Source: a virus
DNA length: 41,954 nt
IMG/VR virus record: IMGVR_UViG_3300022744_000012
Coordinates: 1 to 41,954 of that record
Reading direction: 5' to 3' (one strand)
Positions 1 to 41,954 of the stretch are shown in pieces. The first letter of the stretch is position 1; the number at the start of each line of letters is the position of its first letter. A program made the position numbers and the translations under genes. Below the pieces are notes generated by a model. It searched no databases. It had not been told where the DNA came from and saw nothing but the letters and a program-made list of their open reading frames with translations.

Positions 1-127
1 GTCGTAGCCGCGCAGGTAGGCGTCGGCAACCGCCTGAATTTCGACGCTCGTCGTCCAAACGGACTCGGTGCCGTCTGTGACGCGCACTGCCGAGTCATCG
101 CGCTCGGTGCTGGTGAAGGTGATCGTG
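1..127. repeat. 127-bp terminal direct repeat (circular join), left copy
   Basis: The first 127 bases are identical to 41828-41954. A coding frame on the minus strand runs uninterrupted through the repeat when one copy is removed, so the molecule is circular (or circularly permuted) with a unit of 41,827 bp. The length 127 equals a common maximum k-mer of short-read assemblers, so the repeat is most likely an assembly overlap and not a biological terminal repeat. Confidence 0.95.
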
Positions 128-132
128 CTCAT
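1..132 (-). CDS. 5' part of 80-aa hypothetical early protein crossing the circle join
   Basis: The ATG at 130-132 opens a frame beginning MSTITFTSTERDDSAVRVTD that runs off base 1 and continues at 41827 down to a stop at 41717, giving an 80-residue protein. The sequence is acidic, with no membrane segment or recognised domain. It is the second gene after the operator-bearing promoter at 446-473, downstream of the 60-aa gene at 214-396. Two GC-rich hairpins lie between those two genes. Its small size and early position fit a host-takeover or counter-defence protein, but no function can be assigned. Confidence 0.7.
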   Translation of the reverse strand, partial: MSTITFTSTERDDSAVRVTDGTESVWTTSVEIQAVADAYLRGYD

Positions 133-165
133 GGTGCTCTCCGGTGGTGTTGGCTGATCGGTGCA

Positions 166-206
166 GCGGCTCGCGCCGCACTGAGCAGCCAGCCCGCGAG
201 GGCTGG
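166..206 (-). other. Two tandem intergenic hairpins
   Basis: Between the genes at 214-396 and 132/41717 the minus-strand transcript can form two perfect hairpins: a 7-bp stem CCAGCCC/GGGCTGG (189-206, loop of 4) and a 5-bp stem GCGGC/GCCGC (166-179). Neither is followed by a T run, so simple intrinsic termination is unlikely. They may be transcript-stabilising or processing elements. Confidence 0.5.
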
Positions 207-213
207 TGCTGAC

Positions 214-396
214 TCATACCGACCTGACTTCGACGGTGTTTCCGCCGAACTCGTCAGCACGCTCAACCATATCGGACCAGTCGCGGTATCCGGCATCGCT
301 GGCGAATGCATCCTGCGCCTGCTCGACCGTTTCGGCCGACCATTCGCCGAAGTCGATGCCATTGGCGCTGAAGTTGAAGGTAGTGGTGGCGGTCAT
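214..396 (-). CDS. 60-aa hypothetical early protein
   Basis: This is the first gene downstream of the strong leftward promoter at 446-473. It encodes an acidic 60-residue protein starting MTATTTFNFSANGIDFGEW, with aromatic residues spread along its length (FGEW, YRDW) and no membrane segment. A GGAGAGACACC stretch lies just upstream of the ATG as a ribosome-binding site. It has no recognised domain. Being promoter-proximal and tiny, it is a candidate early effector (inference from position only). Confidence 0.7.
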   Translation of the reverse strand: MTATTTFNFSANGIDFGEWSAETVEQAQDAFASDAGYRDWSDMVERADEFGGNTVEVRSV

Positions 397-445
397 GGTG
401 TCTCTCCTGTTTGCGGGTCTTGCCTCGTGCTCAACCCATGACTGC

Positions 446-473
446 AGTGTATCACTGTGGTGATACGTGTCAA
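446..473 (-). promoter_or_regulatory. Sigma70-like leftward promoter with embedded palindromic operator
   Basis: On the minus strand a perfect -35 (TTGACA, 468-473) is followed by a 16-base spacer and a -10 TACACT (446-451). The spacer and -10 are covered by a perfect inverted repeat GTATCAC-TGTG-GTGATAC at 449-466, an arrangement in which a bound dimeric repressor would exclude RNA polymerase. It drives the genes at 214-396, then across the circle join into 41717 and probably the PAPS-reductase and antirepressor genes. The Cro-like protein encoded at 1781-1981 is an obvious candidate binder. Confidence 0.75.
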
Positions 474-483
474 CAGGTAGAGC

Positions 484-507
484 GCAAAAAGCCCGCGCGC
501 GGCGGGC
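484..507 (-). terminator. Intrinsic terminator of the leftward early operon
   Basis: The minus-strand transcript forms GCCCGC/GCGGGC (6-bp stem, 5-base loop) followed by TTTTTGCGC. It sits between the last gene of the first early operon (526-783) and the next promoter (446-473). The terminator and flanking bases are a diverged duplicate of the terminator at 38922-38944. Confidence 0.85.
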
Positions 508-525
508 CGGGTTGATGCATCTTGG

Positions 526-783
526 TCAGGCGGACGGCGTGAAGTAGTGGCACTCGCGCCCATCGACCCACGGCCGGACGAGCACGCGCACGCCAGGCAG
601 CAGCCCATCGGGCAAATCCAGGTCTGCGAGGTAGCGCTGATGCAGCGCACACTGAGATCGGCGCAGGCACGGCCGCGAGGTCGGGTCGTCTTGGCTCGGC
701 AGGCCGGCGCGGCAATGCTGGGCCTGGGGGGCAGTCTGCGCGCTCGGGCGCTGCTGGCAGGAGCTGAAATTGCGGCTGCTCAT
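526..783 (-). CDS. 85-aa basic hypothetical protein, last gene of early operon
   Basis: The ATG overlaps the stop of the upstream gene (ATGA, 780-783). The product is 85 residues, rich in Arg, Pro and Gln, and starts MSSRNFSSCQQRPSAQ. It has several Cys (SSCQQ, QHCRAG, RPCLRR, QCALHQ, GRECHY) that could bind a metal, but no standard zinc motif. The first 15 residues closely match a 16-aa peptide encoded at 38957-39007, and the 3' flank plus terminator are also duplicated there. Function unknown. Confidence 0.6.
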   Translation of the reverse strand: MSSRNFSSCQQRPSAQTAPQAQHCRAGLPSQDDPTSRPCLRRSQCALHQRYLADLDLPDGLLPGVRVLVRPWVDGRECHYFTPSA

Positions 784-1223
784 GATGCGTCCTTGGCGAC
801 GTTGCGCAGCCGCTGTTCCAGCTCGGCCACGCGGCCGCGCAGCGCGTCACGCTCGGCGATGGCAATGTCCGCCAGTCCCTCGGCGGCGTCACATTGCTCA
901 CGCGCGTTTGTGATGACCCATGCCGCGATATCGGGCCACTCGGCCGGGGCGTTTTGATGCCAGTCCTTGAAATCGGCCGGCATGATGGCGGTCAGCGTCG
1001 CGCGCCACTTGTCCACCTCGGTGCGCAGCCGGTCACGCTCGGCGATCAGCTCGGCCATGCGCTGCACATGCCCGCCATCGGTCGGTTTGGTGCAGCTGTC
1101 GCACGTCGCCGGCATGCCGCAGCACACCGGCTCCAGGCCGCGCGATTTGTGCAACTCAGCCCGGGCGCGCTGCGCCTGCTCGATCTCGGCGCGGTGTGCT
1201 AGGCTGTTGATGATGTCGGTCAT
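780..1223 (-). CDS. 147-aa coiled-coil phage protein with Cys cluster
   Basis: The start ATG overlaps the upstream stop (ATGA at 1220-1223) and gives MTDIINSLAHRAEIEQAQRA. Residues about 30-45 hold a Cys-rich segment (PVCCGMPATCDSCTKP) that may bind zinc. Long heptad-like helices follow (RMAELIAERDRLRTEVDKW and, near the C-terminus, RDALRGRVAELEQRLR), predicting a coiled coil. Proteins of this mixed type are common and uncharacterised in phages of Burkholderiales-like hosts. Function unknown. Confidence 0.65.
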   Translation of the reverse strand: MTDIINSLAHRAEIEQAQRARAELHKSRGLEPVCCGMPATCDSCTKPTDGGHVQRMAELIAERDRLRTEVDKWRATLTAIMPADFKDWHQNAPAEWPDIAAWVITNAREQCDAAEGLADIAIAERDALRGRVAELEQRLRNVAKDAS

Positions 1224-1453
1224 TTCGTCGCTCCTTCTGCCGGCTTCGCGCCGGCACAATTGCCACAGCACCAATGCAGCCCGCCCCAGCAGCGGATTTT
1301 TCTGCCGGCGCTTTGCGGGCGGTGCTGACCACATTTGAAACAGCTTATCGTTGCGCCGGCGCCGGTCAGCGGCGAGGTTCCGCGGAATGTCTGGATTCCG
1401 GTCGGTGCGTGGCCGGGCTTGCTTGTGCCGGCGTGTCGAAGCGGGTTGCTCAT
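1220..1453 (-). CDS. 77-aa small zinc-ribbon-like protein
   Basis: The frame starting MSNPLRHAGTSKPGH overlaps the preceding stop by ATGA (1450-1453). It carries two CxxC-type knuckles: CFKCG near residue 38 and CCGNC near residue 65, spaced as in a small zinc ribbon, with basic residues between (RPQSAGRKIRCWGG). It is probably a nucleic-acid or protein adaptor binding one zinc. It sits in an operon of tiny Cys-rich proteins downstream of the Cro-like gene. The molecular role is not known. Confidence 0.65.
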   Translation of the reverse strand: MSNPLRHAGTSKPGHAPTGIQTFRGTSPLTGAGATISCFKCGQHRPQSAGRKIRCWGGLHWCCGNCAGAKPAEGATK

Positions 1454-1575
1454 GTCGTCACCTGCAGTTTGTTGCACTTGTCGATGACCAGCGTTGCCGG
1501 CCGGCTCAGGCTCATCAGTGTGTGACAGCTGATGACGCTGATTGCTAGAGCAGCGATGATGATGCAGCGGCTCAT
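1450..1575 (-). CDS. 41-aa putative small lipoprotein
   Basis: A short frame (MSRCIIIAALAISVISCHTL...) has a hydrophobic stretch of about 13 residues ending in V-I-S-C, which fits a lipobox with Cys17 as the modified residue; about 24 residues would remain outside the inner membrane. It is joined to both neighbours by ATGA overlaps (1450-1453 and 1572-1575), which supports translation. Early phage lipoproteins can act in superinfection exclusion; this is inference from type and position. A transmembrane peptide is the alternative. Confidence 0.55.
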   Translation of the reverse strand: MSRCIIIAALAISVISCHTLMSLSRPATLVIDKCNKLQVTT

Positions 1576-1784
1576 GCTCCCGGCTCCCACTGGCTGTAGC
1601 CGAGCGTTTGCCAGCACGTGGCACACGGCTCATGCGTTGCATGCACAGCGATGTGCTCGCACGTATTGCAGCCGCGCTCGACATCCGGCGTGGGTGGCGC
1701 AGTGTCGTCAAAATGCAGCGGGTTCGGCTGCCGGCAGGCGCTCGACTGGTGGCCTGATCGGCCGCATCTGATGCATTGCTTCAC
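1572..1784 (-). CDS. 70-aa zinc-knuckle / double CxxC protein
   Basis: The GTG start at 1782-1784 overlaps the regulator's stop (GTGA) and is preceded by AAGGAG nine bases upstream. Residues 4-17 form a CCHC zinc knuckle (C-x2-C-x4-H-x4-C, CIRCGRSGHQSSAC). The C-terminal half has two more CxxC pairs (CNTC, CATC). Such knuckles bind single-stranded nucleic acid. Its place directly behind the regulator suggests an early regulatory or host-interaction role, with no specific function known. Confidence 0.65.
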   Translation of the reverse strand: MKQCIRCGRSGHQSSACRQPNPLHFDDTAPPTPDVERGCNTCEHIAVHATHEPCATCWQTLGYSQWEPGA

Positions 1785-1981
1785 GGCGTCTTTCTCCTTG
1801 CGATGTGCGGCCAAATAGCCGATAGGGTGTCCAGCCTCGGGTTGGGGTTGTCGCTGTACCGCAGCCGGCGCACCGTCTGAAACGGCACACCAGACCTGTC
1901 GGCCAGCCCTCGCATTTCGCCAGCCGTCATGCCAGCCAGCTTTGCGCGCAGATCCGCTGCGCTCGGCGGTTTTGTTGCCAT
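1781..1981 (-). CDS. 66-aa Cro/CI-type helix-turn-helix regulator
   Basis: The sequence MATKPPSAADLRAKLAGM leads into a helix-turn-helix: helices around GEMRGLADRSG and VPFQTVRRLRYS (recognition helix), then TLSAIWPHIA. The size matches single-domain Cro-like proteins, with no C-terminal protease or dimer domain, so it is not a classical cleavable CI. The ATG at 1979-1981 is chosen because a -10 box (1987-1992) ends five bases upstream, making a leaderless message likely; an in-frame ATG at 2003-2005 would lie upstream of the -10. It probably binds the repeats at 2026-2075 and perhaps the palindrome at 449-466. Confidence 0.75.
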   Translation of the reverse strand: MATKPPSAADLRAKLAGMTAGEMRGLADRSGVPFQTVRRLRYSDNPNPRLDTLSAIWPHIARRKTP

Positions 1982-1986
1982 GCCCG

Positions 1987-2015
1987 ACTGTATCGCATGC
2001 GACACTGATGCGCAA
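1987..2015 (-). promoter_or_regulatory. Leftward promoter for the regulator, probable leaderless start
   Basis: Minus strand: TTGCGC (2010-2015), 17-base spacer, TACAGT (1987-1992). The regulator's ATG begins six bases after the -10, where transcription would start, so the mRNA would lack a leader, as lambda cI does from PRM. The same TTGCGC-N17 arrangement occurs in the replication promoter at 38881-38909. Confidence 0.55.
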
Positions 2016-2025
2016 GCCTGGTTAG

Positions 2026-2075
2026 TGCATCATGTGACACGTTCGGCTGTTGACATGCCGTGCATGATGTGACAC
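2026..2075. repeat. Pair of 15-bp direct repeats, candidate operators
   Basis: TGCATCATGTGACAC (2026-2040) and TGCATGATGTGACAC (2061-2075) differ at one base and start 35 bp apart. One lies between the two divergent -35 boxes and the other covers the spacer of the rightward promoter. Their reverse complements contain GTGTCAC, close to the GTATCAC half-sites at 449-466, so one regulator may bind all of them (inference). Confidence 0.6.
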
Positions 2076-2078
2076 AGT
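2050..2078 (+). promoter_or_regulatory. Rightward promoter for the recombination operon
   Basis: A perfect -35 TTGACA (2050-2055) is followed at 17 bases by a poor -10, CACAGT (2073-2078). The second operator-like repeat (2061-2075) sits in the spacer. Transcription would start near 2085, beside a small TGCCG/CGGCA hairpin (2078-2090), about 35 bases before the pentapeptide gene. Confidence 0.5.
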
Positions 2079-2119
2079 GCCGACACGGCAGCAAGCCGGA
2101 TGCACAGACGGAGAGACAG

Positions 2120-2998
2120 ATGACGAGCGTGAAGATAATGAGCCGCTGGGACAGCGCAAAGGTGCTGTTCGAGCACGACGCCGCCGACGAGCGCATGTCC
2201 GCAGGGCTGTCGGTGCGCGACGCACTTGAAGAGGCTGCTGTCAGCGGCGCCAATCTGAGCGGCGCCAATCTGAGCGGCGCCAATCTGAGCGGCGCCAATC
2301 TGCGCGGCGCCAATCTGATCGGCGCCAATCTGAGCGACGCCAATCTGAGCGACGCCAATCTGAGCGGCGCCTATCTGATCGGCGCCAATCTGCGCGACGC
2401 CTATCTGAGCGACGCCTATCTGAGCGACGCCAATCTGAGCGGCGCCAATCTGAGCGACGCCAATCTGAGCGACGCCAATCTGAGCGACGCCAATCTGAGC
2501 GGCGCCAATCTGAGCGGCGCCAATCTGAGCGACGCCAATCTGAGCGACGCCAATCTGCGCGGCGCCTATCTGCGCGGCGCCTATCTGCGCGACGCCAATC
2601 TGATCGGCGCCAATCTGCGCGGCGCCTATCTGAGCGACGCCTATCTGAGCGACGCCAATCTGAGCGGCGCCAATCTGCGCGACGCCAATCTGCGCGGCGC
2701 CAATCTGCGCGACGCCAATCTGCGCGGCGCGAAGTGGTCCGATTCTATCGTCATCACTAGAGCACCGCTGCAAATCAGCGGCCTGCACTGGGACGTGACC
2801 ATCCTGGACGGCTACATGCAGATCGGCTGCCAGCTGCACGCCCTGGCCGACTGGGGCGCATTCGGCGATGAGCAGATCGCAGCCATGGGCGGACGTGACG
2901 CGCTGCGATTTTGGCGCGCAAACAAAGCTGCGCTGCTGGCTCTTGCGGCGGCCGATGGCCGCGGTGTCCCGGCGCAGGCCGGTATCGAGGAGGCCTGA
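2120..2998 (+). CDS. Pentapeptide-repeat protein
   Basis: This 292-aa protein is the first gene of the rightward operon; the ATG at 2120 follows GGAGAG. After about 40 residues containing [13 protein letters not shown] come 32 uninterrupted pentapeptides of the form A(N/Y)L(S/R/I)(G/D), predicting a long quadrilateral right-handed beta-helix. The C-terminal cap of about 90 residues ([19 protein letters not shown]...[17 protein letters not shown]) is a tail seen in phage members of the family. Some pentapeptide proteins mimic DNA and inhibit gyrase, but here the function is open. The repeat coding DNA is a perfect 15-bp tandem array. Confidence 0.85.
2243..2722 (+). repeat. 32 x 15-bp coding minisatellite without synonymous variation
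   Basis: There are thirty-two consecutive 15-bp units with no indel. Each unit is [AGC, CGC or ATC]-[GGC or GAC]-GCC-[AAT or TAT]-CTG. Only four base positions vary, and every change alters an amino acid; third positions and the GCC and CTG codons are invariant. The opposite strand is open through the array only because the unit length is a multiple of three. Confidence 0.95.
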
Positions 2999-3000
2999 GC

Positions 3001-3342
3001 ATGAGCCAAATCAACCATCTGCAGCGGCCCGAAATGGCAACAACGCCAGCCATTCCGACAGGCTGGAACAGCTTCAAGGCGTATGTCTATGTTGTGGCCT
3101 ACAACGATCTCGGCGACGAGGATGGCTACGAATGGGCTGTCTACGTGCGCGGCGTTGACATCAGTGCACTCATGGAAGAGTGCGGAGCTGTCGAGCGCCC
3201 GCCGAAGTGGATTGACGAACTGGTGCTGGCCGACATCGAGCGGCGGCGCACCATCGAGGCGGACGACGCCGACGAGTTCGCCGAACTCGGCGGCATGCCG
3301 ATCCCACCGACTTACTTCGACGCCATCGACGCGAGGGGCTGA
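3001..3342 (+). CDS. 113-aa acidic hypothetical protein
   Basis: The ATG at 3001 follows GAGGAGG with seven-base spacing. The protein (MSQINHLQRPEMATTP...) contains a central aromatic segment (SFKAYVYVVAYNDLGDEDGYEW) and an acidic second half (IEADDADEFAELGG). No domain is recognised. It lies three bases after the pentapeptide gene, so it is co-transcribed. A small acidic protein at the head of an early operon could be a DNA mimic or inhibitor, which is speculation. Confidence 0.65.
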   Translation: MSQINHLQRPEMATTPAIPTGWNSFKAYVYVVAYNDLGDEDGYEWAVYVRGVDISALMEECGAVERPPKWIDELVLADIERRRTIEADDADEFAELGGMPIPPTYFDAIDARG

Positions 3343-3343
3343 C

Positions 3344-3691
3344 ATGCGCACCACTGAAATGCACCGCTTGGTCGGCGCCGAGTCGACCATCCGCGCCGAG
3401 CTGGAAGCCGCGCGCATCAAAAACCGGCAGCAGCCGGCCCCGGTTGGGCTTGACCTGCAGGGCCGCCGTGCCACGCGGCCGGCGCCGCTGTGGGCCGACA
3501 CCGAGATCGAGCCCGACGACCGCATCGAGCTGGCCAACGGCCAGACGCGCAGCGCGGCCGAGGTCTATCACTCTGCAGATGTGCAGCGCGCCGCGTGCTG
3601 GCTGCGCATCCGCGCCGCACTGTGCGAAGCGGCGTGGTGGCTGGCCGTACCGGTCGCCACCGCCTGCGCCTACGCCCTGGCCAAGAACTGA
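3344..3691 (+). CDS. 115-aa hypothetical protein with C-terminal membrane segment
   Basis: It starts MRTTEMHRLVGAESTIRAEL with GAGGGG six bases upstream. The middle part is acidic and polar (IEPDDRIELANGQTRSAAEVYHSADVQRAACWLRIRAAL). The last 22 residues (AAWWLAVPVATACAYALAKN) form one probable transmembrane helix, so it may be a tail-anchored inner-membrane protein. Function unknown. Confidence 0.65.
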   Translation: MRTTEMHRLVGAESTIRAELEAARIKNRQQPAPVGLDLQGRRATRPAPLWADTEIEPDDRIELANGQTRSAAEVYHSADVQRAACWLRIRAALCEAAWWLAVPVATACAYALAKN

Positions 3692-3842
3692 TCCCATGCC
3701 ATCCAGGCCAACCGGCACGCGCATCGGGGTCTGGACTGGTGCCGGAGCACCCCCGGCGAGTGAAACGGCTCTGCACCGTGACAAATGCGCACGCAGCGAC
3801 TGGCCCACGAGACGGGCTGCCATTGACAGCACAGGAGCAGAG

Positions 3843-3965
3843 ATGACCAAGACGGGCAAGACGGCCGCACAGCGGCTGCAACGAGCGGCGCGGCTGCGTT
3901 CGCACATGCTGGCGCTGCGCGAGTTCGCGCGGATGTTTGGTGAATACGGCCCGGCGCCGTTCTGA
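3843..3965 (+). CDS. 40-aa basic hypothetical protein
   Basis: The ATG at 3843 has a good ribosome-binding site (CAGGAGCAGAG). The product (MTKTGKTAAQRLQRAARLRS...GEYGPAPF) is basic and mostly helical. The same frame is open further upstream, and an ATG at 3696 would give 89 residues, but no ribosome-binding site is seen there. It ends eight bases before the Rad52-like gene. Function unknown. Confidence 0.5.
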   Translation: MTKTGKTAAQRLQRAARLRSHMLALREFARMFGEYGPAPF

Positions 3966-3972
3966 GGTGGAT

Positions 3973-4647
3973 ATGACAAAAATGGATCTTTGGTCGCGCG
4001 CCTTTACGACCGACCCAGAAGCAGTCAAGCCGATCACTGGAAAGCAGTACAACGGCAACAGCCCGAAACCGTATTGGATTGTCGAAAGGCTCACGGCAGA
4101 GTTTGGCCCATGCGGGATCGGATGGGGCTTCTCAATCCTGAATGAACGGTTTGAACGGTTTGGCGATGGTGTCAATGCAGAGTCTTTGCATGTGGCTATC
4201 GTGAGATTTTGGTACGTCCTAGGTGGACAGCGTGGCGAGCTTGAGCAAATCGGGCAGACCAGAGCCAGCTACACGACAAGCAAGGGAAAATTCTTGGTTG
4301 ACGAGGATGCGCCGAAAAAATCTGTTACTGACGCTCTGGTGAAATGCGCGAGCTACCTTGGGTTTGCCGGAGACATATTCAGCGGCCGATGGGATGACTC
4401 AAAATACATCGAAACAGCCGCACAAGAATGGGCCGACCGCAAGCGCGCCAACGACCCACGCCGCGCTGCGTGGCTTGAAGAGACGGTTGCAGCAATAAAC
4501 TCAGCGCTGAATGCAGGCGAGTTGAAGCGCATAGTCGCAGAAGCTGTTGCAATCGCGAACGACAACAGCGACTCCGAAATGGTTGACAAGATCAACGCCG
4601 CGGCGAATGCGAAGGTTGCTGCGGCGAAATCAAAGGTGGCAGCATGA
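3973..4647 (+). CDS. Putative Rad52/Sak-like single-strand annealing protein
   Basis: This 224-aa protein begins after GAGGTGG. Features resemble the Rad52/ERF superfamily of phage annealing proteins: SPKPYWIVERLTAEFGPCGIGWGF near residue 30 (the W-x-E-R...FG-x-GW pattern) and KSVTDALVKCASYLGFAGDIFSGRWDDSKY near residues 110-140 (the T-DA-K-A...LG pattern). The C-terminus is an alanine-rich helix. It would anneal complementary ssDNA with the phage SSB during recombination and replication. Its codons look less GC-rich than its neighbours, suggesting separate acquisition. The family call is by motif, not alignment. Confidence 0.55.
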   Translation: MTKMDLWSRAFTTDPEAVKPITGKQYNGNSPKPYWIVERLTAEFGPCGIGWGFSILNERFERFGDGVNAESLHVAIVRFWYVLGGQRGELEQIGQTRASYTTSKGKFLVDEDAPKKSVTDALVKCASYLGFAGDIFSGRWDDSKYIETAAQEWADRKRANDPRRAAWLEETVAAINSALNAGELKRIVAEAVAIANDNSDSEMVDKINAAANAKVAAAKSKVAA

Positions 4648-5141
4648 GCAGCACGCTCGCACTACTCGCGGCAGAGCACCGCGCCGCAGCTCAGACGCTG
4701 GCGGAGCTTGGCCTGGACGATCAGACGATGGCCGACACGCTCGAGGGCATGTCGGGAGATCTGGAGCACAAAGCGCTTTCTGTCGCGCATGTTGCCCGCT
4801 CGCTCGATGCTGATGCATCTGCGGTAGAGCAGTGGGCAAAAGACGCGGCCGAAAGAGCCAAGGCGATCCGCGCCCAGGCAGACCGGCTGCGCGATTACCT
4901 GGAGCGCTCGCTTGATCTGGCCGGGATCGAGAAGGTCGAAGGGCCGGGCGTGCGGATCAGCTGGCGCAAGACCACTGCGGTGCAGATCGAGGACGCGGCG
5001 CAGATCCCTGTCGATCTGATGCGCGTCAAGCCTGCGCCGGCGCCTGAGCCGGACAAGACAGCGATTCGTGAGGCGATCAAGTCCGGCCGTGAAGTGCCGG
5101 GCGCCCGCATCACGACCGGCCGCGCTTTGCAAATCAAATGA
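4644..5141 (+). CDS. Gp157-family protein
   Basis: This 165-aa protein overlaps the annealing gene by ATGA. The layout matches the Sipho_Gp157 family: an N-terminal helical region, a coiled coil (AVEQWAKDAAERAKAIRAQADRLRDYLERSL) at about residues 60-90, then a conserved C-terminal part with VRISWRKTTAVQIED and KTAIREAIKSGREVPGARI. The family is frequent in phage recombination operons next to annealing proteins and SSB. It is thought to be linked to recombination or phage resistance, but its biochemical role is not established. Confidence 0.8.
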   Translation: MSSTLALLAAEHRAAAQTLAELGLDDQTMADTLEGMSGDLEHKALSVAHVARSLDADASAVEQWAKDAAERAKAIRAQADRLRDYLERSLDLAGIEKVEGPGVRISWRKTTAVQIEDAAQIPVDLMRVKPAPAPEPDKTAIREAIKSGREVPGARITTGRALQIK

Positions 5142-5392
5142 ACAACCGACTATCAGCGCGCGAGCGCAAGCACCTGGCGCACATCAAGTCAATGCCGTGC
5201 AGCGTGTGCGGCAATGACGGGCCGAGCGAGGCGCATCACATCCGGCAGCATGTGCAAGCGCTGTGCATCCCGCTGTGTGCGTCGTGCCACCGCAACCCGC
5301 ACAACGGGCTGCACGGCGGCCGGGCGATGTGGCGAGTGATGCGCATGGACGAGCTGGACGCGCTGGCAAAGACCATCGAGGCACTGGTATGA
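5138..5392 (+). CDS. Ref-like (RecA-dependent nuclease family) HNH protein
   Basis: This 84-aa protein overlaps Gp157 by ATGA. It has paired zinc Cys (CSVCG and CIPLCASCH), the His-His catalytic region (EAHHIRQH) and the closing HxxxxNGLHGGRAMWRVMRMDELDAL segment typical of the P1 Ref / RecA-dependent nuclease family. Phage P1 Ref cuts DNA within RecA-formed D-loops. This shorter protein has only the core nuclease domain. The position beside the annealing protein and NinB fits DNA recombination. Confidence 0.75.
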   Translation: MNNRLSARERKHLAHIKSMPCSVCGNDGPSEAHHIRQHVQALCIPLCASCHRNPHNGLHGGRAMWRVMRMDELDALAKTIEALV

Positions 5393-5814
5393 CCCGTCAG
5401 ACGTTCGCCCTGTACAACGCGCAGCAGGCATGGCAGGTTCTGCGCGACGCGGTGTGGCCGCTGGTCAAGTCGTTGACGATGGCAGAGCACCGGCTGACGC
5501 TGACGGTCGCAACAGAGAAGCGCAGCGACGCCCAGAACCGCATGCTCTGGTCGGCCCTGGGCGACCTGTCGCGGCAGATCACATGGCACGGTATGAAGCT
5601 ATCCGCCGAAGACTGGAAGTGCATGTGTACCGCGTCCCTGAAGAAGCAGCGCGCTGTGCCTGGGCTGGACGGTCAGAGCTTCGTGGTGCTGGGCCAGCCC
5701 ACTAGCACGATGACGAAAGCCGAGATGACAGAGCTGATCGACCTCATCCACTACACCGGCGCCGCGCATGATGTGCGCTGGTCGCCGGCATCAATCGCAG
5801 GAGAAACTGAATGA
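5389..5814 (+). CDS. ninB: Recombination protein NinB (lambda Orf family)
   Basis: This 141-aa protein overlaps the Ref-like gene by ATGA (5389-5392). Family hallmarks include KRSDAQNRMLWSALGDLSRQ, WHGMKLSAEDWKCMCTASLKK, a QSFVVLGQPTSTMTKAEMTELIDLI segment and the closing VRWS. Lambda Orf/NinB is a dimeric mediator that binds SSB-coated ssDNA and substitutes for RecFOR functions. Here it stands with an annealing protein, Gp157 and SSB, forming a complete recombination module. Confidence 0.88.
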   Translation: MTRQTFALYNAQQAWQVLRDAVWPLVKSLTMAEHRLTLTVATEKRSDAQNRMLWSALGDLSRQITWHGMKLSAEDWKCMCTASLKKQRAVPGLDGQSFVVLGQPTSTMTKAEMTELIDLIHYTGAAHDVRWSPASIAGETE

Positions 5815-6674
5815 ACCCCATCGACATCGCCGAGCAGCTGCGCAACATGCGCCGCCGCGCGATCCTGGTCTACCGCACCACGCCGGCTGGGCCGGTCTAC
5901 GGCATCAACGGCACCACGGCCGACCTCGGAGTCCTGACCGATGCAGCCGACCTGCTGGAGCAGCAGCGTGCCGCCGACCAGACCACAAAGCTGCGCAAGG
6001 CGCTGACCGAATCAGCGGCCTGCGAAATGATCGAATTGATCGCCGAGCAGCACAAGCTCAAGGCTGACTTGGCCGAGCGGCGCTCCGCCGCCAGCGCGCC
6101 CAGCGCGGCGCCGGCCGGCGAGCCCGTCGCCGGTCCGGTGCAGCTGGACATCATCGAGCAGTACCGGATGCAGATGGCTGGCATCAGCACGGCGGCGCAT
6201 GGCTACTGGAAGGCCGGCGACCCCATCCACCCGGACTACGACACGCCGGCGCTCCGCGACGTGGCGAAGCTCTGCGCGGACTACGCGCAGCGCAGCTCCG
6301 AACTCGACCAGCTGCGCGCCCGGGTGGCCGAGCTGGAAGCTGCCGCGCCGGCGCCGGCCGATGAGCCGGTGGCGTGGACTGACGCTGATGCAATCTGCAA
6401 CGCGCCAGACGTTGATGAGGCGATTCGCACACTGCTGGACGACCAAACCGGCGACAACGCGGTTGAGGTCGTGCGCGCCATCCTGCGCTACGCCCAGCCA
6501 GCCGCAGCGCGGGTGCCGCTGACGGATGAGCAGATCGTCTCGGCGCTGCAGTCGTGTGATGCCGAAGACCACACGCAAGCCGGCTGGGTGTGGCGCCAGC
6601 GAATCAAGTGGGCTCGCGCCATCGAGCGCGCCCACGGCATCACGGCCACCAGCAAGGAAGGCGGTGCAGCATGA
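5811..6674 (+). CDS. 287-aa coiled-coil hypothetical phage protein
   Basis: It overlaps ninB by ATGA. The N-terminus (MNPIDIAEQLRNMRRRAILV) leads to a helical region, a proline/alanine linker, a second helical part with a short coiled coil (QLRARVAELEAA), and a C-terminal block with PLTDEQIVSAL...RAIERAHGI. That last motif recurs in uncharacterised proteins of phages infecting Burkholderiales-like hosts and often ends modular early proteins. No enzyme motif is visible. Confidence 0.65.
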   Translation: MNPIDIAEQLRNMRRRAILVYRTTPAGPVYGINGTTADLGVLTDAADLLEQQRAADQTTKLRKALTESAACEMIELIAEQHKLKADLAERRSAASAPSAAPAGEPVAGPVQLDIIEQYRMQMAGISTAAHGYWKAGDPIHPDYDTPALRDVAKLCADYAQRSSELDQLRARVAELEAAAPAPADEPVAWTDADAICNAPDVDEAIRTLLDDQTGDNAVEVVRAILRYAQPAAARVPLTDEQIVSALQSCDAEDHTQAGWVWRQRIKWARAIERAHGITATSKEGGAA

Positions 6675-6880
6675 GCCGGTCATACTCAATCAAGACGCTG
6701 CGCGAGTTCCTCGCTACGCCGCACGTCCGATTGATGCAGCCGCGCCAGCACATCGCGGCAGCGCTGCACGAACTCGACATCGCCACGGCTGACCGCGAGC
6801 TGGCGTGGCGCGAACTGGGCGAGGCGCAGCGCCGCATTGCCGAGCTAGAGCAGCAGCTGAGGCTTCAGGGAAAATCATGA
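6671..6880 (+). CDS. 69-aa helical hypothetical protein
   Basis: It overlaps the previous gene by ATGA and begins MSRSYSIKTLREFLATPHVR. The second half is a coiled coil (ELGEAQRRIAELEQQLRLQ). No function is recognised. Its place between two ATGA junctions makes translation likely. Confidence 0.6.
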   Translation: MSRSYSIKTLREFLATPHVRLMQPRQHIAAALHELDIATADRELAWRELGEAQRRIAELEQQLRLQGKS

Positions 6881-7383
6881 GCACGCCACGCAAGAAATAC
6901 AAGCCACGCCCCGTCAGCCTGCACCCTGTGCGGGTTGCTGCCGATGCCGCTGCATATCTGACGCTCGCCGAGATCGAGGCAAATGCATCTGGTGTCGATG
7001 CAGCGGTGTCAGCTATCAAGGCCGCCACCGCCCGGCGCGAACACTGGCAGGCGCTGTTTGATGCACTCAATTTGATCGAGGCATTCGGACAGATGGGTAA
7101 AAAGCTTATGCCAGTCTGGCGCGAATGGCACTCGTCCGCGCAAGAACTATGCGTCACGATCACCGATCGCAGAAAGGGTGGCGTCATGGCCCTGCGCGCC
7201 GAAGAAATCAAGCTGTTGCAAAGCGTCGCAGACACGTGGCGCGAGATCATGACGCAGACGACGCGCGGGCAGTATCGGCAAGCCATCGACGTGGCAGAGC
7301 GCAAGATCAGGCAGGCGCTGCTGCGGCGCGACGACAAGATTACACGCATTGACTGCGAGCACGGCATATTGCGCCGCAGCTAA
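6877..7383 (+). CDS. 168-aa hypothetical protein
   Basis: It overlaps the upstream gene by ATGA and starts MSTPRKKYKPRPVSLHPVR. It is largely helical with repeated Ala/Leu heptads, contains IEAFGQMGKKLMPVWREWHSS and ends CEHGILRRS. No domain is recognised, although helical proteins of this general size and start (KKYKPRPV) are common in phages of Burkholderiales and Pseudomonas. It is the last gene of the unbroken ATGA chain; the ssb remnant begins 18 bases later. Confidence 0.65.
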   Translation: MSTPRKKYKPRPVSLHPVRVAADAAAYLTLAEIEANASGVDAAVSAIKAATARREHWQALFDALNLIEAFGQMGKKLMPVWREWHSSAQELCVTITDRRKGGVMALRAEEIKLLQSVADTWREIMTQTTRGQYRQAIDVAERKIRQALLRRDDKITRIDCEHGILRRS

Positions 7384-7400
7384 ATCAACCAAGCTAAATA

Positions 7401-7472
7401 ATGGCCTCCGTTAATAAAGTAATTCTGATCGGCCACATCAGCCACGCGATGCGCGAGCACGCAGGCCTATGA
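7401..7472 (+). pseudogene. Truncated ssb: N-terminal remnant
   Basis: An ATG opens a 23-codon frame whose first 11 residues are MASVNKVILIG, the canonical start of bacterial and phage SSB proteins; it then diverges and stops. The complete SSB at 7930 starts [11 protein letters not shown] but uses different codons at nearly every position, and this copy is visibly more AT-rich. So it is not a recent duplicate but the stump of another ssb. The matching C-terminal stump is at 9415-9465. Confidence 0.75.
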
Positions 7473-7481
7473 TCAACACCA

Positions 7482-7499
7482 GCCCGGCTCAGGCCGGGC
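7482..7499 (+). other. Perfect GC hairpin after the ssb remnant
   Basis: GCCCGGC-TCAG-GCCGGGC forms a 7-bp stem with a 4-base loop. It is preceded by TGATCAAC, exactly as the hairpin at 9475-9492 follows the C-terminal ssb remnant. There is no T run, so it may weaken or pause transcription. It separates the upstream operon from the MazG-like gene. Confidence 0.5.
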
Positions 7500-7515
7500 A
7501 CAACCACGCGAAACC

Positions 7516-7917
7516 ATGAGCAACCAACCGATTGCAACCCTCCCGATCGCCGAAGCCGTCGGCCTGATCCAGTACGTGTGCCACGAGGCCAGCAAGTCCG
7601 CCGGCTGGTGGCACGACCTGCACACCGGCGAGCCGATCGTCCAGCGCCCGCACGTCGTCGGCGAGAAGCTGTGCCTGATCCACAGCGAGGTGAGCGAGGC
7701 GATGGAGGGCCACCGCAAGGGCCTGATGGACGACAAGCTGCCCCACCGGCAAATGATCGAAGTGGAGCTGGCCGACGCGGTGATCCGCATCGCCGACCTG
7801 GCCGGCGCGCTCGGGCTCGACCTGGGCGGCGCCGTCGCCGAGAAGCTCGCCTACAACACCCGGCGCGCGGACCACAAGCCGGAGAACCGGCGAGCCGACG
7901 GCGGCAAGCAATACTGA
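7516..7917 (+). CDS. MazG-like nucleotide pyrophosphohydrolase
   Basis: This is a 133-aa all-alpha NTP pyrophosphatase. The core is EKLCLIHSEVSEAMEGHRKG (the E-x2-E metal site) followed by IEVELADAVIRIADLAG (the second E/D metal site) at about residues 50-100. The family hydrolyses NTPs or dNTPs to NMP and PPi; phage members may clean nucleotide pools or lower ppGpp-type signalling. It is the first gene of the block between the two ssb remnants, 12 bases before the intact ssb. Confidence 0.78.
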   Translation: MSNQPIATLPIAEAVGLIQYVCHEASKSAGWWHDLHTGEPIVQRPHVVGEKLCLIHSEVSEAMEGHRKGLMDDKLPHRQMIEVELADAVIRIADLAGALGLDLGGAVAEKLAYNTRRADHKPENRRADGGKQY

Positions 7918-7929
7918 GGAGGCGTCCCC

Positions 7930-8418
7930 ATGGCATCCATCAACAAAGTCATCCTCATCGGCAACCTCGGCCGCGACCCCGAGGTGCGCTACACCCCCAG
8001 CGGTGCGGCGATCTGCAACGTGTCGATCGCCACCACGCGCAAGTGGAAGGACAAGAACTCGGGCGAGCAGCAAGAGGAGTCCGAGTGGCATCGCGTCGTG
8101 TTCTATGACCGCCTCGCCGAGATCGCGGGCGAGTACCTGAAGAAGGGCCGCCCGGTCTACATCGAGGGCCGGCTGAAGACACGCAAGTGGCAGAGCCAAG
8201 ACGGGCGCGACAACTACACCACCGAGATCATCGCCGACAGCCTGCAGATGCTGGGCGCCCGCGACGAAGCCGCCAGCGCACCAGCTGCTGCGCCCAGCAG
8301 TGCGGCGCCGGCCAATGCCGCCACCCAGGCGCCGCGCCCGCGCGCCGCGGCGCCAGCGGCAGCCGCGCCGGCCGGTGGCGACGGCTTCGATGACATGGAG
8401 GACGACATCCCGTTCTGA
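7930..8418 (+). CDS. ssb: Single-stranded DNA-binding protein
   Basis: This complete 162-aa SSB follows GAGGAGGCG. The OB-fold spans about residues 1-110 ([21 protein letters not shown]..., [42 protein letters not shown]). An Ala/Pro-rich linker leads to the acidic tail [10 protein letters not shown] that recruits partner proteins. It works with the annealing protein and NinB. Cassette-type sequence begins nine bases after its stop (GTTAGGC, 8427-8433). It appears to be a xenologous replacement of the ssb whose two ends remain at 7401 and 9433. Confidence 0.93.
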
Positions 8419-8456
8419 AAACTGCTGTTAGGCCCTGGTGGCCGGAGAGGATGATG

Positions 8457-8714
8457 ATGGCAAAGCACTGCCAAGGATGTAGCCACCCAACGATTTGCGA
8501 CAGCCACGGCTGCGGCGAAGACGTGGCGCAAGCCAACAAGGCCCACCGCGAGAAAGCCCGCGCCGATGCGCGCCAGTTGCAGCACTGCGCGATTGCGGTG
8601 AGCGACTGGCTGGCCGGTGGCTGCGATGTGCACGACATACCGCGCCCGCATATTGCGGTGCTGGTGGCATGGGCCAAAGAAACGACCGCTGAGGCGGCCA
8701 GCCTTGGGGCCTAA
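8457..8714 (+). CDS. 85-aa cassette protein with Cys-rich N-terminus
   Basis: The start at 8457 is preferred over ATGs at 8451 and 8454 because GGAGAGG ends at 8450. The sequence is MAKHCQGCSHPTICDSHGCG..., with four Cys and two His in the first 20 residues (CxxC, C, C), probably one zinc site. A helical region (KAHREKARADARQLQHCAIAV) and the segment WLAGGCDVHDIPRPHI follow. The stop lies within the attC box. No family recognised. Cassette proteins are often small and novel. Confidence 0.65.
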   Translation: MAKHCQGCSHPTICDSHGCGEDVAQANKAHREKARADARQLQHCAIAVSDWLAGGCDVHDIPRPHIAVLVAWAKETTAEAASLGA

Positions 8715-8766
8715 CGTTGCAATTAACCTGCCGCCGTAGGCGGTCAGGTTGAATTGCGTGTTAGGC
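8709..8766 (+). other. attC site (integron recombination site)
   Basis: R'' is GCCTAAC (8709-8715, RYYYAAC) and R' is GTTAGGC (8760-8766, GTTRRRY), perfectly complementary. Inside, GCAATT (8718-8723) pairs with AATTGC (8753-8758), after a short unpaired spacer. AACCTG pairs with CAGGTT, and CCGCC with GGCGG around a GTA loop. The right arm carries two extra unpaired bases (an A between GGCGGT and CAGGTT on one strand's reading and a C before GAATTGC's partner), matching the extrahelical bases that orient attC folding. Structure and boxes together fit a functional attC. Confidence 0.85.
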
Positions 8767-8791
8767 GTGTGGTGGAGAAACGAGAGGAACT

Positions 8792-9133
8792 ATGAGTAGC
8801 GCTTACGGACACCTTGCACAAGTGCGCGACCGGACGATGGCCGAACCGCACCACCCGCAGAAGCTGGTGAATGTGCGCTTGGACTACCTGGATGCGGTGA
8901 TGCAGCACTACGTGGAGCTTGTCACCGACAACGCGACGCGCCGCGTGTTGAGCGATGCGCTGACCCAACAAAAGGGCGAAAACGCGGTGCTGGCCGGCCT
9001 GCTGCGCGACTGCGACGCGGTGCTGGCAACGATTGAAGCCGACGACAGCGACGAAGCCGAGAAGGTGCGCGACCTGCGCATGGCGCTGGCTTACGCGCTG
9101 GACCCGTACAAGCGAGAAGGGGCACTGCTGTGA
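8792..9133 (+). CDS. 113-aa cassette-borne hypothetical protein
   Basis: The ATG at 8792 follows GAGAGGAACT, 26 bases after the attC end. The acidic, helical product reads MSSAYGHLAQVRDRTMAEPH... with NVRLDYLDAVMQHYVELVTDNATRRVL in the middle and a region LATIEADDSDEAEKVRDLRM towards the end. No domain is recognised. It overlaps the next ORF by one base (TGATG), so the cassette encodes a translationally coupled pair. Paired small genes in cassettes are often toxin-antitoxin-like, but no such family is evident. Confidence 0.65.
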   Translation: MSSAYGHLAQVRDRTMAEPHHPQKLVNVRLDYLDAVMQHYVELVTDNATRRVLSDALTQQKGENAVLAGLLRDCDAVLATIEADDSDEAEKVRDLRMALAYALDPYKREGALL

Positions 9134-9387
9134 TGGACCTGACAAATAAGGCCGCCGCCTACGCAAACGCGCTGGACAGTGACATGGCCGCCCAGCCGTG
9201 GCAGCAGGTGCGCGACGGCAAGTTGTGGCGCGGGTACGTGGGCACGATCTACGGCTGCCCGATGGCAACGGACAACGGCACCACGTTCGACACCGCTGCC
9301 GCCGCGCTGGCGAATGCCGAACTGTTCCGCGAGCAGTGCCGCGAGATTCGGCGCAAGGCAACTGGTGGCGCACCTGAACACGCCTAA
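9133..9387 (+). CDS. 84-aa cassette-borne hypothetical protein
   Basis: The ATG at 9133 overlaps the preceding stop (TGATG). The sequence MDLTNKAAAYANALDSDMAA leads to a compact segment with WQQVRDGKLWRGYVGTIYGCP, which could be a small beta-sheet domain, and a C-terminal helix (AALANAELFREQCREIRRKA). The stop TAA is within the GCCTAAC box. No recognised family. It forms a pair with the 113-aa protein. Confidence 0.65.
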   Translation: MDLTNKAAAYANALDSDMAAQPWQQVRDGKLWRGYVGTIYGCPMATDNGTTFDTAAAALANAELFREQCREIRRKATGGAPEHA

Positions 9388-9404
9388 CTTGTTGTAGATG
9401 GACG

Positions 9405-9424
9405 GCCGCGTCTCATGACGCGGC
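9405..9424. other. Perfect 8-bp hairpin at the cassette/ssb-remnant junction
   Basis: GCCGCGTC-TCAT-GACGCGGC (9405-9424) forms an 8-bp stem. It begins 17 bases after the incomplete attC box and ends nine bases before the ssb C-terminal remnant, so it marks the right edge of the imported block. No T run follows on either strand. Confidence 0.5.
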
Positions 9425-9465
9425 TGATCGGATTCGACAACATGGATGACGATATCCCGTTCTGA
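9415..9465 (+). pseudogene. C-terminal remnant of an ssb gene
   Basis: This short frame ends ...GFDNMDDDIPF then TGA (9433-9465), the conserved acidic SSB tail. The intact SSB ends [11 protein letters not shown], but its codons differ, so this is a different allele. Nothing before GF resembles SSB. Together with the N-terminal stump at 7401 it brackets the MazG-SSB-cassette block and is best read as the right end of the original ssb. Confidence 0.75.
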
Positions 9466-9474
9466 TCAACCACA

Positions 9475-9492
9475 CCGGGGCTACGGCCCCGG
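9475..9492. terminator. GC hairpin ending the rightward operon
   Basis: CCGGGGC-TACG-GCCCCGG is a perfect 7-bp stem ten bases after the TGA of the ssb remnant. It lacks a T run, so termination would be weak or factor-assisted. It shares the TGATCAAC prefix with the hairpin at 7482-7499. Confidence 0.5.
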
Positions 9493-9540
9493 CCCATGAC
9501 GACAGCGCCAGCACCGCCTGACGCTGCCGCGATGGGCCAT

Positions 9541-9690
9541 CCCGGGTTAGGCCGGGGTCTGGGGTCAACCTCTCCACCGGAGGCGAAGCCAGAAAGAACA
9601 CACCGCGCCTGCCTTGCATCGCGGCCCCCATCATCAAATCGCGAGGGCGGCAGATCATCTGCGGCGGCATCACGCGGCCGGGGCGCCCTC
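9541..9690 (+). ncRNA. Structured region, possibly C4-antisense-RNA/Ash-like
   Basis: No convincing start codon with a ribosome-binding site was found between 9466 and 9764, but the plus strand is rich in nested stems: CTCC/GGAG (9572-9582), GGC-GAA-GCC (9582-9590), CCGCG/CGCGG (9603-9624), GAGGGCG/CGCCCTC (9643-9690) enclosing GCAGAT/ATCTGC (9650-9662). From memory the GGAGGCGAAGCCAGAAAGAA segment recalls the C4 antisense RNA and ash region of P1/P4-type phages. A 74-codon frame (9496-9720) containing SPPEAKPERTHRACLASRP may be the related Ash-type frame. C4 RNAs control antirepressors, and an antirepressor exists at 39915-40631. Tentative. Confidence 0.3.
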
Positions 9691-9719
9691 AAAAAAAACA
9701 GCCGCCGCGTGGGTGGCTG
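9691..9719 (-). terminator. Strong intrinsic terminator of the late operon
   Basis: On the minus strand CAGCCACC pairs with GGCGGCTG (one mismatch, 5-base loop), followed directly by eight T. It lies 46 bases beyond the stop of the last late gene (9765-10070), facing the end of the rightward operon. Confidence 0.88.
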
Positions 9720-9764
9720 AATCTCACTTGGCGTGAGCACAGGGAGGAGACAGGCTGCAGTGTA

Positions 9765-10070
9765 TCACGGCTCAACCGGAGTCAGGCAGTGATTTGTGAG
9801 TCTATCGCCGCTCGGCGTGCTGTAGCTGATGGCAATGCGGTACGTGGTGCCGCCGACGCCGCCGGCGCAGCGCCACGAGATCACCGATCCCGTCACGGCA
9901 GGCTGCACAGTGATGATGCTCGCCGCGCCCGGATCTGCGGCACCGGAGTACACCGACACGTTAGCGACGGGATTGCTCGGCGTCGGCGTGACGCGGCTGA
10001 CGTCGAGGCTGTAGGTAATGGTCTCGGACGCCAGGCGCGGACGGTACTGTACAACGTGCTCAATGCTCAT
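9765..10070 (-). CDS. Putative fibre-tail adaptor / small tail protein
   Basis: The ATG at 10068-10070 overlaps the preceding stop (ATGA), giving a 101-aa protein starting MSIEHVVQYRPRLASETITY. A small beta-rich fold is suggested by SLDVSRVTP, ASIITVQPAVTGSVISWRCAGGVGGTTYRIAISYSTPSGDR. This pattern is that of short phage proteins annotated as fibre-tail adaptors (Gp80-like). It is the last late gene, beside the fibre genes, consistent with a virion accessory role. Confidence 0.5.
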   Translation of the reverse strand: MSIEHVVQYRPRLASETITYSLDVSRVTPTPSNPVANVSVYSGAADPGAASIITVQPAVTGSVISWRCAGGVGGTTYRIAISYSTPSGDRLTNHCLTPVEP

Positions 10071-11014
10071 AGTGCGTGCCCTGTGTAGTCGCGCGGCTGC
10101 GCATGCCCGATTGTCGCCCGCTCGGCTGCGGCCATCGAGCCGCGGCGCTCGCCGGCCATGCAGATGGTCACCCGGGCTGCCGCAGTCGCCGATGTCGCGC
10201 GAGCCTGGGCGATTGCCAGATGAGTGACGGACACGGCCAATTGTTGCGCATCGGCAACGATGCCGGCCGATGTTGCAACGAGATCGTCCAGCAGCGCCGC
10301 ACATGATGCTGACACACCGACCGCGCCGGATGCTGATGCGCCAATCTCGCCGATGGCCTGATCTGACGCAGCCGACACAGGCGTGCCGCCCACGCCAACT
10401 GATTCGACCGCGCCGAGGATCTGGTCTGATGAGCCGGCTACAGGCGCCGTGCCAGTCGATGCCGCACCGATCTGGCCGATGGCCCGGCTTGCGAATGCCG
10501 ACACCGCCGCAGACCCGACGCCAGCCGACACCACTGCACCGACCGACAGCGCCGACGATGCCGCGATCAGCACCGAGCCGGCAGCTGCGCCACCGACTGC
10601 ACCGAGCGTCACCGAGCCAGTCAGCCCGCCAGACGCCACCGAGCCGGCCGCGACCGATGCGACTGCGCCGAGCGTTGCCGATCCCGACGCGCTGACGCGC
10701 ACGCCGGCCGAGCCAACCCCGGTTACCGCTCCGAGCGTCGCCGCGCCTGATGCGGCCGCCGCGGCCGCCGCTGTGCTGGCGCTGCTGATCGCGCCGAGCG
10801 TCACCGCCTGGAGACCCTTCACCGCCGCAGCGCCGGCAGCGGTCTGAGTCACTGCGCCAAGGGTTGCAGCGCCAGAGCCGGCCACGGCGGCACGCGCAAC
10901 AGCCGAGCCGGTCAGTGCGCCGAGCGTGACAGCCGACGTGCCGGTGACGCCGCCCGCCAGCTCGCCGACCGCATACCCTGCGGTCCAGTAGCCAGTGACG
11001 GCATAGGTCGCCAT
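10067..11014 (-). CDS. Repetitive Ala/Gly/Val/Ser-rich fibre-like protein
   Basis: This 315-aa protein is built of about ten 21-22-residue repeats beginning (A/V)TLGA(V/L/I), such as ATLGAVTQTAAGAAAVKG. The repeats predict a stacked beta-solenoid or elongated fibre. The C-terminal 90 residues are helical (LLDDLVATSAGIVADAQQLAVSVTHLAIAQARATSA). It overlaps neighbours at both ends (ATGA at 10067; shared base at 11014). It is probably a virion appendage; base composition is strongly GC-biased. Confidence 0.55.
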   Translation of the reverse strand: MATYAVTGYWTAGYAVGELAGGVTGTSAVTLGALTGSAVARAAVAGSGAATLGAVTQTAAGAAAVKGLQAVTLGAISSASTAAAAAAASGAATLGAVTGVGSAGVRVSASGSATLGAVASVAAGSVASGGLTGSVTLGAVGGAAAGSVLIAASSALSVGAVVSAGVGSAAVSAFASRAIGQIGAASTGTAPVAGSSDQILGAVESVGVGGTPVSAASDQAIGEIGASASGAVGVSASCAALLDDLVATSAGIVADAQQLAVSVTHLAIAQARATSATAAARVTICMAGERRGSMAAAERATIGHAQPRDYTGHAL

Positions 11015-12243
11015 CAGTTATCCGTTTCGACGTACAAGCCGAACATCGTCAGCCCCGTCACGCTGCTGGTTCCGCCGACGCTGTGGTACGCACGGGGGCC
11101 GCAGGCGGTCGTGATCGTGAGCAGGTCAGTCGTCGCCGTGCTGGAAAACGTCGCGCCGGTCGTCTCATCGACCAGCTGCACCGACAGCGATGCACCGCCA
11201 GCCGGGGCGAAGATCATCACCGAAAACGGGCCGCTGCGGTCTGCGCTCGGGCGGGTCATGCCGGTATTGACTTTCGTCGCCGTTCCGGTCGCGTCGTTGA
11301 AATACAGCTGCCAGTTGGCATCCGCCGCGTCATACCCAGCGCCAACAATGTCCGTCAGCGTCGATGGATCAACATCAGTAGGCGCAGCGGTCGCGCCAGC
11401 CATGCCGCAGAAAAACCGTTGCGTCGTCACGCCAGTGGTGCCGGTCGCAGGAGCCACGCGGGCAATCATGTGATACCCGTCCGTGCCTCGATAGACGTTG
11501 GTCGCGATGCGGTAGCCTGCGACGGCCGTGGTTGATGCGGTTGTCTGCAGGTAGTCGACGCGCGTGGATCGCGTGTGCAGGCTGGTCGTCGCGTAGTTGG
11601 CGGCCGTGGCTGTGCCGGTTGCAGTCAGGGCCGCCGCGCCGATGGCGCTGATCGTTGCGGAGTTGGCCGCTGGCCGCCACTGCGCCCAGCCGTTGCGCGC
11701 GAGGTGCGGCTGCAGGCTGGTCGTCAAGCCGGTGGCGATCCGAAACGCAGGGATGTACCGACCGCCAAGCAGCTTTGCGAAAACGTTGATGTGACCAGTC
11801 GGCGGCGCTGGTGGCTCGCTAGCGTGCCCCGGCAGAGTCAACGTGTTGTTTTCATCGTCCCAGATGTCGATGCTGACGCCCGTCCAGTTGGTCGCGCTGG
11901 TAGCAATCAGGTCAACCGCGTTGCCCGGTGGCAGCGTCAGCGGCGTGTTGATCACGCCGTCGATCGACTGCCCCACGGCCGGGTAGACCTGCACTGCGTT
12001 GGCGGTGTGGTTGACGATCGTGCGCGTCAGACCGGGGTCTGGCGTGCCGAGGATCACGCCGGAACCGGCCGAGCTGGTCGTGATAAATGCCACCGTCGAC
12101 GCAATCGCCGTTGCTGTGCCCTGCGTTGTGCCGGCAGCCGTCACCGCGGCTGAAACGGTCGTGTTGAGCGCCGACCAATTGGCGTCGACCTCGGCCCAGG
12201 TCAGCTCGGCGCCTTTGCCGGTGCGGGTGGTCAGCGTCGGCAT
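11014..12243 (-). CDS. Tail fibre / receptor-binding protein
   Basis: The 409-aa protein has an N-terminus LTTRTGKGAELTWAEVDANW that is a common attachment motif of phage fibre proteins. Residues 30-130 are beta-rich. The C-terminal half (GYRIATNVYRGTDGYHMIARV, RFFCGMAG, ANWQLYFND, PFSVMIFAP) looks like a carbohydrate-binding jelly-roll/concanavalin-like domain. It probably determines host recognition together with the tailspike at 13668-15875. Confidence 0.65.
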   Translation of the reverse strand: MPTLTTRTGKGAELTWAEVDANWSALNTTVSAAVTAAGTTQGTATAIASTVAFITTSSAGSGVILGTPDPGLTRTIVNHTANAVQVYPAVGQSIDGVINTPLTLPPGNAVDLIATSATNWTGVSIDIWDDENNTLTLPGHASEPPAPPTGHINVFAKLLGGRYIPAFRIATGLTTSLQPHLARNGWAQWRPAANSATISAIGAAALTATGTATAANYATTSLHTRSTRVDYLQTTASTTAVAGYRIATNVYRGTDGYHMIARVAPATGTTGVTTQRFFCGMAGATAAPTDVDPSTLTDIVGAGYDAADANWQLYFNDATGTATKVNTGMTRPSADRSGPFSVMIFAPAGGASLSVQLVDETTGATFSSTATTDLLTITTACGPRAYHSVGGTSSVTGLTMFGLYVETDN

Positions 12244-12247
12244 GGCA

Positions 12248-12655
12248 TCAGGCGTTCGGGGCTGTCAGCGTCTTGCTTGTCACGCTGACCGTCTGCGCGC
12301 TCGCAATGCTGGTGTTGTCCAGGGTCATTGCGCCGCCACCACCGGTCGCGGTGATGTCGCCCTGTTCGTGACAGGTCGTGCCGGCACTGTCGACGATGCG
12401 GTAATAGCCCGCCGTGCCGGCCGCCGACGCACTGGCCGACCATGTGCCAGCGAGCACCTTGGTGCCGCCACTGGCTGCCGCCATCCAGTCGGCCGGCAGC
12501 GTCATATCGACCAGTAGTGTGCCGGTTGCCGCCGCCGCAGGATTGGCGGGCATCGCACCGGTATAGATGCGCAGCTTCGCCGATGCGCCGGCCGCCGTTT
12601 CGATCGCGTCGAGCATCGCATTGCGCGCCAGGACGCCGAGTTGCAGAGTAGCCAT
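12248..12655 (-). CDS. Virion-associated protein (small fibre/structural family)
   Basis: The 135-aa sequence MATLQLGVLARNAMLDAIETAAGASAKLRIYTGAMPANPAAA... contains LRIYTGAMPA and a following LP-x-DWM-x-AASGG segment, characteristic of a widespread uncharacterised phage structural protein found near fibre genes. It lies five bases upstream of the fibre gene in the late operon. Its exact place in the particle is not known. Confidence 0.6.
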   Translation of the reverse strand: MATLQLGVLARNAMLDAIETAAGASAKLRIYTGAMPANPAAAATGTLLVDMTLPADWMAAASGGTKVLAGTWSASASAAGTAGYYRIVDSAGTTCHEQGDITATGGGGAMTLDNTSIASAQTVSVTSKTLTAPNA

Positions 12656-12672
12656 TTTGTGACCTCAGTCAG

Positions 12673-12789
12673 TCAAGGGTGATTGTAGCGACAGGGTACG
12701 CGTGCCGGCCGCTCGGCTTGCGCTGGGTGCTGCGTGTCGTGGCACCAGATCATGAAGCAGCAGAACAGATACAGCCAAAATCGCCACAT
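12673..12789 (-). CDS. 38-aa small membrane peptide
   Basis: The ATG overlaps the preceding stop (TAATG, 12787-12791). The sequence is MWRFWLYLFCCFMIWCHDTQ...: one hydrophobic helix with three Cys, then a hydrophilic tail ending RYNHP. Together with the upstream 35-aa gene the order (membrane peptide followed by an overlapping Cys-containing one) recalls Rz/Rz1-type spanin pairs, but both are unusually short and no clear lipobox is present. Lysis role uncertain. Confidence 0.4.
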   Translation of the reverse strand: MWRFWLYLFCCFMIWCHDTQHPAQAERPARVPCRYNHP

Positions 12790-12896
12790 TACTGCCACCT
12801 GCGCCAGATCGGCAGCTCAAGCACCGTCAGCAGCACGATGGCCGGCAGCGCGATCAGCGCCGGCAGCAGCTTGCGGGCCAATCTACTAGTCAACAT
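12789..12896 (-). CDS. 35-aa single-pass membrane peptide
   Basis: It starts MLTSRLARKLLPALIALPAI and ends ELPIWRRWQ, a single transmembrane helix with positive flanks. The ATG lies inside the end of the upstream gene (11-base overlap), so translation is probably coupled. It belongs to a group of four membrane proteins between tailspike and fibre genes that probably forms the lysis or envelope-modifying cassette. Confidence 0.45.
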   Translation of the reverse strand: MLTSRLARKLLPALIALPAIVLLTVLELPIWRRWQ

Positions 12897-13266
12897 GGAA
12901 GTTGGTTGTCTCATAGAACATCGTCACCAGCTCGCCCATACCAACCACATCGCGTAGGCACTCGGGCGCGCGACGATCACGCGCCCACAGAAACAGCGCT
13001 GCTGCGCCGCATGCAATTAGCACTGCATAGAGCGGGTCAAATGCGTCCGCAGCGGGGTCGAGCGGGGCAGCTGCCGCGAACAGGCCGGCCGCGAATCCGA
13101 CCGAGCCCCAGATGGCGCGCTTTGCCGGCACCCATTCCCCAATCCTTGCCAACTGCACGATGATGAGGATGCCATGCGTGCGCGCCAGCAGCAGCACGCC
13201 CAGCGCGAGCAGCACGACGGCTGACAGCCAGCACAAGATTGCTCCAAGGGCAGACATATGGATCAT
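12886..13266 (-). CDS. Membrane protein of the putative lysis cassette
   Basis: The 126-aa protein has three probable transmembrane segments: ALGAILCWLSAVVLLALGVLLLA, SVGFAAGLFAAA and YAVLIACGAAALFLWA. It is followed by a soluble C-terminal tail (RDRRAPECLRDVVGMGEL). It overlaps the upstream holin-like gene by ATGA (13263-13266). Holin or antiholin function is plausible by topology and position, but no named holin family is recognised. Confidence 0.55.
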   Translation of the reverse strand: MIHMSALGAILCWLSAVVLLALGVLLLARTHGILIIVQLARIGEWVPAKRAIWGSVGFAAGLFAAAAPLDPAADAFDPLYAVLIACGAAALFLWARDRRAPECLRDVVGMGELVTMFYETTNFHVD

Positions 13267-13661
13267 GGCTGTGCCCCTTTCCGCAATCGCTCAAGCAGTC
13301 CCGGAAGCACGATGTATGACCCAAACCCAACACCGCCCGGCGTGCACCACTCAGGCAGACGCTGCAGCCATTGCAGCACGGCGGCCAGCGTTGGCCAGTC
13401 GGTCAGCGTGGCGTGATCGAGCGTCACGACACTGACCGCGCCGATCACACCGAGCGACACGCTCGACCCGACGCGGCCGAGCAGCACCATTGCCCATGCG
13501 ACCAACTCGCGGTCGCCGCGCTGCTCATATGCAGAGCAGAGCAGTGCCAGCACGACGCCGATGCCGGCTGCGATCAGCTGCAGCGGCGTCGGCAGGGTGG
13601 CGACGCACCCGGCCGTTGCGCCGGCTGCGCAGGCTTTGGCAAGCGTTGATGCCGGCAGCAT
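13263..13661 (-). CDS. Holin-like membrane protein
   Basis: The 132-aa protein starts MLPASTLAKACAAGATAGCV. Hydrophobic segments lie at about residues 28-45 (LIAAGIGVVLALLCSAY), 54-80 (ELVAWAMVLLGRVGSSVSLGVIGAVSVV) and 112-124 (SYIVLPGLLERL). The size and topology fit phage holins that permeabilise the inner membrane. It sits seven bases after the tailspike stop. No endolysin gene accompanies it. Confidence 0.55.
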   Translation of the reverse strand: MLPASTLAKACAAGATAGCVATLPTPLQLIAAGIGVVLALLCSAYEQRGDRELVAWAMVLLGRVGSSVSLGVIGAVSVVTLDHATLTDWPTLAAVLQWLQRLPEWCTPGGVGFGSYIVLPGLLERLRKGAQP

Positions 13662-13667
13662 GGCGTA

Positions 13668-15875
13668 TCACGCCTTTGCCAGCCTGCTGCGCAGGTACGC
13701 GCACTCAAGTGCCAGCGCTTCTTCGTACCGGATGCCGTACTGATCACCGGCTCGCTTCACCAACTTTTTGCGCTTGAGCGGCGATCCATTTTCATCAAGT
13801 ACATGCAGCCCATTCTCATCGATTACGTCCTCGTCGACATAAACATCATCCCATTTGTCATGGCAAAGGATGCTGATTGCAAACGGGTCAATCCCACGCG
13901 CTTCAAACGCATCTTTGACGCGCTGCGCGATAAGGCCGACGTGCCATCGTGCGCCATCGCCTTTTTCTTGCGCAGAGTCCCGGAATTTAAACCGCACATA
14001 TTTGACGTCACCCCACGCATCAAGCCATTCCTGCGGGATTTCTTCTATATCTTGCTTTGCGCGCTCGTCGGAAGTGTTAATTGCGCCAGTTGCCGCGTAA
14101 ACGGTGGACCATCGCAGCGCGCCAGATCCGAGTGTGTATTGATTATCAGCGGCAGGCTCAAGGACTTTGCCGGTGCGGAAAAATATTAACTGGCCGTTGC
14201 CACTCGTGATTGTGTATTGAGCGGCAGCATCCAATGCAACACCGGTTGCACTTATAAAACCAAGCCTCGCACCAGTTGCATCAGTGAAATACTGACTCCC
14301 CTCAACATTAATCCCAACGCCAAGCCGGCCTTTTGCCTCAATGCCTGCAGCCGATGCGCCGCCAATTTTCCCACCAGTATTGACAATCCCGTTTTTGATG
14401 CGGACAAGCTTTGTAAGGGTTCCCGTTATTAGACCACTTGTGTCCCCAACCACAAACGCGCTGTTTGTGTTTGCTGTCAGGACAATATTCCCGCCGACAT
14501 TCTGAACAATATGACTGCCGGAAACAAACAACTCGCCTCGATCAATATAAATGCAACTACCGGTTGTGTCTCCCGGGATCATTTTGCAACCGATCACGTT
14601 CAAGTGTCGAATTGCAGGGCTATCGTAATAAATATTGTATTGCCCAGGATTCGCCTCGAAGTGCGTGCCGATCAGCGTAACTTCTCCGGCTCCATTCGGA
14701 GAGCCTGAAAACTCGCAGACCTTGACGCCATCTGTGGAGTTACCAGAAATATTGTTGCCTTCGATCTCGCAGCCAATCATTGTGATTGCGCCGTAGTCGA
14801 AGTTCATAAACTTCACAGCTTGCACATTGGCGGTAAGATTGCATTTGAAGAAATGCACATCATTCGGCGCAAAAAATCCTAGGAAGTCAAACCAAATGCC
14901 AATCTGCGAATTATGGAAGCCGCACTCGATGAACTCCGATATAAGGCAGCCTGACCCATCGATTGCCTTGTAGAACCCCGTGATATACACATGGTTCATC
15001 GAGTAGTCAGCGCCGTACATCTTGACGCCAACAGAATTCAGATTTGTTTTACCGGGGCCAACAATCGAAAAATCACTGATGTTTAGGTGGATGCGATACG
15101 ACGGGGCCGGAGACGGCAGGGCGGCGTCGCAGTCAAAAACAACGCCATCATGTGATGCCGTAATTGTCGACTTGTTGCCTTTGATATTGAGGCCATTGCC
15201 AAAGTTTCCCTTGACGCTTATTGGCCCATTAATAGCATAATTCCCGGTTGGAAACTCGATGCAGTGCACATTTGAATTGGCCTTTGCGTAGGCGATTGCT
15301 GCGTTGATCGCCGATGTCGTCAATGCCGCATTTGTGCCATCGCGGTAGGCGCCAAAATCCAGGACGCTGATTACCTCGCCAAGCTTTGACGCAACCGTTC
15401 GCCCAATTGCGCCAGCCGTACTATAACCGACGAGATCGGCGCCCTTGCCGCTGGCAGTGCTGGGCAGGTCTTGCGCCAGATTGTCATAAACCCATCCGGC
15501 GCCACCAGCATCAGGATTGGTCGTATTGTTGTCGACCGTGGAAATCCATTTGCCCTGACCGGTCGCGGGCAAAACAACCGCGCCAATCGGATAGCCGCCG
15601 ATTGCCGCGGAAAATGTTGCGTCGCGCTTGTAGCTTCCGCCCGCCTGAAGATATTGCAGAGCGGACGAAACGAAATTCAGAACGCCGTTGAAGTCCTTCC
15701 GCGCGGGCGGGATGCCGCCAACAGCTTTTGCCGTCTCCGTGATGACCGGCCATCCAATATCCCAGGACGGCTGCTCAGGCGAGGTAACACCCGCTGAATT
15801 TGCAGCCGGAAGCCGAGTCGTGCCGGTGCCAGCAAAAGGTTGCGGGACTTTGGCCGGGGCGTTAGATTGCAACAT
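13668..15875 (-). CDS. Tailspike with beta-helix and S74 intramolecular chaperone
   Basis: This 735-aa protein has an N-terminal virion-attachment region (MLQSNAPAKVPQPFAGTGTT; about residues 1-130), then VLDFGAYRDGTN marking the start of a pectate-lyase-like right-handed beta-helix (about 170-480; many I-G-C and GN repeats). A linker follows, then a C-terminal Peptidase_S74 chaperone (NTSDERAKQDIEEI, GLIAQRVKDAFE) that assists trimerisation and is cleaved off at the Ser of the TSDE motif. It probably degrades or binds surface polysaccharide. The beta-helix coding DNA is clearly more AT-rich than its surroundings, a sign of horizontal exchange. Confidence 0.85.
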   Translation of the reverse strand: MLQSNAPAKVPQPFAGTGTTRLPAANSAGVTSPEQPSWDIGWPVITETAKAVGGIPPARKDFNGVLNFVSSALQYLQAGGSYKRDATFSAAIGGYPIGAVVLPATGQGKWISTVDNNTTNPDAGGAGWVYDNLAQDLPSTASGKGADLVGYSTAGAIGRTVASKLGEVISVLDFGAYRDGTNAALTTSAINAAIAYAKANSNVHCIEFPTGNYAINGPISVKGNFGNGLNIKGNKSTITASHDGVVFDCDAALPSPAPSYRIHLNISDFSIVGPGKTNLNSVGVKMYGADYSMNHVYITGFYKAIDGSGCLISEFIECGFHNSQIGIWFDFLGFFAPNDVHFFKCNLTANVQAVKFMNFDYGAITMIGCEIEGNNISGNSTDGVKVCEFSGSPNGAGEVTLIGTHFEANPGQYNIYYDSPAIRHLNVIGCKMIPGDTTGSCIYIDRGELFVSGSHIVQNVGGNIVLTANTNSAFVVGDTSGLITGTLTKLVRIKNGIVNTGGKIGGASAAGIEAKGRLGVGINVEGSQYFTDATGARLGFISATGVALDAAAQYTITSGNGQLIFFRTGKVLEPAADNQYTLGSGALRWSTVYAATGAINTSDERAKQDIEEIPQEWLDAWGDVKYVRFKFRDSAQEKGDGARWHVGLIAQRVKDAFEARGIDPFAISILCHDKWDDVYVDEDVIDENGLHVLDENGSPLKRKKLVKRAGDQYGIRYEEALALECAYLRSRLAKA

Positions 15876-16503
15876 TGCTTAAACCTTTTCCTAGTGGGGC
15901 AAGCCCGAAACCTTCTGAGTCCGACGCAAACCCGAATGTGGGCTGCGGCAGAGACTGAAATTGCTGAAGAACACCGGCCGGCCGTGGGAATACGCCATCA
16001 GTGCTGAACAAGTAGGTGTCAGATGGGCTTGGCTCGAAAAGCAGCGTATAAACCAGCCTCATGTCACCAACATCATGCACGTATGCACCGCCATCTGCCC
16101 CGTACATGATTGCCAACGCGCGGTTGATGTTGGCGGCGCTGCAATCGGTGATGTTGACCAGCGCTTTGATCATCAGCACGCGGCGGTATTGCTCATCCCC
16201 AAGCGGGACGTATTGCGTTGCGCCACTGCCTGGGGAGAATGCCTCCCCGCCGAACACTTCCGCATCGGACGAATATCCGAAGAAATCAGCATTGGCGGGA
16301 GCCGCAACGCTGCGGCCGATACCAAGTATCCGGCCCCAGATATCGAGGGCAAAACCTGCCGCTGTCGAGATATCCCAGACTTTTTGCAGGATGTCCGTCG
16401 AGATCGTAGCCGGGTCGATAGCACCGTTAAACGCCTCAATGATGCCTGACAGCGTGGGACTGTTGGCATACTGCGAAAGGATGGTGTCGCTGTAGTTTTG
16501 CAT
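15862..16503 (-). CDS. Baseplate protein, DUF2612 family
   Basis: The 213-aa sequence starts MQNYSDTILSQYANSPTLSG. Segments VWDISTAAGFALDIWGRILGIGR and LGDEQYRRVLMIKALVNITDCSAANINRAL are typical of the DUF2612 family, the gpI-like protein that follows gp47/J in baseplate operons and links the wedge to the fibres. It overlaps the gp47-like gene by one base (TGATG) and the tailspike by 14 bases, fitting a spike-attachment function. Confidence 0.8.
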   Translation of the reverse strand: MQNYSDTILSQYANSPTLSGIIEAFNGAIDPATISTDILQKVWDISTAAGFALDIWGRILGIGRSVAAPANADFFGYSSDAEVFGGEAFSPGSGATQYVPLGDEQYRRVLMIKALVNITDCSAANINRALAIMYGADGGAYVHDVGDMRLVYTLLFEPSPSDTYLFSTDGVFPRPAGVLQQFQSLPQPTFGFASDSEGFGLAPLGKGLSNVAI

Positions 16504-17720
16504 CAGATCAGCGCCACAGTGATATTTCCGCCAGCAATTGCCGGAAGTTCATCAATCCCGAAGCTCAAGGATTGCTGAGTTGCAGCGCCGGCAGACCATC
16601 CCATGCCGATGGATGAGATTTGAATGAACTGCGACGCGCTGGCAACTGCGCCGTAAAACCGCCCGCTGTAAATCTGACCGCCAATCCGCGCGCGTTGACC
16701 GCCATCGGCACCTGAAAACGCGGAAAGAATCGCAGCCTTCACCAGATCAACAATATTGGACGGCAGGCGCGTATCGTTGACGATCTGCACCAGGAAATAG
16801 ACCGGCTTCGCTGAGGGAATCAAGAACGTGACCGGATAGACGGGCTGCGAACTCAAAAGGCTCGACGTGTCCGCGACGTTTACGGTCGTGTTGCCAGCGT
16901 ACCCGCAGCCAACAGGCTTTTTCGCCCAGATCGCCTGGGCGATGTCGGCCGCCGTGCCGCCTGCCACGCTGACGCACACCGAATGGGCTGGGATGCTGTA
17001 GGAGGTGGCGCCGTAGGTAATCGCCGCACCGGTCGGGTTGTCGATCACCAGGACATCGACGACGTTCGGGACAGACCAGGCCGCCGCACCAATGGCGGCC
17101 GTGCTGCTGTGGGCATTGCCCGCGACGCTGGCCTGGCGGCGCAGCTCGAATGCGTTGCGCGATTCTTCTTCGCTGCCGATCGTGCCATCTGTCAGGTTGT
17201 CGACGGACTCCCAGCCGATGACGGCGGTGATGATCGTTGTCAGCGTGCCGGCAGGGCAGGCAATCGGGCCATGCATCGTGGCTTGGAACGATGCCGACGC
17301 CGAGCCATCAAGGCCGATTTCAACAGCCGCCGTCAGCGCGTACTGCACACCGTTCAAGTCCTGCGCCAACGCGCCGGCCGGGATCACCGCACCAACTAGG
17401 CCGCGCACTGTGGCGAGTACAAGCGTGCCCGTTGAGCGCACGCGGTCGATGTAGTAGAGGCGGCCGATCGCGTCCTGAAATGCTCCCGTCGCGGTGTCCG
17501 GATCGAGCTGATTGATCAGCAGCGCAATCTGCGAATAGGCATCGCCGATGATGGCCGCCATGCTCTGCGCGAGCTGGCCCTGAGGCGTGCTCAACTGCAT
17601 GTTCAGGCCGCCGCCAAATGCTGCATTGATGTCGGCCCAGACGCCAGACAGGATGTCTTGCTCTGCCGGCACCACGACGCCGGTAGTGGTGATCTGGATT
17701 GGGGGGACTGCGGTGGTCAT
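16503..17720 (-). CDS. Baseplate J / Mu gp47-like wedge protein
   Basis: This 405-aa baseplate wedge protein carries MQLSTPQGQLAQSMAAIIGDAY in the N-terminal region, the middle motifs GLVGAVIPAGALAQDLNG and GTIGSEEESRNAFELRRQASV, and VLVIDNPTGA, as in the Baseplate_J family. It forms the inner baseplate wedge of contractile tails. Gene order (W/gp25-like, J, DUF2612, spike) is conserved in Mu-like and Bcep-like myophages. It overlaps the upstream wedge gene by ATGA. Confidence 0.85.
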   Translation of the reverse strand: MTTAVPPIQITTTGVVVPAEQDILSGVWADINAAFGGGLNMQLSTPQGQLAQSMAAIIGDAYSQIALLINQLDPDTATGAFQDAIGRLYYIDRVRSTGTLVLATVRGLVGAVIPAGALAQDLNGVQYALTAAVEIGLDGSASASFQATMHGPIACPAGTLTTIITAVIGWESVDNLTDGTIGSEEESRNAFELRRQASVAGNAHSSTAAIGAAAWSVPNVVDVLVIDNPTGAAITYGATSYSIPAHSVCVSVAGGTAADIAQAIWAKKPVGCGYAGNTTVNVADTSSLLSSQPVYPVTFLIPSAKPVYFLVQIVNDTRLPSNIVDLVKAAILSAFSGADGGQRARIGGQIYSGRFYGAVASASQFIQISSIGMGWSAGAATQQSLSFGIDELPAIAGGNITVALI

Positions 17721-18070
17721 GAAAGCGTGACCCCGAGGGCCGTGTTGTTGACGTCGACAACCTGCAATTGGCCCTGCGGCACGCGGCCGGTCAGGTCGGT
17801 GAACACCATCTGCGCGCCAACGACATCAGGGACAGTCTGCGCCGCATCGGTCAGCACCTGCTGCACGTACTGCACCGGTGGGTACTGCCCGAGGACTTGA
17901 GTCCAATACGGCACCCCGACGCTCGTGTCATACCAGCACTCCCCCGCAAACGTCCGCACGGCCGATGCAACATCCTGGGCGGTCGCGTAGCTGCTCGATG
18001 CGACCGCGATGTTCCCCGATGCATCAAGCACCAGATCCCACGCGGTCTGATCCAGTAGCAGCGTTGTCAT
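17717..18070 (-). CDS. Baseplate wedge protein (gp25/W/GP46-like)
   Basis: The 117-aa protein includes LDASGNIAVASSSYATAQDVASAVRTFAGECWYDTSVGVPYW, the usual core of the small wedge protein with the AQDVASA...F-GE-WYD pattern, and VQQVLTD...V. The gp25 family nucleates sheath polymerisation at the baseplate. It overlaps the spike gene and the J gene by ATGA. Confidence 0.8.
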   Translation of the reverse strand: MTTLLLDQTAWDLVLDASGNIAVASSSYATAQDVASAVRTFAGECWYDTSVGVPYWTQVLGQYPPVQYVQQVLTDAAQTVPDVVGAQMVFTDLTGRVPQGQLQVVDVNNTALGVTLS

Positions 18071-18762
18071 ATTGGAGGTGATGTAGTGGACGATCCAACG
18101 GTATGGACGTGATTATGCACGCTGGCGCCCTGTGCTGTCACATCCGAACCGAATGCACCTGAGCCGCCTGCATTCACATCGCCGGACGTGTCAATATTGC
18201 CGTTGACGGACAAATTGCCGTTGATGGTGGTCGGGCCGTCGATCGTAACGGCAGGGGCCTGGATGTGTACCGCATGCGGGCTCAGAACCTCGATGCCGCC
18301 CGCATGGAACCTGACAAATTGCGTAGGAGCGGCGCCAATGATCGTGTGCAGGTACACCGCATCGCTCATGTCATGCCGTCGCCGGCTGCCGGGCGGCGCT
18401 TCGCCGGCGCTGGATTTGACTGCGCTGATGTCGCGGTCGCACACGGCAATCAGCCCGATGTCGCCCGCCTGCGGGTCACAAATCACCGCATTGCCGCCGC
18501 CCTGCTGCCGGAGGTATGGCACGTTGTAGATGGTGGCGTGCGGCCACGCTGCGCCGCTGCCGTCTACCTGTTGTACAAGCGGCAGCACATCAACTCGGCC
18601 GACCGGCCCGGCCCCTCCTGCCACGGTACAGGCCATGACGCGCACAGGCATGCAGGTACGCACGCGCGAGATCATCGACGCGACCAGGAACTGCAGCTCG
18701 GCCAGGTCGTTGGCGCTGGCCGATGGGTCGCGCGTGCTCAGGAACTGGTCAGTTGGCGGCAT
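18067..18762 (-). CDS. Gp138-like membrane-piercing spike protein
   Basis: This 231-aa protein has an N-terminal OB-like region (SMISRVRTCMPVRVMACTV, ICDPQAGDIGLIAVCDRDIS), a middle repetitive beta-helix (NGNLSVNGNIDTSGDVNAGGSGAFGSD) and a C-terminal HNHVHTVG. The H-x-H pairs are the iron-binding tip motif of contractile-tail spikes. It is the central spike that pierces the outer membrane. It overlaps the hub gene by 14 bases. Confidence 0.85.
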   Translation of the reverse strand: MPPTDQFLSTRDPSASANDLAELQFLVASMISRVRTCMPVRVMACTVAGGAGPVGRVDVLPLVQQVDGSGAAWPHATIYNVPYLRQQGGGNAVICDPQAGDIGLIAVCDRDISAVKSSAGEAPPGSRRRHDMSDAVYLHTIIGAAPTQFVRFHAGGIEVLSPHAVHIQAPAVTIDGPTTINGNLSVNGNIDTSGDVNAGGSGAFGSDVTAQGASVHNHVHTVGSSTTSPPI

Positions 18763-19600
18763 AGAGCGACGAATCAGAAAGCTGGATTGTCGACCACCAC
18801 GGGCCGCCCGGCATCAGCGTTGACAGCTCATGCCGCAGGCTGCGCGTGTACCAAGTGCCGCACGCCTTTTTCACTGCGCTGGTGACGTTGACTTTGCGCC
18901 CGATCAACACGTCCGGGCTGAACTCGGCTTTGACCACAATCCCGGTCGGCGTGAACGCGGGATAGCCGATCAACCCGGATGCCGGCGACAGGTCGAGAAC
19001 CTGCCCATCACGCGGCGAACCGCCCGGCCAGATTGAGATCGTTTTGCCTTCGATGCTGATGCCGATCCGCGCGGCATCGGCAATGGTGTGGATTTGGTCG
19101 AGCGCCGATCCGCTCAGGTACTGGTCGGACAGTTTGGCGGTCACGCCAGCATCCTGGATCGTGTAGCCGAGCGGTTCAGCAATGGCCTTGATCATAGCCG
19201 CAACGTCGCCGCTTCCCTGGGTGCTGGTCGCTGCTGCAGGCTGGATGCGGTGAATGAACCCTGACTGCGCCGAAACGTTGAAACTCACTTCGGGCGCTGC
19301 GCCGTAATCGACCACAGCGGCAAAGATCGTGCCCTCAAACACCTGCCGCAGCCGGCTTGTCGTGTCGCCCGCAAACACCGTCACCGAGTCGCCACGCACG
19401 GCAAGCGCATTCATGCCACTGGTGCTGTATGCATCCATGTCGGACAGCTTCATCCCCCACACTCTGAGCTGCAGCATGGATGCAATCTGGTTGCCGCCCG
19501 CGCCCTCAATGATGGCCTCAGCCCGGTGCCCGAGTAGATCCACCGTGCCGGCCGACTGCCCCGAGAACTGGATGCGCAGCGCACGCTGGCGGTAGGTCAC
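18749..19600 (-). CDS. Baseplate hub protein (gp27-like)
   Basis: The GTG at 19598-19600, overlapping the plug gene's stop (GTGA) with GAGGAG upstream, gives 283 residues starting (M)TYRQRALRIQF. Features typical of tail hub proteins include LRVWGMKLSDMDAYS, VFEGTIFAAVVDYGAAP, a second repeat with IKAIAEPLGYTIQ, and WYTRSLRHELSTLMPGGPW. It should form the trimeric hub between tube and spike. Confidence 0.75.
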   Translation of the reverse strand: MTYRQRALRIQFSGQSAGTVDLLGHRAEAIIEGAGGNQIASMLQLRVWGMKLSDMDAYSTSGMNALAVRGDSVTVFAGDTTSRLRQVFEGTIFAAVVDYGAAPEVSFNVSAQSGFIHRIQPAAATSTQGSGDVAAMIKAIAEPLGYTIQDAGVTAKLSDQYLSGSALDQIHTIADAARIGISIEGKTISIWPGGSPRDGQVLDLSPASGLIGYPAFTPTGIVVKAEFSPDVLIGRKVNVTSAVKKACGTWYTRSLRHELSTLMPGGPWWSTIQLSDSSLYAAN

Positions 19601-19896
19601 AGGTCCGACTCCTCGAGGTAGACCAGCTGCCACCGATCGCCCAGGCCGGAGTAATCCGGGGTTGATGTGCCTTGCGTGTCGATCACGGCCAAGTCGCCGA
19701 CAAATCCGCGATAGGGCCGGCGCACCAGCCGGACACGATCAAGCGCCAGTTTGCCGGTGATGATGGGGGTGCCATTGCTCACGAGATCAACCAGCATGCC
19801 GGCGGCGATCTGGCGCATCGTGATGGTCACGGACTGCTGCGCCAACGTGGTGTTGATCGTCTGGGCCGGTACGGCCTGGAGCGGGATCACGAGCAT
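19597..19896 (-). CDS. Baseplate plug protein
   Basis: Residues (99 aa) IPLQAVPAQTINTTLAQQSVTITMRQ and LVRRPYRGFVGDLAVIDTQGTSTPDYSGLGDRWQLVYLEESDL match the family of small baseplate plug proteins (as in cyanophage Pam3) that sits inside the hub. The ATG at 19894-19896 overlaps the upstream stop (TGATG). It is encoded directly before the hub, as expected. Confidence 0.75.
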   Translation of the reverse strand: MLVIPLQAVPAQTINTTLAQQSVTITMRQIAAGMLVDLVSNGTPIITGKLALDRVRLVRRPYRGFVGDLAVIDTQGTSTPDYSGLGDRWQLVYLEESDL

Positions 19897-20567
19897 CACT
19901 GCACCCCCGTGAGCTTTGCCGCCTGCGAGGCGGTGGGCGCCTCGGCCTTGACCGCACCGCCAGACACCATTGGAGCACCGGCAGGCTGTGCGGTCTGCGT
20001 GCGCTCGGCCGTGGCGGTTTCGGCCACCTCCTGAAAGCTCGCCGAGACGGTCAACATGGTGACGCCGGATTTGCTGGTGCGCTGGAAGTCATACCCGACC
20101 AGAGCAAACGGCTTGTAGACGGCATCAGGCGTGACGATCGTCGCCAGTTTGACACCATCTTTGAGCTTCGCCAGGGCGGACAAGAACGCCTCGCGGGTCT
20201 GCTTTCCCGTGCCGATGCCCGTGCCGACTCCTGAGCCGGTGCCTGCGCAGGTCATGACGATGTGGAGATCAGCCGGGGCGCGCACTTTGTTGTAGCTGCT
20301 GAACCCGCCGCCCTCGACCGGATACGTGCTGATCTTGGCTTCGCCTCGGTATTCCAGCGACAGCACGGCGTCAGGCTGCAGCAGCGTCGCCCCGGATTCG
20401 TCCAAGATCTGCCACGAGCGTTGCTGTGCAACCAGCCCGAGCGCCTTGATGCCAGATGCGGCGCTGACGACCTTCGCCGCCGCCTGGCTTGCTGCGTTGT
20501 ACCCGGCCCGGTTGAGCGGCGGCACGCCCGGCAGCTTGGGGACGTTTGGGAATGGGATCAGAGGCAT
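19896..20567 (-). CDS. Tail/baseplate hub-cap protein
   Basis: The 223-aa protein starts MPLIPFPNVPKLPGVPPLNR. It contains WQILDESGATLLQPDAVLSLEYRGEAKIS and a loop of Gly-Ser-Thr repeats, then FALVGYDFQRTSKSGVTMLTVSASFQEV. This belongs to the proteins encoded between tape measure and plug in DUF3383-type myophages, which connect tube and hub. It overlaps the tape measure gene by one base. The exact protein name is uncertain. Confidence 0.65.
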   Translation of the reverse strand: MPLIPFPNVPKLPGVPPLNRAGYNAASQAAAKVVSAASGIKALGLVAQQRSWQILDESGATLLQPDAVLSLEYRGEAKISTYPVEGGGFSSYNKVRAPADLHIVMTCAGTGSGVGTGIGTGKQTREAFLSALAKLKDGVKLATIVTPDAVYKPFALVGYDFQRTSKSGVTMLTVSASFQEVAETATAERTQTAQPAGAPMVSGGAVKAEAPTASQAAKLTGVQ

Positions 20568-22180
20568 CAGCGCATCCCCATCGACGCGGCCTGCAGCCGC
20601 TGGTTGCTGGCGAGACTGTCGCCGATGCTGCGCGCGATGCCGGGCGCATCAGTGGCGCGCGTCTGGATGTTGAGGGTCTGGATGTTGGTTTCCGAGCGGA
20701 CTTGTGAACCGCTGAACTGCTGCCCACCCAGGCCGACGAACTTGCGCCAGTAGTCGGCGGTTTCGGCCGGAGCGCGGGCAAGCCCTTGGCGGTCGACGTT
20801 GCCCTGACCCCAGTTGTAGGCCGAGACGGCCGACATCATGTCGCCGCCGTAGCGCTTGAGCAGTTGGCCAAGGTACTTGGCCGCAGCGGCGGATGACTTG
20901 CCGAGGTCGAAAGTGTCTTCCCGGCTCATGCCGAAATCTTTCGCGGTATCCGGCATGAACTGGAAGTGCCCAGTTGCTCCGGCGCCGCTTACCATGTTCT
21001 TGCCGCGCCCCGATTCGATCTGCCAGATGCGATCCAACGTCCCAGGCGGTAGGCCGTTGGCCTTTTCCAGCTCGGCGAACTGGGCCGGCGATGCCGCAGC
21101 CGAGCCAGTAGGCGCAACAGTGGCCGCAGCGCGAGCAGCCGGCGCCGGACCCTTGCCATTCGCGGCCAGCGCCGCCCGCGCCTCGGTGTTGCCGCCGTAG
21201 GCCAAGAACTGCGCGACCTTTTCGCCGAGCCAGTCGCCGACCTTGGTGCCGACCAGCTTATCTCCCAGTTTCGAGAACCAGCCGAACACATCGCCTATCG
21301 CCCGGGCGATTGCGTTAAATCCGTTTCCGACTGCCCCTAGGAAACTGCCGATTTCCTCGCGGTGGCTGCTGACCCACCCGGAGAATTGCAACAGGCGCGC
21401 GTTTGCGCCTTCCATTGCCGGGATCAGCGCCGTGAAAATCTGCTGACCGACGCCATACAGTTCGCGCTTCGTTGTGGCCCATTGCGCTTGTGCGCGCTGG
21501 GCTGCCATCGTGCTTTCGGCGCTGACGGCGCTGGTTCGCTCCATTGCCTCTTGCGTCGCCCTGACCTGCGCCGCGCCCTGCCGCAACAGATTCAGCGTGC
21601 CGTCGTCCAGGCCGAGCATGCCGGCGATCCTTATCTGATCCTGGGCCGGCATGCCTTGCAGGGCTTTTGCCAGGTCGATCATCAGATCCTTCATCGGCCT
21701 GATCTTGCCGTTGCCGTCGGCAATGGCGATCCCGAGCGCGCGGAAGGCGGTCACAACGGGCGATTGCTCGCCCAGCTTGAACGCCTCAAAGCCGCCAAGA
21801 ATGCTTTGAAAGCTCTGCCGAATGCCCTGCGCCGTGCCGCCGACCTGCTCGGCTGCAGCACCCCAGGAGTCAAGCTCGCGGGCCGACATGCCCAAGTTCT
21901 GCGCCAGCCGGCCGAGTGTGGCTTGGCCGGTCACCATGCTGGTAAAGAAGCCTTTGATGCTGCTGGCGCCGAGCATCGCAGCCGCAAGACCCATCAGCTC
22001 ATTGCGTGCGCGCGTGAAGCCCTCGGCGACGGCTTTGGATGCTTCCTGCGAAGTCTTGGCGCGCTTGCGCTCGGCCTCGGTGATCTTGGCCGAGTCCTGC
22101 TGTGCGTCGCTGACGCCTCTGCGGTACGCGCTGCCATCCAGCCCCAGCGTGACGATCAGAGAGTCGATTACCGTTGCCAT
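20567..22180 (-). CDS. Tape measure protein with lytic transglycosylase domain
   Basis: This 537-aa protein has an N-terminal helical region with the tape-measure signature (VTLGLDGSAYRRGVSDAQQDSAKITEAERKRAKT), hydrophobic middle helices, and a C-terminal SLT domain: GLPPGTLDRIWQIESGRGKN (catalytic Glu in QIES), GHFQFMPDTAKDFGM, SAYNWGQGNVDR. It measures tail length and locally cuts peptidoglycan during DNA entry. It is short for a tape measure, so the tail should be short. The SLT domain is the only recognised muralytic enzyme in the genome. Confidence 0.85.
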   Translation of the reverse strand: MATVIDSLIVTLGLDGSAYRRGVSDAQQDSAKITEAERKRAKTSQEASKAVAEGFTRARNELMGLAAAMLGASSIKGFFTSMVTGQATLGRLAQNLGMSARELDSWGAAAEQVGGTAQGIRQSFQSILGGFEAFKLGEQSPVVTAFRALGIAIADGNGKIRPMKDLMIDLAKALQGMPAQDQIRIAGMLGLDDGTLNLLRQGAAQVRATQEAMERTSAVSAESTMAAQRAQAQWATTKRELYGVGQQIFTALIPAMEGANARLLQFSGWVSSHREEIGSFLGAVGNGFNAIARAIGDVFGWFSKLGDKLVGTKVGDWLGEKVAQFLAYGGNTEARAALAANGKGPAPAARAAATVAPTGSAAASPAQFAELEKANGLPPGTLDRIWQIESGRGKNMVSGAGATGHFQFMPDTAKDFGMSREDTFDLGKSSAAAAKYLGQLLKRYGGDMMSAVSAYNWGQGNVDRQGLARAPAETADYWRKFVGLGGQQFSGSQVRSETNIQTLNIQTRATDAPGIARSIGDSLASNQRLQAASMGMR

Positions 22181-22413
22181 GATGCTTCTGCAGCCCTTTG
22201 CGCCATGCGCTGATTGTGCGCCTCAACCGCGTGGATTTCGAGCAGATCCCACAGATCCCGCGATCCATAGACCGTATCCAGTTCTGCCAAGGTCGCCAGC
22301 TTGCTGGATACGGCCGCCGCGATCGGGCGCGGCACGTTGAGCGGGTCAACCGAGCCGCGCGGGCGCATGTCGGCCATCGGCGGCCCGAAATCTATTTGCC
22401 GACGGCCTGAGAA
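22168..22413 (-). CDS. Tail assembly chaperone, -1 frameshift extension
   Basis: This frame has no convincing independent start. It is entered from the preceding gene by -1 slippage at the GGGTTTT heptamer (22413-22419), giving a fusion of about 225 residues: 144 from the first frame plus about 81 here (FSGRRQIDFGPPMADMRPRG ... AAEASWQR). Such G/G-T pairs in tailed phages bind the tape measure during tail assembly. An internal ATG at 22375-22377 lacks a ribosome-binding site. Confidence 0.75.
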   Translation of the reverse strand, partial: FSGRRQIDFGPPMADMRPRGSVDPLNVPRPIAAAVSSKLATLAELDTVYGSRDLWDLLEIHAVEAHNQRMAQRAAEASWQR

Positions 22414-22844
22414 AAACCCAGGTGGAGTTTCAGCAGCTCGGAGCGCAGCTTCAGGCGGGTGCCGACTTCCTCGATGTCGTCCTCGATCAGCGCGCGGATC
22501 ACGGCCGGATTGCCGGGGTCGGGGACGATCTGGACGCATTGCCACATGACGGACAGCAGTTCTTCCGCAACCGAGAACGGCACGCGGGTGAACAGCGTCA
22601 GCGCCACTTTGGCGAAAGCCGCCAATAGCCCATCTTCAGCGCGCGATCCGGTGACATGCGCCAGGCCAGCCAGCCCGGACAACTCGAACCCGTCCGGTAG
22701 TTCGACGTTTGCCGCGCCGAGCGCCATGAACGCCCGCAGTGCCCAGCGTTCGGCTTGGCTGGCCGGCAGTTCGGTGAGGATGAACACCTTGCCGGCATCG
22801 CGGCCGGGCGCATCGATTCGGATGGTCAGTTGTCGGCGTGCCAT
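22392..22844 (-). CDS. Tail assembly chaperone (first frame)
   Basis: The 150-aa protein (MARRQLTIRIDAPGRDAGKV...) has TELPASQAERWALRAFMALG, a hallmark of tail chaperones of DUF3383-type myophages, and a helical C-terminus ending LKLHLGFSQAVGK. It sits between tail tube and tape measure genes, the standard location. A slippery heptamer near its 3' end allows a longer form. Confidence 0.8.
   Translation of the reverse strand: MARRQLTIRIDAPGRDAGKVFILTELPASQAERWALRAFMALGAANVELPDGFELSGLAGLAHVTGSRAEDGLLAAFAKVALTLFTRVPFSVAEELLSVMWQCVQIVPDPGNPAVIRALIEDDIEEVGTRLKLRSELLKLHLGFSQAVGK
22413..22419 (-). promoter_or_regulatory. Programmed -1 ribosomal frameshift site (GGGTTTT)
   Basis: On the minus strand the codons CTG GGT TTT contain the canonical X-XXY-YYZ heptamer G-GGT-TTT at codons 142-144 of the chaperone gene. 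A -1 slip leads into a frame that stays open for about 81 codons to 22168, just overlapping the tape-measure start. The position, heptamer and length of the extension all match the conserved tail-chaperone frameshift. Confidence 0.8.
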
Positions 22845-22852
22845 GCGCTACC

Positions 22853-23284
22853 TTAGATCGGCTCGCTGATGATGCGCTCCCAGACCAGCTGGAACGTGAC
22901 CGGCTGCAGCGTCTTCTTGACGGCCGGCATCTGGCTCGCGTTCTTCAGCACGCCGTTCTTGAGGATGTAGCTGCGGCCGATCGACGGCAGGCGGATTGCG
23001 CCGTCGCAGCGGTAGACCTCCTGCTGCGCCTTCTGGAGGTTCGTCCAGGCATCGAAAATCGCAAGGCTGGGGCTGGTCGGCATCAGCGTGATCGTCATCG
23101 GCGTCGGGTTGAACACCCAGCCGGACGACATCTGGCCATCGACGCCCATGACGACCTCAGCCATGTCGATGGCCTCGGCCGAGAAAGCGTCGTCGGCCGC
23201 GTAGCCTTGCAGAAACTGCGGGGCCGGGAACAGGCCGGTTACGGCGATGGCGAACGAGCTGTTCGCGCTGGTGATGGTTGCCAT
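22853..23284 (-). CDS. Tail tube protein (DUF3277-like)
   Basis: This 143-aa protein (MATITSANSSFAIAVTGLFP) has LQGYAADDAFSAEAIDMAEVVMGVDGQMSSGWVFNP and TITLMPTSPSLAIFDAW, typical of the small tube protein encoded after the DUF3383 sheath. It polymerises into the inner tube. It lies 12 bases downstream of the sheath gene. Confidence 0.82.
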   Translation of the reverse strand: MATITSANSSFAIAVTGLFPAPQFLQGYAADDAFSAEAIDMAEVVMGVDGQMSSGWVFNPTPMTITLMPTSPSLAIFDAWTNLQKAQQEVYRCDGAIRLPSIGRSYILKNGVLKNASQMPAVKKTLQPVTFQLVWERIISEPI

Positions 23285-23296
23285 GTGGTCGGCTCC

Positions 23297-24781
23297 TTAC
23301 TGGATCTCGATCGATGCCAGCGACAGGGCATGCACACTGCCGCCGTCGGCGTAATAGAGGGTCATGCTCGGGCTGGTGCGCTCGGCGCGGATCTGCGCGG
23401 TGGCCGGCACGATCTGCAGATACCAGCCCTTCGCGCTGATGGTGCTGCTCACGTCCTTGCCGACCGCGTAGAGGATCTGTGATTTCTGCCCCTCGCTCAG
23501 TGCGGTGCCCACGCGGATCGCGCCGAAGTTCACGGCGGCATTGATCGGATCGAGCAACGCCGACTGGATCAGGCCATAGCCGGTGTCGTTGTACGGCACC
23601 GAGCCGACCGACGTCAGCAGCGCGATCATCGCGCCCTGCATGTTGGCGTTCAGCCAGATCTGGTTCAGGTAGGTGTCAAGCCACTTCCAGACGCCGGAGC
23701 ATTGGCCGGGATACAAAAACACGAAGCCCTGCTTTGCGTTCGCGTAAGCGCCATAGAAGTTGTAGCCGTTGGCGATCAGGTTCGCGGCTTGCGTTTCATC
23801 GCTCACGCCCGCAACCAAGCCGCCTTGCGACTTGAACGCCAGCGTGGCGCGGCCGTTCAGGCGGGCGAAGTCGAGAGACGCCGCATAGCCCAGCACGAAC
23901 GCCGTATGCGTGTTGTTGCCGTAGATCGGCACCGAGCCGACCGCAGACACGCTCTTGAGGTACGCGCCCCATGTGGTCGTGCTGCCGGTCGCCACCGCGT
24001 TGACGTCGGTGTCATGGCAGACGAAGCCGAAGCGGCCGGCTTGGCTGTTGGTCCAGTCGCTGAACGCCTTCTTGGTCGCCAGATCCGGCTCGAATACCGG
24101 GGCGAACAGCGCCCAGTTGCGGGCCTGCGCGGTCAGGGCAGTCATGAACGCGCCCGGCACCGCAGCCGCAGCGCCGGCCGACGTCACCGCACCAGTGGCG
24201 GCCGTCAGCAACAGGCCGGCCGACAGCGTGCCAGAGGCAAAGCCGACCGAACTGGTAGCGCCAGTGGTCGAGCTGGTGAACACGAAGGCCGATTGCACCG
24301 TGTCGAAACTGACCGTGGCGCCGAGGCTGGTGAAGCCGGCCGCGATGATCGTCGCCGCGTTGGCGAAGCTGGTCGCCGCCGACAGGTTGATGGTGGCCGA
24401 TGTCTTGGCGGCGCCGCCGTCGATCGATACCGTCAGCACGCCGGACAGCGCCTGCAGCTGTGCCAGAGTCATCGACGCCAGCGAGCCGCCGCGCAGGTAG
24501 CCTGCCACGGCTGCAGTGTTGTACTGCGCAAACAGCACAGCGCCAGGGGTGCGGGTGCAGTTGGTGTAGCCGGCGAAGTAGATCTGAGCCAGCGCGTATT
24601 CGGTGCTTGACAGGCCGAAATACTGGCCGACAGCCGCCGCGCTCGGGAATGACGGCACCGTGCCGATCGGCGGCAGGGTGCTGGTCGTCAGAAACAGACC
24701 GTTGAGGTCGACCGCCGAGCCTGCGGCCGACAGGACCGATGGCGTGACGCTGACGATTTGGGAAATGGGGATGCTTGCCAT
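23297..24781 (-). CDS. Contractile tail sheath protein (DUF3383)
   Basis: This 494-aa protein starts IPISQIVSVTPSVLSAAGSA with NGLFLTTSTLPPIGTVPSF, the DUF3383 sheath N-terminus. Conserved core segments include CHDTDVNAVATGSTTTWGAYL, AASLDFARLNGRATLAFKSQ and FVFLYPGQCSGVWKWLDTYLNQIW. A sheath defines a myovirus. It is by far the largest tail-tube-module gene and is followed by the tube gene. Confidence 0.9.
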   Translation of the reverse strand: MASIPISQIVSVTPSVLSAAGSAVDLNGLFLTTSTLPPIGTVPSFPSAAAVGQYFGLSSTEYALAQIYFAGYTNCTRTPGAVLFAQYNTAAVAGYLRGGSLASMTLAQLQALSGVLTVSIDGGAAKTSATINLSAATSFANAATIIAAGFTSLGATVSFDTVQSAFVFTSSTTGATSSVGFASGTLSAGLLLTAATGAVTSAGAAAAVPGAFMTALTAQARNWALFAPVFEPDLATKKAFSDWTNSQAGRFGFVCHDTDVNAVATGSTTTWGAYLKSVSAVGSVPIYGNNTHTAFVLGYAASLDFARLNGRATLAFKSQGGLVAGVSDETQAANLIANGYNFYGAYANAKQGFVFLYPGQCSGVWKWLDTYLNQIWLNANMQGAMIALLTSVGSVPYNDTGYGLIQSALLDPINAAVNFGAIRVGTALSEGQKSQILYAVGKDVSSTISAKGWYLQIVPATAQIRAERTSPSMTLYYADGGSVHALSLASIEIQ

Positions 24782-24790
24782 TGGTGGTCC

Positions 24791-25309
24791 TTACGGGGTG
24801 AAGGTCGTGTCAATCTCACGCAATCCGACCTGCGCCTGCGTCATCGTCGGCATGGGGCGGGTAGTGGTCGGGTTGTATTGTATGAATGCCTGGAGCTTCC
24901 AGCGCGCCTCAAATTGATGTTCGCCCGCGATCATGGGCAGTTGGATTCCGTCGTCGATGTAGAGCATCCGAACACCAGCCGGCCAGTTGTCATTGACGTC
25001 GGCGGCGCGGCTCAGGCTCATGAGCATTTGCGCCCACTCGCCAGCGTCCGGGCCGTAAGCATCGATCTGAATCTGGTATTCGGTCGGCATCATGTCCATG
25101 CCGTTCGTGCTGTCCCAGCTCGGCTGGTTCGTGCTCAGGCGCCGCTGATGCACGTTGTTCAGCGTGGCAAACGTGGTGCCGCGCGCCGGCATCGGGACGC
25201 GGTTGTCCTGCGTCTTGATGACCTCGGCGCCGGGCGGCAGGATGCCGAGCATCCAGGCGCGCAGCGCGCCGAACACATCGGCTTCGTTCAGGTCAACGGT
25301 CGCGCTCAT
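24791..25309 (-). CDS. Neck terminator / tail completion protein
   Basis: The ATG at 25307-25309 overlaps the upstream stop (AATGA) and gives 172 aa. Motifs such as VFGALRAWMLGILPPGAEVIKTQ and DMMPTEYQIQIDAYGPDAGEWAQML match the family of phage neck terminator proteins (LIC_12616/gp12-like). These cap the tail tube and join it to the head. Confidence 0.75.
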   Translation of the reverse strand: MSATVDLNEADVFGALRAWMLGILPPGAEVIKTQDNRVPMPARGTTFATLNNVHQRRLSTNQPSWDSTNGMDMMPTEYQIQIDAYGPDAGEWAQMLMSLSRAADVNDNWPAGVRMLYIDDGIQLPMIAGEHQFEARWKLQAFIQYNPTTTRPMPTMTQAQVGLREIDTTFTP

Positions 25310-25683
25310 TGCTGCACCACAATCACCCGGCACCATGTCGGCCAGGTTTCTTGCACCGACACCACGAGCCAGTCGCGCACGACCCCGGACGCATCGGCAA
25401 ACTGCAGCACATCGCCGCCCGTGCCATTCGCCCGCACCAGCGCCTGCACGTCGCCGCGCAGGATGACCGATCGCTTGATGCCGCTGATGTTCAGGCCGTC
25501 CGTCTGGCGCAGGTCCTCGGACGTCAGCCCCTGCACTTGGCCGACCAGCGTTGTCGATGTCACGACCGGCGCGCGTGATCCGTCAGCAGCCGTGATGTAG
25601 CCGGTTGAGCGCACCCAGGCGATCGACGCATTCGGGTTGACGAGCGACGCCGAGCGGTTCGCCAATGCGTGGACGTCGATCAT
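25306..25683 (-). CDS. Head-tail connector / neck protein
   Basis: This 125-aa protein (MIDVHALANRSASLVNPNAS) has beta-rich segments including VTSTTLVGQVQGLTSEDLRQ and SVILRGDVQALVRANGTGGDVLQF. It lies between two other connector proteins and overlaps both by ATGA. The segment pattern is that of neck proteins in myophages with DUF4054 and DUF2184 partners. The exact role in head closure is inferred from order. Confidence 0.6.
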   Translation of the reverse strand: MIDVHALANRSASLVNPNASIAWVRSTGYITAADGSRAPVVTSTTLVGQVQGLTSEDLRQTDGLNISGIKRSVILRGDVQALVRANGTGGDVLQFADASGVVRDWLVVSVQETWPTWCRVIVVQQ

Positions 25684-26117
25684 TCCTTCACCTCGACGCC
25701 GATTGAGTTGAGCATGTGACTGGTTTCGATCAGGGGCTTTGCAAAGCCCTTCGCTTCGATGGTCGCAGCCGCCAGGGGAGGATCGACCAGATCATTGATG
25801 CTCTGTTGCAGCGCGCCCTTGATGTCCTCGCCGATCAGCGCCAGCGTGCGCGGGCCGTCGTAGTCGGTGGCCTTTGCGAGCTTCGCCAGCTTGTCCGGCC
25901 AAGTTGACTTTTCCTTCTCGATCATGCGCCGGAAGAACGGGCGCGGCGGCTGGTGGTTTGCCGGGTCGCCGTATTCGTTTTTTGCCGCTACGCCTGCGAC
26001 CAGTTCGCCATCCGGATAGGTGGCTCCCTCGAAGAAGCCAACCGACACCGTGCCGCTGCCGAGCCGGTCGGCGATGGCCTCAAGGCGCACTCGGATCTTG
26101 TCGGTATTGAGGGTCAT
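25680..26117 (-). CDS. Neck / tail completion protein
   Basis: The ATG at 26115-26117 overlaps the preceding stop (TGATG), giving 145 aa. SVGFFEGATYPDGELVAGVAAKNEYGDPANHQPPRPFFRRMIEKE is typical of HK97-gp10-like or neck proteins with an R-P-F-x-R motif, which form the tail terminator or completion ring. It is one of four neck genes in sequence. Confidence 0.65.
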   Translation of the reverse strand: MTLNTDKIRVRLEAIADRLGSGTVSVGFFEGATYPDGELVAGVAAKNEYGDPANHQPPRPFFRRMIEKEKSTWPDKLAKLAKATDYDGPRTLALIGEDIKGALQQSINDLVDPPLAAATIEAKGFAKPLIETSHMLNSIGVEVKE

Positions 26118-26515
26118 CAGTATCTCGTCGGCTGCGGGATGTAGCGGAAACCGCGCAGGGCGGTCGTTGCCTGCCAGAATGCCGCGCCGTATTGAGTCTG
26201 GGCAAACCATGCCGCAGACCCGGGCGCCGCAAACTCTGCCGAGATCGACACGGCACCTTCAGACGCCGATGCCACCCGTCCGACCGGCAGGGGCTGACCG
26301 TCCGCTGAGAGCGCGCCCCCGAGGGTGGCGATGTGCGCCGTGAGCATGTTGAGCAGCATGGCTCGGCGCGTCAGATCCTGCACCGGGCTGGCGTCGCTGT
26401 TGGACAGGTACAGCCCGGCTTCAGCGAAGCACGCCGCCAGCGTCACGTCAGACACCCCGGCGAACACCGGATATCGCGTTTTGAACGCTGCGGGGTCAAA
26501 CGTGACGGCGGTCAT
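26117..26515 (-). CDS. Head-tail connector protein, DUF4054 family
   Basis: The 132-aa sequence FDPAAFKTRYPVFAGVSDVTLAACFAEAGLYLSNSD is the standard DUF4054 N-terminus (F-x-AFK-x-x-YP-x-F). RRAMLLNMLTAHIATL and ATTALRGFRYIPQPTRY follow. It is a gp6-like adaptor under the portal ring. It lies just upstream of the neck gene. Confidence 0.85.
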   Translation of the reverse strand: MTAVTFDPAAFKTRYPVFAGVSDVTLAACFAEAGLYLSNSDASPVQDLTRRAMLLNMLTAHIATLGGALSADGQPLPVGRVASASEGAVSISAEFAAPGSAAWFAQTQYGAAFWQATTALRGFRYIPQPTRY

Positions 26516-26518
26516 GCG

Positions 26519-26860
26519 TTACGCCTGGCTCGGCTTCACGCCCGGCGCGCGGGCGTCGGTGCCGTCTTGCGCCATCGCCTCGAAGCCGGTCGTGCGCTTG
26601 GCGGTTTCCTTGGCGATGGCGGCCACGTCGGCGGCGCTCTTGCCCTCGAACACCGCGCCGCTCTCCAGATACGGAGCGTCCTTGTTGGCGGCCTTCCAGG
26701 AGTCCCAAAAGTCGCCGTCAACCTCGGTCGTGGCGTAGGTGGCGCCGATGATCTGGGCGCGGTTCAGGCCGGCCAGGATGACGGTCTTGGCCGGGTCTGC
26801 CGGGTGCTCGATGATGAGGCCGTGCGGCAGCTTGCAGCCGATGGTGATGGTTCGTGCCAT
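26519..26860 (-). CDS. 113-aa virion-region hypothetical protein
   Basis: It starts MARTITIGCKLPHGLIIEHP and contains AQIIGATYATTEVDGDFWDSWKAAN. This family is a constant neighbour of the major capsid and DUF4054 genes in these phages; its role is unknown, possibly a head-accessory protein. An acidic C-terminal tail follows. Confidence 0.6.
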   Translation of the reverse strand: MARTITIGCKLPHGLIIEHPADPAKTVILAGLNRAQIIGATYATTEVDGDFWDSWKAANKDAPYLESGAVFEGKSAADVAAIAKETAKRTTGFEAMAQDGTDARAPGVKPSQA

Positions 26861-26903
26861 GTGTGTGCAGTCAGTGAGCCGGGGCCGAAGCCCCAGCGGT
26901 TGA

Positions 26904-27950
26904 TCAGACGCCGAGCATCTGAGCGATCAGGAACGGGCGGAAAACCACCGTGCCCCACGTGCCCTGAGACTTCTTCTGCTTGAAGCTCGACGCAGCAACG
27001 ACGATGGGATGGGCGCGAAGCTTCTCAGTGAAGGCGCACGACGCGGTACGCTGGCCCTCGATTTCGTCGGCGATCAGCTGCAGCAGCTCGCCCGAGCCGG
27101 TCGTGTATTCCGGCGCGGTCTTGATGACCATGTTCGGATACAACTTCTTCAGGCGATCGGCAACCGACACATTGAAGTCCGAAACCTTGGTCAGACCAGT
27201 GGCGTCCGACAGCGGCGACATCGCCAGCGTCATGGCGGTGTTGCGGTCGACCTGGCCGTTTGCCTGGGTCTGCAACTGCTTGAACAGCTTGGCGACGTCG
27301 GCCAGCACCTCGGTTGCGGTGGCGTTGGTCCAGCCGGTGCCGCCCGCGGTCTTGGTGGTCGGGACGACGGCAGCCGACATGGCCGGGTCGTTCAGCAGGC
27401 CATAGTTCTGCAGGCCCGAGACGCCGAAGAAGTAGGTTTTGTTCTGGAACTTGTTCAGCGTCAGCGCGCCAGCGATGTTCAGCCGGTTGGCCCAGTCGAT
27501 GCGAGCCAGGCCGGCACGCTCCAGTTCACGCTCGCCCCATTCGGTCATCACCTGATAGTGAAAGCTCTGGCGCTGCGGAAAGTTGGTATTGGCACCGGCG
27601 CGGCCCGACTCGGAGTAGTCGCCGTAAGCCGAGGTGACACCGGTCGATTCGACCACCGGGAACATCACGGTTTCGGTCGTCCAGTCGCCTTTTTTCACCT
27701 CGTCGCCGACGATCTCGGCGGCCTTCATCGGCGACACCAGCACTTCGATCAGCTTCGGATCGACGAAGGTCGACAGGAAGGCCGGGATGCCGCTGTTGCT
27801 GGTGGTGATCAGCGTCGGCTGCGCATCGCAGGCGAAGCCGTCCTGGGCGTAGCGCAGCGAGAGCGCCGCGCCCTCAGCCTGGAAGTCGGGCTGCACGCCC
27901 ATGAAATGGATGCCGGCTCGGCCGGCCAGGGATTGGAGGATCGGATTCAT
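26904..27950 (-). CDS. Major capsid protein (DUF2184)
   Basis: This 348-aa protein starts MNPILQSLAGRAGIHFMGVQ after AAGGAG. DUF2184 features are visible: NSGIPAFLSTFVDPKLIEVLVSPMKAAEIVGDE, FPVVESTGVTSAYGDYS and NFPQRQSFHYQVMTEWGERE. It is the HK97-fold shell protein. The order protease, cement, capsid is conserved. Confidence 0.88.
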   Translation of the reverse strand: MNPILQSLAGRAGIHFMGVQPDFQAEGAALSLRYAQDGFACDAQPTLITTSNSGIPAFLSTFVDPKLIEVLVSPMKAAEIVGDEVKKGDWTTETVMFPVVESTGVTSAYGDYSESGRAGANTNFPQRQSFHYQVMTEWGERELERAGLARIDWANRLNIAGALTLNKFQNKTYFFGVSGLQNYGLLNDPAMSAAVVPTTKTAGGTGWTNATATEVLADVAKLFKQLQTQANGQVDRNTAMTLAMSPLSDATGLTKVSDFNVSVADRLKKLYPNMVIKTAPEYTTGSGELLQLIADEIEGQRTASCAFTEKLRAHPIVVAASSFKQKKSQGTWGTVVFRPFLIAQMLGV

Positions 27951-27960
27951 CTTGTGCTCC

Positions 27961-28443
27961 TTACAGCGTCATCACGGCCAGCTCGCCGACGGCGCACGCT
28001 TGACTGCAGGTGAAGGCGGTTTCCACGAAGCCGGCCACCGTGGCGCCAGCGCTCGCGAACTGAATGGTGCCGTCTGCCAGCTTGGCGAACGCCTTCTGAC
28101 CGACAGCTGCGGCGCCGACCGTGGCGGTCACGAAGTAGTCACCCGTGCGCTCCAGCGTGACCGGGCGGCCCACCGGGATGACGTTGCTCGATTCGGCCAG
28201 ATAGGTCGTGATGAACGCCTGTTGCTCGCGGTGCACGAAGCCGCTCGGCACGCCCGATGCTGCGGTGTTGAGCACGGTCAGGCCATCGACGCCGACCCAG
28301 GCGAAGCGGCCGACCGTGACGCCGGCAGCGCCAGCGACGAAGCCTCCTTCGGGCGCCACGACGGACGAGCGGGGATTGGTGGAAGCGAAATCGCCCGCAA
28401 CGGCCGGGGCCTGCTGCAGATTGACTTGAGTCTGAAAAGCCAT
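27961..28443 (-). CDS. Capsid structural cement protein (gp24-like)
   Basis: The 160-aa protein contains NPRSSVVAPEGGFVAGAAGVTVGRFAWV and VHREQQAFITTYLAESSNVIPVGRPVTL, as in gp24-like cement proteins that bind capsid capsomers and stabilise the filled head. It lies between the protease and the major capsid genes. Confidence 0.78.
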   Translation of the reverse strand: MAFQTQVNLQQAPAVAGDFASTNPRSSVVAPEGGFVAGAAGVTVGRFAWVGVDGLTVLNTAASGVPSGFVHREQQAFITTYLAESSNVIPVGRPVTLERTGDYFVTATVGAAAVGQKAFAKLADGTIQFASAGATVAGFVETAFTCSQACAVGELAVMTL

Positions 28444-28455
28444 GTTGCCCTCCTA

Positions 28456-29715
28456 TCAGGCTTGGCGGATGCGGGCCAGGCCCGGGAACTTGGATGCGGC
28501 GCCGGCCGAGTCCTGTGCGACGGTCGGCGTCGATGCGATGGCCGGCCGGCTGGCGGCCACGCGGAACAGCGCGCGCAGCGCCGGGGCGCCGGCCACATCC
28601 TTGCGGTCGATCTTCAGGTGATCCAGTGCGAAGCCGTAGATGTCGGCGGCCGAGTCCATGCCCAGCACATCACCGACGACGGGGCGCACATCGACGCGCG
28701 CCTCGTTGGCCTCGCGGAACTCCTTGCGCATCGCGTCCATCGCAGCAGCGACTTCTTCCTTCTTCATGCCTTCCTCCTTCGGCGGCTGTTCGTCGGTGGC
28801 GGCCGGGGCGATCATGGCGATGATGTCGGCGATCACCGATTCATCGACCTTGCCGGCCAGCATGGCGCGCACCTTGTCGGCCGGGGTTTCGTCCTTGGCG
28901 ACGGTCGGCGGCACCTCTTGGGCGTTCGGCTCTTGCTCGACATCCAGGATGGCGTCCAGGATGGCGTCCAGCTTCTGCGAATCAATCGCAGCATCCAGCG
29001 CCATCAGCTTGGCCTTGGCGGCCGGCTTGTCGAAGGTCTTTCGGCTGGCGCCGCCCACCAGTGCGGCAACGGCGGAATCCGCTGCAAACACGGGTGAGGC
29101 TGCGCACAGGGCTGCAAACAGGGCTCGGCCCGTCTTGCTCATTTTCACAGCGGTTTCCTTGTGGTGGAAAGGGGATTGGTCGGCGACAACAACATCAGAT
29201 CCCGCGCGGCCGACCTCCACGAGCGCGAGGTGATTTCCTTGAATCTCGGTCATGCGCCCGTCATAGGGCTGGCCCTCATAGGCGCCGGGCTGCATGACCG
29301 GGACGTAGCGGTAGGAGCACGACAGCTCGCGCACCTTGTCTGTCTCGATGCCAGCAATCGCGCGGGCATCCCACACGCACAGATCGGCATCAAGATACGG
29401 AGCTGCAAACACGACGTCCGACCCGATCGCGCCGACCACCAGATCCGGGCGCGGCGCCTCGACCGTGACCGGGACATGCTCCGACAGAATGGGCAGACGG
29501 GCGAACGTCGGAGCGGCACGCTCCAACTCGACCGGATCGCGCAGCAGGCGGTAAACCTTGTCGGGGTCGAGCCCGAGCGCTTCAGCGCCCGGAATCTCGC
29601 GGCCGTAGTACGGATTCACCGCCGCCTTGCTGATGTGCGAGCGCTCAACGTGCAACCGCCCGTCGGCGTCAATCCGGCGCGCGGTGCGGTCGAAAGCCAG
29701 TCGCAAGTTAGGCAT
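28456..29715 (-). CDS. DUF2213 head maturation protease / scaffold
   Basis: The ATG at 29713-29715 gives 419 aa (a GTG two codons earlier is possible). The N-terminal 200 residues hold the DUF2213 domain (ISKAAVNPYYGREIPGAEAL, LPILSEHVPVTV, RELSCSYRYVPVMQPGAYEG, GNHLALVEVGRAGSDVVVAD; the His in GNHLAL and Ser in LSCSY are probable catalytic residues). The acidic Ala/Lys/Glu-rich C-terminal half resembles a scaffold. It processes the prohead. Confidence 0.8.
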   Translation of the reverse strand: MPNLRLAFDRTARRIDADGRLHVERSHISKAAVNPYYGREIPGAEALGLDPDKVYRLLRDPVELERAAPTFARLPILSEHVPVTVEAPRPDLVVGAIGSDVVFAAPYLDADLCVWDARAIAGIETDKVRELSCSYRYVPVMQPGAYEGQPYDGRMTEIQGNHLALVEVGRAGSDVVVADQSPFHHKETAVKMSKTGRALFAALCAASPVFAADSAVAALVGGASRKTFDKPAAKAKLMALDAAIDSQKLDAILDAILDVEQEPNAQEVPPTVAKDETPADKVRAMLAGKVDESVIADIIAMIAPAATDEQPPKEEGMKKEEVAAAMDAMRKEFREANEARVDVRPVVGDVLGMDSAADIYGFALDHLKIDRKDVAGAPALRALFRVAASRPAIASTPTVAQDSAGAASKFPGLARIRQA

Positions 29716-29737
29716 GGTCACTATTGTGGCACAGAGA

Positions 29738-30274
29738 TTACTTTGATGGCAGTTCTTCCCACCACATCGCGAAAATCGCAGTGGCTGACGAGTTGCCGGG
29801 ATTGGTGAACTTGTAGCCGCCGATACTCCCAGCCGGTGCGCCGATCAGGTTGTCGTCCGAGTCCTGGGCGGTTGACGCTTGCCCACTGGCGCCGGCCGTC
29901 TTGACGTGCATGAGGTCGTAGAGCGTGCCGCCCGAGATTGCGCCGCCACCGGTCAGGCTGCACTGCGTCTGATAGGCCGGGGCCGGGTTGTCCGAAAACT
30001 CGTTCTTCGGGATGATCTGGATTGCATCACTGAACGATCCCGACAGCGTTGCGCCACGGTAAATCTCGCAGCGCACCTCTCCCGTGTTGACATGCATCGA
30101 AAAGCCTCGAATCACGATGTCCACCGGGCGCGTCATCTTGATGACGTAGGCACCACCGGCTGCAAGCGTGATTTCCCGGAACGCCCGGAACTGCGTCCCC
30201 GCCCAGAACGATGCCTCGTCTGCATCAACCTGCACGCGATCAAAGCGGTGTCCGGCCTGGGATGATGGGTACAT
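29738..30274 (-). CDS. 178-aa virion-associated hypothetical protein
   Basis: The sequence MYPSSQAGHRFDRVQVDADE has beta-rich segments (GGAYVIKMTRPVDIVIRGFSMHV, EVRCEIYRGATLSGSFSDAI) and ends with SATAIFAMWWEELPSK. It looks like a jelly-roll protein, possibly a head-decoration or collar fibre. It lies between the protease and the head morphogenesis genes; no named family is recognised. Confidence 0.55.
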   Translation of the reverse strand: MYPSSQAGHRFDRVQVDADEASFWAGTQFRAFREITLAAGGAYVIKMTRPVDIVIRGFSMHVNTGEVRCEIYRGATLSGSFSDAIQIIPKNEFSDNPAPAYQTQCSLTGGGAISGGTLYDLMHVKTAGASGQASTAQDSDDNLIGAPAGSIGGYKFTNPGNSSATAIFAMWWEELPSK

Positions 30275-30283
30275 GCTGAATCC

Positions 30284-31069
30284 TCAGATGGGCAGGATGG
30301 CGCGGCTAGTGCAGCGGCAGTTGATCTCTGCGCCGGGGAAGATGTACTCGCCCGAGATCAGGCACCCTTCGGCGATCTTGTAGCGCCTGCCATTGGCGGC
30401 GACGTGATCAGGGCGCGGCGTCTTGCCGGCATGGCTGTGCATCCAGATGGCCTCTTCAATCCCCAGCTCCATCTGCCTGGCGCGGGTCACGACGGCATTG
30501 GCCTTGTTGGACTGGTCGCGCGCGATCAGCTCGGCGCGGTGGCTGGCGCCGGGATACAGCGCCTTCAAGTCTCTGGTCATCGTCTCCAGGTCGCGCCCGG
30601 CGCTGTAGGAGCGCATCACGACGCCTTCGACTTGCTGCAGATACTGCGCCGGGATCGACTTGATCAGGCCGACGTTTTCAAACAGCGCCGCATCAAAGGC
30701 GTCGAGCATTTCAGGCGTCATCTGGAACTTCACCGACCACCCGGCATCCTTCAGCGCCTGGCGGAATGCCGCGTCTGTGGATTTGGTGGCGCGGCCGACG
30801 AAGTGCCGGGCCAGCTTCGGGGCAGCCTCATCAAATCGCTTTTGCCACCGGTCAGCCAGTCCGGCCAGCACACGCCTGATCATCCCGGCTGGCGTGGCAT
30901 CCTGCGCCATTTCAGCTGCGCGCGGCGGCGCCTTGCGATATGCCGCCATCAGCCAATACTGCACAGATGCATGCATTTCAGCGATCAGCGATTGCAGCGC
31001 TTTGCGGTACGCGGCTTCGACGCCGCGATTCGCGTGCACGGCTCTGGCGAGCTTAGGTTTTGTCGGCAC
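30284..31069 (-). CDS. SPP1 gp7 / Mu F-like head morphogenesis protein
   Basis: A GTG start at 31067-31069, seven bases after AAGGAG, gives 261 aa; an in-frame TTG lies two codons earlier. Helical region first, then the family core near the C-terminus: RAELIARDQSNKANAVVTRARQMELGI and HAGKTPRPDHVAANGRRY ending in INCRCTSRAILPI. The protein binds the portal and takes part in head assembly and DNA ejection. It overlaps the portal gene by 17 bases. Confidence 0.85.
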   Translation of the reverse strand: MPTKPKLARAVHANRGVEAAYRKALQSLIAEMHASVQYWLMAAYRKAPPRAAEMAQDATPAGMIRRVLAGLADRWQKRFDEAAPKLARHFVGRATKSTDAAFRQALKDAGWSVKFQMTPEMLDAFDAALFENVGLIKSIPAQYLQQVEGVVMRSYSAGRDLETMTRDLKALYPGASHRAELIARDQSNKANAVVTRARQMELGIEEAIWMHSHAGKTPRPDHVAANGRRYKIAEGCLISGEYIFPGAEINCRCTSRAILPI

Positions 31070-32669
31070 GCACAAACTCCTTGCCGACTTCAGGCGGGAT
31101 ACCTAGCGTGCCGCTTCCGTGCGCGGCGGCTTCCATTGCGCGGCGCTGCGCCTCGCTCACGCTTTTGTCGCCGGCTGGCTGTGCAAACCCGAATCCATCA
31201 TCGTCGGGTGGATTGCCTCGCGGGTCGCCGCCTGGCTCAGTCGGCGGCACGATCACCGCATCCGCATCGATTCCGTGATACCCGCTTGACGGGTCGCGCG
31301 CCAGCTTCTGCCGAATCTCGGACGGGTCAAGAATGCCGTGATCGACGTAGGCGCATGCGGTCGCGCCATCCTTGGCCCTGATGTCCGCTTCTTCGGCTGG
31401 CGTCATCTGATAGAGCGGCACGAACTCAAAGCTGATGTCGGGATCGATCTCGCCGAACAGCGATAGCTGAACGGTTTTCAGGATGGTTTCGATTGGCGCA
31501 CGCCAATAGGCCTCCTGCTGCGCCGAGATCCAGTCATAGAACGCCCGGATTTCGCCGTCGCTGCTGGCATTCAGGCCGCTCGGCGAAATGCCGGTCAGGA
31601 TGATCGACGGCAGCCGCGACACGCTGCACATGTGCTCCTGGCTCTGCGCCTGCAGCTCATGCAGACCAGACAGTGGCGTGTTGATCTGGACCAGATCTTC
31701 ACGCTCCTTGTCCAGCAGCATCAGCCCCTTGTTGCTGCGGGTTGCGGTGAAAAGCTGGGCGCGAGCAAACAGCGAGGCGCCATCGTCGTCGCCTTGCAGT
31801 ACCTGATCCATGCTGGTGGCCAAGGCCGTGATGCTGAAATTGTTCAGCAAGTCGGCCACGCTCTGCCGCGTGCGCAGCCAGTTGTCGACGTAGGGCTCGG
31901 CCAGCTGCGACAGCGACATCCCGGAGAAATTGAACGCGGGCTTGAGGATGTCGGGCAATGGACGGGTCGCCACGGTCATCAAGCGCGAGGCATGCACCTC
32001 TTGGCCCAACATGAACCATTTCGACGGGCGATAGAAGTCCGGCGCTACCGGGTCAAGTGCGTTGTAAGTGGCGGGGGTTGTCCAGATCGCCTCGACGGGC
32101 GCGACGCTCTGCAGACTGCCCGGCTGGATGGTGCGGGGGTCGAGAATCAACGGCGTGCCGCGATCGGCGCCCCGGATGTCGATGAACACCTGAGCGCGGC
32201 CGAAAAACGCATCATGCTCGGCCGCACGCTGGATCACGCCGCGCACGTTCAGGCGCTTGAACTCGGCTTCGATGGCCTTGATCTTGCCGCTGCTGTCGGT
32301 GCCGTCATCCTGCGCGCTGGTGAACTCGATCCATTCTCGGGTCAGTTCGGTCGACAGCGCCGCAGCCATCTGGCGGAACTCGGCCCGAGTGGCGAGCTGA
32401 GACAGGTACGCGAAGCCGGGGAATCCCCCGCCCGGGTACTGCTGCGCCGCCATCGTGTAGGCGGGCGAGTCGTGCGCCATGACAGGGGCCATGACGCCAG
32501 CAGGAGCGACACCGGGCAGCAGATCGGGCGCCTTGATCGGCCAAGCGTAGGACTTCGCCGGCTGGCCAGATTCGGCGGCCCGGATTGCGGCGCGGCGCAG
32601 CCCGGCGCCGGCCGGCTTCGGCGCGATCTGCATTGCGGGCTGGGCTGGCTTGGATTTCTGGCGTCGCAC
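31053..32669 (-). CDS. Portal protein (DUF1073 family)
   Basis: The GTG start at 32667-32669 follows AGGAG with seven-base spacing, giving 538 aa. DUF1073 features include AAALSTELTREWIEF, VRGVIQRAAEHDAFFGRAQVFI, KWFMLGQEVHASRLM, SVADLLNNFSITALATSMDQVL and LTGISPSGLNASSDGEIRAFYDWI. It forms the dodecameric portal ring. Some family members carry an extra anti-CBASS phosphodiesterase; here the C-terminus is a low-complexity linker and shows no such domain. Confidence 0.85.
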   Translation of the reverse strand: MRRQKSKPAQPAMQIAPKPAGAGLRRAAIRAAESGQPAKSYAWPIKAPDLLPGVAPAGVMAPVMAHDSPAYTMAAQQYPGGGFPGFAYLSQLATRAEFRQMAAALSTELTREWIEFTSAQDDGTDSSGKIKAIEAEFKRLNVRGVIQRAAEHDAFFGRAQVFIDIRGADRGTPLILDPRTIQPGSLQSVAPVEAIWTTPATYNALDPVAPDFYRPSKWFMLGQEVHASRLMTVATRPLPDILKPAFNFSGMSLSQLAEPYVDNWLRTRQSVADLLNNFSITALATSMDQVLQGDDDGASLFARAQLFTATRSNKGLMLLDKEREDLVQINTPLSGLHELQAQSQEHMCSVSRLPSIILTGISPSGLNASSDGEIRAFYDWISAQQEAYWRAPIETILKTVQLSLFGEIDPDISFEFVPLYQMTPAEEADIRAKDGATACAYVDHGILDPSEIRQKLARDPSSGYHGIDADAVIVPPTEPGGDPRGNPPDDDGFGFAQPAGDKSVSEAQRRAMEAAAHGSGTLGIPPEVGKEFVRADKT

Positions 32670-32702
32670 TGGTTAGCTCCTGTTCACGCGCGAGGATACC
32701 AC

Positions 32703-34184
32703 CTAACCCCTGTTCATGGCCTTGTCAAGCGCGGCCTGATTGATCTTGAGACGCGCGGGCTGCATGACTTCGGCGAACGCCCGGCCGCAGGCGTCAACCT
32801 GATCATCATGCGTGCCGTTTGGGAAAACGCGCATCTCGTCCAACAGCCGCTGTGTGTAGTCGCCCCGCACCATGACCACGTTGCCGACGTTGACCTGGGC
32901 GGCGAACGGCTCGGCCCGGGTGATCTTGTCGCCCGTCTCCGGTGTGCATGTCACGCGGTAGCCCGCCAGCTGGCGCGTCAGGTAGACCCCTTGCGTCTTG
33001 CCTGCCTGCCCCGGATCTTGCGGGATGCTGATGCGGACGCTGCGCCCATCGCGCGCCGCCGTGTTGATCAGGCAGGCGTCGCGCTCATCCGGCCCCCAGC
33101 GCCCCCACTCCATGCCGCCGATCACGAATCGCCCATCTGGCGCCCGACCGATCAGCGCGCCTGCGGTCGGGTCGCCATCTGTCGTGGCGCCGAAGTCCCA
33201 GCCGCGGCACCAATGCGTGCCTACCGGTGCCGCGTCGACGATCTGGATCTGATGCGGCTTGAACAGCCCGCCATCGAGCGGCGCCGGGATCTGCTGGTAA
33301 AGGCTGGCCCATGTGCGCGCAGCCGGCCTGAATTGATCCCAATGCCGAGCGTCGAACCACTCCGGCCACAGCATCTGACCCCGTGCGCGCCCGAGCGGGT
33401 CGGTGTCTGTTTGGCACTCGGCCTGTAGGCACAGCACGCGCCAGGTTTGGCCGTCCTTGCACTGGATGTCGCCGCTTTCGCCGCGCCAGCCGGTCGGGAG
33501 GATGCGGCCGGCCAAATCATCCTCGTGCCAGCGCGTCAGGATCATCACGACCCAACCACCGGGGATCAAGCGGGTCTTGAGGTCATCTTGGTACGCCGAC
33601 CATGTAGCCTCGCGCGTCGCGGCCGAGTCGGCCTGCTGCCGGCCCTTGACGGGATCGTCAATCACGATGCCATGCGCGCGGTTGCCGGTCACGCCCGCCA
33701 GGATGCCGCACGCCAGGTATTCGCTCCCGTTGGTCAGGGCGAACGCCTCGGCGGCGCGCTGATCGGCTTGCAGCGTGACCCCGCCCATGATGCCGGCCGT
33801 TTCCGGCGCACTGACGAGCTGCCGAGTGCGCCGCCCATGCCTTCGCGCCAATTCATCGCCGTAGCTGGCGAGGATCACCCGGCGCTGCTTCTCACGCGCC
33901 AGGAACCACGATGGTGCCACCACGGTTGCATATGTGCTCTTGGCCGATCCGGGCGGCGCGAAGATCATCAGCCGGCCATGCGGCGTCTGCATGCACTGCT
34001 GCATTTCGCGCAGCATCAGCCGGTGGTGTTCGGCCTGGCTTGACTCGATCAGCGGGATCGGCGCCGAGTCGTCGGCGTCCTCGATCGGGGCACCAGGGAT
34101 CGGCACCCGTGACGCATACGTGACCAGATCGGCACGCGCCCGGCGCCGGAGCAGCAGGATTGCTGCAGCCTGTTGCGGCGTCAT
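32703..34184 (-). CDS. terL: Terminase large subunit
   Basis: This 493-aa protein has the Walker A motif in IFAPPGSAKSTYATV, the Walker B in HGIVIDDPVKG (IDDP), the coupling motif ILTRWHEDDLAG and a C-terminal RNase H-like nuclease (RGWDFGATTDGDPTAG, ISIPQDPGQAGK, GTHDDQVDA). It is the DNA packaging motor and nuclease. It overlaps the small subunit by ATGA. Circular permutation of the contig fits a headful packaging mode (inference). Confidence 0.92.
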   Translation of the reverse strand: MTPQQAAAILLLRRRARADLVTYASRVPIPGAPIEDADDSAPIPLIESSQAEHHRLMLREMQQCMQTPHGRLMIFAPPGSAKSTYATVVAPSWFLAREKQRRVILASYGDELARRHGRRTRQLVSAPETAGIMGGVTLQADQRAAEAFALTNGSEYLACGILAGVTGNRAHGIVIDDPVKGRQQADSAATREATWSAYQDDLKTRLIPGGWVVMILTRWHEDDLAGRILPTGWRGESGDIQCKDGQTWRVLCLQAECQTDTDPLGRARGQMLWPEWFDARHWDQFRPAARTWASLYQQIPAPLDGGLFKPHQIQIVDAAPVGTHWCRGWDFGATTDGDPTAGALIGRAPDGRFVIGGMEWGRWGPDERDACLINTAARDGRSVRISIPQDPGQAGKTQGVYLTRQLAGYRVTCTPETGDKITRAEPFAAQVNVGNVVMVRGDYTQRLLDEMRVFPNGTHDDQVDACGRAFAEVMQPARLKINQAALDKAMNRG

Positions 34185-34729
34185 CGCCCTTGCGCGATCC
34201 GCAACAGCTCATCATCGCCGACCGTGGCCGGGTCAAGCTGCTCATCAGCGACCTGGAACGCGCCACCCTCTTTGCTGGCTTTCGCCGCCACACCGATCAG
34301 TTGCAGCGGCAGCAGCGCCGAATCGTTCGACACCTTCACCAGCGCGGCCACCTTGCCGACCTGCTCAGATGTCGGCTCAACATCATCAACCGCCTGCGCC
34401 GCGCTGTTCGCAAGCGCGGCCATCCGGTGCGATGTGGCCGCGCCAAGCTCTGCGGCACACGCCAGGCTGCCGCTGATGTTGCGCAGCTTCTCTGCCAGCG
34501 ACACAGCGATGTGCTGCTGAGGTATCGGCAGGGCGGCCAGTGCCGTCTGCGCCGCAGCAAGCTGATTCGCCACAGTGCGGATTTGCGGAGTTTGCGGAGA
34601 TACCCTGCGGCGAATCGCAGCCTCATCTACCCCGAACTCACGGGCCAGCGCGCGAATTACCTCCCCTTCGGCGGCCCGGCGCTCTACCTCACGCCACTGC
34701 TCTGGACTGAGCTTTGACGGGCGGGCCAT
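34181..34729 (-). CDS. terS: Terminase small subunit
   Basis: The ATG at 34727-34729 (TGATG overlap) gives 182 aa; a GTG lies one codon upstream. An N-terminal helix-turn-helix (SPEQWREVERRAAEGEVIRALAREFGVDEAAIRRRV) is followed by helical oligomerisation regions (VSLAEKLRNISGSLACAAEL). It recognises the packaging site and presents DNA to TerL, which it overlaps by ATGA. Confidence 0.8.
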   Translation of the reverse strand: MARPSKLSPEQWREVERRAAEGEVIRALAREFGVDEAAIRRRVSPQTPQIRTVANQLAAAQTALAALPIPQQHIAVSLAEKLRNISGSLACAAELGAATSHRMAALANSAAQAVDDVEPTSEQVGKVAALVKVSNDSALLPLQLIGVAAKASKEGGAFQVADEQLDPATVGDDELLRIAQGR

Positions 34730-35034
34730 CACGCCACCGTCACGCCTTCATCATCCAACCATCCCGGCCGACGACCGCGCCCCGGCTTTTCCACGTGCAC
34801 GCGCCCATCCGGGTGCATGTACGTTCCGGCCTTGCGCCTTTCGGCTGTCTTGCGCTCGCGCTTCTTGCTGTCGATGTCGCCCAGCGTGATGCCATGCGCC
34901 TGCATCATCTCGCGAACCACGCCAATCGCGGCCTTCTTTTCGGCTGCCGCCGCCGCGATCAGTTCTGCGTCGATCGCATCCAGCTCGGCGCGCAGTCGAG
35001 CACGCTTTTCGCACAACGTCTCAGCTTGTTCCAT
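34729..35034 (-). CDS. H-NS-family nucleoid-associated protein
   Basis: The ATG at 35032-35034 follows AAGGACGGAA, giving 101 aa. Residues 1-50 form a coiled-coil oligomerisation region (ETLCEKRARLRAELDAIDAELIAAAAAEKKAA). The C-terminal part ends YMHPDGRVHVEKPGRGRRPGWLDDEG, where GRGRRPGWL is the AT-hook-like DNA-binding loop of H-NS proteins. It heads the late operon just before terS. A phage H-NS could counter host xenogeneic silencing or manage late expression (inference). Confidence 0.75.
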   Translation of the reverse strand: MEQAETLCEKRARLRAELDAIDAELIAAAAAEKKAAIGVVREMMQAHGITLGDIDSKKRERKTAERRKAGTYMHPDGRVHVEKPGRGRRPGWLDDEGVTVA

Positions 35035-35149
35035 TTCCGTCCTTGAGATCAAGGGCTTTCACCCTGTGCCCGTGTTGGTCGCCAAACAGCACACGGTCAG
35101 GCTATCTCGTGGCCATCGGAGTCCCGCCAATCCCAGCCCTCCGGCCGGA

Positions 35150-35180
35150 CGCAAAAACCCGCACATTTACCCCTGTGCGG
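35150..35180 (-). terminator. Intrinsic terminator downstream of tRNA-Tyr
   Basis: Minus strand CGCACA/TGTGCG (6-bp stem, 8-base loop, 35160-35179) followed by GGTTTTTG. It closes the tRNA-bearing transcript 33 bases after the tRNA end and isolates it from the late operon. A late promoter would have to lie between 35150 and 35034, but no sigma70-like box pair is evident there. Confidence 0.7.
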
Positions 35181-35211
35181 CCGCTTGAGCGTTCACGGGC
35201 CTGGGGTTTGT

Positions 35212-35299
35212 TGGTGGATGCCCAGGGAGTCGAACCCCGTGTGACCCATCGGGTCGGCGGGTTTACAGCCCGCTGCAGTCGCCATGCTGCGCGACATCC
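35212..35299 (-). tRNA. tRNA-Tyr (GTA anticodon)
   Basis: Cloverleaf of 88 bases read on the minus strand: acceptor GGATGTC/GGCATCC, D-arm GCAG/CTGC with GG in the loop, anticodon arm GCGGG/CCCGC with loop CTGTAAA (anticodon GTA), a long class II variable arm GACCC/GGGTC, T-arm CGGGG-TTCGACT-CCCTG, discriminator A, and an encoded CCA end. Position 8 is G instead of the near-invariant U. It should read UAC and UAU codons. Confidence 0.85.
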
Positions 35300-35438
35300 A
35301 TGCAATCCGTTGCGCATCAGCCTGCGCATTCACCATCACCACAGCCGGCCGGATCTGATCCCGGCATTTCGGCCCCGGCACATAGCGCCGGACGGACTTC
35401 ACACCACCGAATCTTCCGTTTCTCGTTCCGCCCGCTAC

Positions 35439-35546
35439 GGACGGCGGGGAGTCGAACCCCAGCGGATCAGCTCCGCATTCGGCTGTGATGATGGCCCCCG
35501 TCTTTCCGGGGTGTCATCGGTTTGCGGAGCTTTCATTCCGCCATCC
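35439..35546 (-). ncRNA. tRNA-like structured RNA without normal anticodon loop
   Basis: On the minus strand GGATGGC pairs with GCCGTCC as an acceptor-like stem, and next to it stands a T-arm GGGG-TTCGACT-CCCC. A variable-arm-like hairpin GCGGA/TCCGC precedes the T-arm. The anticodon region is replaced by an extended arm GATGA/TCATC carrying CCCCG-GAAAGA-CGGGG. An alternative pairing AGCTCCGC/GCGGAGCT spans the middle. No CCA is encoded. It could be a decayed tRNA or a tRNA mimic. A 75-codon frame (35435-35662) also crosses it, so coding is not excluded. Confidence 0.45.
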
Positions 35547-35644
35547 CACTTTCGTGGAAATCCCGCGTTCATAGCGAGCTTTGGGGCGCCCAACCGAAAC
35601 CATCGCGGACAACGCACAACAATGCGCTCTCCGCGAGACCACAT

Positions 35645-35666
35645 AAAATTCTCGGTCTTCACCGAG
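35645..35666 (-). terminator. Weak intrinsic terminator after the RuvC-like gene
   Basis: Minus strand CTCGGT-GAAG-ACCGAG (6-bp stem, tetraloop) followed by AATTTTA, about 25 bases beyond the resolvase stop. It may partly end the replication operon before the RNA island. Confidence 0.6.
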
Positions 35667-35691
35667 TTATCGATTTCTTGCAGCCATCATA

Positions 35692-36129
35692 TCACGAATT
35701 CCGCCAATTGCGATATGCCCACGCGACCATTGCGGCATCCCTGCCATGCTGATTTGTGCGCGATTCCCACCCGGTCAACATTTCAAATTCGCACGCATCT
35801 AGCTTGCCGCCCTTGGCGCGCGGGCTGATGCGGTGATATGAGCAGCCGATATTTTCCAGCAGCTCTTGCCATAGCGCCGAGTCGCGCTTGACGCTGCCAG
35901 CCCCCTGCGCACGCGCCGCCGTCTCTTTGCTGCCGGCCCGCGCGCCGCCGATGCCGCCGATCAAGCGCGCGTCCTCATAGACCACCATAACCGCCTCGGA
36001 TGCAGCTAGCTGGCGCACGAGATCAAAAGCATCATGCGCGCCCATTGCCTCGCATCGGATCAACTGGCCGTCACGGTAGACAGCTGCGCCCGTATGCGTG
36101 CCTGGGTCGATGCCAATCACTACAGCCAT
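35692..36129 (-). CDS. RuvC-like Holliday junction resolvase
   Basis: This 145-aa RNase H-fold nuclease has IGIDPGTHTGAAV with the first catalytic Asp, MVVYEDAR with the Glu, and a C-terminal GRDAAMVAWAY with the last Asp. Basic loops (GARAGSKETAARAQGAGSVKRD) suit DNA binding. It is similar to phage RuvC-like resolvases that debranch DNA before packaging. Last gene of the replication operon; it shares base 36129 with the upstream gene. Confidence 0.8.
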   Translation of the reverse strand: MAVVIGIDPGTHTGAAVYRDGQLIRCEAMGAHDAFDLVRQLAASEAVMVVYEDARLIGGIGGARAGSKETAARAQGAGSVKRDSALWQELLENIGCSYHRISPRAKGGKLDACEFEMLTGWESRTNQHGRDAAMVAWAYRNWRNS

Positions 36130-36335
36130 CAGCCGCGCCCTCCCCGTGCGCCTTCATACCGGGCCGGTTCCGGAACTAGATCCGAGGCGGGGATGTGATG
36201 CGTGCGCTGCGCCTCCCACGGCGAGCCGGCGCCATCGGTTGACAGCACCGTCACGATCTCGCTCCTGCCGATCCAGCGCCGGCCAATCTCAGTAACGACC
36301 AGGCCGGACTGCGTGCGCCGCACGTCGCCGTTCAC
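36129..36335 (-). CDS. 68-aa hypothetical protein
   Basis: The GTG at 36333-36335, overlapping the HNH stop (GTGA) and preceded by AAGGGGA, gives (M)NGDVRRTQSGLVVTEIGRRW... The middle IGRRWIGRSEIVTVLSTDGAGSPWEAQRTHHIPASDL is beta-rich, reminding of a small SH3-like barrel. Function unknown; probably co-translated with the HNH protein and the resolvase. Confidence 0.6.
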   Translation of the reverse strand: MNGDVRRTQSGLVVTEIGRRWIGRSEIVTVLSTDGAGSPWEAQRTHHIPASDLVPEPARYEGARGGRG

Positions 36336-36934
36336 CGAACTCCCCTTGCTGCTACCATTGAAAACACCGACGATCCGATGATTGCGCGCTGATGCATGTG
36401 CTGTCCGCTGCGGATGCGGCTGATTGTCGAGACATGCACACGCATTTCGGCGGCGATCTCGGCAGATGACCGGCCTTCCGCGATCAGACCTTCTGCGCAC
36501 CGCACAGCCTCCTGAGTCAGCGCCTGGGATAGCGTGTTTTTGCGATTGATCACAGAGCGCAGCGGATCGCCGCGCCACGCCCCTTGCTCGCCATACCACA
36601 TGCACATTTGCGCCCGTGACCCAGCGATACGATGCGCCGGATTGATGCATCCAGGCGTGTCGCATTTCCGCCAGACGACAAAATCAATCGGAATCCCGCG
36701 TTTGTTTGACATCAGCCACGTAACACGTGCAGCCGACAAAGCGCCGCCCCGCTCAAATCCGATGATTACGTTTTTTGGCACATGTACGCGCGGGTTTTCG
36801 CCACCAGCCGAACTCATGCCCCAGATCCAGCAGCCGGTCAGGTCGTCGACCTTGCAGCGATCTTTGACGTCGTCTAGCGTGTAGACGCCCGGCCCGGTGC
36901 GCAGCGCGTCGGGGTTGTAGACGTGGCGCTTCAT
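36332..36934 (-). CDS. HNH-type endonuclease with HTH domain
   Basis: The ATG at 36932-36934 overlaps the upstream stop (ATGA), giving 200 aa. It has a GCWIWGMSSAGGENP segment, then WRKCDTPGCINPAHRIAG, the Cys and His pattern of HNH_3-type endonucleases. A C-terminal helix-turn-helix (RSSAEIAAEMRVHVSTISRIRSG) follows. Such two-domain proteins are often free-standing homing endonucleases in phages. Here it lies in a replication operon linked by coupled starts, so it may be integrated in phage biology. Confidence 0.75.
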   Translation of the reverse strand: MKRHVYNPDALRTGPGVYTLDDVKDRCKVDDLTGCWIWGMSSAGGENPRVHVPKNVIIGFERGGALSAARVTWLMSNKRGIPIDFVVWRKCDTPGCINPAHRIAGSRAQMCMWYGEQGAWRGDPLRSVINRKNTLSQALTQEAVRCAEGLIAEGRSSAEIAAEMRVHVSTISRIRSGQHMHQRAIIGSSVFSMVAARGVR

Positions 36935-36990
36935 GCCCGCCCCCAGAAGTGCAGCCCTACCGCCACGACAGCCCACCAGAACAGCACCAT
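36931..36990 (-). CDS. 19-aa membrane micropeptide
   Basis: ATG at 36988-36990 overlaps the stop of the 60-aa gene (TGATG), and its own stop overlaps the ATG of the HNH gene (ATGA at 36931-36934). The peptide MVLFWWAVVAVGLHFWGRA is a single transmembrane helix. Both junctions have the coupling geometry used across this genome, which is the main argument that it is real. Function unknown. Confidence 0.35.
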   Translation of the reverse strand: MVLFWWAVVAVGLHFWGRA

Positions 36991-37172
36991 CACAACGACG
37001 GCGATGGTGAAGCTGACGATCGCGCGGCCATGCTGGCCTTGAGCGCCTCGGCGATGCCCGCGAACCCTGGCATTGCATCCAGCTCCTTGGCTCGCGCCCA
37101 TGCGTAGTGCTTCCACTGCGGCCGGCTTGCCAGCTCGGTCAGGTGCCGCAACTGCAGCGTGTACTCTTTCAT
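36990..37172 (-). CDS. 60-aa hypothetical protein
   Basis: The sequence MKEYTLQLRHLTELASRPQW ... AWARAKELDAMPGFAGIAEALKAS is helical, with a Ser/Pro-rich end. It resembles small proteins that follow helicase loaders in phage replication operons (LT-E-LA-x-RP-QWKHYAW...RAKEL). It begins three bases after the DnaC-like gene's stop. No biochemical function known. Confidence 0.65.
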   Translation of the reverse strand: MKEYTLQLRHLTELASRPQWKHYAWARAKELDAMPGFAGIAEALKASMAARSSASPSPSL

Positions 37173-37175
37173 GCT

Positions 37176-38054
37176 TCATTTTCCATCTCCTGTGGTCTGC
37201 CTGTCTCTCATTTGCGGCCTGTGGCTGTGCCAGTCAAATGATACCCATTTCGATGTCTCACGCAAGCGATCAAAAACCCGATAACCGACATATCGACTCA
37301 ATCCCGCCTTACCCTCGTTCGTCAGCAGGATAAACGGCCGCATTTCGCGGTAGCGCCGATCCAGCACATCGAAAATCACGGTTTGCTCGCCCTCCGTCCC
37401 ATACTGCACGCCGATTTCGTCAATCACCAGCAAGTCGATTTCCTCCCCAAACATGCGCAGGACGTCGGCCTCGGATTTTTCGGAGTCCTTGCGCCACGCG
37501 CCGCGCACGGCCCGCACCAGATCGCCACAGGTCACATAGCGCGCCCAGCACGTCGCCGACATCACGGCCTGGATGATGGCTGCGGCCAAATGGCTTTTCC
37601 CCGTCCCCGGCTTGCCACTCAACACCAGCCCTGCACCTGATTTGACATGCTCCCGCCAGCTCTCGGCGTAGTCGCGGCAGATCGCCAGCGCGGCAGCCTG
37701 CTCTGGCGTGCCGGCCTCGAAGCTCGCGAACGTTCGCCCGATGAAGCGTCTCGGGATGTCGGCCTGCTCCAGCAGCTTGCGCCGCGCCGCTTGCGCCCGC
37801 TCCAGATCCTCGGCGGCCTTCTTGGCCGCAATGGCGTCGTCTCGCTCCTTGTCGCACGCTGGGCAGCGTGTCCACGAGTCACGTGGCGTCTTGAAGAGCG
37901 TGTAGCGCGTACCGGCGGCGATGTACTCGCCGTGTGTCTCGCAGTGGACCGACTTCTCGCCGATATCCTGCTTGTTCCCGCCAGATGCTACGCCAGCATC
38001 AGCACGCCGAAACAGCGCACCAAGCGCCACCATGCCGTCAGAATGTCCCGTCAT
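37176..38054 (-). CDS. DnaC-like helicase loader ATPase
   Basis: The ATG at 38052-38054 overlaps the initiator gene, giving 292 aa. An N-terminal zinc ribbon (HCETHGEY ... RCPACDKE) and a coiled coil are followed by an AAA+ domain: Walker A LSGKPGTGKSHLAAAI, Walker B LLVIDEIGVQYG, sensor ILLTNEGK and an Arg-rich end VFDRLRE. It loads the host DnaB helicase onto the phage origin. It follows the initiator gene, with a 17-base overlap. Confidence 0.85.
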   Translation of the reverse strand: MTGHSDGMVALGALFRRADAGVASGGNKQDIGEKSVHCETHGEYIAAGTRYTLFKTPRDSWTRCPACDKERDDAIAAKKAAEDLERAQAARRKLLEQADIPRRFIGRTFASFEAGTPEQAAALAICRDYAESWREHVKSGAGLVLSGKPGTGKSHLAAAIIQAVMSATCWARYVTCGDLVRAVRGAWRKDSEKSEADVLRMFGEEIDLLVIDEIGVQYGTEGEQTVIFDVLDRRYREMRPFILLTNEGKAGLSRYVGYRVFDRLRETSKWVSFDWHSHRPQMRDRQTTGDGK

Positions 38055-38838
38055 CGTTGATGCCCTCGCGGTAGTTGATCGAGTCAAACCGGCTTGCGGC
38101 CGGCTTGCCAGGCTTCGCACCCGCTGCTCGCTCTTCCGGCTTCAGCCACGCGGCCTCGAGCCCTTGCGACCCCCTGCGGCACCAGACCTCCAAGAACGCT
38201 TCCAGGCTCATGCTGGCCTTGCCTGCCTCGACCTGCGCCCCCTTCAACACCGTGGCCGTCACCGGGGCTTTCTTCGCCTTCCTCAGCGCCAACCAGTCAT
38301 CCCAGACCTGAGCATCAACGTCAGGAGGGCAGAGCAACGGCGCAGCCGGTGCGGCACGCTTGCGTGGGGTCTTCTTTGTCTTTGCTTCTTCCTCTGCTTT
38401 TGCTTCTGTCTTTGCTTCTGCTTCTGCTATAGGTTGATTCGGTTGAGGCTGTTGAGTCTCTGTTGAGTCTTTGAGTTTGCGCTTGTGCCAATACTCCCGG
38501 TGGTACTCGCGCCGATCTTCCTCGCGCTTGATCTGCCGGTATTTGACGTAGTTCACAATCCGCCATCCCCAGGCGCGGCCGTCGGCCAGCGGCACCAGAC
38601 GGCGGCCGGCCTCGGTCGGGGTTCGGCTTTCTGGGTCCGGCTGCATCAGCGCCTCGATCCCGCGTTCGATGATCTCGCGGGGGATCGTCGTGCGCCGAGC
38701 GATGGCCGGAATGGTCATGTCAACGGAGCCTTCCTGGTCGGCAAGGATCAGCATCTGCTGGAAGGTAACCAGCGCCTCCCACGGCCCGTTTGTGCACAGC
38801 GTCCCGTCGTAGATCTGGGAAAAAATCTTCGCATACAT
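38038..38838 (-). CDS. Phage replication initiator / replisome organiser
   Basis: This 266-aa protein starts MYAKIFSQIYDGTLCTNGPW after AGGAG. The N-terminal winged helix region (about 1-105, with IARRTTIPREIIERGIEALMQPDPESRTPTEAGRRLVPL) is typical of phage replication proteins of the O/DnaD-like type. A Lys/Glu/Ala low-complexity linker (KTEAKAEEEAKTKK) comes next. A C-terminal domain (VWDDWLALRKAKKAPVTATV, LEVWCRRGSQGLEAAWLK) resembles the loader-binding part. It probably binds an origin in or near its own gene. Confidence 0.75.
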   Translation of the reverse strand: MYAKIFSQIYDGTLCTNGPWEALVTFQQMLILADQEGSVDMTIPAIARRTTIPREIIERGIEALMQPDPESRTPTEAGRRLVPLADGRAWGWRIVNYVKYRQIKREEDRREYHREYWHKRKLKDSTETQQPQPNQPIAEAEAKTEAKAEEEAKTKKTPRKRAAPAAPLLCPPDVDAQVWDDWLALRKAKKAPVTATVLKGAQVEAGKASMSLEAFLEVWCRRGSQGLEAAWLKPEERAAGAKPGKPAASRFDSINYREGINDDGTF

Positions 38839-38851
38839 CGCCCTTGCTCCT

Positions 38852-38882
38852 GTTGAGTGTGTTGAGTGTGTTGAGTCTCAAC
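38852..38882. repeat. GTTGAG operator-like repeats upstream of the replication gene
   Basis: Two direct copies of GTTGAGTGT (38852-38860, 38861-38869) are followed by the 13-bp perfect palindrome GTTGAGTCTCAAC (38870-38882). They lie exactly downstream of the -10 box on the minus strand and before the AGGAG of the initiator gene, so a bound protein would block transcription start. Confidence 0.65.
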
Positions 38883-38909
38883 TATACCAACGCGACACAA
38901 CAGGCGCAA
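38881..38909 (-). promoter_or_regulatory. Replication operon promoter
   Basis: Minus strand TTGCGC (38904-38909), 17-base spacer, TATAGT (38881-38886). The -10 is good and the -35 poor, which may require activation or allow tight repression through the adjacent repeats. The same -35 and spacing occur at the regulator's promoter (1987-2015). Confidence 0.6.
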
Positions 38910-38921
38910 CCGCCAAGGCGC

Positions 38922-38944
38922 AAAAAAGCCCGCCGGAGCGGGCT
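38922..38944 (-). terminator. Intrinsic terminator after the methyltransferase operon
   Basis: Minus strand AGCCCGC-TCCG-GCGGGCT (7-bp stem) followed by TTTTTTGCGCC. It separates the methyltransferase transcript from the replication promoter. The hairpin and its flanks are a diverged copy of the terminator region at 484-545. Confidence 0.9.
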
Positions 38945-38956
38945 GGGTTGGTGCGT

Positions 38957-39007
38957 CTAGGCGTCAGACGGACGGCGCTGGCAAGCACTGAAGTTGCTTC
39001 CGCTCAT
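38957..39007 (-). pseudogene. 16-aa relic of an MSSRNFSSCQ-type gene
   Basis: The ATG overlaps the methyltransferase stop (ATGA, 39004-39007). The peptide MSGSNFSACQRRPSDA matches the start of the 85-aa protein at 526-783 (MSSRNFSSCQQRPSAQ). The bases after its stop match the bases after that gene's 3' end, including the terminator. It seems to be a duplicate that lost its middle. Confidence 0.5.
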
Positions 39008-39918
39008 GCTTGGCGCCCCGCGCCGAACAGGTCGGGGTGCTGGTGCTCCTGCTGCTGGGCCGCCTTGCTGGCTCGCTTCTGCTTCGGCGCCGGCGCGGCC
39101 GATGCGATCCGCTCCTGCTGCAGCGGCCCGTATTCCGGGTTTAGCTCGCAGCCGAGGTACTGGCGGCCGTGCTGTAGCGCCACCTGCGCCGTGGTGCCGC
39201 TACCCATGAACGGGTCAAACACGATGTCGCCAGGACGGCTGCCGGCCAGTACACACGGCTCGATCAGCGCGGGCGGGAAGGTGGCGAAGTGGGCGCCCTT
39301 GTAAGGGCGGGTAGCAACAGTCCAAACGCTACGGCGATTTCGTTTCGAGCCATCCACACTTGGCTCCTGCATCGCCTCGCTGTCGAAGAAATACCGCTCC
39401 GACTTCGATAGCAGAAACACGTACTCATGTGCCTTGGTGCAGCGGTCGCGCACCGACTCGGGCATCGGATTCGGCTTGTGCCAGATGATGTCTTGGCGCA
39501 GATACCAGCCGTCTGCGCGCAGGGCGAAGGCGAGCATCCAGGGGATGCCGATTAGGTCTTTTTCTTTCAAACCATCAACGCCGCGAGCCTTGCTTTTTTC
39601 GGCTGGCTTGCCGTTCAGCTTGTCTCGGCCGTGGACGGCTTGCCCGGGACCCATCTGGCTGCGAAAGTTGTTATAGCTATCCCCGATGTTCAGCCACAGC
39701 GTACCGTCATCAGCCAGCACGTCGTGCACGCAGCGGAACACCTCGACCATCGCGGCCACGTACTGCTCCGGGGTCTGCTCCAGGCCGAGCTGACCCTCGT
39801 GCCCGTAATCGCGCAGCCCGAAATATGGCGGGCTGGTCACGCAGGTCTGCGCCTTGATGCCTTCAGCAGCCCAGCGGCGCATGGTGTCTCGGCAATCTCC
39901 GAATTCGATCCGGTTCAT
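39004..39918 (-). CDS. DNA methyltransferase (beta-class, N4/N6)
   Basis: The ATG at 39916-39918 overlaps the antirepressor stop (ATGA), giving 304 aa. Catalytic motif TSPPYFGLRDYG near residue 29 precedes the AdoMet motif FDPFMGSGTTAQVAL near residue 240, the beta-class order. The TSPPY form is usual in N4-cytosine enzymes, though N6-adenine is possible. IIWHKPNPMPESVRDRCTKAHEYVF is a conserved core. No restriction enzyme accompanies it, so it probably protects phage DNA from host restriction. Confidence 0.88.
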   Translation of the reverse strand: MNRIEFGDCRDTMRRWAAEGIKAQTCVTSPPYFGLRDYGHEGQLGLEQTPEQYVAAMVEVFRCVHDVLADDGTLWLNIGDSYNNFRSQMGPGQAVHGRDKLNGKPAEKSKARGVDGLKEKDLIGIPWMLAFALRADGWYLRQDIIWHKPNPMPESVRDRCTKAHEYVFLLSKSERYFFDSEAMQEPSVDGSKRNRRSVWTVATRPYKGAHFATFPPALIEPCVLAGSRPGDIVFDPFMGSGTTAQVALQHGRQYLGCELNPEYGPLQQERIASAAPAPKQKRASKAAQQQEHQHPDLFGAGRQA

Positions 39919-40631
39919 GCTGCACCGCCTTTCGCCTCGTTCCACATCGCGGATACCCAGGCGATGCCCTTCGGCGTGAAGCGCGCCGCGCTGAAGGCGC
40001 GACCGTTGTCGGCCGTGCCGGTCTTGATGACAAAGCGGCCGGCGTCGATGTGCTCGGCGTAGGGTGTCCATGCGCCGCCGATCTGGTACATGATCCGCCG
40101 CGCGGCCAGCCAGGCGCGGAACGCTGGCTCTTTCGCCTGCAGCAGCTTGGCGACCTGGCGGAAGGTCTGCGTGCCCGCGGCATCGACGTAGCGCGCCACG
40201 AACTCGACCTTCGGCGCGGCCAGCGCCAGCGCGGCGGCCTGCTGCTCGATCTGCTCAGCCTGCTCGGCAGCCAACCGCAGCGCGGCGGCGTAGGTCTGAG
40301 GGATGGCCGGCTCCTTGGCCTTGGCCTCCAGTTCCTGCCAGCGGTCGATGATGCGCGCCCTCATGGCGATGCTGTAGCCGCTGACGAGGATCAGGCACTC
40401 GCGCTTTGGCAGGTGCGCGACGCGCTGTGGACGGCCGTAGCTGTCTGGGAGATCTCCCCAGATCTGGGGAGGTGCGCCGCCCAGCTCTGAAACCATGGTC
40501 TCGATGTCGCGCAGCACGTGGTCGTGCCGCTTGCCGGTCAGCTCCGCAATCTCGCGGCTGGTCATGGTGCGCGCGGCACCGGTCTTGATGATGTCCATGA
40601 TGTCCTTGGTCAAAGGCGTCATGAAGCACAT
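39915..40631 (-). CDS. Rha/KilAC-type antirepressor
   Basis: This 238-aa protein (start at 40631 or the ATG at 40622 is uncertain) has an N-terminal Rha-type domain (SREIAELTGKRHDHVLRDIETMV, GRPQRVAHLPKRECLILVSGYSIAMRARIIDRWQEL). A coiled linker follows, then a C-terminal KilAC domain (VEFVARYVDAAGTQTFRQVAKLL, FRAWLAARRIMYQIGGAWTPYAEHIDAGRF). Such antirepressors inactivate phage repressors. It implies a repressible state or interference with co-resident prophages, although no integrase exists here. Confidence 0.82.
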   Translation of the reverse strand: MCFMTPLTKDIMDIIKTGAARTMTSREIAELTGKRHDHVLRDIETMVSELGGAPPQIWGDLPDSYGRPQRVAHLPKRECLILVSGYSIAMRARIIDRWQELEAKAKEPAIPQTYAAALRLAAEQAEQIEQQAAALALAAPKVEFVARYVDAAGTQTFRQVAKLLQAKEPAFRAWLAARRIMYQIGGAWTPYAEHIDAGRFVIKTGTADNGRAFSAARFTPKGIAWVSAMWNEAKGGAA

Positions 40632-40708
40632 TGGCCAGGCGCTGACGAGACGCTTTTCGGGTGCCCCCTAGGCCGTGCTGCGGCGTTGCGCCGCGTCGTC
40701 ATTGTGCC

Positions 40709-40867
40709 TCAGTTTGTCGTCGCACGCTCGCGCTTGAGCGCCTTGACCAGGCCGGCCAGCGATACGCCAGCCTCGCGCGCGGCTTTGCGCTGAGACATGC
40801 CGCCAGCAACAAGCGCCAGAGCGCGTGACATGGCCTGGGTTGGGCCACGGTGTGTGTTGGCGGTCAT
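40709..40867 (-). CDS. 52-aa helix-turn-helix protein
   Basis: The sequence MTANTHRGPTQAMSRALALV... contains GGMSQRKAAREAGVSLAGLVKALKRER, a compact HTH like those of resolvase-type DNA-binding segments. It is too short for a catalytic domain, so it is a stand-alone DNA-binding protein. It lies between the PAPS-reductase-like gene and the antirepressor and could regulate this operon. Confidence 0.6.
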   Translation of the reverse strand: MTANTHRGPTQAMSRALALVAGGMSQRKAAREAGVSLAGLVKALKRERATTN

Positions 40868-40877
40868 ATGTTGGCTT

Positions 40878-41639
40878 TCACGATCCACACCACCCGCTTT
40901 CGCATGTGGCAGTCTGGAAAAGGTCGTTCATGTCGTGCTTCGCGTCTTCGATCACGGCATCAATGCCTACCGCGCCGCCGTGGCGGGCCGGGCTGAACAT
41001 CACACGGTCATGGCCATTGCTGTTCGTCCCGCTGGCCTGCTCAATGCGCCACACGCGATAGCGCGTTGATTCGTCCAGGTGGCGAAGCTCGGCTTTCTGT
41101 GCGTTCACGCACGGGTAACACTCTTTCGACCGGAAGGGCAGCAGCGTAAGTGGGGACTTGAGCGCCAGCGCATTGCGCTCGGCCTCCTTGTGGCGCACCA
41201 GCGGCTGCCACAGCTCGCGCCCGCCGTGTTCCTCGCTCTCGGTTACCCACTCAGGCGCATCGGCGCGGTTGGCGCTTTCCTCGCGCCGCACGCCAACCAT
41301 GCAGGTCGCCTCGCGCTCCGGGTCGTTCGCATCGAGCCATGCCTGCGCCGGCGCCTTCTTCAACGCCGCAGTGCAAAACTGGTATTTCCCGCCACCGCCG
41401 CGGGGCCATGCCTTTTTGCGCATCACCAGAGCTTCCATGCCTTCGCTGGAAGTGCGGTGCGTGGCGAAGCCTAGCGAGCGCGCCCACGCCTCACCCTGCG
41501 CCACGCGAGCGGGCCACCAGTCGGCCGCCCATCCGGTGTCGCTGTACACCACATGCACATCGCGCAATCCGTGCTCGTGCGCCCACCGGATGAGCGCAAC
41601 TGAATCGTTGCCGTAGCTCGCAAAAATCACGTACTTCAT
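40878..41639 (-). CDS. PAPS-reductase-like ATP pyrophosphatase-fold enzyme
   Basis: This 253-aa protein has the N-type ATP pyrophosphatase loop ASYGNDSVALIRW (S-x-G-x-D-S), VVYSDTGWA, a KYQFCTAALKKAPAQAWL segment and later CYPCVNAQK, whose Cys residues could hold a metal or Fe-S site. The fold adenylates a substrate and transfers or reduces sulfur (as PAPS reductases or DndC-like proteins). The substrate is unknown in phages, where this family is common. The neighbouring methyltransferase suggests nucleic acid modification as one option. Confidence 0.75.
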   Translation of the reverse strand: MKYVIFASYGNDSVALIRWAHEHGLRDVHVVYSDTGWAADWWPARVAQGEAWARSLGFATHRTSSEGMEALVMRKKAWPRGGGGKYQFCTAALKKAPAQAWLDANDPEREATCMVGVRREESANRADAPEWVTESEEHGGRELWQPLVRHKEAERNALALKSPLTLLPFRSKECYPCVNAQKAELRHLDESTRYRVWRIEQASGTNSNGHDRVMFSPARHGGAVGIDAVIEDAKHDMNDLFQTATCESGWCGS

Positions 41640-41716
41640 GTGTTCTTTCGTTTCTGGACCAGGGCGGATCGAGCGGACCCGCTACGCTGGCGCTCCGCGC
41701 CGCTCATCCTTTGGCC

Positions 41717-41954
41717 TCAGAACTCGCAGACGGCTGCACCGTTCGCAAAGCCGGCGCAGCGCGCGATCAACTCGTCGGTGTCTGCGGCGCGGATCTCGAA
41801 CTCGACGAGATCGTCACCGCCGTTGGTGTCGTAGCCGCGCAGGTAGGCGTCGGCAACCGCCTGAATTTCGACGCTCGTCGTCCAAACGGACTCGGTGCCG
41901 TCTGTGACGCGCACTGCCGAGTCATCGCGCTCGGTGCTGGTGAAGGTGATCGTG
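41717..41954 (-). CDS. 3' part of the same 80-aa hypothetical protein
   Basis: This is the distal part of the gene whose start is at base 132. It reads on to an acidic tail and ends at 41717 with residues GFANGAAVCEF. Within this linear window it looks 5'-truncated only because of the circle join. The gene ends 78 bases before the PAPS-reductase-like gene, and a short GGCGC/GCGCC hairpin (41689-41701) lies in that gap. Function unknown. Confidence 0.7.
   Translation of the reverse strand, partial: TITFTSTERDDSAVRVTDGTESVWTTSVEIQAVADAYLRGYDTNGGDDLVEFEIRAADTDELIARCAGFANGAAVCEF
41828..41954. repeat. 127-bp terminal direct repeat (circular join), right copy
   Basis: Exact second copy of bases 1-127. 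It lies inside the small minus-strand gene that begins at base 132 and finishes at 41717, which is only complete if the two window ends are joined. Confidence 0.95.

Follow-up and report, generated by a model that had tools for sequence, protein, structure and literature searches.

In integrons, the gene-capture platforms of bacteria, a promoter near attI drives the captured cassettes in the direction of their attC sites. A sequence resembling an attC site lies directly behind the ssb gene of the IMG/VR virus record IMGVR_UViG_3300022744_000012 (the window, i.e. the whole stretch of 41,954 nucleotides that was analysed), and it raises the question of whether a phage carries a genuine gene cassette, which genes such a cassette comprises and from where it was acquired. 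The window codes for sheath, baseplate, tape measure, portal, terminase and O/DnaC-like replication proteins and is therefore assigned to a contractile-tailed phage, whose tail region recovered no near match in the phages collection. A first-pass annotation had read positions 8427-8766 as one complete cassette, formed by a small ORF (ORF1) and a following attC site, and had proposed an integron integrase acting on phage DNA, or recombination with a chromosomal integron, as its source.

The candidate attC site is a 58-bp element (8709-8766) in which the R boxes pair, as do the segments GCAATT/AATTGC, AACCTG/CAGGTT and CCGCC/GGCGG, with the unpaired extra bases T8744 and G8751 confined to one arm, on the plus strand. 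It thus displays the paired R''/R' and L''/L' boxes, the spacers and the one-arm extrahelical bases that typify the attC of an integron cassette. All pairs listed in the first-pass annotation were seen, and the fold is far better than that of shuffled versions (z -6.3; none of 200 shuffles as good). The covariance check which that annotation had suggested was performed with a model, R1, of 13 aligned attC sites drawn from class 1 cassettes of plasmids and from the integron of a Shewanella phage, with the longer sites trimmed in the loop and the family of the window phage absent from the alignment. Run without filters over the whole window, R1 placed its top match exactly at 8709-8766 on the minus strand with 44.4 bits (E=3.4e-9); the next-best place in the window reached 10.5 bits, and 701 kb from 80 other phage loci, used as a negative control, yielded no match at E<=1. 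The element is a genuine attC site.

The polarity of this site bears on which genes it would mobilize. Class 1 attC sites carry the extra bases on the top strand, within its 5' arm, and are preceded by the gene. This geometry, namely a 7-nt R box, a 5-nt spacer, an extra C, an extra A and a 6-nt spacer, is reproduced by the minus strand of the window site, and the plus strand obtains just 18.7 bits with R1 at the same place. The canonical polarity is thus that of the minus strand, which assigns the site to the unit on its right. The crossover would be predicted between 8714 and 8715 (GCCTAA|C on the plus strand), and the plus strand is expected to be the one that folds and recombines, because the extrahelical T8744 and G8751 lie on it. 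A search with ORF2 (113 aa; 8792-9133, plus strand), which starts 25 nt behind the attC site, recovered a second phage contig, L002, with the same attC, ORF2 and ORF3. Positions 8715-9387 of the window are 88% identical in nucleotides to 4924-5542 of L002, with identity at chance level in the 250 bp on either side, so that the unit is bounded exactly by the predicted crossover points in one other context. The candidate mobile unit (8715-9387, plus strand) would hence consist of the attC site, a ribosome-binding site, ORF2 and ORF3 (9133-9387, plus strand; 84 aa from the ATG at 9133 or 85 aa from the GTG at 9130). The TAA of ORF3 lies inside a GCCTAAC boundary box (9382-9388, plus strand), which marks the right, attI-side end of the array and at which the homology to L002 stops. 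The substitutions between the two contigs in ORF2 and ORF3 fall 21/16/47 on codon positions 1/2/3, a skew from which it follows that both genes are genuinely encoded on the plus strand. ORF2 had no relatives in the phages collection, and ORF1, ORF2 and ORF3 matched no family of Pfam or PHROG. All ORFs of the array are on the plus strand and the attC polarity is minus; the co-orientation of gene and attC that is typical, although not obligatory, of cassettes is thus lacking here. Consequently, an attC and a cassette structure behind ssb in a tailed phage, as first described, are borne out by the R1 match and by the exactly bounded unit shared with L002, but the delimitation of the cassette as ORF1 plus attC has to be abandoned on both polarity and homology. 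That annotation had not remarked on the attC polarity given by the side of the extra bases, on the unit at 8715-9387, on the box at 9382-9388 or on the repeat of the ssb 3' end described below. A possible second attC site spanning 9382-9555, with a GTTAGGC near 9545, was also considered; the region folds but gave no covariance match, and 9382-9388 was therefore taken as a boundary box only, of the R type.

Directly upstream of the array lies ssb (7930-8418, plus strand; PHROG phrog_44, 9.8e-57; Pfam SSB, 2.3e-41). The GTTAGGC at 8427-8433 (plus strand), correctly placed by the first-pass annotation, lies 8 bases behind its stop codon. It is followed by ORF1 (87 aa; 8451-8714, plus strand), whose TAA stop (8712-8714) indeed lies, as had been noticed, inside the GCCTAAC at 8709-8715, a position within the R' box of the attC that follows. 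Given the minus-strand polarity, the attC of ORF1 itself is expected to its left, where only the GTTAGGC at 8427-8433 remains; R1 has no match there. Our reading is that this box is the R'' box left from a truncated attC and that ORF1 is probably the remnant of a cassette, cut short by a recombination that took place later, within or close to ssb. ORF1 had no relatives in the viral_contigs and phages collections. A second copy of the 3' end of ssb lies behind the array (9429-9465, plus strand; 86% identical to 8382-8418), and at least the left end would have been reshaped afterwards by another type of recombination involving the ssb tail. The copy contains a 16-codon frame (ATG ACG CGG ... TTC TGA) ending in the SSB C-terminal motif (MDDDIPF), which might represent either what is left of a second ssb or a short SSB tail that is expressed. 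No empty site was found: among 80 loci with relatives of the upstream gene 7516-7917 none has an attC, the three that were inspected differ in sequence behind ssb, and relatives of 11014-12243 amount to two weak partial matches. In the window record there is no TIGR02249 match at E<=1, i.e. no intI gene as a complete integron would have, and any present mobility of the unit therefore requires an integrase of outside origin. Between 7400 and 9800, no sigma-70-like promoter was detected. IntegronFinder 2 by default reports a CALIN, a cluster of attC sites without integrase, only from two attC sites (PMC9024848). The window has one intact attC (8709-8766) and, the attC of the ORF1 cassette being truncated, its array would be missed under these settings; a program that requires two or more attC sites before it reports a cluster overlooks cases of this kind.

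The 20-bp core of the attC was found in seven other IMG/VR viral contigs, that of L002 among them, with differing sequence on both sides. R1 detected 6, 3, 6, 3, 4+2, 4 and 1 attC sites in the contigs found through the core, and in two of the core-sharing contigs the encoded IntI exceeds the curated cut-off (430 and 427 bits). Across 84,980 bacterial and archaeal genomes (genome_contigs) the core was matched four times only, and on inspection none of these matches proved to be an attC site. On this distribution, recombination with a chromosomal integron, one of the two sources initially proposed, appears less likely than exchange among phages.

These contigs appear to belong to a wider class. 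An IntI profile search of IMG/VR recovered at least 470 relatives, and R1 detected attC sites in about 40 of the best 80, which were examined; near the phage IntI genes, nearly all matches have the side and polarity expected of an integron. In these contigs the main ORF lies on the strand of IntI, against the attC polarity, in 78 of 81 intervals. A stricter count was restricted to intervals between two neighbouring attC sites, with a ribosome-site filter on the ORFs. It gave an antisense to sense ratio of 59:1 in the IMG/VR contigs, a sample tied to that database, mostly metagenomic and with several near copies, against 11:32 in chromosomal integrons of two bacterial orders (Burkholderiales and Xanthomonadales) and 0:5 in class 1 plasmids and Shewanella and Vibrio phages (Fisher p 1e-16 after removal of near-duplicates and inclusion of three further bacterial loci). 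Without the ribosome-site filter the asymmetry weakens to 36:25 in the IMG/VR contigs versus 16:72 in bacteria, which we attribute to long spurious ORFs in GC-rich DNA; a GC3>GC1>GC2 filter in its place gives 48:7 versus 26:31. As the counting of longest ORFs without ribosome sites is noisy, a homology control was added. The antisense set of 68 proteins (66 from the arrays, including ORF2, together with ORF1 and ORF3 of the window) matches 61 families in PHROG and 15 in Pfam, the lowest E-value being 1e-111, and the 62 sense ORFs produced two weak PHROG family matches and none in Pfam. With homology as the decisive control, these comparisons support the strand antisense to attC as the coding strand of the cassettes.

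In these arrays, an antisense ORF start led by a Shine-Dalgarno (SD) sequence occurs at 96 of 114 sites (80 within 200 nt behind the attC and 16 inside it), and at 36 of the 114 the TAA of the R' box serves as the stop codon of an SD-led ORF of 45 aa or more, a layout that fits a cassette with its crossover just behind the stop codon. In the direction of transcription, the attC of a reversed array stands at the 5' end of the gene, with the ribosome-binding site and start codon either following it or sitting in its loop; many of the genes take their stop from the TAA of the next R box, which places the predicted crossover directly after the stop codon. The window phage shows the same arrangement, with genes against the attC polarity and an SD-led start shortly behind R''. 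In three cases, L027 (G003 29178-29617), L028:652-754 and L030:10503-10593, the hairpin loop of a long attC contains both the ribosome site and the start codon, and an arm of this attC encodes the N-terminus of the protein (...PVERRVGR..., ...PVDCQVRP...).

The contigs encoding IntI carry terminase, portal, minor head, maturation protease, tape measure, tail fiber and Mor-type genes. In a quick FastTree analysis of 136 IntI sequences, 38 phage sequences form one phage-only clade (local support 98), to which neither IntI1 nor the sampled chromosomal IntI belong; the clade is provisional, since the bacterial rows were picked by HMM score from two orders only. Other phage IntI with reversed arrays were placed outside this clade, and the closest bacterial IntI among those sampled (60%) lies within a canonical array. 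Separately, the IntI of two IMG/VR contigs (L163 and L164) are identical or nearly identical to that of class 1 integrons, and these are possibly class 1 integrons in misclassified contigs. The published record of Virus Rctr41k (L045, KX853513.1) has an IntI-like gene annotated as xerD (4680-5678), with no attC matches nearby.

The first-pass annotation regarded cassettes in tailed phages as rarely reported. Phage integrons and CALINs have in fact been described already (Qi et al. 2023, PMC9892861), where IntI1 recombined five of the six assayed phage attC sites with attI1. This precedent lowers the novelty of the cassette as such; it is the reversed orientation that is more novel, as no published report of reversed cassettes in phages was found in the open-access literature that was searched. 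The array in the window resembles the CALINs of that study in combining attC cassettes, a tailed phage and no integrase, but the study required at least two attC sites, and the cassettes of TJE1 and PH101 are, going by its description, in the typical bacterial orientation (PMC9892861). With class 1 cassettes (e.g. aadA2, catB3) the window shares the R boxes, the 5/6-nt spacers and two one-arm extrahelical bases; their genes, however, follow the attC polarity with the attC behind the gene, whereas those of the window oppose it with the attC before the gene. The chromosomal integrons of Burkholderiales and Xanthomonadales share with the phage arrays the IntI family and an attC polarity pointing away from intI, but their cassettes are mostly sense (32:11) and none of the IntI sampled from them belongs to the 38-row phage clade. 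In Treponema integrons intI and the cassette genes are co-directional, as in the phage arrays; there, however, it is intI that is transcribed toward attI (PMC3607928), whereas the phage intI has its normal place and direction and the cassette genes are flipped instead.

Several other accounts of the locus deserve consideration. A hairpin with a good fold between the genes of an operon could be an RNA element, such as a terminator or leader structure, with a merely fortuitous likeness to attC. This is hardly credible, given that no Rfam family matches anywhere in the window, that an independent attC model recovers the strand-specific geometry, that the homology boundaries coincide exactly with the predicted crossover points, and that multi-site arrays adjoin IntI in related contigs. 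A canonical cassette of ORF1 and its own attC, taken from a chromosomal integron of the host, is likewise very improbable. Such integrons are common in Burkholderiales and Xanthomonadales, and ORF1 is framed by GTTAGGC and a terminal GCCTAAC box; yet the stronger attC score is on the other strand, the candidate mobile unit is that of the attC with ORF2 and ORF3, and the core appears as an attC in viral contigs but not in the 84,980 bacterial and archaeal genomes. The most serious alternative, which partly coincides with the explanation that we prefer, is about how the array arrived and whether it is still active: the array would have been built by IntI in another phage, would have arrived through homologous or illegitimate recombination at ssb, and would now be an immobile, passive relic. 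The missing intI, the truncated left attC and the ssb 3' ends flanking the insert (8382-8418 and 9429-9465) speak for this, and we give it somewhat less than an even chance, as the remaining attC is complete and scores as high as those beside phage IntI genes, so that its excision in trans should still be possible.

All told, it is very probable, judging from the sequence comparisons, that the window phage carries a short integrase-less array, with one intact cassette and the ORF1 remnant, belonging to a widespread phage class with reversed cassettes. The anatomy of these arrays suggests that an IntI supplied in trans, by a co-infecting or resident phage or by the host, would cut the folded plus strand at GCCTAA|C, and that cassettes would move between phages in this manner. 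The genes of phage arrays run toward intI, and hence a promoter near attI cannot be the source of their expression; they may instead be expressed by read-through from the early operon of the phage, which would explain why reversed cassettes have been kept.

The cargo of the reversed cassettes includes C5 and N6/N4 DNA methyltransferases, Mom, PAPS reductase-like, RNA ligase and DHH phosphoesterase families, and a Tad2-like domain. An Acb2/Tad1 hairpin domain is found in three cassettes, two of which, checked singly, fall below the Pfam cut-off. Individual loci (L138:1231-1875, L134:4540-5595, L144:2669-3628, L152:4505-4798, L027:8275-8643 and L152:5177-5539) encode Mom, a pair of DNA-methyltransferase-like proteins named by eye, DUF7736 and weak Acb2/Tad1-hairpin proteins, products with putative roles in counter-defence and DNA modification.

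We consider it fairly likely that phages possess an integron system of their own, with an IntI lineage, reversed cassettes fitted to phage operons, and a shared pool of cassettes in which genes for counter-defence and DNA modification abound and which also circulates among integrase-less phages. This suggests that phages may use integrons to trade genes among themselves. Their reversed arrays open the way to a direct test of the rule by which attC polarity determines the direction of the genes, and, if the proposal is true, integrons would provide for a modular swapping of phage accessory genes, such as those for Mom, DNA methyltransferases and the Tad2-like protein.
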